Shown here: positions 1-64,000 of the stretch, in pieces
Position numbering within the stretch: position 1 is the stretch's first letter
Layout of the letters: each line of letters starts with the position of its first letter
Source: Paracoccaceae bacterium
Lineage (GTDB): Bacteria > Pseudomonadota > Alphaproteobacteria > Rhodobacterales > Rhodobacteraceae
Assembly: GCA_019090795.1 (NCBI GenBank)
Contig: JAHRVG010000004.1
Location: 1-64,000, forward strand
Direction of reading: 5' to 3'
DNA: 64,000 nt
Translations under genes and position numbers: made by a program
The notes under the pieces: generated by a model
The model's input: only the letters and a program-made list of their open reading frames with translations
Database searches by the model: none
What the model was told of the DNA's origin: nothing

Positions 1-1
1 A

Positions 2-1326
2 ATTTCCGGTTTTATGACCGCAGCAATTGTGCTGATCGGCACCTCTCAGGTGAAACACTTGTTTGGGATCAATGCAAATGGGCGCGAATTGATCACAATG
101 ACCAGCTCGCTATGGGAAAACATCGGTCAGACCAACCTGATTACACTCGCTATTGGCGCTTGGGCAATCGGGTTTTTAACTTGGGCACGCAAGGGATTAA
201 AACCAGCCTTGTTGCGCCTTGGTCTGTCAACAAAAATGGTAACAGTGCTGTCCAAAACCGGCCCTCTCATTGTGGTCGCCGTTACAACCTTTGTGGCGTG
301 GGTTTTCCAGCTGGAAAAGTTGGCGTCTCTCTTGTCGGCTCGTTACCCAGTGGCTTTCCACCCCTGACAATTCCCAGTTTTGATTTGGAGTTGTGGGGAA
401 GTCTTTTCGTCTCGGCCTTTCTGATCTCAATGATCGGTTTTGTCGAATCTGTCTCCGTTGCCCAGACACTTGCCGCACGCAAGCGTCAGCGCATTGTGCC
501 GGATCAAGAACTGGTCGGGCTGGGTGCAGCCAACATTGCTGCTGCCATTTCCGGGGGCTATCCAGTAACAGGCGGGCTTTCGCGTTCTGTTGTGAACTAT
601 GATTCCGGTGCGCAAACACCGGCAGCAGGCGCAATGACCGCAATCGGCATCCTGTTCGCGGCTTTGTTCCTGACTCCGCTCCTTTACTTTTTACCCAAAG
701 CAACGCTTGCCGCGATTATCGTTGTAGCCGTTCTCTCCTTGCTCGATTTTTCGACCCTGCGCAAAACCTGGTCCTATTCCAAACCCGATTTCATAGCCGT
801 AACTGTGACCATCCTGATAACTTTGGGATTTGGTGTGAAGGTCGGGGTTACAACCGGTGTTGTGCTCTCAATTGTGCTGTATCTTTATCGCACCTCGCGG
901 CCACATGTGGCCGAGGTTGGACGCGTTCCCGGAACCGAACATTTCCGCAATATCCACCGTCATTGCGTAGAAACCACGCCTGAAATCCTGTCCATTCGCA
1001 TCGACGAAAGCCTGTATTTTGCCAACACACGATATCTCGAGGATTATATTCTGGATCGCGTAAACCGAAATGATGAACTGCGCCATGTAATCCTGATGTG
1101 CTCTGCGGTGAACGAAATCGACATGAGCGCGCTGGAATCGCTGGAGGCCATAAACTTGCGGCTTAAATCTCTCGGAATTAAATTGCATATGTCCGAAGTA
1201 AAAGGTCCGGTAACCGACCGGCTAGCACGCACCAATTTTCTGGACGAGATGACGGGAGAGGTTTTCCTGTCTCAGAACGACGCCTATTGTCGGTTAAAAA
1301 TTGATGGTCACAAACAAAGGCGATGA
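2..1326 (+). pseudogene. SulP-family sulfate/anion permease with STAS domain; 5' end outside the window and reading frame broken by an apparent -1 frameshift near 314-319
   Basis: Frame 2 reads ISGFMTAAIVLIGTSQVKHLFGI... up to about VFQLEK. Frame 1 then reads KVGVSLVGSLPSGFPPLTIPSFDLELWGSLF...FVESVSVAQTLAARKRQ (SulP core) and ends in a STAS-like region. Confidence 0.75.
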
Positions 1327-1382
1327 TTCCGCGTTTGAATGTGCTAGATGTGCTGGATGAATTTCCAGCTTTGGACAGGACC

Positions 1383-2444
1383 ATGACCGCTTCGATCACA
1401 GCCAATGCCTGCTATGCACCCCTGTTTTCAGACCCGGAAATGGCGCGACTATTCCAAACGGAACTGACCCTGCAACGCATGTTGGAATACGAACTTACCC
1501 TGACAAAAGCGTTTGGAGAAATAGGGACTGTACCGTCTGATATTGCAACGGACGCCATCCAAAAGCTTTCAGGTTTTGCGCCGAACATCGACAAGATCGG
1601 GCGAGCAACGGCAATTGACGGCCTGCCGGTGCCAGAATTTATACGCCAGCTGAAGGCCCATGTTGGTGAAGAACTGGCTGGGGCCATTCACACTGGATCG
1701 ACAAGCCAAGACCTGATGGATACGGTTTTGGTTCTTGCCTTGAAAGACCTTTCAGATCTGTTGCAAGTGCGCATTGAGGGTCTGATATCGACATTAACTA
1801 TCTTACGCAACACTATGGGTAATAATGATTTAATTGGAAGAACTCGAATGCAGGCGGCCTTACCTGTAACTGTCTTTGATCGCGTAACCCTTTGGCTTGA
1901 TCCCCTTGAGAGGCACCTCGAACGGCTAACCGAACTGCGCCCGCGAGTTGAGTTATTACAACTGGGTGGGCCTGTTGGAACCCGCGCGTCTTTTCACGGA
2001 AAAGGTGATGAAATTGCGACCCGGTTGTCGCAACACTTCGGGTTGGGCAACCCTAAAAAAGCATGGCACGCGATGCGCGATGGCATTGTAGAATATGCTG
2101 GCTGGCTATCACTGGTAACTGGAAGTTTGGGGAAAATGGGTCAGGATGTTTGCCTGATGGCGCAGCAGGGTATTGATGAAATCACCCTGTCAGGTGGTGG
2201 CAAAAGTTCTGCCATGCCCCATAAACAAAACCCTATTCTGGCCGAAACACTGGTGACATTTGCCCGCTTTAATTCGGTTCTGATTGGCGGGATGCATCAG
2301 ACCTCGATCCATGAGCAGGAACGCTCTGGCACAGCTTGGGCGCTGGAATGGATGTGTCTGCCGCAAATGGCAGAAACCACCGGCAAATCACTCGAACTGG
2401 CCTTGCAGATGGTTGACCAGATCGAGTCTATCGGGAGAGGTTAA
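1383..2444 (+). CDS. pcaB: 3-carboxy-cis,cis-muconate cycloisomerase (fumarase/aspartase superfamily); ORF open from 1323
   Basis: MTASITANACYAPLFSDPEMARLF..., signature GGGKSSAMPHKQNP; adjacent to the pca operon. Confidence 0.9.
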   Translation: MTASITANACYAPLFSDPEMARLFQTELTLQRMLEYELTLTKAFGEIGTVPSDIATDAIQKLSGFAPNIDKIGRATAIDGLPVPEFIRQLKAHVGEELAGAIHTGSTSQDLMDTVLVLALKDLSDLLQVRIEGLISTLTILRNTMGNNDLIGRTRMQAALPVTVFDRVTLWLDPLERHLERLTELRPRVELLQLGGPVGTRASFHGKGDEIATRLSQHFGLGNPKKAWHAMRDGIVEYAGWLSLVTGSLGKMGQDVCLMAQQGIDEITLSGGGKSSAMPHKQNPILAETLVTFARFNSVLIGGMHQTSIHEQERSGTAWALEWMCLPQMAETTGKSLELALQMVDQIESIGRG

Positions 2445-3255
2445 GGATTTCTCGTGCTTGCTGCCATGTTGCAACGGGGCGTTCATATTTCTCGCATAAT
2501 TCTGCTGCCAGGACCACAAGTGCTGCATTGGATGGTGCCAGCTTGTCGCGATCAAGCCGCACGTTATCCTCAAGCCCGGTTCGCGTGTGACCCCCCGCTG
2601 CAATACTCCATTCGTTCACTTCCAACTGATGCCTGCCTATCCCCGCAGCACACCATTCCGCGTTCGGCGCAAGGCGCTGCATGGTTTTAACGTAATAGTC
2701 AAAAACATCCTTATCCGCAGGCATTGCGTTTTTCACACCCATGACAAATTGTACATATAGCTCGCCGGGCAACCTGCCATCCTTCTGCATGGCCACAGCC
2801 TGATGAATATGGGAAAGATCAAATGCTTCGATTTCCGGTTTAACGTTGTATGTGCGCATTTCACCGGCCAACCAATCCACCAGTGCAGGCGGATTTTCAT
2901 AAACGCGGGTCGGGAAATTATTCGACCCAACCGTAAGGGATGCCATATCAGGTTCCAGAGGCAGCATTCCGCCGCGCTCATCCCCGGCACCCGAACGACC
3001 GCCAGTTGAAAACTGGATAATCATGCCTGGGCAGTGCTTTTTCAAACCCTCTTGCAGGGCCGCAAACTTATCCGGATCGGATGTCGTGGACCCATCCGCA
3101 TTGCGCACATGACAATGGGCAATACTGGCCCCTGCTTCAAACGAGGCTTGCGTGCTTTCAATCTGTTCATTGATTGAAATCGGCACTGCTGAATTATCGG
3201 CTTTGGTTGGAACAGAACCAGTGATCGCGACGCAAATGATGCAAGGTTTGGTCAT
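2428..3255 (-). CDS. beta-keto acid cleavage enzyme (BKACE, DUF849 / 3-keto-5-aminohexanoate cleavage family)
   Basis: MTKPCIICVAITGSVPTKADNSAVPIS..., GASIAHCHVRNADGS, QFSTGGRSG, PEIEAFDLSHI motifs. Confidence 0.88.
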   Translation of the reverse strand: MTKPCIICVAITGSVPTKADNSAVPISINEQIESTQASFEAGASIAHCHVRNADGSTTSDPDKFAALQEGLKKHCPGMIIQFSTGGRSGAGDERGGMLPLEPDMASLTVGSNNFPTRVYENPPALVDWLAGEMRTYNVKPEIEAFDLSHIHQAVAMQKDGRLPGELYVQFVMGVKNAMPADKDVFDYYVKTMQRLAPNAEWCAAGIGRHQLEVNEWSIAAGGHTRTGLEDNVRLDRDKLAPSNAALVVLAAELCEKYERPVATWQQAREILNLSR

Positions 3256-3264
3256 TAGAGGCCT

Positions 3265-3885
3265 TTAGATATCAAAGAAAACGGTTTCACCGTCACCCTG
3301 AAGAGTTATGTCAAACTTGTAAACCACGCCAGTATCGGTTTCCTGACGAGTTGCGATTAAAGTTTCTCGGCGATGCTCTTGCTCCACCAGATTGATCACG
3401 GGATCAGCTGCGTTCAAGGCTTGTTCGTCGGAAAAATACAACCGCGTGTTCAGGCCCACATTGATACCCCGTGCCACAACCCAAAGGTTAATATGCGGTG
3501 CCATCAACGCGCCGGAACGCCCGGCAACAGGCCCCGGTTTCACCGTATCAAACCCCCAAAGGCCGGTGGCGAAATCGGTAATCACCCGCCCCCAACCACG
3601 AAACCCTTCTTCGACATCGCCCTGACTTTCCGGATGTGCATACACACCCGCCGCATTGGCTTGCCACGCTTCCAGCAAAACGTCCTTGACCGGCGCGCCG
3701 GTGCCATCAATAACAACACCCTCAACCCGAATGCGTTCGCCCTTGGCGTTGGGTCCGGCAATATCCCAGCCCAGTTCTTGCCCATAAATATCAAAACCAG
3801 CAGCCCCAGGGGCCAATCCTATATGCACATAGGGGCCAGCAGTTTGAGAGGGGGTTTCTTTGAGGTAGTGTAGAGATTGTGGCAT
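3265..3885 (-). CDS. pcaG: protocatechuate 3,4-dioxygenase alpha subunit
   Basis: MPQSLHYLKETPSQTAGPYVHIGLAPGAAGF...; intradiol dioxygenase fold; adjacent to pcaH. Confidence 0.93.
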   Translation of the reverse strand: MPQSLHYLKETPSQTAGPYVHIGLAPGAAGFDIYGQELGWDIAGPNAKGERIRVEGVVIDGTGAPVKDVLLEAWQANAAGVYAHPESQGDVEEGFRGWGRVITDFATGLWGFDTVKPGPVAGRSGALMAPHINLWVVARGINVGLNTRLYFSDEQALNAADPVINLVEQEHRRETLIATRQETDTGVVYKFDITLQGDGETVFFDI

Positions 3886-3888
3886 GGC

Positions 3889-4614
3889 TTAATTCCCCTC
3901 CAAACGGTTTTCAAACAATGTAGATCGACGCCCACGCAGGATGATGTCAAACTTGTAAGCAATTGAATCGAATGGAATTGTAGCGTTCATATCAAGCACA
4001 GCGACCAACTGTTCAATTGCATTCGGGTCTGGGATCGTATTGACGATAGGGCATTGCTTGATCAGGGGATCACCCTCAAAATACAGCTGCGTTATCAGGC
4101 GCTGAACAAAGCCGGAGCCGAACACAGAAATGTGGATATGTGCGGGTCGCCAATTATTCACCCAGTTGCGCCATGGATAGGCGCCCGGTTTCACTGTCCG
4201 GAAAAAGTAATAGCCGTTTTCGTCAGTAATTGTGCGACCACAACCACCGAAATTCGGGTCAATCGCCGCAAGATAAGTGTCTTTCTTGTGCCGATATCGC
4301 CCCCCGGCATTTGCTTGCCAGATCTCTACCAGCGTACCGGGAACAGGGCGTGCGTTTTCGTCCAACACCCGCCCGTGAATAATAATTCGTTCTCCAATTG
4401 GGTCACTGTCTTTGGCATAATTCTGGATCAGATCATTGTCTATCGCATCTACATCATTGTGGCCAAACACTGGTCCGGTAATCTCTGAAACCGTATTTTC
4501 CAGTGAAATCATTGCATAACGGGGCGATCTTGTGACGCTGGTTTTATAATCTTTGCTGTACGCAGGCGGCTGCCATTCGCGATCGCGCTGATAGTATTCT
4601 GCTGGCTTGTTCAT
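3889..4614 (-). CDS. pcaH: protocatechuate 3,4-dioxygenase beta subunit (ORF open to 4659; likely start [11 protein letters not shown] at 4614)
   Basis: [54 protein letters not shown]. Confidence 0.94.
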
Positions 4615-4615
4615 G

Positions 4616-5014
4616 TTAGCGGCCTCCTGTTTGCGGAGCATTTTGCTCCATATCAGCATAGGTCTGTTTCGCCAGTTTTATTGCATGATTGGCGCGCGGA
4701 ACACCGGCATATATTGCCACATGTTGAAACGCCTCCAGAACATCTTGCTTGCTGGCCCCTGTGTTGGCGGTTGCGCGGATGTGCATCGGAATTTCCTCAA
4801 AGTTCCCCATCGCGGCCAAAAGCGCAAGGGTCAACATCGAGCGTTCCCGCTGGGTGATCCGGTCATTTGCCCAGATATTTCCCCAAGCGGTTTCCGTAAT
4901 CATCTGCTGAAACGGTTCGTCAAATGTGGATTTCTGCGCTTCGGTCTTGTTCACATGAGCGTCTCCCAGAACGGAGCGGCGAACCTGCATTCCCTTTTCA
5001 TAACGCTCAGACAT
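4616..5014 (-). CDS. pcaC: 4-carboxymuconolactone decarboxylase
   Basis: [23 protein letters not shown]..., CMD family; operon context. Confidence 0.93.
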
Positions 5015-5801
5015 GGCCGACCTCTTGCAGAAATTCCGTTACCACAGCGGCAAATTCATCCGGTTTCTCAACACAAGGTAAATGGCCCGCCTGCCGGATC
5101 AAATGAAACCTAGCACCCGCTATCAGCTCCACCGTTTCGCGCACCACATCGGGCGGGGTAGAGCCATCTTCAGAACCGGCAATTCCCAAAGTCGGCAAGC
5201 TCAGCCGCGCCGTACTGTCAAAAAGGTCAGTTTCGGAAATAGCTGCGGAACAGCCGCAATAGCCATTGCGTGGCGTGCGGCACAGCATATTGCGCCAACC
5301 CTCCAGTTCAGTTTTATTTTCGCTCCGGAACTGCGATGAAAACCAACGCTCCAAAATTGGTTCAGCCAACGCACTTACCCCCCCGGCGCGCACTGCGGCT
5401 GTCCGCTCTTGCCACATTTCCACAGTGCCAATTTTGGCTGCAGTGTTTGACAACACCATCGCCCGCAGCAAATCCGGCCTTTCGGCCGCCAGCCCTTGCG
5501 CAATCATGCCGCCAATAGACAGGCCAACGAAAACACAATTGCGGATCTGCAAATGATCCAGCAAGGCAGCTACATCACCAACCAGATCACCCATAAAGTA
5601 ATCCCCTTCAGGACAAGACGTCAGCCCATGACCACGCATATCATAGCGGATGATACGTAGACCTTTAGGCAGCAGCGGCACTATCTGATCCCACAGGCGA
5701 AAATCTGTCCCGAGCGAATTGGAAAACACAATAGGCGTACCGCTTGGGTCACCCTGATCCGAAATATGCATCGTAATGCCGTTTAGCCCTATCATTTGCA
5801 T
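5007..5801 (-). CDS. pcaD: 3-oxoadipate enol-lactonase (alpha/beta hydrolase)
   Basis: RYDMRGHGLTSCPEGDYFMGDLVGD, VGLSIGGMIAQGLA; operon context. Confidence 0.92.
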   Translation of the reverse strand: MQMIGLNGITMHISDQGDPSGTPIVFSNSLGTDFRLWDQIVPLLPKGLRIIRYDMRGHGLTSCPEGDYFMGDLVGDVAALLDHLQIRNCVFVGLSIGGMIAQGLAAERPDLLRAMVLSNTAAKIGTVEMWQERTAAVRAGGVSALAEPILERWFSSQFRSENKTELEGWRNMLCRTPRNGYCGCSAAISETDLFDSTARLSLPTLGIAGSEDGSTPPDVVRETVELIAGARFHLIRQAGHLPCVEKPDEFAAVVTEFLQEVGHV

Positions 5802-6970
5802 CAGTACGGTAACCCCACATAATTTTGTGCCATCACGGTTTGTGCGGCCTCGTTTTCTCTTAGAAATTCCAGATCGGCACGCTGCATCTTCAAATCAAAC
5901 TCTGATTGATCTGGAAAGCGATGCAACAAGTTGGTCATCCACCAGCTAAACCGCTCAGCCTTCCAAATCCGCGCCAATGCTTTTTCAGAGTATTGATCAA
6001 GGCCACGACTATCACGATCCCGGTAGTATTGCGCCAGCCCCTGATAAAGATAGTGAATGTCAGAGGCTGCAGTGTTCAAGCCTTTGGCCCCAGTCGGGGG
6101 CACAATATGGGCTGCATCGCCACATAAGAAAAGGGATCCCCAGCGCATTGGCTCGGTCACAAAAGAACGCAATGGTGCGATGGATTTTTCAATTGATGGA
6201 CCTGTTACCAAACCATCCGCCACCGATTCTGGCACCCGGCGCTTCAGTTCCTCCCAGAAACGGTGATCGGACCAATCTTCGGGGCTGTCAGCCAGCGAAC
6301 ATTGCACATAATAGCGGGACAGGTTTGCATTGCGCATGGAACACAGGGCAAATCCGCGATCCGAGCTGGAGTAGATCAGCTCTTCGTGCACAGGTGGCGT
6401 TTCGGATAACACCCCGAGCCACCCGAAAGGATAAGCCTTTTCGTAATCGCGGCGCACTTCGGCGGGAATGGTTTGACGGCTAACACCGTGGAAACCATCG
6501 CAACCGACAATAAAATCGCAATCAATCCGCTGGCTGTTTCCGGCAACGCGGTAGGTTACATTTGGCGCATTGTTATTGGCGTCATTAATCGCCACATCCT
6601 GAACATTAAAAACCACCTTGCCGTCCATCGCCTCGCGCGCATCATAGAGATCGCGGGTCACTTCGGTTTGGCCATAAACCACCACATGGCTGCCAGTGTG
6701 TTGTTTGAAATTGATACCAAACTGCGAATTCCCATAAGCGATGACAGCACCGTCGTGATCAAAGCTCTCCGCGTCCATCCGCTTGGAAACGCCTGCCTCT
6801 CGCATCAGGTTTACAAACCCGACCTCAAGAATACCCGCCCGGATACGCCCCAGAACATATTTGCGGGTTTTGCGTTCCAGCACAATCGTATCAATGCCTT
6901 TGCGATGCAAAAGCTGGGATAGCAACAGGCCAGAAGGCCCCCCACCAATAATCGCAACTTGCGTTCTCAT
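5801..6970 (-). CDS. pobA: 4-hydroxybenzoate 3-monooxygenase
   Basis: MRTQVAIIGGGPSGLLLSQLLHRKGIDTIVLERKT..., FLCGDAAHIVPPTGAKGLNTAASDI flavoprotein hydroxylase motifs. Confidence 0.94.
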   Translation of the reverse strand: MRTQVAIIGGGPSGLLLSQLLHRKGIDTIVLERKTRKYVLGRIRAGILEVGFVNLMREAGVSKRMDAESFDHDGAVIAYGNSQFGINFKQHTGSHVVVYGQTEVTRDLYDAREAMDGKVVFNVQDVAINDANNNAPNVTYRVAGNSQRIDCDFIVGCDGFHGVSRQTIPAEVRRDYEKAYPFGWLGVLSETPPVHEELIYSSSDRGFALCSMRNANLSRYYVQCSLADSPEDWSDHRFWEELKRRVPESVADGLVTGPSIEKSIAPLRSFVTEPMRWGSLFLCGDAAHIVPPTGAKGLNTAASDIHYLYQGLAQYYRDRDSRGLDQYSEKALARIWKAERFSWWMTNLLHRFPDQSEFDLKMQRADLEFLRENEAAQTVMAQNYVGLPY

Positions 6971-6999
6971 GCTGGCATCCTCCTGATTAGAATGTTAAT

Positions 7000-7027
7000 T
7001 GCTCATATTCGGCATGTAAAATGAGCA
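7000..7027. promoter_or_regulatory. inverted repeat in pobA/pcaQ divergent promoter region (candidate LysR operator)
   Basis: TGCTCAT-N14-ATGAGCA between divergent pobA and pcaQ. Confidence 0.5.
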
Positions 7028-7060
7028 TTTAGACTTTATAGTTACCGAAAAAGGCAAGTT

Positions 7061-7984
7061 ATGGATAATCAGCGCATTAAGTTCCGGCATATCCAGTGTT
7101 TTGTGGAAATTGTACGGCAGGAAAGCCTGAAGAAGGCGGCGGAACGTTTGTTTCTGACCCAACCCGCAATATCCAAAACCCTGAAGGAGCTGGAGGAAAT
7201 CGTTGGGGCCGTATTGTTACACCGCAGCCGGGCCGGGATTCGCTTGTCACAACAAGGAGAAGTTTTCCACCATTTCGCCGAGATGAGTCTTGCGGCCCTG
7301 CAACAGGGCGTCGACGGGGTGGAACAGATCGGTAAATCAGGTAATGCTCGCCTCTTGGTGGGGGCTTTACCCAGCGTTGCCGCCGGCTTGATGCCGGTTG
7401 TCGCCAAGGAATTCGGCAAGCTGTCCCCGGCCACGACCTTGTGTATTTCCGATGGTCCTCACGGCTATTTAATTGACCGGTTGCGACACGGAGAGTTGGC
7501 ATTGATTATTGGGCGGTTGGGTCCACCCCAGACCATGCAGGGGCTTTCCTTTACCCAGCTTTACAATGAACATGTAGTCTTCGTCGTGCGGCCGGGCCAT
7601 CCGATGAGTAAAACGGGAAATCTGGATGATCTGGCCGATTGGCCCATTGTTTACCCCCCTGAAAATGCCGCCATTCGGGCGTTGGTAGAACGCATTCTAA
7701 TCGCCAATGGCATAGGGGAATTGCCAAACCGGATCGAAACAGTATCCGGAGCATTCGGGCGGGTTTATACCCGCGATTCCGACGCCATCTGGATTATTTC
7801 TTATGGCGTTGTTGCCAACGAACTGGCCGAAGGACGGTTGGTTGCCTTGCCGGTAGACACCAGTATTACCAAAGGACCGGTCGGGTTGATGACCCGTCAA
7901 GATCACGAAAAAACGCCCGAAGAACGGTTGTTCCATTCAGCGCTTTCAAAGGCAATTGCACAGCTTGGCCTTACGTCCACCTAA
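7061..7984 (+). CDS. pcaQ: LysR-family pca operon regulator PcaQ
   Basis: IKFRHIQCFVEIVRQESLKKAAERLFLTQPAISKTLKELEEIVG...; divergent from the pob/pca operon. Confidence 0.9.
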   Translation: MDNQRIKFRHIQCFVEIVRQESLKKAAERLFLTQPAISKTLKELEEIVGAVLLHRSRAGIRLSQQGEVFHHFAEMSLAALQQGVDGVEQIGKSGNARLLVGALPSVAAGLMPVVAKEFGKLSPATTLCISDGPHGYLIDRLRHGELALIIGRLGPPQTMQGLSFTQLYNEHVVFVVRPGHPMSKTGNLDDLADWPIVYPPENAAIRALVERILIANGIGELPNRIETVSGAFGRVYTRDSDAIWIISYGVVANELAEGRLVALPVDTSITKGPVGLMTRQDHEKTPEERLFHSALSKAIAQLGLTST

Positions 7985-8038
7985 AGCAATTGGAATTACG
8001 CCTAAATCACCCAGTGTTGCCGGATACTAAAAACAACT

Positions 8039-8080
8039 GCATTTCGATTCAGTGCGTGACTCAAGATTAAATCGAAACGC
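8039..8080. repeat. imperfect inverted repeat between convergent pcaQ and GS-like gene
   Basis: GCATTTCGATT (8039-8049) / AATCGAAACGC (8070-8080), 10 of 11 arm positions pair; arm resembles the 55021-55051 palindrome. Confidence 0.6.
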
Positions 8081-8081
8081 T

Positions 8082-9437
8082 TCAGGCGGTGTCTTGATAG
8101 GTCTTTATCTCGAATGCACTGACCTGTTGCTGAAACTTTGCCGATTCCTGCCGCTTGGCAGTGACAAAAATTCTGCGCAGAATTGGTGCAAAAATTTTGG
8201 CGATGATCGGGCTTTGTTCAAAAGCATCTATCGCTGCGTCCCACATCCGTGGCAGCTGCGGCCGGTCTTGGGAATAGGCATCCCCGACTGTGGGCGCAGC
8301 TGGTTGAACCTTTGCATCCAGACCCAACAGTGCAGCGCCGAGAATGCAAGCGAGAACCAGATAGGGATTGGCATCGGCCCCGCTGACACGGTGTTCAATA
8401 CGCCGCGCAACATCAGGGCCACCGGGAATTCGGATCGCAGTTGTACGGTTTTCATACCCCCAAGCCACCGCCCCCGGCGCGTGGGAATGGGGGGCAAAGC
8501 GGCGGTAGGAATTGAAATGGGGCGCAAAAATCGCCATGCAGTCGGGCATCGCTTGCAACAACCCGGCCACCGCGAATTTCAGTTGCTCAGAGCCTTCGGG
8601 AGTACCGTTAGCATAGATATTATTGCCTTGCCGGTCCAAAACCGAGAAATGGACGTGCAAACCGCTGCCAGAACGGTCCCCGTATGGTTTCGCCATAAAA
8701 CTGGCAACCCGACCATGTTTGCGCGCCACTGCCCGCACGATCCGTTTGAATAACATCGCATCATCTGCAGCTTTCAAGGGATCAGGAACATGATTGAGGT
8801 TGATCTCCATTTGGCCAGAGCCATTTTCCGAAATTGTCGCATCCGCTGGTACATTTTGTTCAGCGCAGTATTTGTAGACATCATTCAGGAAGGGCTCAAA
8901 ATAGTCCAATTCGTCCAAGGATACCGTTGCATGGCTATCTGATACACGGGTGTTAATCTGTGATGTCGGGTAAATATCATCAGGATCCGATAGATAGAAC
9001 TCCAGCTCTGTTGCCACAACAACCTTAAGCCCCCGGTCTTTGTATTGCTGAACCACCTGCGCCAAAGCCTGACGCGGATCACCCATAAAGGGCGTGCCAT
9101 CCTCGTTATGCAGCATCAACTGTACAAAGGCGCTGGGAAACCGCCCAGTGCTGTTCAAAATAACGCCGCGCTCAGTCGGTTGGCAAATACCATCACTGTC
9201 GCCCGACTGGAAAACCAGCTCGCTGTCATCGGGATCGCTGCCCCATATATCCACACCTGCAAGTGACAGGGGCATTCGCGTAGCGCCATCCAAAACCTTG
9301 GCCAGATTTTGAACTGGCATCCGTTTGCCCCGCAGCTGGCCGTTCAGATCAAAGAAGCCCGCCTGCACAGAGATCGCTTCGGGATGGGAAGCAAGCCAGT
9401 CTTTCGCAATTTGTTTGGCGTTCATCTTATTACCCAC
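8082..9437 (-). CDS. glutamine synthetase-like protein (possible gamma-glutamyl-amine/polyamine synthetase)
   Basis: GS catalytic motifs FMAKPYGDRSGSGLHVHFSVLD, NSYRRFAPHSHAPGAVAWGYENRTTAIRIPGG. Confidence 0.85.
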   Translation of the reverse strand: MGNKMNAKQIAKDWLASHPEAISVQAGFFDLNGQLRGKRMPVQNLAKVLDGATRMPLSLAGVDIWGSDPDDSELVFQSGDSDGICQPTERGVILNSTGRFPSAFVQLMLHNEDGTPFMGDPRQALAQVVQQYKDRGLKVVVATELEFYLSDPDDIYPTSQINTRVSDSHATVSLDELDYFEPFLNDVYKYCAEQNVPADATISENGSGQMEINLNHVPDPLKAADDAMLFKRIVRAVARKHGRVASFMAKPYGDRSGSGLHVHFSVLDRQGNNIYANGTPEGSEQLKFAVAGLLQAMPDCMAIFAPHFNSYRRFAPHSHAPGAVAWGYENRTTAIRIPGGPDVARRIEHRVSGADANPYLVLACILGAALLGLDAKVQPAAPTVGDAYSQDRPQLPRMWDAAIDAFEQSPIIAKIFAPILRRIFVTAKRQESAKFQQQVSAFEIKTYQDTA

Positions 9438-9801
9438 CTAGATAAAGGAGTTGACGCGTCTTTGTTATAGAAGTGATTTATAAGGTCAACGAATAATTTG
9501 ATCAAATTTGGATGCGCTGCCTTGCTTTGTTTCTAAAATCGCTCAATCCGGCGAATTTTTCTGAATCTCTGCAGTAGGTAAAATTCTAGATATTTACTAC
9601 ACAACATCCTCAGAACCGCCATGAAAGGCTATAAGAACAGTTATATCAAATACTTACGTGAATTTGGCCCTAGCAGATTGTGTCAAAATCTCGAACAATC
9701 GCTAAAAAAGTCCCTGCAATGTCCTTTTGTTTCCAAATTGATGACACGATTGGTGATCAAAAGAGAACCTGTAGATAGTTATTTGTAGCGAGGACGCCAG
9801 A

Positions 9802-10707
9802 ATGGACCGCCTAACCGAAATGGAAGCATTTGCAAGTGTTGTAGACCTTGGCGGGTTTACCGATGCTGCACGCAAAATGGGTCTGTCAAAATCTGCCATC
9901 TCCAAACATGTTTCATCCCTAGAGGCACGCCTCGGGGCCCGGTTGCTCAATCGCACAACGCGACGCGTTAGCCCGACGGAAATTGGGTTGGCCTATTATG
10001 ATAAGGCTCGACAGGTGCTTGATAACGCCTGCGAAGCCGACGCAATGGTTACCTCGATGCAATCCGCGCCAAAGGGTTCCCTGCGATTGTCGGCCACCAC
10101 CGATTTTGGGGTAAACCACATTTCCCGCGCGCTTGGGGCCTTTCTTAACCGATATCCGGAGATTAACGTCAATCTGGTGTTGTCAAACCGTCAGGTTGAC
10201 TTGATGTCAGAGGGCTTTGATCTGGCTATTCGCATCGGTGAAATGCAAGACAGCACCCTGCGAGCACGAAAACTGGCTGAAACGAACATGCGGGTGATCG
10301 GGTCACCAGAATACTTTGAAGAACACGGCACGCCGGAAAAAATTGATGACCTTTCACACCACAAGCTTTTGCATTTTTCCAACCAATCCAATGGTAATGT
10401 CTGGAAAATGACTTCGCCCAGTGGTGAAAAACGTCTGGTTCGGGCGGGTGGCAGCCTGACAGTAAATGATGGCCAATCCCTGCTGCGCGCTGCCGAAGCT
10501 GGTCTCGGGATCGCCTATTTGCCAAGTTATCTGTATCACGAAGCGGTCGAGGACGGTCGCCTGTTACTTGCGATGCCAGATTTGCCGGTAGAGGTGTTGC
10601 CAGTGAGCGTGGTGTATCCTCCGGGCTTGTACACACAGCCCAAATTGCGTGCCTTCATTGATTTCCTAGTGGAGCACTTCAAATCAAAAGGGCCAGAAAT
10701 CTGGTAA
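9802..10707 (+). CDS. LysR-family transcriptional regulator
   Basis: MDRLTEMEAFASVVDLGGFTDAARKMGLSKSAISKHVSSLEARLGARLLNRTTRR N-terminal wHTH. Confidence 0.92.
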   Translation: MDRLTEMEAFASVVDLGGFTDAARKMGLSKSAISKHVSSLEARLGARLLNRTTRRVSPTEIGLAYYDKARQVLDNACEADAMVTSMQSAPKGSLRLSATTDFGVNHISRALGAFLNRYPEINVNLVLSNRQVDLMSEGFDLAIRIGEMQDSTLRARKLAETNMRVIGSPEYFEEHGTPEKIDDLSHHKLLHFSNQSNGNVWKMTSPSGEKRLVRAGGSLTVNDGQSLLRAAEAGLGIAYLPSYLYHEAVEDGRLLLAMPDLPVEVLPVSVVYPPGLYTQPKLRAFIDFLVEHFKSKGPEIW

Positions 10708-10721
10708 CATCAGTCACTTAT

Positions 10722-11639
10722 CTACTTGGAGAAAACCGCCTCAACACGGCGGTTTTTTGCTCTGCCGACGTCGGTTTCGTTGGTTGCCCTTGGGGAAAGA
10801 AAGCCAATTCCGTGGGCCGAAAGCCGCTTTCTCTGAATGCCATGTGCATTGACCAACAGATTCAGCACGGTCATTGCCCGCTTCTTAGACAAAGCAATAT
10901 TTCCGTCAAGCGATCCCGACATATCGGAATGACCAACAAGAAAAACCTTGAGGGTCTTGTTTTGGATCAATCGTTCGGCAAGCTTTGCTATGCTGCCGTT
11001 CCGGTCATTTCCCAACTTGGCACTGCCGGTTTCAAACTCCAACCCCTCTAAAACAAACGATAGGTTTCCCTGTTTCGGTAAGGGGGGGGGCACGGCCAGG
11101 TTTTCCATTGTATCAACCTTAAAAACTGTTGCTAACTCTGGTGCATATTCAGTCATCTGCACATAAACAGAAGTAGGCGATTTGCTGAGCAGAAAAGTTA
11201 CATAGGCTTGCGCGACAGACCCTTTTTGCCGGGCGCTGACAAAACGGAAATCGCGCAGATCTACGCGCATCTTCGGCTCTGCCACAACATCAATCGCAAA
11301 GCGAAAATCAAATCCACCACAGCTTTCAGTTTGGCAAAACAACAGAACTTCGTAGTCAGAGCTTTCCAACTGATCCAGGATGTTTTTCTGCACCTCGGCC
11401 AAAGTCTGCTCGCCCCCAAACGCCCATACCGAACGGCGAATGTCTTCGGGTGCTTTTGCGGTGATCAGACCCTCCGGCCCATACGGTTTAACAGCAACAA
11501 AAGGTGACATTTCCGTTTCTTTGCGGGAATAAGTCTCCTTGGCCCCTAACGGCAATTGCAACACGAATTCAGCTGCTACGCTGGTGTTGAGGGCAAGCAA
11601 GAGAATGCCCGCCCATAACAATAAACCGAAAAACCTCAT
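10722..11639 (-). CDS. OmpA C-terminal domain (peptidoglycan-binding) protein with signal peptide
   Basis: MRFFGLLLWAGILLLALNTSVAAE signal; LEFETGSAKL...FLVGHSDMSGSLDGNIALSKKRAMTVLNLLV...NRRVEAVF. Confidence 0.88.
   Translation of the reverse strand: MRFFGLLLWAGILLLALNTSVAAEFVLQLPLGAKETYSRKETEMSPFVAVKPYGPEGLITAKAPEDIRRSVWAFGGEQTLAEVQKNILDQLESSDYEVLLFCQTESCGGFDFRFAIDVVAEPKMRVDLRDFRFVSARQKGSVAQAYVTFLLSKSPTSVYVQMTEYAPELATVFKVDTMENLAVPPPLPKQGNLSFVLEGLEFETGSAKLGNDRNGSIAKLAERLIQNKTLKVFLVGHSDMSGSLDGNIALSKKRAMTVLNLLVNAHGIQRKRLSAHGIGFLSPRATNETDVGRAKNRRVEAVFSK
10732..10758 (+). terminator. Rho-independent terminator for the + strand LysR gene, lying inside the 3' end of the convergent OmpA-like CDS
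   Basis: AAAACCGCC-TCAACAC-GGCGGTTTTTT: GC stem plus T-run, 24 bp after the lysR stop. Confidence 0.75.
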
Positions 11640-12205
11640 CGAAATGATGAATGATATTCCGCATTTGGCCGCTTGTCGGTGGCCGAGGAAACGCGATTTG
11701 ACATGTTAAAGAACCCGGCAACGTTGGCGATGTCCCAAATGTCGGCATCGGTAAAGCCTACATCCCGCAAGGCTTGACGGTCCGGCTCCTCAATACGGTG
11801 GCTGGCCTCGGTCATTTTCGCGGCAAAATCCAACATTGCCTTTTCACGAGGTGAGAGCGGGGCAACACGGTAATTCATCACCAGCATTTCACCCAGCTCG
11901 GGCTTACCTGACAGCTCGCGGACAGCCGCCCCATGGGCAACAAGGCAATAAAAACACTTATTAATCGACGAAACGACCACAGCGATCATCTCGCGTTCCA
12001 GTTTTGTCAGCCCACTATCTGCCAGCATGAAATCATTGTACATGGTAGTAAAAGCATTCAGCCTGTCGATGTTATTAGAGTAAGACCGCAAAACATTGGG
12101 TACAAATCCCAGTTTCTCTACACAAATATCAAAATATTTCTGTGTCTTTTCCGGCAGTGGATCGACAGGTGGCAGGTTCAGGGCTGTGGGGGATTGATCA
12201 GACAT
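11636..12205 (-). CDS. peroxidase-related / AhpD-CMD-like protein
   Basis: LTKLEREMIAVVVSSINKCFYCLVAHGAAVRE (CxxC...H AhpD-like motif). Confidence 0.85.
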   Translation of the reverse strand: MSDQSPTALNLPPVDPLPEKTQKYFDICVEKLGFVPNVLRSYSNNIDRLNAFTTMYNDFMLADSGLTKLEREMIAVVVSSINKCFYCLVAHGAAVRELSGKPELGEMLVMNYRVAPLSPREKAMLDFAAKMTEASHRIEEPDRQALRDVGFTDADIWDIANVAGFFNMSNRVSSATDKRPNAEYHSSFR

Positions 12206-12219
12206 GGTTAACCTTCGTG

Positions 12220-12942
12220 TTAGGGAACAAGTTTACGATAGTGGTAGTGGGCAGCGACTTCCATGCCCATTTTCCGGTACAAACCCTGCGCCGGTGCGTT
12301 TTCGCTGGTTGTCAGACATGTGAACCATTCTGTGTTCTGCTGGGCCGCCCACCATGCAGCCCCGCGCATCATAGCCTCGGCGACACCCTGTTTGCGTGCA
12401 GATGTCAAAACCTCGACTGCGTGCACCATGGCAATGTCCTGATAGCATCCAAGAAAGCTCACCCCGACGGGGCGGTTTTTATAGCGCCCCATCAAACAGG
12501 TATTGGGCTCCGCTGCGCGGTCCATAACTGCAAGGCGCGGCGCATCAATGCCGCCATCCTGCCAAATCTCCTCCATGATCGCGAGCGGTCCTTTGGAAAA
12601 AATCACCTGCAAAGAAGACTGGTCATATTCCGCCAAACTTTCGCAACGCATCATCAGGACATCAACGGGATCAACGATTTGATAGCCTTGGTCCTCTAGC
12701 AACCCGTCAAGCTCGGGTTGCTCCCCCCGAACCATAAACAACGGCGCTTGCCCCATTTCCCGCATAACAGACGCCGCTTGCTCGACATCTTCTTTGCGGG
12801 CAATCTTGGCAGTAGAAGCCGCGGAAACACGTTGGCCAGCTCCTTTGCCTTCGCGCAATGTCCAGATGCCTTTGGTGCGCATTGCAAATGCGGGCCATGT
12901 GGCATCAATTGCTTGAAATAATTCTGTTTTAGAAGGGGTCAT
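12220..12942 (-). CDS. GNAT-family N-acetyltransferase
   Basis: VEVLTSARKQGVAEAMMRGAAWWAAQQNTEWFTCLTTSENAPAQGLYRKMGMEV acetyl-CoA binding motif. Confidence 0.85.
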   Translation of the reverse strand: MTPSKTELFQAIDATWPAFAMRTKGIWTLREGKGAGQRVSAASTAKIARKEDVEQAASVMREMGQAPLFMVRGEQPELDGLLEDQGYQIVDPVDVLMMRCESLAEYDQSSLQVIFSKGPLAIMEEIWQDGGIDAPRLAVMDRAAEPNTCLMGRYKNRPVGVSFLGCYQDIAMVHAVEVLTSARKQGVAEAMMRGAAWWAAQQNTEWFTCLTTSENAPAQGLYRKMGMEVAAHYHYRKLVP

Positions 12943-13670
12943 TTTGTTAATACCTCAAATGCGAGTGCAACCGCATGGCTCGCGCTCGCAATTAGCTGTT
13001 GCGAAGTACCCCGAATAACAATGTTGGTGCCGTATTTTCCATACATGCTGAAGGGGTAAGAGCCGATGGAAAGTTCCGGAAAGTCCGTGGCAATTTTTGC
13101 CAGTGGACCGGCAATTTCACTCTCCGGAGAATCCATCCGGATGGTTTCAGATAACATGGGCTGCCCCCCTGAAAGGGTAGGAAGCAGGTTTTCCAGCATC
13201 ACGACAAAAATTGTCGGCACGCCAGCCATCACATGTACATTCTCAAGACTAAAGCCCGGTGCCTTGGAAATCGGGTTGTTGATCAGCTTTGCGCCCTTTG
13301 GTATACGTGCCATCCGCAACCGGGCCTCGGTCAGGTCGGCCTCCCCATTTTCATAGTTCGTCGCCAACATCGCCCGCGCATCATCGCGCACATCTATGGA
13401 AACCCCAAAGGCAGCCGCAATGCTATCAGCGGTAATATCGTCATGTGTTGGCCCAATACCACCGCTGGTAAATACATGGGTAAACTTGCCGCGCAGTACA
13501 TTCACAGCCCCGGAAATTTCACCATGATCGTCTGAAACTACCCGAACCTCCTTTAGATCAATCCCCACTCGCGTCAGCTCCTGTGCCAAATGAAAAGTGT
13601 TCGCATCCTGTGTGCGCCCAGACAGGATCTCATCACCAATCACAATCATCGCCGCGTTCGGATTTACCAT
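12939..13670 (-). CDS. CinA/MoaB-type molybdopterin-binding domain protein (ORF open to 14018; likely start MVNPNAAMIVIGDEILSG at 13670)
   Basis: AAMIVIGDEILSGRTQDANTFHLAQEL, TSGGIGPTHDDITADSIAAAFG. Confidence 0.88.
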   Translation of the reverse strand: MVNPNAAMIVIGDEILSGRTQDANTFHLAQELTRVGIDLKEVRVVSDDHGEISGAVNVLRGKFTHVFTSGGIGPTHDDITADSIAAAFGVSIDVRDDARAMLATNYENGEADLTEARLRMARIPKGAKLINNPISKAPGFSLENVHVMAGVPTIFVVMLENLLPTLSGGQPMLSETIRMDSPESEIAGPLAKIATDFPELSIGSYPFSMYGKYGTNIVIRGTSQQLIASASHAVALAFEVLTK

Positions 13671-13710
13671 AAGCCTTGTCCTCTTGATCCGCTGCTCATA
13701 CTGTCGCAAA

Positions 13711-14412
13711 ATGAAATTTGCGCAACCCCTGATCCCCGCTATTCTTGTCCGTAGGTATAAACGATTTCTGGCCGACGTCACGCTGGAAGACGGCCGTGAA
13801 GTTACCGCCCATTGCGCAAACCCCGGGGGAATGTTGGGGTTGAAAGAGCCGGGATCGAGGATTTGGCTCGAACCCAACAACAACCCCAAACGAAAATTAC
13901 GCTTTAGCTGGAAACTGATTGAGCTACCGGACGGCCATCTGGCTGGTATTGACACAATGGTTCCCAATGTCGTTGTTGGTGAAGCTTTGCGGGCGCAGAA
14001 AATTCCTGAACTCGCCAATTATTCCACCATCAAGCCCGAGGTCAAATACGGCAAATCCAGCCGCATAGATTTCCTGCTGACCCAAGAAGGGTTGCCCGAT
14101 ACATTTATCGAGGTCAAAAACGTTCATTTCCGCCGCAAAGGTGATTGGGCGGAATTTCCGGACAGCGTTACCGCACGCGGGGCGAAACATCTGGCCGAAT
14201 TGTCCGATATGGTAGAACAGGGTCACCGCGCAATAATGCTTTATCTTGTGCAACGTACGGATTGTGCTCGTTTCAAGCTGGCTGAAGATTATGATCCAAC
14301 CTATGCCAAAGCCTATCAAAAGGCCCGCGAGGCCGGTGTTGAAATGCTGTGTTATGCGACGAGCCTATCGCCTAGTGGCATCCACTTGTCCCATTCGCTA
14401 CCCGTAGACTAA
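13711..14412 (+). CDS. sfsA: SfsA, DNA-binding/sugar fermentation stimulation protein (ORF open from 13597)
   Basis: MKFAQPLIPAILVRRYKRFLADVTLEDGREVTAHCANPGGMLG..., IEVKNVHFRRKGDWAEFPDSVTARGAKHLAEL. Confidence 0.92.
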   Translation: MKFAQPLIPAILVRRYKRFLADVTLEDGREVTAHCANPGGMLGLKEPGSRIWLEPNNNPKRKLRFSWKLIELPDGHLAGIDTMVPNVVVGEALRAQKIPELANYSTIKPEVKYGKSSRIDFLLTQEGLPDTFIEVKNVHFRRKGDWAEFPDSVTARGAKHLAELSDMVEQGHRAIMLYLVQRTDCARFKLAEDYDPTYAKAYQKAREAGVEMLCYATSLSPSGIHLSHSLPVD

Positions 14413-14479
14413 TCGCAACATTTTTATCCGCCACACTGGCGCTTATCCTCAATTCCGACTATTCAAACCCAAAATCACC

Positions 14480-15310
14480 TTGTTTTCGGAGCGCCCTGTG
14501 GAAGATAGCAATTCACCAAGATTGAACAAAGACGGCATCACCATTCACACGGCTGATGAATTTGAGGGTATGCGCCAAGCAGGTAGGCTGGCGGCAGAGG
14601 TTCTTGATATGATCGCCCAGCATGTCGATGTTGGCGTAACCACAGAACACCTCGATCAATTGTGCCACGATCATATGGTTGCGGCGGGTGCGCGCCCGGC
14701 TACGCTGGGCTATCGCGGGTATCCCAAATCCTCTTGTATTTCAATTAACCACGTTGTCTGCCACGGTATTCCTTCCGACAAAAAACTGCGCGACGGGGAT
14801 ATTTTGAACATCGACGTGACCTGCATTCTTGATGGCTGGTTCGGGGATTGTTCGCGCATGTATGTGGCCGGAAAACTGAACCGAAAAGCGGAACGCCTGA
14901 TCCAGATCACCCACGACAGCCTGATGATTGGCATTGATCAGGTAAAACCTGGCAACACATTTGGCGATATCGGCGCAGCAATCCAGCGCTATGTAGAAGC
15001 AAACCGTTGTACAGTGGTCCGTGATTTTTGCGGCCACGGCCTTGGGCGCGTGTTCCATTCCGCACCTAACGTTCTGCATTATGGCCGTTGGGGCACGGGC
15101 GCCGTTCTGGAAGAAGGTATGTTTTTCACAATCGAACCAATGGTTAATCTGGGTCGACCAGAAACCAAAGTTCTGGCGGATGACTGGACGGCTGTTACCA
15201 AAGACAAATCCCTTTCTGCACAGTTTGAGCATTCACTCGGTGTGACGGCTAACGGATGCGAGATATTTACAGAATCACCTGCAGGAACCTTTTACCCGAC
15301 TTGGCGCTAA
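14480..15310 (+). CDS. map: methionine aminopeptidase type I
   Basis: CISINHVVCHGIPSDKKLRDGDILNIDVTCILDGWFGD, CGHGLGRVFHSAPNVLHYG, GMFFTIEPMV. Confidence 0.95.
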   Translation: MFSERPVEDSNSPRLNKDGITIHTADEFEGMRQAGRLAAEVLDMIAQHVDVGVTTEHLDQLCHDHMVAAGARPATLGYRGYPKSSCISINHVVCHGIPSDKKLRDGDILNIDVTCILDGWFGDCSRMYVAGKLNRKAERLIQITHDSLMIGIDQVKPGNTFGDIGAAIQRYVEANRCTVVRDFCGHGLGRVFHSAPNVLHYGRWGTGAVLEEGMFFTIEPMVNLGRPETKVLADDWTAVTKDKSLSAQFEHSLGVTANGCEIFTESPAGTFYPTWR

Positions 15311-15360
15311 CAAATCGTTAGCGGAAAGAAAGAGAACATTTTAGGAACACCTTAACCCAA

Positions 15361-16137
15361 TTGCCCGAATGTCGAGGCATGAGAAACACTGATTCTACCC
15401 CTGCCTTCAATGAAAAGCCCCTGTTCGGGTTTGCGTTTGATTCCACTTATCCGGTTATCTCCGATGCAGACTCCTGCAAGGATCATCGCAAAAGGCTGCG
15501 CCAGCGTTTCATGCGTGCTGGCACCATTGCGTTGCAAGATTATGAAATGCTGGAACTGATATTGTTTCGGGCGATTCCGCGCCGCAATGTTAAACCATTG
15601 GCGAAGACCCTGTTGGCGCGATTCGGCGACTTTAATCGCGTGATTTCCGCTCGCCCCAGCCTTTTGGCAGAGGTTCAGGGCGTTGGCGATGCCGTGGTGC
15701 AAGAGCTGAAAATAATAGAGGCAGCAGCGCATAGCCTGGCACAGGCCAAAGTTCTTCATACCGATGTTTTATCCTCTTGGGGCGCATTGATGCGCTATTG
15801 CAAAACCACTATGGCGCATAGGGAAACCGAGCAGTTCCGCATCTTGTTTCTGGATCGCAAAAACGTTTTGATTGGAGATGAAGAACAGCAGAAAGGCACA
15901 GTGGATCATGTTCCGGTTTATCCACGCGAAGTCGCCAAACGCGCCCTCGAACTGAATGCAAGCGCGGTGATCTTGGTGCACAACCATCCATCCGGCGATC
16001 CCTCCCCCTCTCAGGCAGACATTGACATGACGATCCTTGTAGAAAATGCTCTACGGGCAATCGGAGTTACGGTTCACGACCATATAATTGTCGGCAAAGA
16101 AACTGACAGCAGTTTCCGCTCTTTGGGTTTACTCTAG
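15361..16137 (+). CDS. radC: RadC/JAB-domain DNA repair protein (start possibly 15379)
   Basis: VHNHPSGDPSPSQADIDMT JAMM motif; VFPREVAKRALELNAS-like core. Confidence 0.93.
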   Translation: MPECRGMRNTDSTPAFNEKPLFGFAFDSTYPVISDADSCKDHRKRLRQRFMRAGTIALQDYEMLELILFRAIPRRNVKPLAKTLLARFGDFNRVISARPSLLAEVQGVGDAVVQELKIIEAAAHSLAQAKVLHTDVLSSWGALMRYCKTTMAHRETEQFRILFLDRKNVLIGDEEQQKGTVDHVPVYPREVAKRALELNASAVILVHNHPSGDPSPSQADIDMTILVENALRAIGVTVHDHIIVGKETDSSFRSLGLL

Positions 16138-16180
16138 GAAATTCATCCCCTGCAACTCGCCGGAAAAAATCGCTCTGGCA

Positions 16181-16209
16181 TTGTCCTGCGCATTGCGGAT
16201 ACGTATATG
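16181..16209 (+). promoter_or_regulatory. possible heat-shock (RpoH-type) promoter upstream of hslVU
   Basis: TTGTCC-15 bp-CGTATATG, similar in layout to the dnaK upstream element; 19 bp before the hslV ORF. Confidence 0.35.
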
Positions 16210-16227
16210 CGAGCGTGAAAGGATGAA

Positions 16228-16800
16228 TTGATGTCTGACTCTGGAAAATTCCCCGGCTGGCATGGTACTACAATTGTAGGTGTCAAAAAGGACGGTAAAG
16301 TTGTTGTTGCGGGCGATGGACAAGTAAGCTTGGGGCAAACTGTCATCAAGGGGTCAGCGCGCAAAGTAAGGCGCATATCCCCCGGGGGCCATGACGTTGT
16401 TTGTGGGTTTGCCGGATCAACCGCAGATGCTTTCACCTTGCTAGAAAGGTTGGAATCCAAGCTGGAATCTGCACCCGGTCAGTTGGCAAAGGGATGCGTC
16501 GAGCTGGCCAAAGACTGGCGGATGGACAAATACCTGCGCAATCTGGAGGCCATGCTGATCGTCACTGACGGCGCGGACCTGTTTATTATTACCGGTGCAG
16601 GTGACGTTCTGGAGCCAGAAAACGATATTGCTGCAATCGGTTCTGGTGGCAACTTTGCACTGGCGGCCGCACGTGCACTTATGGATAGTGGCAAAGATGC
16701 TGAAATGATTGCCCGCAAGGCGCTGGAAATCGCCGCCGAGATATGCGTTTACACCAACGGCAACCTGACCGTTGAAAGCATCAAAAAGAACAAGGACTAA
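16228..16800 (+). CDS. hslV: ATP-dependent protease proteolytic subunit HslV
   Basis: [40 protein letters not shown]. Confidence 0.97.
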
Positions 16801-16804
16801 GCCT

Positions 16805-18112
16805 GTGACCGACTTGACCCCACGCGAAATCGTTTCCGAACTTGATCGATTTATCATCGGCCAGAACGACGCCAAACGCGCGGTTGCTGTGGCGCTGCGC
16901 AACCGTTGGCGGCGTAAGCAACTGGCGGACGACCTGCGAGATGAGGTTTATCCCAAGAATATTTTGATGATTGGGCCAACTGGTGTTGGCAAAACCGAAA
17001 TTTCACGGCGTCTGGCAAAACTGGCCAAGGCGCCATTTCTAAAGGTTGAGGCCACCAAATTTACCGAGGTTGGCTATGTTGGGCGCGATGTCGAGCAAAT
17101 TGTGCGCGATCTGGTGGACAGCGCGATTATTATGATTCGCGAACAAAAACGCGAAGAAGTAAAGGCACACGCACACGGGGCAGCAGAAGAACGGGTACTT
17201 GATGCCCTAACGGGCGAAGATTCGCGCGAACAAACGCGCGAATTATTCCGCAAAAAGCTGCGCGACGGCATGTTGGATGACAAGATAATCGAGTTGGATA
17301 TCGCTGATTCCAGCAATCCGATGCAGATGTTAGATATCCCCGGGCAACAGGGTGGCAACATGGGGATGATGAATCTGGGCGATCTTTTCGGCAAAGCATT
17401 TTCCGGTAAAACCCAACGGCGTAAATTGACCGTTTCCGAGAGTTACAAGGTGCTGATTGAGGAAGAGGCCGACAAACTGGTCGATCAAGAATCTGTCACC
17501 AAGGAGGCCGTTACGGCGGTAGAAGAGAATGGCATTGTATTTCTGGACGAAATTGACAAAGTTTGCGCCCGGGCAGATGCTCGTGGTGCAGATGTTTCCC
17601 GCGAAGGCGTGCAGCGCGATTTGTTGCCCTTGATCGAGGGCACGACTGTTTCCACCAAGCACGGATCAGTGAAAACCGATCACATACTATTCATTGCGTC
17701 GGGCGCGTTTCATATTGCCAAACCCTCCGATCTGCTGCCCGAATTGCAAGGCCGTTTACCAATCCGTGTAGAGTTACGTGCGCTGACCGAGGATGATTTT
17801 ATTCGCATCCTGACAGAAACGGACAATGCGCTGACTTTGCAATACTCGGCCCTAATGGCAACCGAAAAAGTGGAAGTCGCGTTCAGCGAATCCGGCATCA
17901 AAGCGCTGGCAAAAATAGCTGCAGAAGTGAACCAATCTGTCGAAAATATTGGTGCGCGCCGACTCTACACAGTGATTGAAAGAGTGTTTGAGGAGCTAAG
18001 CTTTAAGGCGCCGGATCAGGCGGGAACTGCGGTAACGATAGATGCCGAATATGTTGAAAAGCATCTTGGAGAACTGGCACGTAGTACCGATGTTTCGCGG
18101 TATGTTCTCTGA
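16805..18112 (+). CDS. hslU: ATP-dependent protease ATPase subunit HslU (GTG start at 16805)
   Basis: [34 protein letters not shown]..., [18 protein letters not shown]. Confidence 0.97.
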
Positions 18113-18113
18113 T

Positions 18114-18704
18114 TTAGCGCTTTCGCCTTAGGTAAACATAATAGGCCCCGCTACCGCCGTGACGGTTGTGGGCTTGTGTAACCTGCAACACCAGTGAAGA
18201 CAATTCAGCAGATTTTAACCACTCCGGCAGGCCCTGCCTCAGAACACCAACCTTTGGCCGGTTGAATTCATCATATCCCAGCATTTTGCCTTTACCCGTG
18301 ATCACCAAAAGCAGCCGGTAATGGGCGCGGTGAGCGTTGTGAATATAGACATGCAAACGGGTGCGTGCTTGTTCAGCCGTCAACCCGTGTAAATCCAGCG
18401 TACCATCAATTTCCAGCTTACCCTTTAATAGCCGACGGAAGTTGCGCTGGTCCATATTGGGTGAGGTTTTAGCCGAAACGCTGTGGAATGCGGGTTGTTG
18501 ATGTGTGGGGGGCTTGGTTTTCTGCCCGACCCGAAATGAATTGTGCTCCACTGCAAACACCGGGAGTTGCGGCTTTTTTGGTATTGGATGTTGCGACACC
18601 TGGAGGGGCGAAACCGGGTTTATCCCTTCCACCTGCTTGACAACTTTTTGCCACAACTCTGCTTCGGGCTGCGACAGTTGACGGGGATTTTTACGGCTGG
18701 ACAT
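18114..18704 (-). CDS. Smr-domain protein (ORF open to 18728)
   Basis: GTLDLHGLTAEQARTRLHVYIHNAH...LLVITGKGK Smr motif. Confidence 0.88.
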   Translation of the reverse strand: MSSRKNPRQLSQPEAELWQKVVKQVEGINPVSPLQVSQHPIPKKPQLPVFAVEHNSFRVGQKTKPPTHQQPAFHSVSAKTSPNMDQRNFRRLLKGKLEIDGTLDLHGLTAEQARTRLHVYIHNAHRAHYRLLLVITGKGKMLGYDEFNRPKVGVLRQGLPEWLKSAELSSLVLQVTQAHNRHGGSGAYYVYLRRKR

Positions 18705-18793
18705 ATTCACCCCATAGCAACAGTTCATATGCGAAACTAGGTGCTAGCCCGACATCCCAAAGGCGGCACAAAACTCAGCCGCCCATTTGAACA

Positions 18794-19450
18794 CTATTCG
18801 CCCGTTGCGACCAATTTCCAATTCGGATCGTTGCTACCCATGATACGCGCAAAGGTCCACACGTCCCGCTGCTTTTTGATCGCCGTCGCATCACCCTCAA
18901 CCACTTCGCCGGATTCGTTTGTCACAACCGAGGTAAGCTCGCCCAGAAATTTCATAGTGATTTCTGATTCGTTATTGGCCGGATCAAACATTGCATCAAC
19001 AATCTTGGTTTCGCGCACGCCAACAAAAGTGGCATCAATAACCAGCCCTTTGGATTTGCGATCCTCAATCACTGCCTCAAAGCTGGTAAAGACATCGTGC
19101 GACAGGAACTGTTTTAGCATATCCAGATCGCCGTTCTCAAAAGCCATCAGAATCATCTCATAAGCCTGACGCGCGCCTGATTGAAACTCTGTCACCGAGA
19201 AATCCGGTTCAACCTGCTTCATTGACAGCAATGCCTGTCCGGCACGACTGTCAATTTCCACATGATCGGCAATATCGGGATCAAGGCCGCCCTCGATAAC
19301 CTCGAAATCGCGGGCCACGCCATTCTGAACGGGAGCCTTTTCGCGTGGTGGCTCGTATCCATCACGGGTTCCCAGCACATTTTTCAAGCGCAGGATCAAA
19401 AAAACCGCTATACCGGCAAGCACCAGCAGCTGAATTATTGCAGAATTCAT
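18794..19450 (-). CDS. Tim44/TimA-family membrane-anchored protein
   Basis: N-terminal TM helix; AYEMILMAFENGDLDMLKQFLSHDVFTSFEAVIEDRKSKG Tim44-like domain. Confidence 0.85.
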   Translation of the reverse strand: MNSAIIQLLVLAGIAVFLILRLKNVLGTRDGYEPPREKAPVQNGVARDFEVIEGGLDPDIADHVEIDSRAGQALLSMKQVEPDFSVTEFQSGARQAYEMILMAFENGDLDMLKQFLSHDVFTSFEAVIEDRKSKGLVIDATFVGVRETKIVDAMFDPANNESEITMKFLGELTSVVTNESGEVVEGDATAIKKQRDVWTFARIMGSNDPNWKLVATGE

Positions 19451-19567
19451 GAGAAGCCTCTCAACTTTTTGTGGGGACAGGTGGAATTGTCCTAGGTTTG
19501 CACATATCTAGGGAAAAGACAGGTGCAAGTCTACCTGTAGCGTAATGACAGAGGTTCAAGAGAGTTC

Positions 19568-20059
19568 ATGTGGTTGTTTTTGATTTTTGTTGCGATTCCG
19601 ATCGTAGAAATCGGCCTATTTATTCAGGTAGGCGGATGGTTGGGATTGTGGCCAACATTGTTGATCGTTGTGTTGACGGCCTTTTTGGGAACCAACTTGT
19701 TGCGGCGGCAGGGGGTGGCAACGCTGGAAAAGTTGCAAGGTTCTGTTTCTAAGGGAGAAAACCCCATGGATCCGATTGCCCATGGGGCAATGATCCTTGT
19801 TTCCGGTGTGTTATTGCTAACGCCGGGCTTTTTTACCGATGGAATCGGGTTTGCATTGCTGTTCCCGCCAGTGCGGGGCGCGTTAATAAAATGGGGTGCT
19901 GCGCGTATTTTGCAGAGCAATACAGTCGTGTTCACTAATATGTCACAGGAGCCAGCTCGGAACGACAGGCAAAACGGGACGTTTGAGGGGGAATATACCG
20001 TTCTTGACGATGAGTCAGACAAACCGGGAGACTCCGGCTGGACAAAACCCCGCGAATAA
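19568..20059 (+). CDS. fxsA: FxsA-family membrane protein
   Basis: FVAIPIVEIGLFIQVGGWLGLWPTLLIVVLTAFLGTNLLRRQG, LLLTPGFFTDGIGFALLFPPVRG. Confidence 0.9.
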   Translation: MWLFLIFVAIPIVEIGLFIQVGGWLGLWPTLLIVVLTAFLGTNLLRRQGVATLEKLQGSVSKGENPMDPIAHGAMILVSGVLLLTPGFFTDGIGFALLFPPVRGALIKWGAARILQSNTVVFTNMSQEPARNDRQNGTFEGEYTVLDDESDKPGDSGWTKPRE

Positions 20060-20130
20060 CCTGCGATTTGCGTTGTTCTTGTTTCCTAAACTTGCTACCA
20101 AATTTTCGATGATTTAATGGAGATAATCAA

Positions 20131-20610
20131 ATGGCAGACGAAACAGCAACAGAGAATTCCGGCGCTGAGGCCCCACAGGCCGCGCCATCAATGAAGATTG
20201 TGAACCAGTATATTCGTGATCTCTCATTTGAAAATATTGCTGCCCAGAAAAACCTTGGCGGTGAAATTCGGCCAGAGATCAATGTACAGGTCAATCTGGA
20301 TGCCCAGAAAAAGGGTGAGAACCAGTTTGAGGTTGCGCTTAAACTGACCGTTAATGCAGAGTCTGGCGAAGACAGTGTTTTCGTTCTGGAATTGGATTAC
20401 GCCGGCCTTTTTGTCATCGAGAACCTGCCGGAAGAACAGCTGCACCCCTATCTGATGATCGAATGCCCACGCATGATGTTCCCGTTTGTCCGTCAATTGG
20501 CACGCAATATCACAGCTGACGGCGGTTTCCCGCCACTGAATATTGATAACATCGACTTCATGGCCCTGTATCGCGCCGAATTGCAGCGTCGTGCAGCGGC
20601 ATCCAACTAG
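20131..20610 (+). CDS. secB: protein-export chaperone SecB
   Basis: NQYIRDLSFENIAAQ..., CPRMMFPFVRQLARNITADGGFPPLNIDNIDFMALY. Confidence 0.96.
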   Translation: MADETATENSGAEAPQAAPSMKIVNQYIRDLSFENIAAQKNLGGEIRPEINVQVNLDAQKKGENQFEVALKLTVNAESGEDSVFVLELDYAGLFVIENLPEEQLHPYLMIECPRMMFPFVRQLARNITADGGFPPLNIDNIDFMALYRAELQRRAAASN

Positions 20611-21299
20611 GTTTTAGACCAGAAAGCACCTTCGCCCAATTTTTGTACGAAGGTGCCATGAGCCTGCTTTTCCGCCTCGGTCATCCGGGGCGGTAATTTT
20701 TTGGCGCGTTGAGGAATTTTCCAATCGGTCTGGGTACCTTGGCTTGCCACGTCGGTCCCCGCCACCACGTTCAATGCAAAATCCGGCTGACGACCACCGA
20801 TCAGTTCCAGATAGACTTCTGCCAGAATTTCACTATCCAGCAATGCGCCGTGTTTTTCGCGGGCAGAGTTATCAACGCCAAAACGCCGACACAGGGCATC
20901 AAGCGAGTTTTGCGCACCGGGAAACCGCCGCCGCGCCATAGCCAGCGTATCAATAGACTGGGACATTGGCAGTTTTGGCAAACCCATCCATTCAAATTCT
21001 GCATTCAGGAATTTCATGTCGAAAGTAGCGTTGTGAATCACCATTTTGGCGCCGTCAACGAAATCCAGAAAATCTTGCCCAATCTTTTTGAAAACCGGCT
21101 TGTCCGACAGAAATTCTGAACTCAGTCCATGAACATCAAACGCCCCTTGCGGCATATCGCGTTCTGGATTGATATATTGGTGATAAATTCGGCCCGTGGG
21201 CAGATGATTGAGCAGTTCTACACCACCAATTTCAACGACCCTGTCACCGCTAAACGGATCAAGACCAGTGGTTTCCGTATCCATTACGATTTCACGCAT
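20607..21299 (-). CDS. dnaQ: DNA polymerase III epsilon subunit
   Basis: MREIVMDTETTGLDPFSGDRVVEIGGVELLNHLPTGRIYHQYINPERD; exonuclease motifs. Confidence 0.96.
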   Translation of the reverse strand: MREIVMDTETTGLDPFSGDRVVEIGGVELLNHLPTGRIYHQYINPERDMPQGAFDVHGLSSEFLSDKPVFKKIGQDFLDFVDGAKMVIHNATFDMKFLNAEFEWMGLPKLPMSQSIDTLAMARRRFPGAQNSLDALCRRFGVDNSAREKHGALLDSEILAEVYLELIGGRQPDFALNVVAGTDVASQGTQTDWKIPQRAKKLPPRMTEAEKQAHGTFVQKLGEGAFWSKT

Positions 21300-21906
21300 C
21301 AGGTGTCTTTCCGCTAATTTTCGCGATTAGTTGCAACACAAATTCCTGCGCTGCCGCTGGTGTTGTGGTTTCCAACACGTAATCTGCCCTTTGGCGCTTT
21401 TGTACATCTGGCATTTGTTTTGCCAGGATAAACTCAAAGGTTTCTTCGCTCATTTCGCCACGTTCCATAACCCGGCGTTTCTGTTCTTGCGGTGATGCTG
21501 TAACAACCAGAACCGCATCACATAATTGATCACCTTTAGTTTCGAAAAGCAAAGGGTGATCAATAACAACAAGAGGCACACCTGACTCTATCGCTGCGGT
21601 CAAGAAATCTTCACGACTTTGGGATACCAAGGGATGAACCAGTGCCTCAATTTCTTGCAGTAATTCTGGGCGTTCGGCGATATACAGCTTGAGGGTTCCA
21701 CGGTCAACTTGTTGATTTTTAACAGCTTCTGGAACCAATTTCGCAATGGCATGAACTGCCGGGGTATCCCCTTGGTACAGATCATGAACAGTTGCATCCG
21801 CATCCCAAACCGGAACATTTTCCGCAGAAAACAGCTTGGCTGTTGTCGATTTTCCCATACCGATAGAACCGGTTAGGCCCAGAATAAAAGGTTTACTCGA
21901 CTTCAT
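21292..21906 (-). CDS. coaE: dephospho-CoA kinase
   Basis: ILGLTGSIGMGKSTTAKLF, VWDADATVHDLY. Confidence 0.95.
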   Translation of the reverse strand: MKSSKPFILGLTGSIGMGKSTTAKLFSAENVPVWDADATVHDLYQGDTPAVHAIAKLVPEAVKNQQVDRGTLKLYIAERPELLQEIEALVHPLVSQSREDFLTAAIESGVPLVVIDHPLLFETKGDQLCDAVLVVTASPQEQKRRVMERGEMSEETFEFILAKQMPDVQKRQRADYVLETTTPAAAQEFVLQLIAKISGKTPDA

Positions 21907-22739
21907 GATGCTAACACCGCTTCTCTCAAGGCTGCATCTACCTCAGGTCTTTGACCAAACCAGTCGTGAAACCCTGGAACCGCTTGATGCAACAACATTC
22001 CCAGACCATCCACCGCCAACAATCCACGTTGTTCAGCCTGAAGCAGGAAATCTGTCTTTAGGGGGTTATAAACAATATCAGTCACCAAAGCCCCAAAGGG
22101 CGCCTTAGCCAGCGAGACTTCCAGCGGTGGCTGTCCAACCATACCCAATGACGTGGTGTTCACAATGGTGGCGGCATCACTGAACAGATCATGCACCTCT
22201 GTCCAGTTGCGAACTTCTACCCGTCCGCCAAAATGGCTTTGCAAAACCTCTCCTCGCGCCCGGGTGCGGTTGGCCAGGATCACCTTTGGGGCCCCTTCGG
22301 CCAATAAAGAAGAAATCACCGCCCGCGCCGCGCCACCTGCGCCCAGGACAACCGCAGTACCCGCAGTGGCATCCCAATCTGGTTCTTCCTGTTTCAGGTT
22401 ATTGATAAACCCGATCCCGTCAGTGTTATCCGCATGAATGCCGCCATCCGCCCGAAAAGAAATCGTATTAGCGGCACCAATCAAAGCTGCACGATCAGTA
22501 ACGGAATTGGCAATCGCCAGAACGCTTTCTTTGTAGGGAATAGTTACGTTTACCCCGACAAAACCAAGCCGCGGCATTGAACGGAGCGTTTCTTCGAATT
22601 CCTGCAAACGAATGCCAACGGGCACATAATACCCCTCCAACCCGTATTTTTTCAGCCAATAGCCATGAATACGGGGGGATTTACTGTGGGAAATCGGCCA
22701 CCCGACAACGCCAGCCAAGGGAATACGTTCGGTTGTCAT
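21903..22739 (-). CDS. aroE: shikimate dehydrogenase
   Basis: LAGVVGWPISHSKSPRIHGYWL, GVNVTIPYKESVL, VLGAGGAARAVI. Confidence 0.96.
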   Translation of the reverse strand: MTTERIPLAGVVGWPISHSKSPRIHGYWLKKYGLEGYYVPVGIRLQEFEETLRSMPRLGFVGVNVTIPYKESVLAIANSVTDRAALIGAANTISFRADGGIHADNTDGIGFINNLKQEEPDWDATAGTAVVLGAGGAARAVISSLLAEGAPKVILANRTRARGEVLQSHFGGRVEVRNWTEVHDLFSDAATIVNTTSLGMVGQPPLEVSLAKAPFGALVTDIVYNPLKTDFLLQAEQRGLLAVDGLGMLLHQAVPGFHDWFGQRPEVDAALREAVLAS

Positions 22740-23335
22740 TCTGTCAGAACTCCTCTGGTTCTAAGAAAACCCAGCACCTCAATCAGGGGCAGGCCCAGAA
22801 TGGTAAAGTAATCCCCCTGAACCCGTGTGAATAATTGTACACCTTCGGTTTCCAGTTTGTAACAACCAACTGTGGTGAGCAGATCATTTTTGTGCTGCTT
22901 GATATACGCATCAAGAAACTGATTCGAAAATTCGCGCATCACTAATTGCGCACGGCCAACATGGCGCCACACCGGCTTGCCATCCTCAAAAATAACCACA
23001 GCGCTAAGCAACTGATGGCCCTGCCCGCGCAGCTTGCTAAGGTGGATTCTTGCTTCAGTCAAATCCCGGGGCTTGCTAAAGATTTCTCCATTACATACCA
23101 GTATCTGATCTGCCGAAATAACCAGATGATCAGGATGTTTTCGGCTGACCCGCATTCCCTTATATTCAGCCAATGTGTCAACTATATCCAAGGGTCGAGT
23201 ACCTTCAGCCTGAAGGGATACCAGAATAGATGCCTCGTCCACGGGCGAAACCAGAACATCAAATTGAATTCCGGCGTTGCTCAATAGCTGTTGTCGGGCA
23301 GAAGAACCGGAGGCGAGGATTATCTTATGTTTCAT
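22736..23335 (-). CDS. maf: Maf-family nucleotide pyrophosphatase
   Basis: KIILASGSSARQQLLSNAGI, VISADQILVCNGEIFSKP. Confidence 0.93.
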   Translation of the reverse strand: MKHKIILASGSSARQQLLSNAGIQFDVLVSPVDEASILVSLQAEGTRPLDIVDTLAEYKGMRVSRKHPDHLVISADQILVCNGEIFSKPRDLTEARIHLSKLRGQGHQLLSAVVIFEDGKPVWRHVGRAQLVMREFSNQFLDAYIKQHKNDLLTTVGCYKLETEGVQLFTRVQGDYFTILGLPLIEVLGFLRTRGVLTE

Positions 23336-23833
23336 AAGAAAGCTTTACGGTGTTCCGAATGCAGTTTCCAGATGGTTAAATAGCCGCTGGATAAACCCTG
23401 CAAAAGGTTTGTACTGAATTGGGGATAACTGGGGACAATATTGGTAACTTTAGCAAATCGGGAGGAAATCGAAATTAGTGGGATTTTTACCCTTCGTCTT
23501 TCAAAAGTTTTCCTCAACTGTATAACTTTTCCAGATCCCTCCTATACAGTGGATTGTTTGCAATTATTCTTTACCTATAATGTATTTTTCAACAGAAACA
23601 TTTTTATTAAGTATTTGTTTTTTAATTGTAATAACAGTTATTCACCATTTGTTATCGTGTTTAAAATTGCAGAAAGGTTTCATGGGACACCTGTTGATAA
23701 ATAAGTAATCCACAGAATTTTTCCTTCCCTACTACATAATCATCTTTTCTAAATATCATTTATTATTATTGTATAATGGCAAAGCTTGGATCACTGGGCT
23801 AATGATAGATTTCAAAAACAAGTGAAAGCTAAA
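23336..23833. other. oriC: candidate chromosomal replication origin (oriC): AT-rich intergenic region with DnaA-box-like 9-mers
   Basis: Flanked by leftward maf-aroE-coaE-dnaQ and rightward hemJ-rho-mnmE-mnmG-rsmG-parAB, as around known alphaproteobacterial origins. 9-mers: TGGGGATAA (23420-23428), TGGGGACAA (23430-23438), TTATTCACC (23638-23646), TGTTGATAA (23692-23700), TAATCCACA (23706-23714). Long AT-rich tract about 23560-23670. Confidence 0.7.
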
Positions 23834-24286
23834 ATGACTGAACAGCTGGCTGATGTGTATCCCTGGATAAAATCTTTACATATCATTTCGGTGATATCTT
23901 GGATGGCAGGTTTATTATATCTACCACGCCTCTTCGTAAACCATGTTGAACGCGCACCTAACGGTTCCGAGATGGCGGAAATTTTCAAGGGTATGGAATA
24001 TCGTTTGTTGCGCTACATTATGAACCCCGCGATGATTGCCACATGGTTGTTTGGTCTCCTCTTGGCAGTCACACCAGGAATTGTTGATTGGGCTTCTGGA
24101 TACACATATGTGAAACTGGTGATGATTTTGGGAATGACAGGATTTCATCAATGGCTTGGTTTGCGCAGGAAGGTTTTTGAGCAAGATCAGAATACAAGAT
24201 CAGGAAAACACTATCGGATTGCAAACGAGGTGCCGACATTGATGATGATTATCATCGTGATAATGATTGTTGTACGTCCTTTCTAA
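23834..24286 (+). CDS. hemJ: protoporphyrinogen oxidase HemJ (UPF0093/CopD-like membrane protein; ORF open from 23786)
   Basis: MTEQLADVYPWIKSLHIISVISWMAGLLYLPRLFVNHVE..., NEVPTLMMIIIVIMIVVRPF. Confidence 0.92.
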   Translation: MTEQLADVYPWIKSLHIISVISWMAGLLYLPRLFVNHVERAPNGSEMAEIFKGMEYRLLRYIMNPAMIATWLFGLLLAVTPGIVDWASGYTYVKLVMILGMTGFHQWLGLRRKVFEQDQNTRSGKHYRIANEVPTLMMIIIVIMIVVRPF

Positions 24287-24416
24287 AAGGAAAATTTGAC
24301 AATTTGGTGCCAGCACTTTAACTGAACGTAATCAGCTCGGTTTCCCCAACCGTTTATGGGCTTTTCTCAGAAATATAAAATATGACGTCGGGCTAAGTCC
24401 GCGATAGGTGGTATTC

Positions 24417-25688
24417 ATGGAACAGGAAAAAATTTCCCTGTCTGAACTCAAGGCCAAAGCACCGGCTGATTTGTTGAAATTTGCAGAAGAGTGGGAAGTT
24501 GAAAATGCTTCCACTTTGCGAAAAGGCGACATGATGTTCGCGATCCTCAAGGAAATGGCAGAGGAAGGCGCTGAAATTTCCGGAGACGGTGTTTTGGAAG
24601 TTCTGCAAGACGGTTTTGGTTTCCTGCGATCACCAGAGGCTAATTATCTGGCCGGACCCGAAGATATTTACGTAAGCCCGACAATGATTCGTAAACATTC
24701 ACTGCGCACCGGCGATACGGTGTTGGGGATTATGCGTTCGCCGGACCAAGGGGAACGGTATTTTGGCTTGACTAAAGTCTCAACCATCAATTTTGCCGAT
24801 CCAGAGGAAGTTAAGCACAAGGTGCATTTTGATAACCTGACACCGCTGTATCCTGATGAGCGGCTGAAAATGGAAATTGAAGATCCAACCATTAAGGATA
24901 AAACGGCCCGAGTAATCGACTTGGTTGTACCAATCGGCAAAGGCCAGCGTTGTTTGGTTGTTGCGCCCCCGCGTACAGGTAAAACGGTTATTCTGCAAAA
25001 TATTGCAAATTCGATCGAAAAAAATCACCCGGAGTGCTATTTGATCGTTCTGCTGATTGATGAACGACCAGAAGAAGTTACCGATATGCAGCGTTCGGTT
25101 AAGGGCGAAGTAATTTCTTCGACTTTTGACGAGCCAGCGACCCGTCACGTTGCAGTTTCTGAAATGGTGATTGAGAAAGCCAAACGTTTGGTGGAACACA
25201 AGCGTGACGTGGTTATTTTGCTAGACTCCATCACACGCCTTGGTCGTGCCTATAACACGGTTGTACCGTCGTCTGGTAAGGTTCTGACCGGTGGTGTGGA
25301 CGCAAATGCGCTGCAACGCCCCAAGCGTTTCTTTGGTGCCGCACGTAACATTGAAGAAGGCGGTTCATTGACGATTATCTCAACAGCGCTGATTGACACT
25401 GGTTCGCGGATGGATGAGGTGATTTTTGAGGAATTCAAAGGCACCGGTAACTCGGAAATTGTACTGGATCGTAAGATAGCTGATAAACGGGTTTATCCAG
25501 CCATCGACATTCTGAAATCGGGTACCCGCAAAGAAGAGCTACTGGTAGAAAAAGGTGATCTGACTAAAACCTTTATGCTGCGCCGCATTCTGAATCCGAT
25601 GGGTACAACGGACGCGGTTGAGTTCCTGCTGAGCAAACTGAAGCAAACAAAGACCAATCAGGACTTCTTCGATTCGATGAATAGCTGA
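24417..25688 (+). CDS. rho: transcription termination factor Rho
   Basis: [73 protein letters not shown]. Confidence 0.98.
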
Positions 25689-25719
25689 TAGAATAACCTT
25701 TTAAACCAAAGGGTTAAAT

Positions 25720-27018
25720 ATGAATGAGACGATATTTGCTCTGGCAACAGCCAAGGGGCGCGCAGGAATTTCAGTGCTGCGCCTCTCGGGGGCGAAAGCA
25801 TTCGAAATTGCGGAAAAGATATGCGGTTCGAAGGTTACACCGCGACGCCCGAGTTTGCGACGCCTGATTTCATCTGAGGATGTCATACTGGACGAGGCGC
25901 TGGTTCTCGCCTTTGAGTCTGGTGCCAGCTTTACCGGCGAAGACGTGGTCGAGTTCCAATGTCACGGTAGCCCGGCAGTGGTTGATGCGCTAACAAGGGA
26001 GCTGTCCGATTTTTCACCAGCAAGATTGGCTGAACCCGGTGAATTCACTCGACGTGCTTTGGAAAATGGCTGCCTTGATCTTAGTCAGGTCGAAGGCCTG
26101 TCTGATTTGCTTGAGGCGGAAACTGAAGCGCAGCGGGTTCAAGCATTCCGAATCATGCAGGGGTCGCTATCTGACAAGGTAAATAATTGGCGGAATGACC
26201 TGATTCGTGCAGCGGCCTTGATCGAGGCTACAATTGATTTTTCGGATGAAGACGTTCCTATAGACGTTTCCCCTGAAGTAGCCATCCTCACGGCGCGCGT
26301 AAGGGCTGATCTGGAAAAAGAAATCACCGGTAGTTTTGTAGCCGAGCGTATTCGTGATGGTTTTGAAGTGGCAATAGTTGGGCCGCCGAATGTTGGTAAA
26401 TCAACCCTGTTGAATGCACTGGCTGGCCGCGACGCGGCAATAACTTCTGAATTTGCCGGAACAACGCGCGATGTGATTGAGGTTCGCATGGATATCGACG
26501 GGTTGGCAGTCACGCTGCTGGATACGGCTGGTTTGCGGCAAACGGACGACCACGTTGAATCCCTGGGCATTGATCTTGCGGTTCGACGCGCTAAAGCCGC
26601 CGATATTCGTGTATTTCTCCTCGAGAGCGGCAAGGAAATCGAAGGTGAGTTACAGCCACAACCGGATGATATCGTTGTTGTCGGAAAAGCAGACTTAGAT
26701 CAAACTATTGGCGTAGTGGGTGTTTCGGGTTTGCACGGGCAGGGGGTTGACCGGTTGATTCGTCGAATTTCTGCTGTTCTTTCTGGTCGATCCGCCCTTG
26801 CGCAAAACGCTGTTCGTCAAAGACATCGGGTTGCCATGCGTCAGGCAATAACTTTCCTGTCCTCGGCCGAAGATTTGCTGGAGGATTACCAGAACACATC
26901 AGAGCTTTTGGCAATGGAATTGAATAGTACTGTTCACGCACTGAATTCCCTTATAGGACAGGTTGGTGTAGAAGAGCTTCTGGATGAGATATTTTCGAGT
27001 TTTTGCTTGGGAAAGTAG
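25720..27018 (+). CDS. mnmE: tRNA modification GTPase MnmE
   Basis: [60 protein letters not shown]-terminal CLGK. Confidence 0.97.
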
Positions 27019-27020
27019 GA

Positions 27021-28898
27021 GTGTTTCACGTGAAACAAACCGGTTATGATGTATTGGTTATTGGTGGTGGTCATGCGGGTGCTGAGGCGGCGCAGGCAGC
27101 TTGGCGCATGGGTGCAAGAACTGCTTTGATCACACATAGTTTTGCCAAGATTGGCGAAATGTCTTGTAACCCGGCGATTGGCGGGCTCGGTAAAGGCCAT
27201 CTTGTTCGAGAAATCGACGCCTTGGATGGCGTTATGGGGAGAGTTGCTGATAAATCTGGAATCCAGTTCCGTCTTCTCAATCGACGCAAAGGGCCTGCAG
27301 TTCAGGGACCGCGTACACAATCTGACAGGGTACTTTATCGCCAGGCAATGCAGCTGGAGTTTACGAATAAGCACGGTTTGGACGTTATTGAAGCAGAAGT
27401 GGTTGATTTTCAAATAAAATCCGGACGCGTTACCGGCGTTGTATTGGCAGATGGTACATATATTTCCAGTCATGCGGTGATTTTGACAGCCGGTACATTT
27501 CTCAGGGGCGTCATCCACATCGGTGATGTAGCCACCCCGGGCGGACGTATGGGAGATCTCCCCTCTGTTGGATTGGCCGAGCGGTTGGATTCATTTGATT
27601 TGCCTAAAGGAAGGCTTAAAACCGGAACACCGCCGCGTTTGGATGGCCGGTCAATAAATTGGGATGTTCTAGAAAGCCAGCCAGGGGATGAAAACCCCAC
27701 TATGTTCTCCTTTCTTTCAAAAGGTCCAGTTGCACAGCAAATTTCTTGCGGTGTGACTCACACAAATCAGAAAACACATGACATTATTGCGCAAAATCTG
27801 AGTTCCTCTGCAATGTATGGGGGGCATATTGAGGGCGTGGGCCCGCGATATTGTCCTTCTATAGAGGATAAAGTAGTTAGGTTTTCTGACAAAGAATCGC
27901 ACCAAATTTTTCTGGAACCGGAGAGTTTGCAGGGAACAACTGTCTACCCGAATGGCATTTCGACGTCTCTGCCCGAAAAAGTGCAGAAAGAATATGTGAC
28001 ATCCATTTTTGGCTTGGAAGAGGCGGTTATCGTTCAGCCTGGCTATGCAATTGAATATGATTATTTTGATCCGCGCGCTCTTCGCTCCACTTTGGAAGTG
28101 AAGGATGTTCCGGGGCTGTTTTTTGCAGGCCAAATCAACGGCACTACAGGCTATGAAGAGGCTGCGGCGCAGGGTTTGGTCGCAGGCCTGAACGCAGCAA
28201 GTTCAGCATTGGGAAAAGAACCTGTGAGTTTTGGGCGTGAAATGGCCTACATTGGTGTTATGATTGATGATCTCATCACCCGAGGGGTAAGCGAACCTTA
28301 CCGGATGTTTACCTCGCGGGCGGAATACAGATTGCTGTTGCGGGCGGACAATGCAGATCAAAGATTGACAGCGTTTGGGAATGACATTGGCTGTGTGGGT
28401 GAAAACCGATGGTCAGAGTTTCGTCGGAAAATGTCGCTATTGAGTGGCGCAAAGGCCCGCTTAAAGGCAAGAACTGCTACGCCAAACGAAGTAGGGGCAG
28501 TAGGAGTTTCAATCCGTAAAGATGGACAGAGGCGCGATGGAATGGAGTTATTGTCGTATAAGGATATCGGGTTTTCGAAGCTGACAAAAATTTGGCCCGA
28601 TTTGTCCGATGTGGATGATGCTACGGTTGAACAGCTTGAAAAAGATGCAGTTTATCAAAATTACATCAATAGACAGCAGGCTGATATTGATGCAATGCAT
28701 GGAGACGAAATGTTGAAAATCCCTGCAGGGGTTTCATATATAGGAACACCGGGCCTTTCTATTGAACTACAGCAAAAGCTGGAACGTACACGGCCAGAAA
28801 CCTTGGGGCAGGCTCGCAGAATTGATGGAATGACACCGTCTGCTTTGACTTTGTTGTTGGTAAAAATTAAGAAGATGACGGTGGGGAAACGTGCCTGA
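27021..28898 (+). CDS. mnmG: tRNA uridine-5-carboxymethylaminomethyl modification enzyme MnmG (likely GTG start at 27021; ORF open from 27003)
   Basis: [59 protein letters not shown]. Confidence 0.97.
27022..27037. promoter_or_regulatory. parS: parS centromere site (perfect 16-mer)
   Basis: TGTTTCACGTGAAACA exact consensus palindrome, at the 5' end of mnmG, 2.5 kb from parA. Confidence 0.95.
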
Positions 28899-29536
28899 TG
28901 GCAGATGACGCACAGTTTCGGCAGCTATCCAGGATCGTAGATGTTTCATATGAAACATTCACTAAGATATCTATCTATCATAAATTGTTAGAGAAATGGA
29001 ATATGTCGATCAACCTTGTGGGTAGGTCAACAATTGAGAATGGCTGGGAGCGCCATTTTTTGGATTCAGCACAATTGTGGCCCGAGAGCACCGAGTTTAA
29101 GTACTGGGTTGATATTGGTTCAGGGGCCGGTTTTCCAGGTTTGCTGATCTCCATTATTGCGTCTGAATTGCGACCAGATGCCAAATTTCATCTTGTTGAG
29201 AGCGATGCGCGCAAGTGCGCTTTCCTTAGAAATGTTTCACGTGAAACAAGTGTACCTGTGAAAGTACACAATTGTAGAATAGAAGATTTCAGCGGATCTC
29301 AGGCTGATTTTTTATCCGCCCGAGCTTTGGCACCTCTAGACAAACTTTTAACCTATGCAGAGAAAATTCTGGCTCCTGCAGGGGAATGCCTGTTTTTGAA
29401 GGGAAAGGATTGTGATAAAGAGCTGGAGAAGGCCTACAAGAACTGGGATTTCAAACTGGATAGAAGGCCCAGTATTGTTCAAGGGGATAGCAGCGTCCTC
29501 AAAATAGGAGACATTAGTCGTGCCAAACCCTCTTGA
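28898..29536 (+). CDS. rsmG: 16S rRNA (guanine527-N7)-methyltransferase RsmG
   Basis: NLVGRSTIENGWERHFLDSAQLWP, WVDIGSGAGFPGLLISI, HLVESDARKCAFLRNVSRET. Confidence 0.95.
   Translation: MADDAQFRQLSRIVDVSYETFTKISIYHKLLEKWNMSINLVGRSTIENGWERHFLDSAQLWPESTEFKYWVDIGSGAGFPGLLISIIASELRPDAKFHLVESDARKCAFLRNVSRETSVPVKVHNCRIEDFSGSQADFLSARALAPLDKLLTYAEKILAPAGECLFLKGKDCDKELEKAYKNWDFKLDRRPSIVQGDSSVLKIGDISRAKPS
28942..28957. promoter_or_regulatory. degenerate parS-like palindrome
   Basis: TGTTTCATATGAAACA: perfect palindrome, two symmetric changes from parS (CACGTG to CATATG). Confidence 0.5.
29233..29248. promoter_or_regulatory. parS: parS centromere site (perfect 16-mer)
   Basis: TGTTTCACGTGAAACA exact consensus inside rsmG (codons NVSRET). 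Confidence 0.95.
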
Positions 29537-30320
29537 AGTTATAGGTAAATCTCAAATTATTTCTGTTGCAAATCAGAAGGGTGGCGTGGGAAAAACAACA
29601 ACTGCAATAAACTTGGGTACGGCCATGGCCGCGGTGGGCAAGCGGGTTTTGTTGATTGATCTTGATCCGCAAGGAAATGCTTCGACGGGTTTAGGGGTTG
29701 ATGTAAGCGATCGTATTTATACAACGTATGATGTTTTAGTAGACAGGGTACCGCTTGAAAAAGCTATTCTGGAAACAGGGGTTCCGAATCTGTTTCTCGC
29801 CCCGGCCACTGTTGATCTCAGCTCTGCCGATGTTGATCTCGTACATGATCAGCGTCGGGTGCTGCGGCTGCGGATGGCAATTGACGAAGCGCGCCAGAGT
29901 GGGCACGACTTTGACTACATTATGATTGATTGCCCACCGTCGTTGAACTTGCTGACCTTGAATGCGCTTGCCTGCAGTGGTTCTGTGATCGTGCCCCTAC
30001 AGGCCGAATTTTTTGCATTGGAGGGGCTTTCTCAACTTATGCTAACCATTCGGGAAGTGCGGCAAAGCCTTAATCCGGTGCTAAAGATCGAAGGAATTGT
30101 CTTAACAATGTTTGACCAACGCAATAACCTGTCACTTCAGGTTGAGAAGGACGTGCGCGACAACCTTGGCGATCTGGTGTACGAAACTAAGATCCCCAGA
30201 AATGTTCGTTTGAGTGAAGCTCCGTCTTTTGGAATTCCCGCAATCTTGTACGATCATAAAAGCCGGGGAAGCATTGCATATCAAAAGCTTGCGGCGGAAA
30301 TTTTGCGTAAAGCTCAATAA
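29520..30320 (+). CDS. parA: chromosome-partitioning ATPase ParA/Soj
   Basis: IISVANQKGGVGKTTTAINLGTAMAAVGKRVLLIDLDPQGNASTGLG. Confidence 0.97.
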   Translation: MPNPLEVIGKSQIISVANQKGGVGKTTTAINLGTAMAAVGKRVLLIDLDPQGNASTGLGVDVSDRIYTTYDVLVDRVPLEKAILETGVPNLFLAPATVDLSSADVDLVHDQRRVLRLRMAIDEARQSGHDFDYIMIDCPPSLNLLTLNALACSGSVIVPLQAEFFALEGLSQLMLTIREVRQSLNPVLKIEGIVLTMFDQRNNLSLQVEKDVRDNLGDLVYETKIPRNVRLSEAPSFGIPAILYDHKSRGSIAYQKLAAEILRKAQ

Positions 30321-30360
30321 TTACCGGTCAAACCGGAGCATTCTCAAGGAGGGCAAACGA

Positions 30361-31266
30361 ATGGCGAATAAAAAGGAAAAACGAGGGTTGGGGCGTGGCC
30401 TATCCGCCTTAATGGCGGATATTGAACCGGTTGAAGTTCGGCGCGGCGGTAATACGGGTTTAGAAGGCGGCGAAAGGCAGGTTCCGATTTCTCGGGTTCG
30501 GGCAAATCCTGACCAGCCGCGAAAAACGTTTGACGAGCAGGAGTTGCGTGAACTTTCTCGCTCCATTGCGGAAAAAGGTATAATTCAACCGCTTATTGTT
30601 CGCCCCGATCCCTCGCAGCCAAATCAGTTTCAAATTGTCGCGGGTGAGCGACGTTGGCGGGCAGCTCAGCTCGCCAAGGTGGATTCTGTGCCGGTACTTG
30701 TCCGGGCTTTGGATGATTTGGAAGTTCTTGAGATCGCGATTATTGAGAATATTCAAAGGGCTGATCTGAACCCGGTGGATGAAGCGGCCAGCTATCAACA
30801 GCTTATGGACAAATTTGGCCATACACAGGAGAAACTGTCTGAAGCACTTGGTAAAAGTAGAAGTCATATAGCCAATATGTTGCGGTTGTTGGGCTTGCCT
30901 GAGCCAATTCTAGGCTTGCTTCGGGGCGGGAACCTAAGCACGGGGCATGCTCGTGCCCTAATAACAGCGCCTAATCAGCTTGATCTTGCGCGTGAAGTTA
31001 TTGCCAAAGGGCTCTCAGTGCGCCAAACCGAAGCACTGGTCAAGCGAGCAGCGCAGCCGAAAAAGGAAAAGAAAGCGGCGCCAGTAAAAGACGCAGATAC
31101 ACGCTCCCTTGAGGTTGATTTGTCTGCCAATCTGGGAATGAAGGTTGCGATTGCTCATCGGGACGGATCAGAGAATGGTGCTGTAACAATCAAATATAAA
31201 ACTTTTGACGAGCTGGACGAGATTTGTAGAATTTTGTCGATTACTCATTCGGCCGGGTCCAAATAA
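30361..31266 (+). CDS. parB: chromosome-partitioning protein ParB (ORF open from 30214)
   Basis: KRGLGRGLSALMADI..., IVAGERRWRAAQLA, AIIENIQRADLNPVDEAASYQQL. Confidence 0.97.
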   Translation: MANKKEKRGLGRGLSALMADIEPVEVRRGGNTGLEGGERQVPISRVRANPDQPRKTFDEQELRELSRSIAEKGIIQPLIVRPDPSQPNQFQIVAGERRWRAAQLAKVDSVPVLVRALDDLEVLEIAIIENIQRADLNPVDEAASYQQLMDKFGHTQEKLSEALGKSRSHIANMLRLLGLPEPILGLLRGGNLSTGHARALITAPNQLDLAREVIAKGLSVRQTEALVKRAAQPKKEKKAAPVKDADTRSLEVDLSANLGMKVAIAHRDGSENGAVTIKYKTFDELDEICRILSITHSAGSK

Positions 31267-31594
31267 AAGTTGTAACACCTGACAGAATAATGAAATGCAG
31301 GAGTAGAAACCAGGGCCTAAGGTCCAGAAAAAGGGCGAATAAAAAGCCTGCTATAATAGTAATGGTAGCCACGCGTTTCATCTGTATGCTGATCGCACCC
31401 GTTTCATTCCAGTCCTTGATTGGAGGTCCAAATGTATTGTGGTTTATCAACCAGTTATGAGCAAATTCAGATGATCTCGCAAAGAAAAAGGCCGCTAACA
31501 GAAAAAATGGAACTGTGGGCAATAGAGGAAGAAATATTCCTATGGCCCCTAGGGCCACGCTTGCCGCACCACCAATGAACCATATACTACGCAT
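31241..31594 (-). CDS. DUF454/YbaN-family inner-membrane protein
   Basis: GAASVALGAIGIFLPLLPTVPFFLLAAFFFARSSEFAHNWLINHNTFGPPIKDW. Confidence 0.87.
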   Translation of the reverse strand: MRSIWFIGGAASVALGAIGIFLPLLPTVPFFLLAAFFFARSSEFAHNWLINHNTFGPPIKDWNETGAISIQMKRVATITIIAGFLFALFLDLRPWFLLLHFIILSGVTTFIWTRPNE

Positions 31595-31606
31595 TTTGAG
31601 CCACTT

Positions 31607-32779
31607 CTAGTTTGTGAGAATTTCGCCCAAAAGCGCGTTTAAGACAAGCCTGCCTTTGGGTGTTGTTTTAATATTTTGGTTGGACAATTTCAAAAAACCA
31701 TCGTCCTCCAATTGGCGTAAATGAGCGATATCAAACCGTTGCGGGTTAAGTTTTTGCAACCTTTCCAGGTTACTACCCTCGGCAAGACGCAATGACATGA
31801 GTAGGTATTCTGAAAATTGGTCATTTGGTGAGATTGTTTCAGAAATTACAGTTGCTGTTTCGGCGCTTTCAATTTTGGCAAGCCACTCTTCAGGGGAGAG
31901 TGGCGATTCAAAGGCAAGTTTATTGCCGCCCAAAGTCATTCTTCCATGGGCTCCGGGGCCTATGCCAACATAATCTCCATATCTCCAGTAAATCAAATTG
32001 TGGCGACATTCGGCGCCTGATTTTGCATGATTTGAAACTTCATAGGCATTTAGACCCGCAGCGCTACAAATATCTTGGGTGGCATCAAACATTTCTGATG
32101 CTAGATTGTCGCTAGGTAGATCACGCAGTTTGCCGCGTTGATAGAGATCGCCAAACCTCGTGCCATCCTCAATGGTTAGTTGGTAGAGAGATAAATGATC
32201 GACCGCCATAGAAAGGGCTGTTTTGAGCTCATGACACCAACTTGAAAGGGCCTGCCCCTGTCGAGCGTAAATTAGATCAAAACTGACAGTGTTGAATATT
32301 AACTTTGCAATATCAAATGCTTGCCGTGCATCGGTAACAGAATGTAACCGCCCAAGCGCCTTGAGATCTGGATCATTGAGGGCCTGAATTCCCATTGAGA
32401 TTCGATTGATTCCCGACTCTGAAAACCCTTTGAAACGTGTCACCTCTACTGAGGTTGGATTGGCCTCCAAACTAACCTCTACGGAGCTGGAAACACTCCA
32501 GTTTTTTCTGACTGCTTCCAGAATGGTTGCAACAGTTTCGGGCAGCATCAAACTTGGTGTGCCCCCACCGAAAAAGACTGTATCAACGGTTCGGTTCGGG
32601 GTGAGGCGGGCGTGATATTCGATTTCCTTGACAAAGGCACGTGCCCACCTTGCCTGATCCACGGCTGTGCGGACATGAGAGTTGAAGTCGCAATAGGGGC
32701 ATTTCGATTGACAAAAAGGCCAATGGAAATAAATGCCGAAACCCGCATTTTGCCAGTCTTTAGCCACGTAAACACTCAA
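31607..32779 (-). CDS. hemW: HemW-type radical SAM protein
   Basis: FGIYFHWPFCQSKCPYCDFNSH radical SAM CxxxCxxC; FFGGGTPSLM. Confidence 0.94.
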   Translation of the reverse strand: MSVYVAKDWQNAGFGIYFHWPFCQSKCPYCDFNSHVRTAVDQARWARAFVKEIEYHARLTPNRTVDTVFFGGGTPSLMLPETVATILEAVRKNWSVSSSVEVSLEANPTSVEVTRFKGFSESGINRISMGIQALNDPDLKALGRLHSVTDARQAFDIAKLIFNTVSFDLIYARQGQALSSWCHELKTALSMAVDHLSLYQLTIEDGTRFGDLYQRGKLRDLPSDNLASEMFDATQDICSAAGLNAYEVSNHAKSGAECRHNLIYWRYGDYVGIGPGAHGRMTLGGNKLAFESPLSPEEWLAKIESAETATVISETISPNDQFSEYLLMSLRLAEGSNLERLQKLNPQRFDIAHLRQLEDDGFLKLSNQNIKTTPKGRLVLNALLGEILTN

Positions 32780-33368
32780 TCAGTTTATCAAAGGCGTCGG
32801 CACGATGGCTCATGGCGCGTTTTCTAAAAGGTTCCATCTCTCCGAATGTTTGGCCATGTCCCCTGGGCATGAACATGGGATCAAAGCCGAAACCGTTTTC
32901 CCCTCGTACTGGCCAAACCAACCGGCCCTCTACTTTTCCCTCAAATATTTCGTCATCTCCGTTTGGCCATGCAAGGCATAAAGTGCACCGAAAGCGTGCA
33001 GTGCGCGGCTCACTGGCTTTACGCTCTTCCAGTTTTGACCAGACCTTCCCCATCGCCATCGGAAAATCGCGACCGTTGTCGGTTTCAGCCCAATCAGCAG
33101 TATAAACACCGGGTTGCAGATCAAGCGCATCAACCTCTATTCCGCTATCGTCGGATAAGGCGGGCAGACCTGATTTTTGTGCCGCATAATGCGCCTTAAT
33201 GCGGGCATTTCCGGCGAAATTGTCTTCAGTTTCCTCAGGTTCTTCAAAACCCAAATCCCCGGCTGAAACAACTGAAACCCCAAAGGGCTCCAGAAGTTCT
33301 GATATTTCCAGCAATTTTCCCTTATTGTGGGATGCCAAAACGATACTGGATTCGGTTAGTTTGCGCAT
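32760..33368 (-). CDS. rdgB: XTP/dITP diphosphatase (RdgB/HAM1)
   Basis: IVLASHNKGKLLEISELL, PALSDDSGIEVDAL, GFGFDPMFMPRGHGQTFGEM. Confidence 0.95.
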   Translation of the reverse strand: MRKLTESSIVLASHNKGKLLEISELLEPFGVSVVSAGDLGFEEPEETEDNFAGNARIKAHYAAQKSGLPALSDDSGIEVDALDLQPGVYTADWAETDNGRDFPMAMGKVWSKLEERKASEPRTARFRCTLCLAWPNGDDEIFEGKVEGRLVWPVRGENGFGFDPMFMPRGHGQTFGEMEPFRKRAMSHRADAFDKLIECLRG

Positions 33369-34082
33369 TTACGTTGTCGCCTCTTTCTGGGCGATCACCA
33401 ACTCTGCAACACCTTTTTCAGCCAGATCCATAAGTTGATCGAACTCGCTGCGGCTGAATGTTGCTCCTTCGGCCGAACTCTGTATTTCAATCAAGCCGCC
33501 ACGGCCTGTCATGACAAAATTAGCATCTGTACCGGCTTCGCTATCTTCGGCATAATCCAGATCAAGGATCGCTTGTCCGGCATAGATTCCGCAACTAATA
33601 GCGGCGACATGATCAACAAGAGGGTCAATCTTGATTTCTCCGGCGGCCATCAAGCGGTTGATGGCGAGCCTTAATGCGACCCAGCCGCCTGTAATTGAGG
33701 CACATCGTGTTCCTCCATCGGCTTGCAAGACATCACAATCTACCGTGATTTGGCGCTCGCCTAACGCAACGCGATCAATACCCGCACGTAAGGACCTACC
33801 GATAAGGCGTTGAATTTCTTGTGTTCTACCGGATTGTTTACCTGCGGCGGCTTCTCTCCGGTTCCGTGTTGTTGTTGCGCGGGGTAGCATTCCATATTCA
33901 GCAGTTACCCAACCCAATCCGGTGTTTCTTAACCAAGGTGGAACCCGCTTTTCAACGGATGCGGTGCATAGAACATGGGTGTCGCCACATTTGATTATGC
34001 AGGAACCTTCGGCATGTTTAGTTGCGTTTACAATTATTTCTACAGGGCGCAAAGCGTCCAGAGTTCGACCGGAGGGGCGCAT
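33369..34082 (-). CDS. rph: ribonuclease PH
   Basis: [16 protein letters not shown]..., [44 protein letters not shown]. Confidence 0.97.
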
Positions 34083-34199
34083 ACTCGTATCCTTTTTTGT
34101 TTAGCGGGTGATACCCAATTCGCACAGCAACCGCAAACCAAGATTGACCAATAAGGCGGGGGTAATTACTGATAGTCATCTGCCCTAGGGAGCAAACAC

Positions 34200-35258
34200 G
34201 TGACCGCAAACAGTATTGATGATTTGAATGACAGGAGCCGGGAGGTATTTCGGCTGTTGGTCGAATCATATCTGGAGACCGGTGATCCGGTTGGCTCTCG
34301 CACTTTGACTCGTAATCTTCGGGAAAGTATTTCCGCTGCTACGATTCGCAATGTAATGCAGGATCTGGAACATCTCGGCCTGCTGGATAGCCCTCATGTG
34401 TCAGCGGGGCGTATTCCGACCCAACTTGGACTAAGGATGTTTGTCGACGGACTGTTAGAGGTTGGCGATCTGTCTAATCAGGAGCGAAGAATAATTGAAT
34501 CGTCGATGGAAAATGACGAGCAGGACCTGGGCTCTGCGCTTGACCGCGCTGGTTCTCTGCTCTCCGGCCTTACCCAAAGCGCAAGTATTGTGTTGGCTCC
34601 CAAGGCCGAAACGCCGATAAAACACATCGAATTTGTTTCTTTGTCGCCGGACAAGGCACTTGTTGTATTGGTTACTGCGGATGGTCAGGTTGAAAACCGG
34701 ATGTTTACGCCTCCTATCGGTCAAACACCCTCTGCAATGCGTGAAGCAGCGAATTTTCTGAACGCGGTTCTTGCCGGCCATACCATCAATGAGCTGAAGG
34801 CTGTCGTTGAGCTTGAAATAAGCCGAAGACGCCAAGAACTTGATTCGTTGGCCCAAAATCTGATTGAGGTGGGCGTGGCTGCTTGGGAGAATACTGGCCA
34901 TGAACAGGAACGGTTGATTGTTCGCGGGCGTTCCAATTTACTGGAAGAGGGCGCGAGCGAGGCTGACTTAAACCGGATAAAGGAACTATTCGACGACCTT
35001 GAGCGCAAGCGGGAAATTGCCCAGTTTCTGAATTTAACCGAGGAGGGTGATGGGGTTCGCATTTTTATTGGCTCTGAAAATAAACTTTTTTCACTTTCGG
35101 GTTCCTCTTTGGTCGTTTCTCCCTATATGAATGCTGACCGAAAGGTTATTGGTGCGATCGGAGTGATTGGGCCTACCCGGCTGAACTACGGCAGAATTGT
35201 CCCTATCGTTGACTATACAGCGCAATTGGTAAGTCGATTGATGTCGAACAGGAATTGA
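34200..35258 (+). CDS. hrcA: heat-inducible transcription repressor HrcA
   Basis: LNDRSREVFRLLVESYLETGDPVGSRTLTRNLRESISAATIRNVMQDLEHLGLLDSPHVSAGRIPTQLGLRMFVD. Confidence 0.96.
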   Translation: MTANSIDDLNDRSREVFRLLVESYLETGDPVGSRTLTRNLRESISAATIRNVMQDLEHLGLLDSPHVSAGRIPTQLGLRMFVDGLLEVGDLSNQERRIIESSMENDEQDLGSALDRAGSLLSGLTQSASIVLAPKAETPIKHIEFVSLSPDKALVVLVTADGQVENRMFTPPIGQTPSAMREAANFLNAVLAGHTINELKAVVELEISRRRQELDSLAQNLIEVGVAAWENTGHEQERLIVRGRSNLLEEGASEADLNRIKELFDDLERKREIAQFLNLTEEGDGVRIFIGSENKLFSLSGSSLVVSPYMNADRKVIGAIGVIGPTRLNYGRIVPIVDYTAQLVSRLMSNRN

Positions 35259-35260
35259 AG

Positions 35261-35824
35261 ATGGCAGACGAAAAAGAAATCAAATCACCGGACGACTATT
35301 TTGACGATCTGGAAAACTTGGAATTCGAAGAGGTTGATCTGACGGCGGAGCCGGTAGAACAATCTGGTGTCGAAGTTTTGCAGGCAGAAATAGACACTCT
35401 CAAAGATCGCCTTATGCGGGCTATGGCAGAAGCCGAGAATATTCGAAAACGAGGCGAACGGGATCGCCGCGATGCGGAATCTTATGGGGGCACGAAACTG
35501 GCACGCGATTTGATGTCGGTGACAGACAATATGGCGCGGGCATTGGAAACCGTTACGGATGCGCAGCGCGAATCAAACAAGGCTTTGATTGAGGGTATTG
35601 AGCTGACGCAGCGCGAATTATTATCTGCATTCGCCAAGAATAAAATCACCCCGATTACCCCGGCTGTTGGTGACAAATTTGACCCCAAAATCCACCAAGC
35701 CATGTTTGAGGCCCCGTTTCCCCAAGTAAAAGCGGGTCATATCATTCAGGTAATGAATGAGGGTTTCATGATTGCAGACCGCCTGTTGCGCCCTGCGCAA
35801 GTTGGCGTATCATCTGGCGGATAA
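35261..35824 (+). CDS. grpE: nucleotide exchange factor GrpE
   Basis: MRAMAEAENIRKRGERDRRDAESYGGTKLARDLMSVTDNMARAL. Confidence 0.96.
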   Translation: MADEKEIKSPDDYFDDLENLEFEEVDLTAEPVEQSGVEVLQAEIDTLKDRLMRAMAEAENIRKRGERDRRDAESYGGTKLARDLMSVTDNMARALETVTDAQRESNKALIEGIELTQRELLSAFAKNKITPITPAVGDKFDPKIHQAMFEAPFPQVKAGHIIQVMNEGFMIADRLLRPAQVGVSSGG

Positions 35825-35844
35825 GATAACCCTTGAGGTGGAAA

Positions 35845-36237
35845 ATGAATCAAGGCCATCGATCTATGCCCATCCTTCCTGCGAAAGACATCGCGGAAGC
35901 TGTTGCATTTTACTCCAACGGCCTTGGTTTTAGCCTAGCTGGAATCCTAAAGAATGATGACGGGCAGGATAATTTTGCCATTGTTCAGCTTGATGATATC
36001 ACTGTCGGCCTAAAAAAATCTGACCGAAATGGCAGTGGGGAAGATTGGGCAGCATATTTCTACCTAGAAGACTTATCAGTTTTTGTTGATCAAATTCAAG
36101 GTAATGGCGTACGTATTGCACGTGGCCCCGAAGTTAGCTTCTATCATTGTAAAGAGGTTGAGGTGGTCGATCCTCAAGGCAATCAATTGTGCTTTGCTCA
36201 GGATTTAAAGCCGGGCGAAAACGGCCCCGGATTATGA
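35845..36237 (+). CDS. VOC/glyoxalase-bleomycin resistance superfamily protein (ORF open from 35833)
   Basis: MPILPAKDIAEAVAFYSNGLGFSLAG...VVDPQGNQLCFAQ. Confidence 0.83.
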   Translation: MNQGHRSMPILPAKDIAEAVAFYSNGLGFSLAGILKNDDGQDNFAIVQLDDITVGLKKSDRNGSGEDWAAYFYLEDLSVFVDQIQGNGVRIARGPEVSFYHCKEVEVVDPQGNQLCFAQDLKPGENGPGL

Positions 36238-38970
36238 TTTTAACAACTCTTTGAGGTCATAAATCATCGAAAGTGCCTGCTTTGGCGTCAACTCGTCTGG
36301 CGAAATTTCGGCAACTGCTAATTCTAACTGTGAATCCTGTTTTACCAACGCCATAGGCGCTGGGGCTGCCGCAAACAGCGGCAAATCTTCAAATAGAGTA
36401 TTCGATTTTGCACCATCCTCCCGGTCACCTTTCTCCAAAGCCTCCAAAACGACCCGCGCACGCTCCACCACAGAGGGTGGCAGGCCGGCCAGTTTTGCAA
36501 CCTGTACCCCATAAGAGCGATCAGCAGCCCCTAGCTTGATCTCATGTAGGAAAATAATTTCCCCTTCCCATTCACGTACAGTAATAGTGGCATTCATCAT
36601 ACTGTCCAGCTTTGACGAAAGCTGTGTAAGCTCATGATAATGCGTAGCAAACAGGGAACGACATTGATTGACTTCGTGCAAATGCTCCAGCGTTGCCCAT
36701 GCAATTGACAACCCGTCATAGGTTGCAGTTCCACGGCCAATTTCATCCAGAATAACCAAGGAATTTTTGTCAGCCTGATTGAGAATTGCTGCTGTCTCAA
36801 CCATCTCAACCATAAACGTGGATCGCCCCCGCGCCAAATCATCAGAAGCGCCCACACGAGAAAATAACTGTGAAACAATGCCTATTTCCGCAATATCGGC
36901 GGGAACAAACGAACCCATCTGCGCAAGGATCGCGATCAGCGCATTCTGGCGCAGAAAGGTTGATTTACCAGCCATATTCGGGCCGGTCAGCAACCACAAT
37001 CGTTTGGCGTCCTCGCTGTCACACGACAGATTGCAATCATTGGCGACAAAGGTAGTTTTCCCCTCTTTACGCAACACTGCCTCAACGACTGGGTGACGGC
37101 CCCCTACAATGTTAAACTTTCGATCGGAGGAAATGACAGGACGCGCCCAGTTTTCTTGAACGGCTATATCTGCCAAGGAAGATTGTACATCTATCGCTGC
37201 CAATGCGCGCGCAGCGAATGCGATTTCGTTGGCGTATGTCAGAATGGCCTGCCGAAGCTCCTCAAAAATTCTTTTTTCGATCTCCAACGCACGGCCGCCC
37301 GCATTCAGGATTTTGGTTTCCAGTTCCGACAATTCAACCGTTGTGAATCGCACCGCATTTGCTGTCGTTTGGCGGTGAATAAAGGTATCAGATAGCGGTT
37401 CGCCAAGCATCTTTTTCGCATGGGTCGCAGGTGTTTCTATGAAATATCCTAATACGTTGTTATGTTTAACTTTTAGGGACGGAATTTCCACCAGTTCCGA
37501 ATACTCTTGTTGCAGTTTTGAGATGACAGAGCGGCCTTGATCTCGAAGTAGACGCATTTCGTCGAGTTCAGCATCCGTCCCGGAGGTCACAAATCCGCCC
37601 TCGCGGGCCAGAAGGGGCGGATCGGCGTTTAGAGCGGTGTTCAAAGTTTTGCAAAAAGGCACATGGTTTTGCAGGTACTCAACAGCTTGGTTCAAATCGT
37701 GCGGCAGTTCGGGCAAACTCAAATGGTCCGCCATTTTCTGCGCTTGAACCAACCCTTGGCGAATAGCAACCATATCGCGGGGTCCACCACGATCCAACGA
37801 GAGCCGCATCAAAGCCCGATCAAGCTCAGGAATATGCCGTAGAATACTGCGAACTTGTTCTTTCGTGCCTGTGTTGTCGTAAAAGAAATTCACAACGTCC
37901 AATCTGTTTTGAATCACTTGGCCATCTGTTGAGGGGCTGTTGAGCCGTGTTTCAAGTAATCGAGCACCAGCCCCTGTAATTGTGCGATCAATGACCCCGA
38001 GCAGTGCATTTTTTCGCTCTCCGCTAATGGTCCGGGTAATCTCCAGATTGCGGCGGCTGGCGGCATCAATGCTCATTGAGGCATTCATTCTTTCCTGCAT
38101 CGGGGGGCGAACGAGGGGCAATTTTCCTTTTTGGGTGATTTCAAGATAATCAACGATTGCACCCATTGCACCGAGTTCCGCGCGAGAAAAATTACCGTAA
38201 GAATCAAGTGACTGAACTTTAAAGAGACTGCAAAGCCGCTGCATTGCGGCGGTGCTGTCAAAACTAGAAGCAGCCAGTTCTGTAGGTGAAGCTCCGCTAT
38301 CGGTTATACATTCTTCTAACCATGTATCTGCTTGTCCACAAACCAATATTTCTTTTGGCGATAGTCTTGCCAACATGGGCGGTACTGCAGCCTTGGGGCA
38401 TGATTGCGCAAAGAAATCACCTGTGGAAATGTCGACCCATGCAATTGCAGACTCCTCGCGTACCTCGCCATATGCACAGAGAAAACTGTGCTGGCGTGCA
38501 TCCAGCAAGCTGTCTTCTGTCAGCGTTCCCGGCGTGACCAGACGCACAACCCCGCGTTTAACGACAGCTTTGTATCCGCGCTTTTTTGCCTCGGTCGGAT
38601 CTTCCAATTGTTCGCATACAGCGACACGGAACCCCTTTTTGATCAAGGCCAGAAGATAGGTTTCGGCCGCGCGTGCTGGCACGCCGCACATGGGAATGTC
38701 TTTCCCCAAATGTTTTCCACGCTTGGTTAAGGCAATATCCAGTGCCTCAGCTGCCAATACTGAATCCTCAAAGAACATTTCGTAAAAGTCGCCCATGCGG
38801 TAAAATAGTATCGCGTCTGGATAACCCTCTTTGATCTCAAGAAATTGCGCCATCATTGGCGTTACGGAACCTGATTCTTTTGCCAATGGTTTATCCTCCA
38901 ACATGCGTGGGCGGAAATTATCCGAGGTCAGGCATAAGGAAAACCCCCTTCTCAACGGTGTGTTGAACAA
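36232..38970 (-). CDS. mutS: DNA mismatch repair protein MutS (start may be internal to the ORF)
   Basis: DAILFYRMGDFYEMFFEDSVLAAEALDIALTKRG, LLTGPNMAGKSTFLRQNALIAILAQMGSFVPA. Confidence 0.97.
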   Translation of the reverse strand: MFNTPLRRGFSLCLTSDNFRPRMLEDKPLAKESGSVTPMMAQFLEIKEGYPDAILFYRMGDFYEMFFEDSVLAAEALDIALTKRGKHLGKDIPMCGVPARAAETYLLALIKKGFRVAVCEQLEDPTEAKKRGYKAVVKRGVVRLVTPGTLTEDSLLDARQHSFLCAYGEVREESAIAWVDISTGDFFAQSCPKAAVPPMLARLSPKEILVCGQADTWLEECITDSGASPTELAASSFDSTAAMQRLCSLFKVQSLDSYGNFSRAELGAMGAIVDYLEITQKGKLPLVRPPMQERMNASMSIDAASRRNLEITRTISGERKNALLGVIDRTITGAGARLLETRLNSPSTDGQVIQNRLDVVNFFYDNTGTKEQVRSILRHIPELDRALMRLSLDRGGPRDMVAIRQGLVQAQKMADHLSLPELPHDLNQAVEYLQNHVPFCKTLNTALNADPPLLAREGGFVTSGTDAELDEMRLLRDQGRSVISKLQQEYSELVEIPSLKVKHNNVLGYFIETPATHAKKMLGEPLSDTFIHRQTTANAVRFTTVELSELETKILNAGGRALEIEKRIFEELRQAILTYANEIAFAARALAAIDVQSSLADIAVQENWARPVISSDRKFNIVGGRHPVVEAVLRKEGKTTFVANDCNLSCDSEDAKRLWLLTGPNMAGKSTFLRQNALIAILAQMGSFVPADIAEIGIVSQLFSRVGASDDLARGRSTFMVEMVETAAILNQADKNSLVILDEIGRGTATYDGLSIAWATLEHLHEVNQCRSLFATHYHELTQLSSKLDSMMNATITVREWEGEIIFLHEIKLGAADRSYGVQVAKLAGLPPSVVERARVVLEALEKGDREDGAKSNTLFEDLPLFAAAPAPMALVKQDSQLELAVAEISPDELTPKQALSMIYDLKELLKS

Positions 38971-39012
38971 TAATTAAGGGTGAGATAGGTTCACCAAGCT
39001 TATCACCAAGAA

Positions 39013-41283
39013 ATGACCGGGTTCATGTCAAACAAAACAAAGATCACCGACGAAGAGGCGCTTGCCTATCACCTAGAACCCAAGCCGGGCAAGTTGGAGG
39101 TTGTTCCGACAACGCCGATGACGACGCAGCGGGATTTGTCATTGGCGTATTCGCCGGGTGTTGCAGTGCCGGTTAAGGCAATCGCGAAAAATCCGGAAAC
39201 GGCCTATGATTATACCAGCAAGGGTAACATGGTTGCTGTGATCACCAACGGGACGGCGATTCTTGGTATGGGAAACCTTGGCGCGCTCGCTTCTAAGCCG
39301 GTGATGGAGGGTAAATCGGTTTTGTTTAAGCGATTTGCCGACGTGAACTCGATAGATCTCGAGTTGGATACAGAAGATGCGGATGAATTCATAAGTGCTG
39401 TGAAATTGATGGGGCCGAGTTTTGGTGGCATCAATCTCGAAGATATCAAAGCGCCAGAGTGTTTCATTATTGAACAGCAGCTAAAAGAGCTGATGGATAT
39501 TCCGGTGTTTCATGACGATCAGCACGGAACCGCGGTTATTTGTGCTGCAGGTTTGTTGAATGCGTTGAAGATCAGCGATAAAAAAATTGAGGACGTGAAG
39601 ATTGTGCTCAATGGTGCCGGTGCGGCAGGGATTGCCTGTATCGAGCTGCTGAAGGCAATGGGCGCGCGCCATGATAACTGCATTGTTTGCGATACAAAGG
39701 GCGTGATTTATCAAGGCCGCACCGAGGGGATGAATCAGTGGAAATCTGCCCACGCAGTCATTACAGATAAGCGTTCATTAACCGAAGCAATGGTTGATGC
39801 CGATGTGTTCTTGGGGGTTTCAGCTAAGGGTGCCGTGACGCCGAGTATGGTTGCATCAATGGGCCCGAATCCAGTTATTTTTGCGATGGCTAATCCTGAC
39901 CCAGAGATCACTCCAGAAGAGGCACGCGCGGTACGCAGTGATGCGATTGTGGCAACGGGGCGTTCTGATTACCCCAATCAGGTGAATAACGTTTTATGTT
40001 TCCCGTATCTCTTTCGTGGTGCTTTGGATATCCATGCCAAGGCAATCAATGACGAGATGAAAATCGCCTGTGCAACGGCTCTTTCAGAGCTTGCACAACA
40101 AGAAGTTCCTGACGTTGTTGCAATGGCTTATGGAAAGAAGCTAAAGTTTGGTCCAGACTACATCATACCCACACCTTTTGACCCTCGTTTGATTACCCTT
40201 ATCCCGCCGGCCGTGGCCAAGGCGGGTATGGAAACAGGTGTTGCACGGCGTCCAATTGTGGATATGGAAGAGTATGAGCTCGACCTGAAATCCCGCCTTG
40301 ATCCGACAGCGTCGCTGCTCCAGTCGTTACATGTAAGGGCAAAAAATGCGCAGGCGACCATGGTTTTTGCAGAGGGTGACGACGAACGTGTTGTACGTGC
40401 TGCGGTGTCATACAGCCGGAACGGGTTGGGCCGCGCGATTGTAGTTGGGAGAGAAGATGAGATTGCAGAGATGCTCCGCACCGCAGGGTTGGGGGACGCG
40501 ATTGATGAGATTGAAGTTGTGAACGGTAGAGTCACCGAGCATCTGCCAAAATACAGCGAATACCTCTATGCACGCCTGCAACGCAAAGGATACAATCAGG
40601 AAGATTGCTATAAACTGGTATCTCGTGATCGGCATGTTTTTTCAGCTCTGATGGTTGCTCATGGCCAGGCAGACGGGATGGTTACCGGAGCAACTCGAAA
40701 GGCCGCGAGCATTCTGGAATCCCTGAACCACGTATACGATGCCCGTCCGGGTGACGGCGCGGTCGGAATTACAGCTTTGTTGCATCGGGGCAAGCTGTTG
40801 TTCGTCGCCGATACACTGGTCCATGAATGGCCCGAGGCCGAGGATTTGGCAAATATTGCTGAACGGGCGGCAGATGTGGCCCGAAAAATGGGAATTGAGC
40901 CGCGTGTTGCTTTTGTCAGCTTTTCAAATTTTGGTTACCCTCAATCTGAACGTGCCGAGAAGATGTCGATGGGGCCGGAGGAGTTGGATAAACGGGGTGT
41001 TGATTTCGAATATGATGGTGAAATGACCGTTGATGTGGCACTTGATCCGGAAACTATGGCGAAGTATCCGTTTTGCCGTTTGTCGGGGCCTGCCAATATT
41101 TTGGTCGTTCCGGCACGACATTCTGCGTCAATTTCGGTAAAGCTGATGCAGGAAATGGCGGGCGCAACCGTGATCGGGCCAATTCTTTCCGGTATTGATG
41201 CGCCAATCAAAATGTGTGCCACCAACTCGACCGTGAATGATATTCTGAATATGGCTGTGATTGCAGCTTGCGACCACGTTTAG
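39013..41283 (+). CDS. maeB: NADP-dependent malic enzyme with C-terminal phosphotransacetylase-like domain
   Basis: DLSLAYSPGVAVPVKAIAKNPETAYDYTSKGNMVAVITNGTAILGMGNLGALASKPVMEGK; C-terminal PTA-like half. Confidence 0.95.
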   Translation: MTGFMSNKTKITDEEALAYHLEPKPGKLEVVPTTPMTTQRDLSLAYSPGVAVPVKAIAKNPETAYDYTSKGNMVAVITNGTAILGMGNLGALASKPVMEGKSVLFKRFADVNSIDLELDTEDADEFISAVKLMGPSFGGINLEDIKAPECFIIEQQLKELMDIPVFHDDQHGTAVICAAGLLNALKISDKKIEDVKIVLNGAGAAGIACIELLKAMGARHDNCIVCDTKGVIYQGRTEGMNQWKSAHAVITDKRSLTEAMVDADVFLGVSAKGAVTPSMVASMGPNPVIFAMANPDPEITPEEARAVRSDAIVATGRSDYPNQVNNVLCFPYLFRGALDIHAKAINDEMKIACATALSELAQQEVPDVVAMAYGKKLKFGPDYIIPTPFDPRLITLIPPAVAKAGMETGVARRPIVDMEEYELDLKSRLDPTASLLQSLHVRAKNAQATMVFAEGDDERVVRAAVSYSRNGLGRAIVVGREDEIAEMLRTAGLGDAIDEIEVVNGRVTEHLPKYSEYLYARLQRKGYNQEDCYKLVSRDRHVFSALMVAHGQADGMVTGATRKAASILESLNHVYDARPGDGAVGITALLHRGKLLFVADTLVHEWPEAEDLANIAERAADVARKMGIEPRVAFVSFSNFGYPQSERAEKMSMGPEELDKRGVDFEYDGEMTVDVALDPETMAKYPFCRLSGPANILVVPARHSASISVKLMQEMAGATVIGPILSGIDAPIKMCATNSTVNDILNMAVIAACDHV

Positions 41284-41322
41284 GTAACTTCTGATTCAAG
41301 CTAAGTTGAGACGCTTAAACAG

Positions 41323-41350
41323 AAAAGGGGCCGTAGACAGGCCCCTTTTT
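41323..41350. terminator. bidirectional Rho-independent terminator between convergent maeB and dnaJ
   Basis: AAAAGGGGCC-GTAGACA-GGCCCCTTTTT. Confidence 0.9.
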
Positions 41351-41358
41351 ATGCTTGC

Positions 41359-42504
41359 TCAACCTTTCATTCCATCCCAGAAATGTTTGACTTTGCCGAA
41401 AAAGTTGGAGCTTTCAGGGCTGTTATTCTCGCCCAGTTGCTCAAACTCCCGAAGCAGTTCTTTCTGCTTGGAACTTAGGTTAACGGGAGTCTCCACTGCC
41501 AGCTCCAGAAACAAATCCCCCGCAACACTTGAACGCAGTGCAGGCATGCCCTTGGATTTCAGGCGCATTTGTTTGGAGGATTGTGCACCGGCTGGTACTT
41601 TGACCCGGCTTTTGCCCCCGTCGATGGTCGGCACTTCGATTTCGCCCCCCAAAGCTGCGGTTGCCATTGAAACCGGAACTCGGCAGAAAAGGTTAGGGCC
41701 TTCGCGCTCAAAAATCTGGTGGTTGGCTACTTCGATGAAGATATACAGATCACCCGTAGGGCCACCCATCATACCTGCCTCACCTTCGCCCGCCAGTCTG
41801 ATCCGGGTGCCCGTCTCAACACCTGCCGGTATGTTTACGCTAAGCGACCGATCCCGTTTGGTGCGTCCGGCACCGGCGCAAGCGCCGCAAGGATTGGTGA
41901 TAATTTGACCGCGGCCCGAACAGGTTGGGCAAGTGCGTTCAACTGTGAAAAAACCCTGTTGCGCACGAACTTTACCCATGCCCGAACAGGTCGGGCAATT
42001 CGAAGGTTCCGCTCCGTTTTCTGCGCCGGTTCCATTACAGCTTTCGCATGCGATAGAGCTAGCAACAGTAATGGTCTGCTGTTTTCCGGAAAAGGCTTCT
42101 TCGAGAGAAATGTTCAGATTGTACCGCAGGTCAGAACCTCGGGTCGCCCGTTGGCCGCCCCGACCTCCACCGCCGCCGAAAGACCCAAACAGATCATCGA
42201 AGACATCGGAAAAGGCGGATGAAAAATCACCGCCACCTTGGCCAAAGCCCGGGTGCCGACCACCGCCACCCATGCCACCTTCAAAAGCGGCGTGGCCATA
42301 ACGGTCATACGCTGCCTTTTTGTCCCCGTCCTTCAGGACCTCATAGGCTTCGTTAACTTCTTTGAATTGTGCTTCTGCTTCAGGGTTGTCTGTGTTGCGA
42401 TCCGGATGCAATTCCATGGCCTTCTTACGAAAGCCCTTTTTGATCTCAATCGTCGATGCACTTTTGACTACACCCAACAGTTCGTAATAATCACGCTTTG
42501 CCAT
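41359..42504 (-). CDS. dnaJ: molecular chaperone DnaJ
   Basis: J domain with HPD ([11 protein letters not shown]), four CxxCxGxG zinc repeats. Confidence 0.98.
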
Positions 42505-42570
42505 GTCGCCTCCACGTTTTCGCCGCGACAGGGAATAAACCTGACGCGGCGATTTGGCTTTGGTCTAAGA

Positions 42571-44490
42571 TTAGCGGTCGTTTTTGCCGAGATCTTCGAA
42601 ATCGGCATCCACTATATCCTCATCAACGGGTTTTGGCTCATCGCCATCCATCCCATCCATGACCGGCTCGTCCGTTTCAGCAGCTTGCGATGCGTAAATG
42701 GCTTCACCCAGCTTCATTGCGGCCTCAGTCAAATCTTGCGAACGCGCCTTGATATTATCGACATTTTCTGTTTCCAAAGCTTCTTTCAAAACCTTGATGG
42801 ACAGTACGATCACTTCGATGGTGGTTGGATCAACTTTGTCGCCGTGCTCTTCTACCGATTTCTCGGTGCCGTGAATCAAACCTTCGGCCTGCTTCTTGGC
42901 CTCAATCAGATCCTTGCGTTCTTTATCCGCCTCGGCATTTTCCTCAGCGTCCTTGACCATTTGCTCGATGTCATCATCAGACAAACCACCAGAAGCCTGG
43001 ATCGTGATCTTATGCTCTTTGTTGGTACCTTTGTCTTTGGCGCCAACCGATACGATGCCGTTGGCGTCGATATCAAAGGTCACTTCGATCTGCGGCAGGC
43101 CGCGTGGGGCAGGAGGGATTTCTTCCAGGTTGAACTGACCCAGAATTTTGTTGTCCGCTGCCATTTCACGCTCGCCTTGGAAAACGCGGATGGTTACAGC
43201 ATTTTGGTTATCTTCGGCGGTTGAGAAGATTTGCGACTTTTTAGTCGGGATCGTGGTGTTGCGGTCGATCAGACGGGTAAACAGGCCACCCAGCGTTTCG
43301 ATGCCCAGCGACAATGGTGTCACATCAAGCAGGACAACATCTTTAACGTCGCCTTGCAGAATGCCGGCCTGAATCGCAGCGCCCATGGCAACCACTTCGT
43401 CCGGATTCACACCTTTATGCGGTTCCTTGCCAAAGAATTTTGTAACTTCGTCGAACACCATTGGCATACGGGTCATGCCGCCAACCAAAACAACTTCGTC
43501 GATCTCATCTTTGGACACGCCCGCGTCTTTCAATGCGGCCATACAAGGCTTCAGCGTTTTCTTGATCAAGTCAGAAACAAGGCTTTCCAGTTTCGCACGG
43601 GTCAGTTTCATAACCATGTGCAAGGGTTGGCCGGTTTTGCCGTCCATTGAGATAAATGGCTGGTTGATTTCAGTCTGCGCAGTCGAAGACAATTCGATCT
43701 TGGCTTTTTCAGCGGCTTCTTTCAGCCGTTGCAGCGCCATTTTGTCTTTGGTCAGATCAACGCCGTTTTCTTTTTTGAACTCGGAAGCCAAATACTCAAC
43801 GATACGCAGGTCGAAATCTTCACCACCCAGAGCTGTATCGCCGTTGGTGGATTTTACTTCAAACAGGCCTTCGTCGATTTCCAGAATGGACACATCGAAC
43901 GTACCGCCGCCAAGGTCATAAACAGCAATTGTTTTGCCACCTTCTTTGTCGAGACCATAGGCCAGCGCCGCAGCAGTTGGTTCGTTGATGATCCGCAGCA
44001 CTTTCAGACCGGCAATTTTACCGGCATCTTTGGTTGCTTGACGCTGGGCATCGTTGAAATAGGCCGGTACGGTGATAACCGCTTCGGACACTTCTTCGCC
44101 AAGATAGCTCTCGGCAGTTTCTTTCATCTTGCCCAGAATAAATGCGGAGACTTGGCTGGGGGAGTATTTCTCACCCTTGACCGACAACCACGCATCACCA
44201 TTGCCGCCATCGACAATGTTGTAAGGCAGGTGCTTCATGTCTTTTTTAACAGCCGGATCGTTAACCGAGCGGCCAATCAGGCGCTTTACGGCGAACAGGG
44301 TGTTTTCGGGGTTTGTAACCGCTTGGCGCTTCGCGGCTTGACCTACCAGTCGTTCGTCGTCTGTAAATGCGACAATTGACGGAGTCGTGCGTGCGCCTTC
44401 GGCGTTTTCAACCACTTTTGGCTGCGAGCCGTCCATGATTGCGAGGCAGGAGTTTGTAGTTCCCAGATCGATACCAATTACTTTGGCCAT
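42571..44490 (-). CDS. dnaK: molecular chaperone DnaK
   Basis: [21 protein letters not shown]..., [20 protein letters not shown]. Confidence 0.98.
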
Positions 44491-44593
44491 CAGATTTCCT
44501 TTCTTTCGGCGATGTTGGATTTCAAGCCCGCATTCGGCGCTCTAATTCCATCCCATTATAAGCCCGCTGAGTTGGGCCTTTTTGCATTGCTGG

Positions 44594-44623
44594 TATATAG
44601 GTGTGGTTTGGCTTCCCTGCAAG
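44594..44623 (-). promoter_or_regulatory. candidate heat-shock (RpoH-type) promoter for dnaKJ
   Basis: Minus strand reads CTTGCAG-15 bp-CCTATATA about 100 bp upstream of the dnaK ATG. Confidence 0.5.
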
Positions 44624-44711
44624 CGCACTGTGTGGTTTTTGTTCAGTAAAGTAAGAGGGGCTGCAAAATTCTTGATTTGATCGCTTGTAACACGCTTTTT
44701 CCAGCACATAC

Positions 44712-45530
44712 TTAACGTCGAGACGACCAGCTTTCGGAAACGTATTTACGGGACCAATGCTCAAGCATCATCCCAATCAGGACAAAAATTGCGGTTACAG
44801 CCGCAGGATACCACAAGTTTGTGACATGAGGCGTGTAGTTTACAAAGGCAGCGCCACGGGATTGATCAATCGTGTGGAACAGCGGGTTCCAGCTAAAGAA
44901 CGGTAGCATGGTACTGGGAATGGTGTTGGCGAGGAACATTTTCCCGCTAAAAATCATGTTCGCCCGCCGATAAATCGTGCTGATTATTTTTATAGTCTCG
45001 GGGAAAAACGGTTTAAGGGACAAAAACACCAAGCCGATTGCCACACCGGAAGACCAGGCCAGAAACAGACAAAAGAACACCAGTTTCATATTATAAACGG
45101 TGAAAGGGTCTATCAGTACATTGGCGACAAAGGTAACGACAAAAATTGCCAGTAACTGGATGTAAAGCGATGACAGTGCGCCGGAAACGATGATCATTAG
45201 GGTACTGACTGGTGCATGTTTCAGCATCGGATTGGTCGCGGACCCACCGCCAACGGCACTGATCGCCTTATTGTGCGTTAAGTATAGGAAAACGCCGGAC
45301 AGAACATACAGAATAAAACTGCCCCGAACCGCGACACCCCGCATCCCCAAAAACTCGATCATCACGTAAAAGAAAATCACGATAATCGCGGATTGCAGAA
45401 CCTCAAGAATGAGCGCTTGCATGGCGTTGCCTTTGCCTTTGCGAACATCCCGAACGATTGAGTGGTAAACGAGTGTAGAAAACTCGACAAACCCCATAAA
45501 GGTATTCGAAAAGGATGAGTTGGTTCTCAT
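44712..45530 (-). CDS. ABC-2-type polysaccharide/capsule export permease (KpsM-like)
   Basis: Six-TM-type ABC-2 membrane protein; MKLVFFCLFLAWSSGVAIGLVFLSLKPFFPETIKIISTIYRRANMIFSGKMF...WNPLFHTIDQSRGAAF. Confidence 0.85.
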   Translation of the reverse strand: MRTNSSFSNTFMGFVEFSTLVYHSIVRDVRKGKGNAMQALILEVLQSAIIVIFFYVMIEFLGMRGVAVRGSFILYVLSGVFLYLTHNKAISAVGGGSATNPMLKHAPVSTLMIIVSGALSSLYIQLLAIFVVTFVANVLIDPFTVYNMKLVFFCLFLAWSSGVAIGLVFLSLKPFFPETIKIISTIYRRANMIFSGKMFLANTIPSTMLPFFSWNPLFHTIDQSRGAAFVNYTPHVTNLWYPAAVTAIFVLIGMMLEHWSRKYVSESWSSRR

Positions 45531-45662
45531 TTTCTGCGCTGCCTGCCAATGCGTAAGCAGTGTTTATTCACTGCTTGCTGTTTTTTGTTGATCAGATCAT
45601 AAGGTTTTTAAACCTAAACCGCAACAAATCGCCGTGTATTTGGCGTATTAGAGGTCAAAATA

Positions 45663-46460
45663 ATGAATAAACAGGAAATATGCAGCGTTTTTCGAAAACT
45701 GGCAATCGAAGCGGGTGGCAAAATTATGGAAATTTATAGCCGTGATGATTTTGAGGTGAAGTCAAAATCCGATGACAGCCCCGTCACTATAGCCGACGAA
45801 ACCGCAGATGCGCATATTTTTGCCGGTCTGAGAGCGGCCTTTCCGGATGCCGCGATTGTAACCGAAGAACAATCGGATACCCATAGCTTCAAAGGCAATA
45901 CCTTCTTTATCGTAGATCCCCTTGATGGCACAAAAGAGTTCGTTCATCGTCGCGGCGACTTTACTGTCAATATCGCGTTGGTTGAGGAGGGAATGCCGAC
46001 TTTAGGTGTGGTTTACGCCCCGGCCAAGCAACGTTTGTTCATAACGGATGAAAATGGGAAATCGTTTGAGGAACTGGGTGATCACGACCCCAATACCGTT
46101 GGTGAAATGAAACCGATGGCTGTTTCCAAGCCCGATGAATCGGCCCTGATTGTGGTGGCCTCCAAATCGCATCTGACGCAGGAAACCAAAGACTATATCG
46201 CCAAGTATAACGTGGCCGACAGCGCAAGTGCTGGTTCGTCCTTGAAATTCTGCCTTGTGGCAACAGGTGAAGCGGATATCTACCCGCGCGTTGGCCGCAC
46301 GATGGAGTGGGATACGGCAGCAGGTCAGGCAGTCCTGCAAGGGGCCGGAGGCGAGGTTGTGCGCTATGACAATCACCAGCCTTTAACCTATGGCAAGCCA
46401 ATCTTTGAAAACCCGTATTTCATTGCTTTTGCACCGGGCATCACTTTGCAAGAGGCATAG
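45663..46460 (+). CDS. cysQ: 3'(2'),5'-bisphosphate nucleotidase
   Basis: SDDSPVTIADETADAHIFAGL, FFIVDPLDGTKEFVHRRGDFTVNIALVE inositol-phosphatase-family motifs. Confidence 0.92.
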   Translation: MNKQEICSVFRKLAIEAGGKIMEIYSRDDFEVKSKSDDSPVTIADETADAHIFAGLRAAFPDAAIVTEEQSDTHSFKGNTFFIVDPLDGTKEFVHRRGDFTVNIALVEEGMPTLGVVYAPAKQRLFITDENGKSFEELGDHDPNTVGEMKPMAVSKPDESALIVVASKSHLTQETKDYIAKYNVADSASAGSSLKFCLVATGEADIYPRVGRTMEWDTAAGQAVLQGAGGEVVRYDNHQPLTYGKPIFENPYFIAFAPGITLQEA

Positions 46461-47249
46461 ATGTCTGTTCTTATCGTTATTCCCGCGCGTTTCGCCTCGA
46501 CCCGTTATCCCGGCAAACCACTTGCAGAATTGCGCGGTGTAACAGGGGTAGCCAAAAGCCTGATTTATCGCAGCTGGGAAGCTGCGATGCAGGTTGCAGG
46601 AGTTGACCGGGTTGTGGTCGCAACGGATGACGAAAGAATTCGCGATGCGGCGCAAGCCTTCGGGGCTGAAGTGGTGATGACTTCAGACACTTGCCGCAAC
46701 GGTACGGAACGCTGCGCAGATGTGTTGAATGTCATAGATGAACCCTATGATATTGTTGCAAATTTACAAGGGGATGCGCCTTTAACACCGCCTTGGTTTG
46801 TAGAGCGGCTGATTGAAGGTTTAAAGGCTGCACCACACGCCCACGTGGCGACCCCTATATTGCTGTGTTCCCCCGAAGCGCTGGCCAGTTTCCAACAAGA
46901 TCGCAGGCACGGGCGAGTTGGAGGAACCACAGTTGTGTTCGGGGCCAATAAGAGGGCGATTTACTTTTCCAAAGAGGTGCTCCCCTATGCCGATAAGGCG
47001 GGCACGCCGGTTTATCACCACGTCGGTGTTTACGCCTATCGACCAGAATCGTTGCGTGACTATATGGCCTTGCCTGAAGGCCCACTTGAAAAAATAGAAG
47101 GGCTCGAGCAACTGCGGTTTTTGGAAAATGACCTTCATGTTCAATGCGTAGAAGTTCAGGCCAGACCGGGGCAGGAGTTCTGGGAGTTAAACAACCCCGA
47201 GGACATTCCAAGAATCGAAAAAATCCTATCCCAAATGGGGATTGAATGA
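46461..47249 (+). CDS. 3-deoxy-manno-octulosonate cytidylyltransferase-like protein (KdsB/KpsU family)
   Basis: VLIVIPARFASTRYPGKPLAEL, VVVATDDERIRDAA, NGTERCADVL. Confidence 0.88.
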   Translation: MSVLIVIPARFASTRYPGKPLAELRGVTGVAKSLIYRSWEAAMQVAGVDRVVVATDDERIRDAAQAFGAEVVMTSDTCRNGTERCADVLNVIDEPYDIVANLQGDAPLTPPWFVERLIEGLKAAPHAHVATPILLCSPEALASFQQDRRHGRVGGTTVVFGANKRAIYFSKEVLPYADKAGTPVYHHVGVYAYRPESLRDYMALPEGPLEKIEGLEQLRFLENDLHVQCVEVQARPGQEFWELNNPEDIPRIEKILSQMGIE

Positions 47250-48529
47250 GGTTTCACCCGCAAGTCAGTCTGGTTATTGTAAGCCGGAACCGGCCTGAGG
47301 GTGTTAAACGTCTAATTGCGTCATTGCGGTTTCAAAGCTATCCGAACTTTGAAGTTATTATTGTTTCGAACTATGCAGTAAACCCGTTTCCGAATGCCGA
47401 AAATATTCGCCAAGTTTTTTTTGATCAAGCAAACATTTCTGCGGCCAGAAATCTTGGGATTGAACAATCCGCCGGAGAAATAATAGCCTTTTGCGACGAT
47501 GATGCGGTGCCAGAGGTTTTTTGGCTGGAGCGACTGGTTGCCGCCTTCGAAGATCCTGGTGTCGGTAGTGCTGGCGGCTTTGTTCGGGGTCGCAACGGCA
47601 TTGACTACCAGTGGACGGCAATAAAATGTAACCAATACGGAGATGACTTTCCCTTAGAGATGGCGGCGGAACATGAATCCCAAACTTTCCACTTTGATGA
47701 CAATTATTTTGCCAAAGTTCAGGGAACTAACTGTGCTTTTCGCAAAAAGGCATTGGCGGAAATCGGTGGGTTTGATGAAAATTATCGGTTTTTTCTGGAT
47801 GAAACAGATGTTTCTTTCACCTTGGCAAAGCGGGGCTGGTCAACGGTAGTGGTACCCTTGGCAGAGGTTCAGCACGGTTTTGAGGAAAGCGCAGAGCGGA
47901 CCCGCCAACGTGTGCCTAAAACGTTGGAGAATATTGGTGCAAGCAAGGCCTATTTCATCGCCAAGCACGCCGATGACAAAGGCGCAGACTCGTTGCAGGA
48001 GTTTCAAAACCTGCAACGTGAGAGGTTGCTTGGCTTGATGGTGGATGGGTATCTAGAGCCACTCGACGTCGAGAGATTGCTGAAAACATTGAGAACTGGC
48101 CTTAATGCCCCGATCCGGGCGGCAACGGCTGGCACAAGCAAAAAGGCAGAGAGCAGGCCAATGTTTAAGCGTTTTTCACGGCGGAAAACCGGAGCACCAA
48201 TAGAGTTTGTCGCGATTGCCGGTACCACAGCCAAATTTCGAAGAATGTCGCGCTTGGCAATGGCGCTTCAGGCCAAGGGCGTTGCGGTAACGATTTTCCG
48301 GTTTTCTTACACTGCATTGTTTCACAAGCGTTTTTTCGATTCTCGGGGATATTGGATTCAGACAGGCGGCCTATTCGGAAAATCGAATCGTTTTGGTGCA
48401 ATTGTGGTTTTAGGAGCGCTTAAGAAAAGGGTTGATGCTGAGATTAAGGGCCTTTCAAGGCAACGGCCCTTTAAGGTGCTGCATGTAGTTCGGATTTTTC
48501 AAAAAATCGGCTTATTTCTGCCTGATTAG
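47246..48529 (+). CDS. glycosyltransferase family 2 protein with a ~150 aa C-terminal extension
   Basis: VSLVIVSRNRPEGVKRLIASLRFQSYPNFEVIIVSN..., CDDDAVPEVFWLERLVAAFE, GTNCAFRKKALAEIGGFDENY. Confidence 0.88.
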   Translation: MRFHPQVSLVIVSRNRPEGVKRLIASLRFQSYPNFEVIIVSNYAVNPFPNAENIRQVFFDQANISAARNLGIEQSAGEIIAFCDDDAVPEVFWLERLVAAFEDPGVGSAGGFVRGRNGIDYQWTAIKCNQYGDDFPLEMAAEHESQTFHFDDNYFAKVQGTNCAFRKKALAEIGGFDENYRFFLDETDVSFTLAKRGWSTVVVPLAEVQHGFEESAERTRQRVPKTLENIGASKAYFIAKHADDKGADSLQEFQNLQRERLLGLMVDGYLEPLDVERLLKTLRTGLNAPIRAATAGTSKKAESRPMFKRFSRRKTGAPIEFVAIAGTTAKFRRMSRLAMALQAKGVAVTIFRFSYTALFHKRFFDSRGYWIQTGGLFGKSNRFGAIVVLGALKKRVDAEIKGLSRQRPFKVLHVVRIFQKIGLFLPD

Positions 48530-48627
48530 TGAATAAATACATAAACTGTAATCAGAATGCAGGGTAGTTGATGTAATCGCTGCGCAATTATGGCAAACAG
48601 AGTAACGAGAATAAGAAGGATAACAAA

Positions 48628-49521
48628 ATGAAAAATAAAGTTACAAAAGCAATTTTTCCTGTCGCTGGGCTGGGAACACGTTTTCTACCTGCAACAAAAT
48701 CCATTCCAAAAGAAATTTTGTGCCTGGTTGACAGGCCCTTGATTCAATATGCGATTGATGAGGCGAGAGAGGCGGGCATTGAAGAATATATTTTTGTAAC
48801 GTCTCGTGGCAAAGGTGCGCTCGAAGATTATTTTGATGCGGCACCCCAGTTGGAGCAATCCCTGAAGGCCAAGAAAAAATTCGACCTTCTGAAAGTGTTG
48901 AACCATTCGACCATGGATTCTGGTGAAATCGCCTATGTACGTCAACGCGAAGCGCTGGGCTTAGGGCATGCTGTTCTCTGTGCGGAGCGCCTTATCGGAG
49001 ATGAACCCTTTGCTGTGATCTTGACCGATGATGTAATTGCTGCCGACAAGCCCTGTCTTAAGCAAATGATTGAGGCGCATGAACAAACGGGAGGCAATAT
49101 AGTCGCGGCCATGGAAGTTCCTCCAAGCAAAGCTTCTGCTTATGGGTTGCTGGACATCAAAGAAGACATGGGTGCGTTGGTTTCTGTCAAAGGAATGGTT
49201 GAAAAACCTGAGCCCGAAGACGCACCTTCAAACTTGGCGGTGATCGGGCGTTATATTCTGACGCCTGGGGTGATGAAAAATCTGCGAACACAGGCGGCTG
49301 GGGCAGGCGGTGAAATCCAACTAACTGACGCCATTGCGAAAGAGATTGAAAAGTATGACAATGTGTTTGGGTTCCGGTTTGATGGTCAACGGTATGACTG
49401 CGGCTCAAAAGCTGGGTTTTTACAGGCAACGGTGGCATTTGCCCTTGCGCGTGGGGACTTGAGCGAAGAGTTTATGGAATTTTTAATCAAGATGGTGGAT
49501 ACACGGCGGGCCGCGCAATAA
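48628..49521 (+). CDS. galU: UTP-glucose-1-phosphate uridylyltransferase
   Basis: KAIFPVAGLGTRFLPATKSIPKEILCLVDRPLIQYAIDEAREAGIEE. Confidence 0.96.
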   Translation: MKNKVTKAIFPVAGLGTRFLPATKSIPKEILCLVDRPLIQYAIDEAREAGIEEYIFVTSRGKGALEDYFDAAPQLEQSLKAKKKFDLLKVLNHSTMDSGEIAYVRQREALGLGHAVLCAERLIGDEPFAVILTDDVIAADKPCLKQMIEAHEQTGGNIVAAMEVPPSKASAYGLLDIKEDMGALVSVKGMVEKPEPEDAPSNLAVIGRYILTPGVMKNLRTQAAGAGGEIQLTDAIAKEIEKYDNVFGFRFDGQRYDCGSKAGFLQATVAFALARGDLSEEFMEFLIKMVDTRRAAQ

Positions 49522-49574
49522 ACTGTCTCTAATTGCGATGTTTAGTGCGGTTACGCACTCTTTAAGGCTTTGTA

Positions 49575-50792
49575 ATGTCGTTGTACCTTGTTGATATATC
49601 AAGAACAATTTCCAGGATTGGTCGCGGATTTGCGACTGGTATAGATCGTGTGGAAACAGCTTATATCAAGCAGTTCCTCCAGATGAATGATAGAAATCTA
49701 TTCATCGCGCGACTGGGGCGGCACAGTGTAGTTCTTGATAAACGCGCCACCGTTGAGCTTCTTGAAAAGATGACCAAGACCCATGACTGGGGGCGGCCCA
49801 GTCTTGCTGATGCTGTTCGGTTCAAGCTAAACTGGGAACAGCGCTGCGCCCGAAGTTTTACAAAGCGCCGCGCAATTTCCAAAGCTTTGACAAGTGATGT
49901 TTCAAAGCTGTTAGCCAAGATTGATTTGACGTATTATGAATATTTCAATGTTGGTCACACCAACCTGACGGATTCTTTCCTGTCAGCCCTCAAGCAGCGC
50001 AATTGCAAGAAAATAAATGTGCTGATCCATGATATGATCCCTTTGGATTATCCTGAGTTTTCCCAATCACACATACCCAGAATATTTGAGCATCGCATGC
50101 AGGCGGTTGCAAAATACGCTGACCGGATCATTTGCAATTCAGAAGAAACCAGAAAGCGGGTAGCGCATTATTTTGATAAATGGGGGGCAAAGCCCGATTA
50201 TTTGGTGTCTCACCTCGGTATAGAGCCCATGGTGCCGTCAGCCAATGTGAAACCCTCGGTTGACCGGCCATACTTTGTGATTCTCGGAACAATTGAGCCG
50301 CGGAAAAACCACCAGCTTTTGTTCAGGGTTTGGGAGCGGTTAGCGGCCACATTGGATGAGTCTAAACAACCTTATCTATACATCATTGGGCGTAGGGGCT
50401 GGGGCAATATCGAAGCCTTTCAGTTTCTGGATGAATCAATGCTGGTGGGAAAGTGTATTTTCGAGAAAGAAGATTTAAACGACAAGGAACTTGCCAATCT
50501 GTTGTGCGGTTCAAATGCGCTATTGTTTCCCAGTTTTGTAGAGGGCTTCGGGCTGCCAGCCCTGGAGGCGGCCCAGTTGGGCGTGCCAGTTTTTTGTTCC
50601 GATTTAGATACGTTCAAAGAGGTTTTGGGTGGTTCTGCCGTCTATCTTGATCCAAACTCTCCCGCAGTTTGGCAGGCAGAAATTACGGAAAGCCTAATAG
50701 CGTCCGATTCTGGGCAAAAAACCCGCATTTTGCCTGAAAACCGTGCCAAAATTCCCACATGGGAATCACATTTTCGCCACGTTTTTGCTTAA
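49575..50792 (+). CDS. GT4/GT1-type glycosyltransferase
   Basis: FVILGTIEPRKNHQLLFRVWERL, ALLFPSFVEGFGLPALEAAQLGVPVFCSDLDTFKEVLGGSAVYLDP. Confidence 0.9.
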   Translation: MSLYLVDISRTISRIGRGFATGIDRVETAYIKQFLQMNDRNLFIARLGRHSVVLDKRATVELLEKMTKTHDWGRPSLADAVRFKLNWEQRCARSFTKRRAISKALTSDVSKLLAKIDLTYYEYFNVGHTNLTDSFLSALKQRNCKKINVLIHDMIPLDYPEFSQSHIPRIFEHRMQAVAKYADRIICNSEETRKRVAHYFDKWGAKPDYLVSHLGIEPMVPSANVKPSVDRPYFVILGTIEPRKNHQLLFRVWERLAATLDESKQPYLYIIGRRGWGNIEAFQFLDESMLVGKCIFEKEDLNDKELANLLCGSNALLFPSFVEGFGLPALEAAQLGVPVFCSDLDTFKEVLGGSAVYLDPNSPAVWQAEITESLIASDSGQKTRILPENRAKIPTWESHFRHVFA

Positions 50793-50810
50793 ACTGTCTA
50801 TGATAGGTAA

Positions 50811-51845
50811 ATGTATCAAACGGCTGGAAGAATTATGGGGCTGTGGAGTAAATACAAATTAAGAGTAGAACGTCGGCGTCGGCGTGTTCGAGCTTTGCGC
50901 AAAAGGCGTGAGCTGGAATCTGTAGTCGACCAAACAAAGCTGATTAAACCAAGCGATATTCTTGTATTCTCTACTCTGCGGAACGAAAAGCCGCGGCTGG
51001 CTTATTTTCTCGAATATTACCGAAAGCAGGGGATCAATCACTTTCTGATTGTGGACAATGATTCAGATGATGGCGGCAGGGAGTATTTGGCGAAACAACC
51101 GGATGTTTCGCTTTGGACCACAAAGCACAGTTATAAGAAATCTCAGTTTGGGGTAGATTGGCTCAACGGATTAAAGACGAAGTATGCCCATAACCATTGG
51201 GTTCTTGTGGTCGATGTGGACGAATTCTTTGTCTATCCCCATTGTGATACGCGTCCGTTGCGCGCCCTCACCGATTGGCTGGATTCAGCGTCGATCAAAT
51301 CTTTCGGAACGATGCTTTTGGACATGTACCCCAAGGGCGAAGTCCATAAAGCGCACTATAAAGAGGGGCAGAATCCTGTTCGGATTGCGCCGTATTTTGA
51401 TGCATCCAACTATTTTATCGAAAAGAACGATAAATACGGGAACCTGTGGATTCAGGGTGGCCCCCGAATGCGGGCTTTTTTTCGTGAAAAACCCCAACTC
51501 GCACCGGCGTTGAACAAAACGCCTTTGGTGAAATGGACGCGGGGGAATGTCTTCGTCAGCTCGACCCATACATTGTTACCACGCGGGCTTAATCAGGTTT
51601 ATGATGAGTGGGGTGGCCAGAAAGCCTGCGGTTGCTTGCTGCACACAAAGTTTCTGGAGATGTTTACCGATAAGGCCGAAGAAGAGTTGAAACGCAAACA
51701 ACATTATGCGGGTAGCCGTGAGTACCGGACCTATGTCAAGAAACTGGAGTCCGAGCTGTGTCTTTGGACAGGACAATCCACGAAGTACAGCGGGTGGCAG
51801 CAGTTGGAAAAACTTGGGCTGATGTCACGTGGAAATTGGGCATAG
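50811..51845 (+). CDS. glycosyltransferase family 2-like protein (Glyco_tranf_2_4 type)
   Basis: FSTLRNEKPRLAYFLEYYRKQGINHFLIVDNDSDDGGREYL, VLVVDVDEFFVYP. Confidence 0.85.
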   Translation: MYQTAGRIMGLWSKYKLRVERRRRRVRALRKRRELESVVDQTKLIKPSDILVFSTLRNEKPRLAYFLEYYRKQGINHFLIVDNDSDDGGREYLAKQPDVSLWTTKHSYKKSQFGVDWLNGLKTKYAHNHWVLVVDVDEFFVYPHCDTRPLRALTDWLDSASIKSFGTMLLDMYPKGEVHKAHYKEGQNPVRIAPYFDASNYFIEKNDKYGNLWIQGGPRMRAFFREKPQLAPALNKTPLVKWTRGNVFVSSTHTLLPRGLNQVYDEWGGQKACGCLLHTKFLEMFTDKAEEELKRKQHYAGSREYRTYVKKLESELCLWTGQSTKYSGWQQLEKLGLMSRGNWA

Positions 51846-51854
51846 GATGCACGA

Positions 51855-53555
51855 ATGAGGATTGGGTTTATCATACTCGGGCACCAGAACCTTGACCGGG
51901 TTGCCCAACTGGCGCGGCATTTGGCCGAGCAAGATTGCCCTTCTTGTATTCACATTGACCAAAATACGCCCAATGCTGATTTTGACCAGCTTGCCAAGGA
52001 ATTATCCGACTGTAGCAATGTAATTCTATCCCGCCGTACGGCGTGCGAATGGGGCCGGTTTTCGATTGTAAAGGCGACGCTGGATGCTTCGGAGGCCTTG
52101 CTCGAAAACTACCCGGATCTGGATAGTATTCTCCTGATCAGCGGCTCCTGTTTGCCCATTCGGCCTATTCGCCAGCTCAGGAAATTTCTGCAACGTCATA
52201 CAAACACAGATTTCATCGAATCCGTTTCTGTTCGTAATAATTTGTGGGTCAAGGGCGGACTGAACGAAGAGCGTTTCACCCTCTACTTCCCGTTCTCTTG
52301 GCGTAGGCATCGGTGGCTTTTTGATGGATTTGTTGATCTGCAACGTAAACTAAAAATCTCGCGCGAAGTGCCTGATGGTTTGATGCCCCATATTGGGTCA
52401 CAATGGTGGTGCCTGACCAGCAAAACCCTTCGGAAAATTCTGGAGGATCCGCGCAGGCAGTATTACGACAGGCACTTCAGCGCATCGTGGATTCCGGATG
52501 AATCTTATTTTCAGACTTTGGCCCGTAAGCATTCAACGAAGATCGAATCCCGCTCGCTTACGTTTTCAAAATTCGATTTTGCGGGCAAACCGTTTAATTT
52601 CTATGATGATCACTTAGAACTACTGGCCCTCTCCGATTGTTTTATGGGGCGCAAAATGTGGGCCGGGGCAGATGGCTTGTACAAAGAGCTGTTAAATCCA
52701 AAACGCTCTAATCAGCCGATGACAAAGGCAAACCCCAAGGTGGTTTCCGAGATGTTTGAGGAAACTGACCAGATTCGCTGTGAAGGTGGAGGGGGACGAT
52801 TCCATCAGGGCCGGTTTCCGTTGGGACAGGCTGTGCGTTCAGGCGTTTCCCAGAACGCGTATACAGTATTTGTTGGCTTTAGAAATTTATACGAACATTT
52901 TCCCGAATGGGTGGGTAAGAACACAACTGCCCTTGCACATGGCAGTATTTTTGACCGACGAAGAATTGCCGGTAAGCCACATACAGGCCATTTTCCGGGC
53001 AATTTGCCTGCGGAACCTGCGATCAGAAACCGAAATTCCAAGGGATATCTATCGAATTTCTTATGGGAAAATCGTGAAAAACATCAGAGCTTTTTGTATG
53101 ATTTCAGGGATATGCCTGATGCGATGGGTACAGTTGCCTATGATTCCAAGGCTACGGTTGTTATGATCCGCCACTCGTGGTTGCTTGTGTTGTTAAATCG
53201 AAAGGCCAGCTTCGATAAAATTCTAGCCACTGCCCGGAGGTTTCACGGTCTTGAACAAGACATACTTGATGAACTGGCCAGTTCTGAAAGCGGCGCCACA
53301 GTGAAAATTCTGGATTTGGATACAGCAGTTCATGATCCAGCAGTCCTCTTGTCACAAGCGATCGGTCACATCGCAAACAAACAGGGGGGCCATTTGCAGA
53401 TTTTACCAAATATGCGCAATCTGGATGGCTTGGATTCACTGATAAGAAAACTGCGCAACAAAGGCTTGAAAATCAGGTTTGAACACGATCGAAAGATGAA
53501 AGAAAAGAAGATGCCAAACAAAACCGACTTCGTTAAACCCTATGCGGTGAAATAG
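51855..53555 (+). CDS. Core-2/I-branching-type (GT14-like) beta-1,6-N-acetylglucosaminyltransferase with additional C-terminal domain
   Basis: IGFIILGHQNLDRVAQLARHL...CIHIDQNTP...SILLISGSCLPIRPIRQLRKFLQRH...WWCLTSKTLRKIL; about 270 aa beyond the GT14 region. Confidence 0.83.
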   Translation: MRIGFIILGHQNLDRVAQLARHLAEQDCPSCIHIDQNTPNADFDQLAKELSDCSNVILSRRTACEWGRFSIVKATLDASEALLENYPDLDSILLISGSCLPIRPIRQLRKFLQRHTNTDFIESVSVRNNLWVKGGLNEERFTLYFPFSWRRHRWLFDGFVDLQRKLKISREVPDGLMPHIGSQWWCLTSKTLRKILEDPRRQYYDRHFSASWIPDESYFQTLARKHSTKIESRSLTFSKFDFAGKPFNFYDDHLELLALSDCFMGRKMWAGADGLYKELLNPKRSNQPMTKANPKVVSEMFEETDQIRCEGGGGRFHQGRFPLGQAVRSGVSQNAYTVFVGFRNLYEHFPEWVGKNTTALAHGSIFDRRRIAGKPHTGHFPGNLPAEPAIRNRNSKGYLSNFLWENREKHQSFLYDFRDMPDAMGTVAYDSKATVVMIRHSWLLVLLNRKASFDKILATARRFHGLEQDILDELASSESGATVKILDLDTAVHDPAVLLSQAIGHIANKQGGHLQILPNMRNLDGLDSLIRKLRNKGLKIRFEHDRKMKEKKMPNKTDFVKPYAVK

Positions 53556-55022
53556 ATGGCTGCCAAATTCAAGTCCTTCGTCTTGCTGGCGAATATGCGA
53601 ACGGGATCCAATTTATTCGAACAAAATATCAGGCTTTATCCGGAATTTTCCTGCCATGGGGAATTGTTTAATTCGAGCTTTATCGGTTTTCCGGATGTCC
53701 ATAACTTATACGGAACCTCGATGTCCGAGCGTGAGAAGAAACCGCATAAGTTGCTGGAAAGGCTGCTGGAAACCGAGACCAATACCCTACCCGGATTTCG
53801 CCTTTTTGCTGGCCATGACCATAGAATTTTGGAAAGCTGTTTGGCGGATCCGGAATGCGCAAAGATTGTCCTGACACGTAACCCGCTGGATTCATTTGTA
53901 TCGCACGCAATCGCGAGGGCTACGGATCAGTGGAAATTAACAGATGTCAGTAAGCGTAAAAAGGAGAAGATAAATTTTGATATCATCGCTTTTAAGTCTT
54001 ACCTCAACAAAATTCAGACGTTCCTGAGCGAGATCAAATTGGACCTGCAACGAACGGGGCAGACAGCATTCTATCTAAACTATGAAGACCTTAATAATGT
54101 TGATGTTTTTAACGGCCTTGCGACGTTTTTAGGTGGCGCTGTACCGCTAAAGGAACTGGATTCCAAGATTGTTCGGCAAAACCCAGAGGGTATGCAGGAC
54201 AAGGTTCATAATTTTGCGGAAATGCAAGAACAGGTCGGCAGGCTGGATTTGCTGGGGACCGAGGCCGTGCCCGTGTTGGAGCCGATTCGAAACCCAGGCT
54301 CGAAGAATTTCAAAGGCGGGAACAAGCTCCCTGTTCTGTTCATGCCGATGCACAAGTCAGAATTTCCGGAAGTCACCACCTGGATGGCTGCGCATGAAAA
54401 ACAGATGCCCGGCGGTGAGCAGCTGAATGTGGAAATGAACCAGAATCAACTGGGCCATTGGCTACGCACGCATTCGATCCGGCAGACATTTACAGTTGTT
54501 ACCCACCCTGTTGAACGCGCTTATGATGCTTTTTACCGGCATATTTTTTGCGCGGGGGACGACTTATTTCCCTGGATAAGAACCACACTTGAAAACCATT
54601 ACAATGTTACCTTACCCGATAAAAAACTAGTGGACCCTCCGAACCGGAGTGTGTTGGAAAACTCCGGTTATGGTGTGGATCATCACCGGCAAGCCTTTAC
54701 CAAATTTCTGCGCTTTGTGAAAGGAAACCTGCAAGGCCTGACGCGTTCGCGGGTGGATCAATCATGGGCTTCGCAAAATTCAATTTTGCAGGGCTATTGT
54801 CGGCTGGTTTTTCCAGATGTGATTCTTCGTAAGGAAAATCTTACAAACGCACTGAGGGAAATGGAACGGGATATCGGCCTGTCATCTATCCCGGTAGGTG
54901 CCGCTCTTGGTAGCAGCTATTGCTTTGATTTGCATGAAATTTACTGTGCCGAGATGGAAGAAATCGCGCGGGCTACTTACACGCGCGATTATCAGATGTT
55001 TGGTTTCCAAAACTGGGAGTAA
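53556..55022 (+). CDS. sulfotransferase (NodH/Stf0-like N-terminal module plus a second sulfotransferase-like C-terminal module)
   Basis: N-terminal VLLANMRTGSNLFEQNI (5'-PSB-like) and KIVLTRNPLDSFVSHAIARATDQWKL (3'-PB-like); C-terminal FTVVTHPVERAYDAFYRHIF. Confidence 0.78.
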   Translation: MAAKFKSFVLLANMRTGSNLFEQNIRLYPEFSCHGELFNSSFIGFPDVHNLYGTSMSEREKKPHKLLERLLETETNTLPGFRLFAGHDHRILESCLADPECAKIVLTRNPLDSFVSHAIARATDQWKLTDVSKRKKEKINFDIIAFKSYLNKIQTFLSEIKLDLQRTGQTAFYLNYEDLNNVDVFNGLATFLGGAVPLKELDSKIVRQNPEGMQDKVHNFAEMQEQVGRLDLLGTEAVPVLEPIRNPGSKNFKGGNKLPVLFMPMHKSEFPEVTTWMAAHEKQMPGGEQLNVEMNQNQLGHWLRTHSIRQTFTVVTHPVERAYDAFYRHIFCAGDDLFPWIRTTLENHYNVTLPDKKLVDPPNRSVLENSGYGVDHHRQAFTKFLRFVKGNLQGLTRSRVDQSWASQNSILQGYCRLVFPDVILRKENLTNALREMERDIGLSSIPVGAALGSSYCFDLHEIYCAEMEEIARATYTRDYQMFGFQNWE

Positions 55023-55051
55023 AGCATTTCGACTTAACGTTGAAATGCTTT
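55021..55051. terminator. inverted repeat between convergent sulfotransferase gene and ptsN (possible bidirectional terminator / dispersed palindrome)
   Basis: AAAGCATTTC-GACTTAACGTT-GAAATGCTTT perfect 10 bp arms. Confidence 0.6.
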
Positions 55052-55058
55052 ACCAAGT

Positions 55059-55523
55059 CTATGCCGCTTTGGAAGTCATGCCTTCAGCGAGAATAGAAAA
55101 AAGCGTTTGCGTTTGGTCATTGGACCGAAGTTTCGAACAAACCTCTGCATTGCGCAGAGTCCGAGACACCAGGGCCAGAGCCTTTAGGTGTTCCGGATTG
55201 TCGTCGGTTGGTGCCAATAGGGTAAAGACCAGATCCACCGGTTGTTTGTCCAACGAGTCGAAATCGGCCGGTTTTTCCAAACGAGTGAAGAGACCAACGA
55301 TTCCCTTAACCGATGGAAATCGCGCATGGGGAATAGCAACGCCTTTACCAACGCCGGTAGTTCCCAGATTTTCGCGATCCTGTAGGGCCACAAAAACTGT
55401 TTGCGCATCCAATCCGTAAACGGCCTCGGCGTGTTCGGATATGTTTTGCAGCAACCGCTTTTTGCTGGACACACTTGCTACGCTCTGTACCGCCTTAGGG
55501 TTCAGTATATCAGTCATTTCCAT
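55059..55523 (-). CDS. ptsN: PTS IIA-like nitrogen regulatory protein PtsN
   Basis: NLGTTGVGKGVAIPHARFPSVKGIVGLFTRLEKPADFDSLDKQPVDLVFTLLAP. Confidence 0.94.
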   Translation of the reverse strand: MEMTDILNPKAVQSVASVSSKKRLLQNISEHAEAVYGLDAQTVFVALQDRENLGTTGVGKGVAIPHARFPSVKGIVGLFTRLEKPADFDSLDKQPVDLVFTLLAPTDDNPEHLKALALVSRTLRNAEVCSKLRSNDQTQTLFSILAEGMTSKAA

Positions 55524-55568
55524 CGTCTTTACCTAGTCTCTCCCCACGGTATCACAAAACAAAGGGCG

Positions 55569-56147
55569 TCAGGCTTTCGGTTCCGGGTCAATCCAGCCGA
55601 TATTGCCATCTGCTCTTTTGTGGACCACGTTCAGCGACTTTCGCCCTTCGTTCCAGAAAACCAGAACGTTTTCATCTGCCAACTCCATCTGCATAACGGC
55701 CTCGCCCACCGACAGGGATTTGATGTCGGTTTTCAGTTCCGCGATGATAATGGGCTGCAGTGTCTCGGGTTCAGCTGCTTCCTCGTGATCCTCTCCTGAG
55801 GCGAGGATATACGACGGCGCGCCGATAGTTTCAACCGGTGTTCGTCTATGGGTGTGATGGTCTTTCAACCGTCGCTTGTAACGCCGAAGTTGTTTTTCCA
55901 TTCTATTACCACAAGCATCGAAGGAAGCGTAAATATCGGATGCTTTGGCTTTGGCGTTTACCGTCAACCCAGTGGACAGGTGAACAGATGATTCGCAGAC
56001 AAATTCGTGTCTGTCCTTTGAAAAGGTGATTACGGCTTCGGTCGGCCTTTCCGCGTATTTTTCGATAATCGCGCTAAGCTCTTGTTTTACGTGATCCTGC
56101 AAGGATTGACCGACATCTATGTGTTTTCCACTAATTTGATACCGCAT
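55569..56147 (-). CDS. hpf: long-form ribosome hibernation promoting factor
   Basis: MRYQISGKHIDVGQSLQDHVKQELSAIIEKYAERPTEAVITFSKDRHEF; C-terminal MQMELADENVLVFWNEGRKSLNVVHKRADGNIGWIDP. Confidence 0.95.
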   Translation of the reverse strand: MRYQISGKHIDVGQSLQDHVKQELSAIIEKYAERPTEAVITFSKDRHEFVCESSVHLSTGLTVNAKAKASDIYASFDACGNRMEKQLRRYKRRLKDHHTHRRTPVETIGAPSYILASGEDHEEAAEPETLQPIIIAELKTDIKSLSVGEAVMQMELADENVLVFWNEGRKSLNVVHKRADGNIGWIDPEPKA

Positions 56148-56242
56148 TTATGCTCCTTCATGTGTTGCGCTGATCCTGTCAGCATTTGGCCGTGATGGCC
56201 AATTTGAATGCCCTAAACACACGACCGTTCGATCTCAGCACG

Positions 56243-57544
56243 CTATTTATTGCGTTTCTGAATCCGTCGGATCGAGGATGTAGGGACGTTCATATCACCA
56301 CGATATTTCGCAATCGTGCGTCTGGCAACTACAATGCCTTCCTGATTCAGCATTTCGGCGATTTTTATATCCGAAAGAATATGTTTGGGGGATTCCGCAT
56401 CAATAAACCGGCGAATTCGGGCGCGAATCACCGTGGTGGAAATTGTGTGCCCGTTTGCAAGGGTCACAGCAGGTGAGAAAAGATACTGCATTGGGAAGGT
56501 GCCAGTGTCGCAGGTGAAAAACTTGTTGGCGATTGCACGGCTGACAGTTGATTCATGAATTTCAAGCTTTGTTGCAATTTCGGCCCTTGTTAAAGGTTTC
56601 ATTGCCAAGGGCCCGGTCTTGAAGAATCCAATCTGTATTTCGCTGATTGCGATGGAAATGCGTAGTATCGTTGCGGCCCGTTTTTCCAATGCACGCCGCA
56701 ACCATTTTACGCGTTGCAGCCTGGCGTTCAGGTATTCTTTGACGTCCTTTTCATGTGTTAGGCTGCCTTCCAAGTATGCGCTTTCTGGCTGTAAACGCGG
56801 AAAGGCCTGTTCATTCAAGGAAACGGATATTTCGCCTTTAGGTGTTGTTTGAAACAGGACGTCGGGGATGGTTTGAAACGCTGTATCATCCTCTAGAATA
56901 TCCGAAGGCCGGAAGGACAGGCTGCGAATGGCACTGATCATTTCGTTGATATGGCGCTCAGACATTTTTAACTTTGCCGCAAGACCGGAGCTGTGAGAAC
57001 GCTTGTATGACAGATGTTGCAACAATTTTTCAAAATCATTCGACCAAACCCCGTTGTTGCGTAACTGCAACTCAATATTCTCCATAAATGACCTTGCACC
57101 GACACCGGGTGGCTCAAAGCTCTGGACCAGGTCCAAGGCTTTCTCCATGTCCGCAATGGGCAGCTTGTTAGCTTTTGCCAAACCGTCTAAAGGTTCGTCC
57201 AAAAACCCATGGCTGTTTAGATTTGAGATTATTATCTCTGCGGCTTTGCGGGTTGTGGTCGGGGCAACCACTGCATTCAATTGTCTAACCATCCCTGCAA
57301 TAAGCGTTTCACGTTCTGCCAGAGTGTCCGCGATAATGTCTACCGGCGACTGTTTTGAGCCGTGACTCAATGATGCTATTTGGGGCTCGGTCAGGTCAAG
57401 CAGGGGGTTCTCGGTCTGCTCTTCGCGCAAGAATTCTGTAAGCTGTGTATTCGACATGCCTAGAATAGCCACCGATTGCTGCATTTGTTGGGTGACAGCC
57501 AATCGTTGTTTTTGCCGCAAGGAAATTGTGGCCTTCAAGGCCAT
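56243..57544 (-). CDS. rpoN: RNA polymerase sigma-54 factor (ORF open to 57622; likely start MALKATISL at 57544)
   Basis: LRQKQRLAVTQQMQQSVAILGMSNTQLTEFLREEQTENPLLDL; RpoN box VARRTIAKYRGDMNVPTSSIRR. Confidence 0.97.
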   Translation of the reverse strand: MALKATISLRQKQRLAVTQQMQQSVAILGMSNTQLTEFLREEQTENPLLDLTEPQIASLSHGSKQSPVDIIADTLAERETLIAGMVRQLNAVVAPTTTRKAAEIIISNLNSHGFLDEPLDGLAKANKLPIADMEKALDLVQSFEPPGVGARSFMENIELQLRNNGVWSNDFEKLLQHLSYKRSHSSGLAAKLKMSERHINEMISAIRSLSFRPSDILEDDTAFQTIPDVLFQTTPKGEISVSLNEQAFPRLQPESAYLEGSLTHEKDVKEYLNARLQRVKWLRRALEKRAATILRISIAISEIQIGFFKTGPLAMKPLTRAEIATKLEIHESTVSRAIANKFFTCDTGTFPMQYLFSPAVTLANGHTISTTVIRARIRRFIDAESPKHILSDIKIAEMLNQEGIVVARRTIAKYRGDMNVPTSSIRRIQKRNK

Positions 57545-57566
57545 AAGACACCCCCTGATACGCAGA

Positions 57567-58322
57567 TCAGATTCGGAATTCGTCCCCAAGGTATACGCGC
57601 CGTACTTCTTTACTATTAACAACCTCGTCGGGTGTTCCGCTCATCAACACACCACCACCATACAAGATATAGGCGCGATCTACAATTTCCAGTGTCTCGC
57701 GTACATTGTGATCGGTAATTAATACGCCGATGTTGCGTTGCTTTAACTGGGAAACCAGCATGCGGATATCGCCAACCGCAATCGGATCCACACCGGCAAA
57801 CGGTTCATCAAGCAGTACATAATTTGGATTTCCGGCCAGACAGCGGGCAATTTCCACCCGTCGCCGCTCGCCGCCAGACAGGGCAATTGCGGGGCTGTCT
57901 TTCAGGTGCGTAACCGAAAACTCTTCCATCAACTGTTCGGTGCGCTGGTGGCGGTGGGCCTCGTCTGGCTCCCACAGTTCAACCACTGACCGGATATTTT
58001 GTTCAACCGTCATACCACGGAAAATGCTGGCCTCCTGTGGCAGATACCCCAACCCGATCCGCGCGCGACGGTACATTGGCAGATAGGTCACATCGCGGCC
58101 ATCAATAGTCACTGAGCCGGAGTCAGGTGCAATCAGGCCTGCGATGTTGTAAAAGCAGGTTGTTTTTCCGGCACCGTTGGGGCCAAGTAGAGCTACAACC
58201 TCACCCCGTTTCAATTCAAGGCTTACATTGGCCAGAACTGTGCGACGCTTGAACGCTTTGCTAAGCCCCACAACAGTCAAGCCAGAGGTCTCTGGCGATG
58301 AATCGGTATTTACAGAACTCAT
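57567..58322 (-). CDS. lptB: LPS export ABC transporter ATPase LptB
   Basis: ALLGPNGAGKTTCFYNIAGLIAPDSGSVTIDGRDVTYLPMYRRARIGLGYLPQEASIFRGMTVEQNI. Confidence 0.97.
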   Translation of the reverse strand: MSSVNTDSSPETSGLTVVGLSKAFKRRTVLANVSLELKRGEVVALLGPNGAGKTTCFYNIAGLIAPDSGSVTIDGRDVTYLPMYRRARIGLGYLPQEASIFRGMTVEQNIRSVVELWEPDEAHRHQRTEQLMEEFSVTHLKDSPAIALSGGERRRVEIARCLAGNPNYVLLDEPFAGVDPIAVGDIRMLVSQLKQRNIGVLITDHNVRETLEIVDRAYILYGGGVLMSGTPDEVVNSKEVRRVYLGDEFRI

Positions 58323-58837
58323 TTATCGGTCTTTGGTACAAACACAGTTTTGACGTGGCCGCGCATCGACCCTTTGTTGGTATTTAGATCGAGGGTCAGC
58401 GTATCCCCCGAAATTGCATTGGGCCCCTGCAACAGCAATACATTGCCTGTCAGCACCACCTCGCTTGAACCAAGCCTGTAAACAGCTTTGCTCGCTTCGG
58501 CAACTTCGGTTCCGTTGGTAAAGACTACGTCACCCGTTGCAACCACCGTTTCGATGGCGCTTTGCTCTTGATTGTAAGTGACGATTACCTTGTCAGCGCC
58601 CAACCGCATGTCGCCCTGAATGGCCTTGGCATTGCCAATAAACTCTGCAGTATTGGACGCTTGCGCCACGTTTAGGGCGTCGGCCGTTACCTCGACGGGC
58701 AGGGTATTGTCATAGGTGCTAGAGGTCAGGGCAATAGAAGTTCCTTGGGCGTTTAGCGGGGAGACAGAACTCAGGGCGACCATAGCGCCAAGGGCAATAG
58801 TAAGTATAAACTTTTGGGCCATAGATACTCTCTTCAA
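58319..58837 (-). CDS. lptA: LptA (OstA-like) LPS transport periplasmic protein
   Basis: VEVTADALNVAQASNTAEFIGNAKAIQGDMRLGADKVIVTY; between lptB and lptC. Confidence 0.92.
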   Translation of the reverse strand: MKRVSMAQKFILTIALGAMVALSSVSPLNAQGTSIALTSSTYDNTLPVEVTADALNVAQASNTAEFIGNAKAIQGDMRLGADKVIVTYNQEQSAIETVVATGDVVFTNGTEVAEASKAVYRLGSSEVVLTGNVLLLQGPNAISGDTLTLDLNTNKGSMRGHVKTVFVPKTDK

Positions 58838-59469
58838 TCCGGTTTCGGTTTGTATACCAGCTTAACGCCCTTTTTAAACAAAAGAACACCGTTGCCGCCA
58901 GCCTGATTATTGTCGAGATACTGACGTAGATCCATCGCGCCCGCCTCAATAGAACCAAACGGGCCAATCGCGGTTACGGGGCCTGGGCTGGCGGCATTGC
59001 CGGTTTCAAAGTTAATTATCAGCTTGTCGCTGCGGGCATCATATCCGTCAGAGGTCACCAGAGAAACGCCCCCCGACAATGTCGCGAGGTTTTCAGACAT
59101 ATTCAAGAGTCCGGCTTTGGAATGGGATTTCAAGCTGCGACCATTCAGAAAATCTATTGTCGTTACCGGCGCATTCAGTTCAATTCTATTTGGTCTGGGA
59201 GCGTCGGGCAGTGCCCATTCCGCCGAAATCGAAAACGCATCCCCTGCTTTGGTAACGCCGGAAAAATGCGGGTTGGTGATTTTTTGACCGATTGCCAGCT
59301 CTGCAAGCTTGGCGTCGGCAATGATCAGGCCTTCACGCAGCTTTTTGGTTTTTGAAAGCACAAATATAGACGCCAGCAGCAGTATGGCGATCAGGGGAAA
59401 AGCCACACGAAACACCCGCACCATCCGCGAATATCCGTCGTGACCTTTGGATTTGGGGCGTTTTGCCAT
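58834..59469 (-). CDS. lptC: LptC LPS export protein (ORF open to 59505)
   Basis: N-terminal TM helix VFRVAFPLIAILLLASIFVLS; LPS-assembly fold; operon position. Confidence 0.87.
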   Translation of the reverse strand: MAKRPKSKGHDGYSRMVRVFRVAFPLIAILLLASIFVLSKTKKLREGLIIADAKLAELAIGQKITNPHFSGVTKAGDAFSISAEWALPDAPRPNRIELNAPVTTIDFLNGRSLKSHSKAGLLNMSENLATLSGGVSLVTSDGYDARSDKLIINFETGNAASPGPVTAIGPFGSIEAGAMDLRQYLDNNQAGGNGVLLFKKGVKLVYKPKPD

Positions 59470-59474
59470 TCCGT

Positions 59475-60086
59475 TTAATGGGCGAATATATCGGTATCCG
59501 GCCAACCTGCCAGATCAAGTGCTGCACGGGTTGGTAAGAAATCAAAACAGGCTTGTGCCAGCGCCATCCGTCCCTCGCGCTCCAGTCGGATATCTAGCTC
59601 CACCTTTAACCGGTGCAGGTACAATACATCTGACGCTGCATAATCCTTTTGTGCCTTGGTTAGGGTCTCTGCGCCCCAATCCGAGCTTTGCTGTTGTTTG
59701 GACACATCCACCCGCAGCAGTTCCTGCAGCAAGTTTTTCAGCCCGTGACGGTCTGTATAGGTGCGGATCAGTTTTGAGGCAATTTTGGTGCAATAAACCG
59801 GCGTTGTGCGTACACCGAATCGGTTTTCCATTACCGCGATATCAAACCGCCCGTAATGAAACAGTTTCAGCTGGTTTGGATTGGCCAGCATTTTGCACAG
59901 GTTCGGAGCCTCTGTTTGGTCTTTGGCGATTTGCACCAAATGTGCGTTGCCATCACCCGATGAGAGTTGCACTACGCACAATCTGTCGCGGTAAGGCAGT
60001 AACCCCATGGTTTCGCTGTCAATTGCAACAATGGGGCCAAGGTCAAGATCGTCGGGCAAATCGCCCTGATAAAGGTAGTTTGTCAT
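59475..60086 (-). CDS. ribonuclease D-like 3'-5' exonuclease (ORF open to 60131)
   Basis: IVAIDSETMGLLPYRDRLCVVQLSSGDGNAHLVQI, YAASDVLYLHRL. Confidence 0.92.
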   Translation of the reverse strand: MTNYLYQGDLPDDLDLGPIVAIDSETMGLLPYRDRLCVVQLSSGDGNAHLVQIAKDQTEAPNLCKMLANPNQLKLFHYGRFDIAVMENRFGVRTTPVYCTKIASKLIRTYTDRHGLKNLLQELLRVDVSKQQQSSDWGAETLTKAQKDYAASDVLYLHRLKVELDIRLEREGRMALAQACFDFLPTRAALDLAGWPDTDIFAH

Positions 60087-60266
60087 TGAAATCTCTGGTT
60101 TGCGCTGTGTTTTGCCGCACAATAGGCACAAATGGTTAAGGAATTAAAGGGCAGCAGCGCAGGGATCGGCGAAAAACTGTTACTTGCCTTTCTGCGCAAT
60201 GCCCCCTATATCCACCTCAACAGCGGTAAGATTGGTCTCCACCCCCAAGCTTCCATCGGATTTTCG

Positions 60267-60289
60267 ACGGGCCGCGCGCCCGTTTTTTT
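60267..60289 (+). terminator. intrinsic-terminator-like hairpin in the rimP leader
   Basis: ACGGGC-CGCGC-GCCCGTTTTTTT, ending ~25 nt before the rimP ATG. Confidence 0.7.
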
Positions 60290-60314
60290 GTGCTTTTTGC
60301 ACAGGAGTGAATAC

Positions 60315-60872
60315 ATGTCAGATCTGATCGCCAAAGCAGCGATAGACAAACGATTGGCTGAAATCGTGCAACCCGTGATCGAGGATCTCGGGTTTGAACT
60401 GGTGCGCATTCGTCTGATGACGGGTAAGAAAACCACGTTGCAAATCATGGCCGAGCGCCCTTCGGGTGGGATAGAGGTGGATGATTGCGCCACGATCTCG
60501 ACAGCCGTTTCCGCGTCATTGGATGTAGAAGACCCGATCGTTGAGGAATATGCGCTGGAGGTTTCCAGTCCCGGCATCGACCGCCCGCTAACCCGTTTGA
60601 AAGATTTCAAAGCGTGGGAAGGGTATGAAGCCCGTATCGAGACCACAGAGCTGATCGAGGGCCAGCGCCGTTTCAAAGGCGAAATTCGCGGGGTTCAGGA
60701 CGGTGAAGTTCTGGTCGAAATATCGCAAGGCATCATCGGGTTGAAATTCGACTGGCTGTCAGACGCAAAGCTGATCTTGACGGATGCGCTGATTGCCGAA
60801 ACCCTGAAGGCTCGCAAAGCCTTTGACGAAACCAAATTTGACGAGATTAACACACAAGAGGACGCATCATGA
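60315..60872 (+). CDS. rimP: ribosome maturation factor RimP (ORF open from 60132)
   Basis: [22 protein letters not shown]..., [44 protein letters not shown]. Confidence 0.96.
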
Positions 60873-62485
60873 GCATCACCAGCGCAAACCGGCTCGAACT
60901 GCTGCAAATCGCCGAGGCCGTGGCCCGTGAAAAAATGATCGACCCCGATCTGGTAATTCAAGCCATGGAAGAATCCATGGCCAAGGCTGCCAAATCGAAA
61001 TATGGCGCAGAGCTGGACATCCGCGCGTTTATTGATCGCAAAACCGGCGAGCTGGAAATGACCCGCGTGCGCGAAGTTGTCGAGGAAGTGGAAAACCATT
61101 TTATCGAGATGACAACCGAGGATGCGACCGCCCACAAGGAAAACCCCGAAGTTGGCGATCTGATTATTGATCAACTGCCGCCAATGGATTTTGGCCGGAT
61201 TGCTGCACAATCTGCGAAACAAGTGATTTTGCAGAAAGTGCGCGAAGCAGAGCGCGAGCGCCAATATGAGGAATTCAAAGACCGCGAAGGCACCATTATA
61301 AATGGTCTGGTCAAGCGCGTCGAGTACGGCAATGTGATCGTGGATGTGGGCCGGGGCGAGGCAATTTTGCGTCGTGACCAGCTGATCAACCGCGAATTGT
61401 ACCGCAATGGCGATCGTATCCGCGCCTATATCAAAGAAGTCCGCTCAGAGATGCGCGGCCCGCAAATATTCCTGTCACGTACAGCACCGGAATTCATGGC
61501 CGAGTTGTTCAAGATGGAAGTGCCGGAAATCTATGACGGTATTATCGAGATCAAGGCTGTTGCCCGTGATCCGGGTTCTCGTGCCAAGATCGGTGTGATT
61601 TCCTTTGACAACTCGATTGATCCCGTTGGCGCCTGCGTTGGTATGCGCGGTAGCCGGGTTCAGGCAGTTGTGAATGAATTGCAGGGCGAAAAAATCGACA
61701 TCATTCCCTGGAACGAAGACGCGCCGACTTTCTTGGTCAACGCGTTGCAGCCAGCCGAGGTTGCCAAGGTTGTTTTGGATGACGAGGCTGAACGGATTGA
61801 GGTTGTTGTTCCTGATGAACAACTGTCCCTTGCCATTGGTCGCCGCGGCCAGAACGTGCGGTTGGCCAGCCAGTTGACGGGTCTTGATATCGACATCATG
61901 ACCGAAGCTGAAGAATCTGAACGTCGTCAGAAAGAATTCGAAGCCCGTTCGAAATTGTTCATGGACACTATGAATGTAGACGAGGTTGTGGCGCAATTGC
62001 TGGTGGCAGAGGGCTTTACCCGTCTTGAAGAAGTGGCCTATGTCGATATTGAAGAAATATCCGGCATTGAAGGTTTTGACAATGAAACTGCAGAAGAGTT
62101 GCAGGCTCGTGCCCGTGAATCCTTGGATGAAATCAACACCAAGGCGCTGGAAGAGGCCAAGGCGCTGGGCGTTGAGCAAAGTCTGATCGACTATGAAGGC
62201 CTGACCCCGCAAATGCTGGTGGCTTTGGCCAAGGACGATGTGAAAACTCTTGAGGTGTTTGCGACGCTGGCGGATTGGGAAATTGCCGGGGGCTATACCA
62301 CTGTAGAAGGTCAGCGTGTCAAAGATGATGGCGTGCTGGAAGCGTTTGATGTGGGCCTCGAAGAGGCGCAGGAAATGGTGATGACTGCCCGTGTTATGTT
62401 GGGTTGGGTTACGCAAGAAGAACTTGATGCGAAAGCTGCGGAAGATGCAGCAGAAGAAACTACAGAAGAAGGGGCCGAAGTCTGA
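60869..62485 (+). CDS. nusA: transcription termination/antitermination protein NusA
   Basis: [41 protein letters not shown]1 and KH domains ([27 protein letters not shown]). Confidence 0.98.
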
Positions 62486-62503
62486 TGTCTCAGACTTTGG
62501 AAT

Positions 62504-63151
62504 ATGCTCTTGGGTCGTGGAAAACGAAAGATAAAAGTCAATGAACCGGAAAGGCGCTGTATTGTGTCTGGGCTGGTGCAGAAATGCAGCGGCCTCATCC
62601 GGTTTGTCTTGGCGCCTGATGGAACGGTAACGCCGGATATTTCCGCGCGCCTGCCTGGCCGTGGGTTGTGGGTTTCAGCCAATCGGCGTGAATTGAAAAA
62701 GGCAATCAAGAAGAATGCCTTTTCACGCGCCGCCAAAACCCAAGCTGTAATCCCAGACGGATTGCTTGAACTGGTCGAAGATCTTTTGCTGAAACACACC
62801 ATCAACTTGGTGTCTATGGCACGCAAAGTCGGAGTTGCTTATTGTGGCTTTGATAAGGTAAAATCGGCCTTGATGAACGACACCGTGGTTGTGCTGATGC
62901 AAGCCAGTGACGGATCTGCCCCGCAAAAGCGCAAGCTGCGCCCGCCGGACAGAGAAAATTCCTACATTTCATGCCTGAAAGCTGCCGAATTGGGTTTGGC
63001 TTTTGGACGTGAACATGTGATACATGCGGCGCTTGCCAGAGGCGGTCTGACCAACAAGATCAGATTTGAGACAGCAAGGCTTTCTGCGGTACGCGGAGAG
63101 GATGCCATAACAGAGGCAAAAGCAGCCGGTGATCCGGCGGTGAAAGGTTGA
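62504..63151 (+). CDS. RNA-binding protein: YlxR (DUF448) fused to an L7Ae/YlxQ-like domain
   Basis: EPERRCIVSGLVQKCSGLIRFVLAPDGTVTPDISARLPGRGLWVS; C-terminal LVSMARKVGVAYCGFDKVKSAL. Confidence 0.88.
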   Translation: MLLGRGKRKIKVNEPERRCIVSGLVQKCSGLIRFVLAPDGTVTPDISARLPGRGLWVSANRRELKKAIKKNAFSRAAKTQAVIPDGLLELVEDLLLKHTINLVSMARKVGVAYCGFDKVKSALMNDTVVVLMQASDGSAPQKRKLRPPDRENSYISCLKAAELGLAFGREHVIHAALARGGLTNKIRFETARLSAVRGEDAITEAKAAGDPAVKG

Positions 63152-63158
63152 TTGACGA

Positions 63159-64000
63159 ATGAGTGACGAAGACAATAAAGACGGCAAAACACTGGGCCTG
63201 CGCAGCGGAACCCAGACCAGCCGTGTACGTCAAAGTTTTTCCCACGGCCGCACGAAATCTGTTGTGGTAGAGAAAAAGCGCAAACGCGTTTTTGTGCCTA
63301 AGTCCGGTGCGGGCGGCAAGCCGGGCACAGGAACAGGCAGTGGCCCGAGGGCTGTGGGCATTTCCGATGTTGAAATGGAACGTCGCAAAAAGGCGTTGAA
63401 GGCCGCGGTTGCCATGGAGGCAGAACGCAAAGTCAAAGAAGAAGCCGAAACCGCCCGCCGTGAGGCGGATCGCGCTGAACGTCGTCGCGACAAAGAGGTG
63501 AAAGAGCAAGAAGACCAAGATCGCGCTGATCGTGCCCGTCAAAAAGAAGAAGACGAGATTCGCACTAAGGAAGAAGCCAAGGCAGCCGCTACCGTCAAAG
63601 TGGAGCAAGCCGCTAAACCAAAAGAAGAGGCCCCCGAACCGGCTGGTACCGAGGCAGCGGTTTCCCGGACGCCAAACTATAAAACAGCTGCGCCCAAGCG
63701 GGATATCAAACCGCAAGATGATAAAAAGCAAAATCGCAGCACTGTCGGCGATCGCCGCCGTTCCGGCAAGCTGACTATTAATCAAGCCCTGTCTGGTGAT
63801 CGTGGTGGGCGGCAACGTTCTATGGCGGCAATGAAACGGGCCCAGGAACGCGAACGCCGTAAAATGGGCAGCCAGCAAATTGAGCACGAAAAACAAGTGC
63901 GCGACGTGCAGGTGCCCGAAGCAATTACCGTTCAAGAGCTTGCCAACCGCATGGCCGAACGGGTTGCCGCGGTTGTTAAGGCATTGATGAATAATGGTAT
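63159..64000 (+). CDS. infB: translation initiation factor IF-2, N-terminal part (truncated by window end)
   Basis: ATG at 63159: MSDEDNKDGKTLGLRSGTQTSRVRQSFSHGRTKSVVVEKKRKRVFVPK..., charged linker, ITVQELANRMAERVAAVVKALMNNG IF2_N domain. Confidence 0.95.
   Translation, partial: MSDEDNKDGKTLGLRSGTQTSRVRQSFSHGRTKSVVVEKKRKRVFVPKSGAGGKPGTGTGSGPRAVGISDVEMERRKKALKAAVAMEAERKVKEEAETARREADRAERRRDKEVKEQEDQDRADRARQKEEDEIRTKEEAKAAATVKVEQAAKPKEEAPEPAGTEAAVSRTPNYKTAAPKRDIKPQDDKKQNRSTVGDRRRSGKLTINQALSGDRGGRQRSMAAMKRAQERERRKMGSQQIEHEKQVRDVQVPEAITVQELANRMAERVAAVVKALMNNG

Follow-up and report, generated by a model that had tools for sequence, protein, structure and literature searches.

Gene context of the maf-hemJ gap

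The window analysed here is the initial 64 kb of the 125,161-base contig C50, which belongs to a draft genome of 3.63 Mb in 141 contigs. Within it, an intergenic gap extends from the start of maf on the minus strand (23335) to the ATG of HemJ (23834), and its features are collected in Table 1. A sequence-only reading of this DNA had proposed the gap as a candidate chromosomal origin of replication from which maf-aroE-coaE-dnaQ run leftward and hemJ-rho-mnmE-mnmG-rsmG-parA-parB rightward, and this divergent arrangement was found as described. The order dnaQ-coaE-aroE-maf, gap, hemJ-rho-mnmEG-rsmG-parAB was kept in all 20 family loci, each read over 20 kb. The nearest relatives of HemJ came from two metagenome-assembled genomes (an uncultured Rhodobacteraceae and Amylibacter sp., 77% identity), and on this basis the present genome is assigned to the Rhodobacteraceae. 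In seven family genomes (L270-L276) hemJ was missing between rho and the origin and just distant UPF0093-like matches were present elsewhere, so another enzyme may perform that step of haem synthesis in them.

Table 1. Positions of the candidate origin, its elements and its neighbouring genes in the window
Feature	Position	Strand	Evidence
maf, left border gene (then aroE, coaE, dnaQ)	22736..23335	-	PF02545, E 1e-42
Candidate oriC, entire maf-hemJ intergenic region	23336..23833	.	GC minimum; skew minimum 64 bp off; position kept in 20/20 loci
Left DnaA-box cluster: CTGGATAAA; TGGGGATAA at 23420-23428 (= TTATCCCCA on minus strand); TGGGGACAA	23387..23440	-	Box calls; family consensus GTGGATAAcCCTGTGGATAa aligned nearby
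Second AT-rich low-stability stretch	23563..23662	.	Least stable 100 bp of the window (nearest-neighbour energy)
DnaA box TTATCAACA (= TGTTGATAA on +)	23692..23700	-	One mismatch to TTATCCACA
Conserved putative unwinding block: DnaA box followed by C-rich spacer (23715-23728) and three-base-periodic tract CTACTACATAATCATCTTTTC (23729-23749)	23704..23751	+	R1 and HMM matches
DnaA box TAATCCACA, most conserved box of the family	23706..23714	+	Alignments of relatives
Predicted DNA unwinding element	23728..23777	.	Least stable 50 bp of the window; strongly conserved in two closest relatives
hemJ (UPF0093), right border gene (then rho, mnmE, mnmG, rsmG)	23834..24286	+	PF03653, E 5e-61
parS TGTTTCACGTGAAACA	27022..27037	.	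One of just two genome matches (<=1 mismatch)
parS TGTTTCACGTGAAACA	29233..29248	.	Second of two genome matches (<=1 mismatch)
parA	29520..30320	+	PF13614, E 1e-58
parB	30364..31266	+	PF02195, PF17762, PF23552

A search of the whole genome for TGTTTCACGTGAAACA, allowing at most one mismatch, returned two sites, both 3-6 kb from the gap and shortly before parA and parB. The two parS sites overlap genes, one near the start of mnmG and the other inside rsmG, and the proteins encoded there therefore carry parS-encoded residues.

The absence of hemE from the window, remarked on in the same reading, was borne out: this genome carries hemE on contig C43 in a hemC-hemE-hemF cluster (C43:7581-10671, locus L057), away from the origin. 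The accompanying premise that hemE is a usual origin neighbour does not extend to this family, since hemE is not beside the origin in most Rhodobacteraceae (2 of 20 loci have it, bordering hemJ); its absence is a family trait and therefore no argument against an origin here. In many Alphaproteobacteria outside the Rhodobacteraceae hemE precedes hemJ and rho, and to judge from these gene orders hemE appears to have moved away from the origin locus. No COG1806 gene (Kinase-PPPase, PF03618) was detected in the whole genome, and one locus of a related genus (L035, from G058) has a COG1806-family gene (PF03618) between the gap and maf (10440-11300). COG1806 looks to have been lost in the present lineage and retained beside the origin in the related genus.

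DnaA boxes, duplex stability and a conserved block on the hemJ side

The gap is as AT-rich as the sequence-only reading had claimed, with a GC content of 32.7% compared with 49.9% for the window. The lowest-GC 498-bp stretch of the window (31.7%, from 23391) lies almost wholly within it, and the runner-up elsewhere reached 40.2%. Nearest-neighbour energies placed the least stable 50 bp of the window beside the DnaA boxes, as an AT-rich and easily unwound element, and the least stable 200 bp also fell within the gap. An Rfam search found no structured RNA in the gap region, and no GANTC occurred in the gap, which means little because the expected count was just 1.15.

DnaA-box-like 9-mers had also been noted, and three were found in the gap within one mismatch of TTATCCACA, compared with a mean of 0.18 in shuffled sequences (p about 0.001, 1000 shuffles). 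With up to two mismatches the count rose to nine, against a shuffle mean of 2.33, and none of the 1000 shuffles reached nine. Because the gap's own sequence was shuffled by dinucleotides to obtain the expectation, this clustering beyond chance is not explained by AT-richness. An exact match to TTATCCACA was not found in the gap, which counts against the origin reading. Among the individual sites named earlier, TAATCCACA (on the plus strand), TGTTGATAA and TGGGGATAA were all present; TTATTCACC, near 23639, was present as a weaker site with two mismatches. The proposed tandem of TGGGGATAAC and TGGGGACAAT corresponds to two similar adjacent 10-mers, but the repeat search reported no such repeat, nor any other direct repeat inside the gap.

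Box enrichment was also seen in the family, with 99 DnaA boxes across 33 gaps against 4.2 expected. Alignment of these 33 gaps gave a common layout, with boxes on the left (GTGGATAAcCCTGTGGATAa), further boxes in the middle and, on the hemJ side, a block consisting of TAATCCACA, a spacer, CCCTACATCATCATCTTTT and a T-rich stretch. In the window, the tract of this block is G-poor and runs into the least stable DNA. An HMM built without the window scored 11.7 bits at 23705-23751, the next best match in the window scoring 4.4 bits. In almost all of the 40 held-out genera its best match lay a corresponding distance from hemJ, the exceptions being L149 (no match), L125 (hemE in between) and L156 (below the control maximum). 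The control sequence, 1.2 Mb in all, scored at most 6.6 bits.

A second model of the block, R1, was built from 25 of the 40 held-out genera and gave a single significant match across the 3.6-Mb genome (23704-23751, 23.3 bits, E 1.5e-4), followed by a match of 11.1 bits (E 1.09). In the seven genomes lacking hemJ at this position, R1 still located the block between rho and maf. Outside the Rhodobacteraceae, R1 gave weaker matches directly upstream of hemE, in Defluviicoccus and in other MAGs. A similar block of a box and ACTAC/ACATC repeats was observed upstream of hemE in L186, L187, L215 and L231, also outside the Rhodobacteraceae, which suggests that the box-repeat block may be older than the family.

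GC skew and the reading of the gap as an origin

The cumulative GC-skew minimum, which the sequence-only reading had expected near 23.4-23.8 kb, was located at 23272, 64 bp from the gap, over 124 kb read from a single contig of the 141-contig draft. Two skew observations count against the origin reading: the left 23 kb of the contig has weak skew with a positive stretch at 16-20 kb, and in several relatives (e.g., L038, L047, L049, L051 and L052) the skew minimum of the 20-kb locus fell outside the gap. The chromosomes of three closed relatives were sampled all the way round, and skew there was for the most part negative to the left of the locus and positive to its right; this was clearest at a distance in G003 and G056 and noisy near the locus, and the shallow skew of G095 is not decisive alone. 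The genes dnaA and dnaN lie together on another contig, C130. A skew switch near dnaA had been named as evidence that would speak against the gap, and none was seen, the skew of C130 being positive over its first 40 kb, dnaA included.

The skew, the synteny, the parS sites, the DnaA boxes and a family-wide block that is unique in this genome agree with one another and support the candidate origin. Judged on these sequence features, there is very little doubt that the maf-hemJ gap is the chromosomal oriC. At such an origin, DnaA would bind boxes on both sides of the gap and, from the hemJ-side boxes (23692-23714), would extend over the C-rich spacer to a single strand of the repeat tract, separating the two strands within the 50 bp of lowest stability. 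The helicase would be loaded there, two forks would depart, one via maf-aroE and one via hemJ-rho-parAB, and ParB on the two parS sites would move the new origins apart.

The gap might instead serve only as an AT-rich promoter region shared by maf and hemJ, which diverge from it, its DnaA-like sites being regulatory or due to chance. Diverging genes do need promoters, and weak sigma-70-like sites are present on the minus strand; however, promoter-like sites numbered 3 against 4.0 in shuffles and thus showed no excess, and this explanation leaves the box enrichment, the parS sites and the skew switch unaccounted for. Moreover, the block keeps its place between rho and maf in genomes without hemJ there, and in some other Alphaproteobacteria it is found upstream of hemE; it is therefore not tied to one gene. 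We consider a promoter region alone very improbable.

Still less probable is an origin beside dnaA-dnaN, with the maf-hemJ locus carrying partition genes alone, as might be imagined from the gamma-Proteobacteria, which, among others, usually have oriC adjoining dnaA (PMC1914354). The positive skew of C130, with no switch at dnaA, argues against this placement, as do the GC content of 51% directly upstream of dnaA and the lack of an R1 match there. A second origin of plasmid or chromid type integrated at the gap is just as hard to credit: plasmids also carry parA and parB, but the neighbours here are chromosomal housekeeping genes in family-wide order and no replication-initiator gene was recognised by eye among the ORFs at 18-36 kb.

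With the maf-hemJ gap as oriC, the origin of a little-studied Rhodobacteraceae lineage would be fixed in a draft genome, and the anchor of the Rhodobacteraceae origin would be rho-(hemJ)-gap-maf, not hemE. The block would furthermore provide a short sequence model for finding origins in fragmented Rhodobacteraceae assemblies, without recourse to dnaA or whole-chromosome skew.

Comparison with known replication origins

Kopejtka et al. 2019 (PMC6699656) located the oriC of 101 Rhodobacteraceae from the skew minimum, a local minimum in GC content and proximity to parAB. The gap is like these origins in its skew minimum, local GC minimum, DnaA boxes and proximity to parAB, thus showing every feature used for placement in that survey, and nothing material differs from the origins as presented there. 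It is almost certainly an ordinary chromosomal oriC of the kind already curated in that work.

Cori of Caulobacter crescentus sits between hemE and COG1806 (PMC1914354). The gap resembles it in being AT-rich, in carrying DnaA boxes and in having the position, relative to maf and hemJ-rho, that is seen in hemE-bearing relatives, but it differs in its border genes, with hemE on C43 and COG1806 absent from the genome. In addition, neither a CtrA site (TTAA-N7-TTAA, at most one mismatch) nor an IHF consensus, the Caulobacter features searched for, was found in the gap. The Caulobacter-type context assigned by the sequence-only reading thus holds for the place between maf and hemJ-rho and fails for the border genes and for the CtrA and IHF sites. 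The wider Caulobacter order of maf, gap and hemJ-rho is retained, and some relatives keep hemE or COG1806 there.

A basal unwinding system of DnaA boxes and DnaA-trios is known from B. subtilis and has been predicted for 85% of the origins examined (PMC8287927). The hemJ-side block has in common with it a box, a short GC-rich spacer, three-base repeats starting with 3'-GAT-5' on the lower strand and an easily melted tract; in contrast to the B. subtilis trios, the later repeats of Rhodobacteraceae are mostly 3'-GTA-5' or 3'-GTT-5' in that register. In many relatives a tandem second box precedes the spacer, and there the trio spacer may count from the second box instead. The tract in the window (CTA CTA CAT) reads as two canonical trios and one variant. 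By sequence, the block resembles the published DnaA-box/DnaA-trio module, with the trio rule fitted loosely.

How loosely was gauged from 73 sequences anchored on the box alone. Three-base periodicity beside the box was pronounced (z at lag 3 of 8.8 for C, 10.7 for A and 8.8 for T), these values being overstated because the shuffles ignore the relatedness of the 73 sequences. Strict runs of three 3'-[GA]A[TA]-5' with a spacer of at most 16 bp were not enriched (1 of 73 versus 4.0 in shuffles), and a box followed within the same distance by at least three lower-strand NAN trios was found in 24 of 73 versus 36.5. Runs of at least three 3'-GWW-5' were enriched, both with a spacer of at most 16 (21/73 versus 1.5) and with one of at most 28 (34/73 versus 2.5). 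Four or more NAN trios with a spacer of at most 28 occurred in 45 of 73 sequences compared with 24.8 in shuffles, and the tract can alternatively be read, with that same enrichment for at least four, as 3'-TAG-5' trios having a middle A and a longer spacer.

On the strength of the three-base periodicity and the enrichment of GWW runs, we tentatively suggest that Rhodobacteraceae, and perhaps other Alphaproteobacteria, may open their origin via a variant trio, in which one 3'-GAT-5' is followed by 3'-G(T/A)(A/T)-5' and the fixed base is the first G, not the middle A; we hold this possible and somewhat doubtful. Judged by title and abstract, the literature retrieved for DnaA-trio with alphaproteobacteria or Rhodobacter contained nothing on a Rhodobacteraceae origin. 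The repeat tract allows the limits of the DnaA-trio rule to be tested concretely, and the variant trio, if real, would be the 'deviant trio' that was suspected, though not shown, in PMC8287927.
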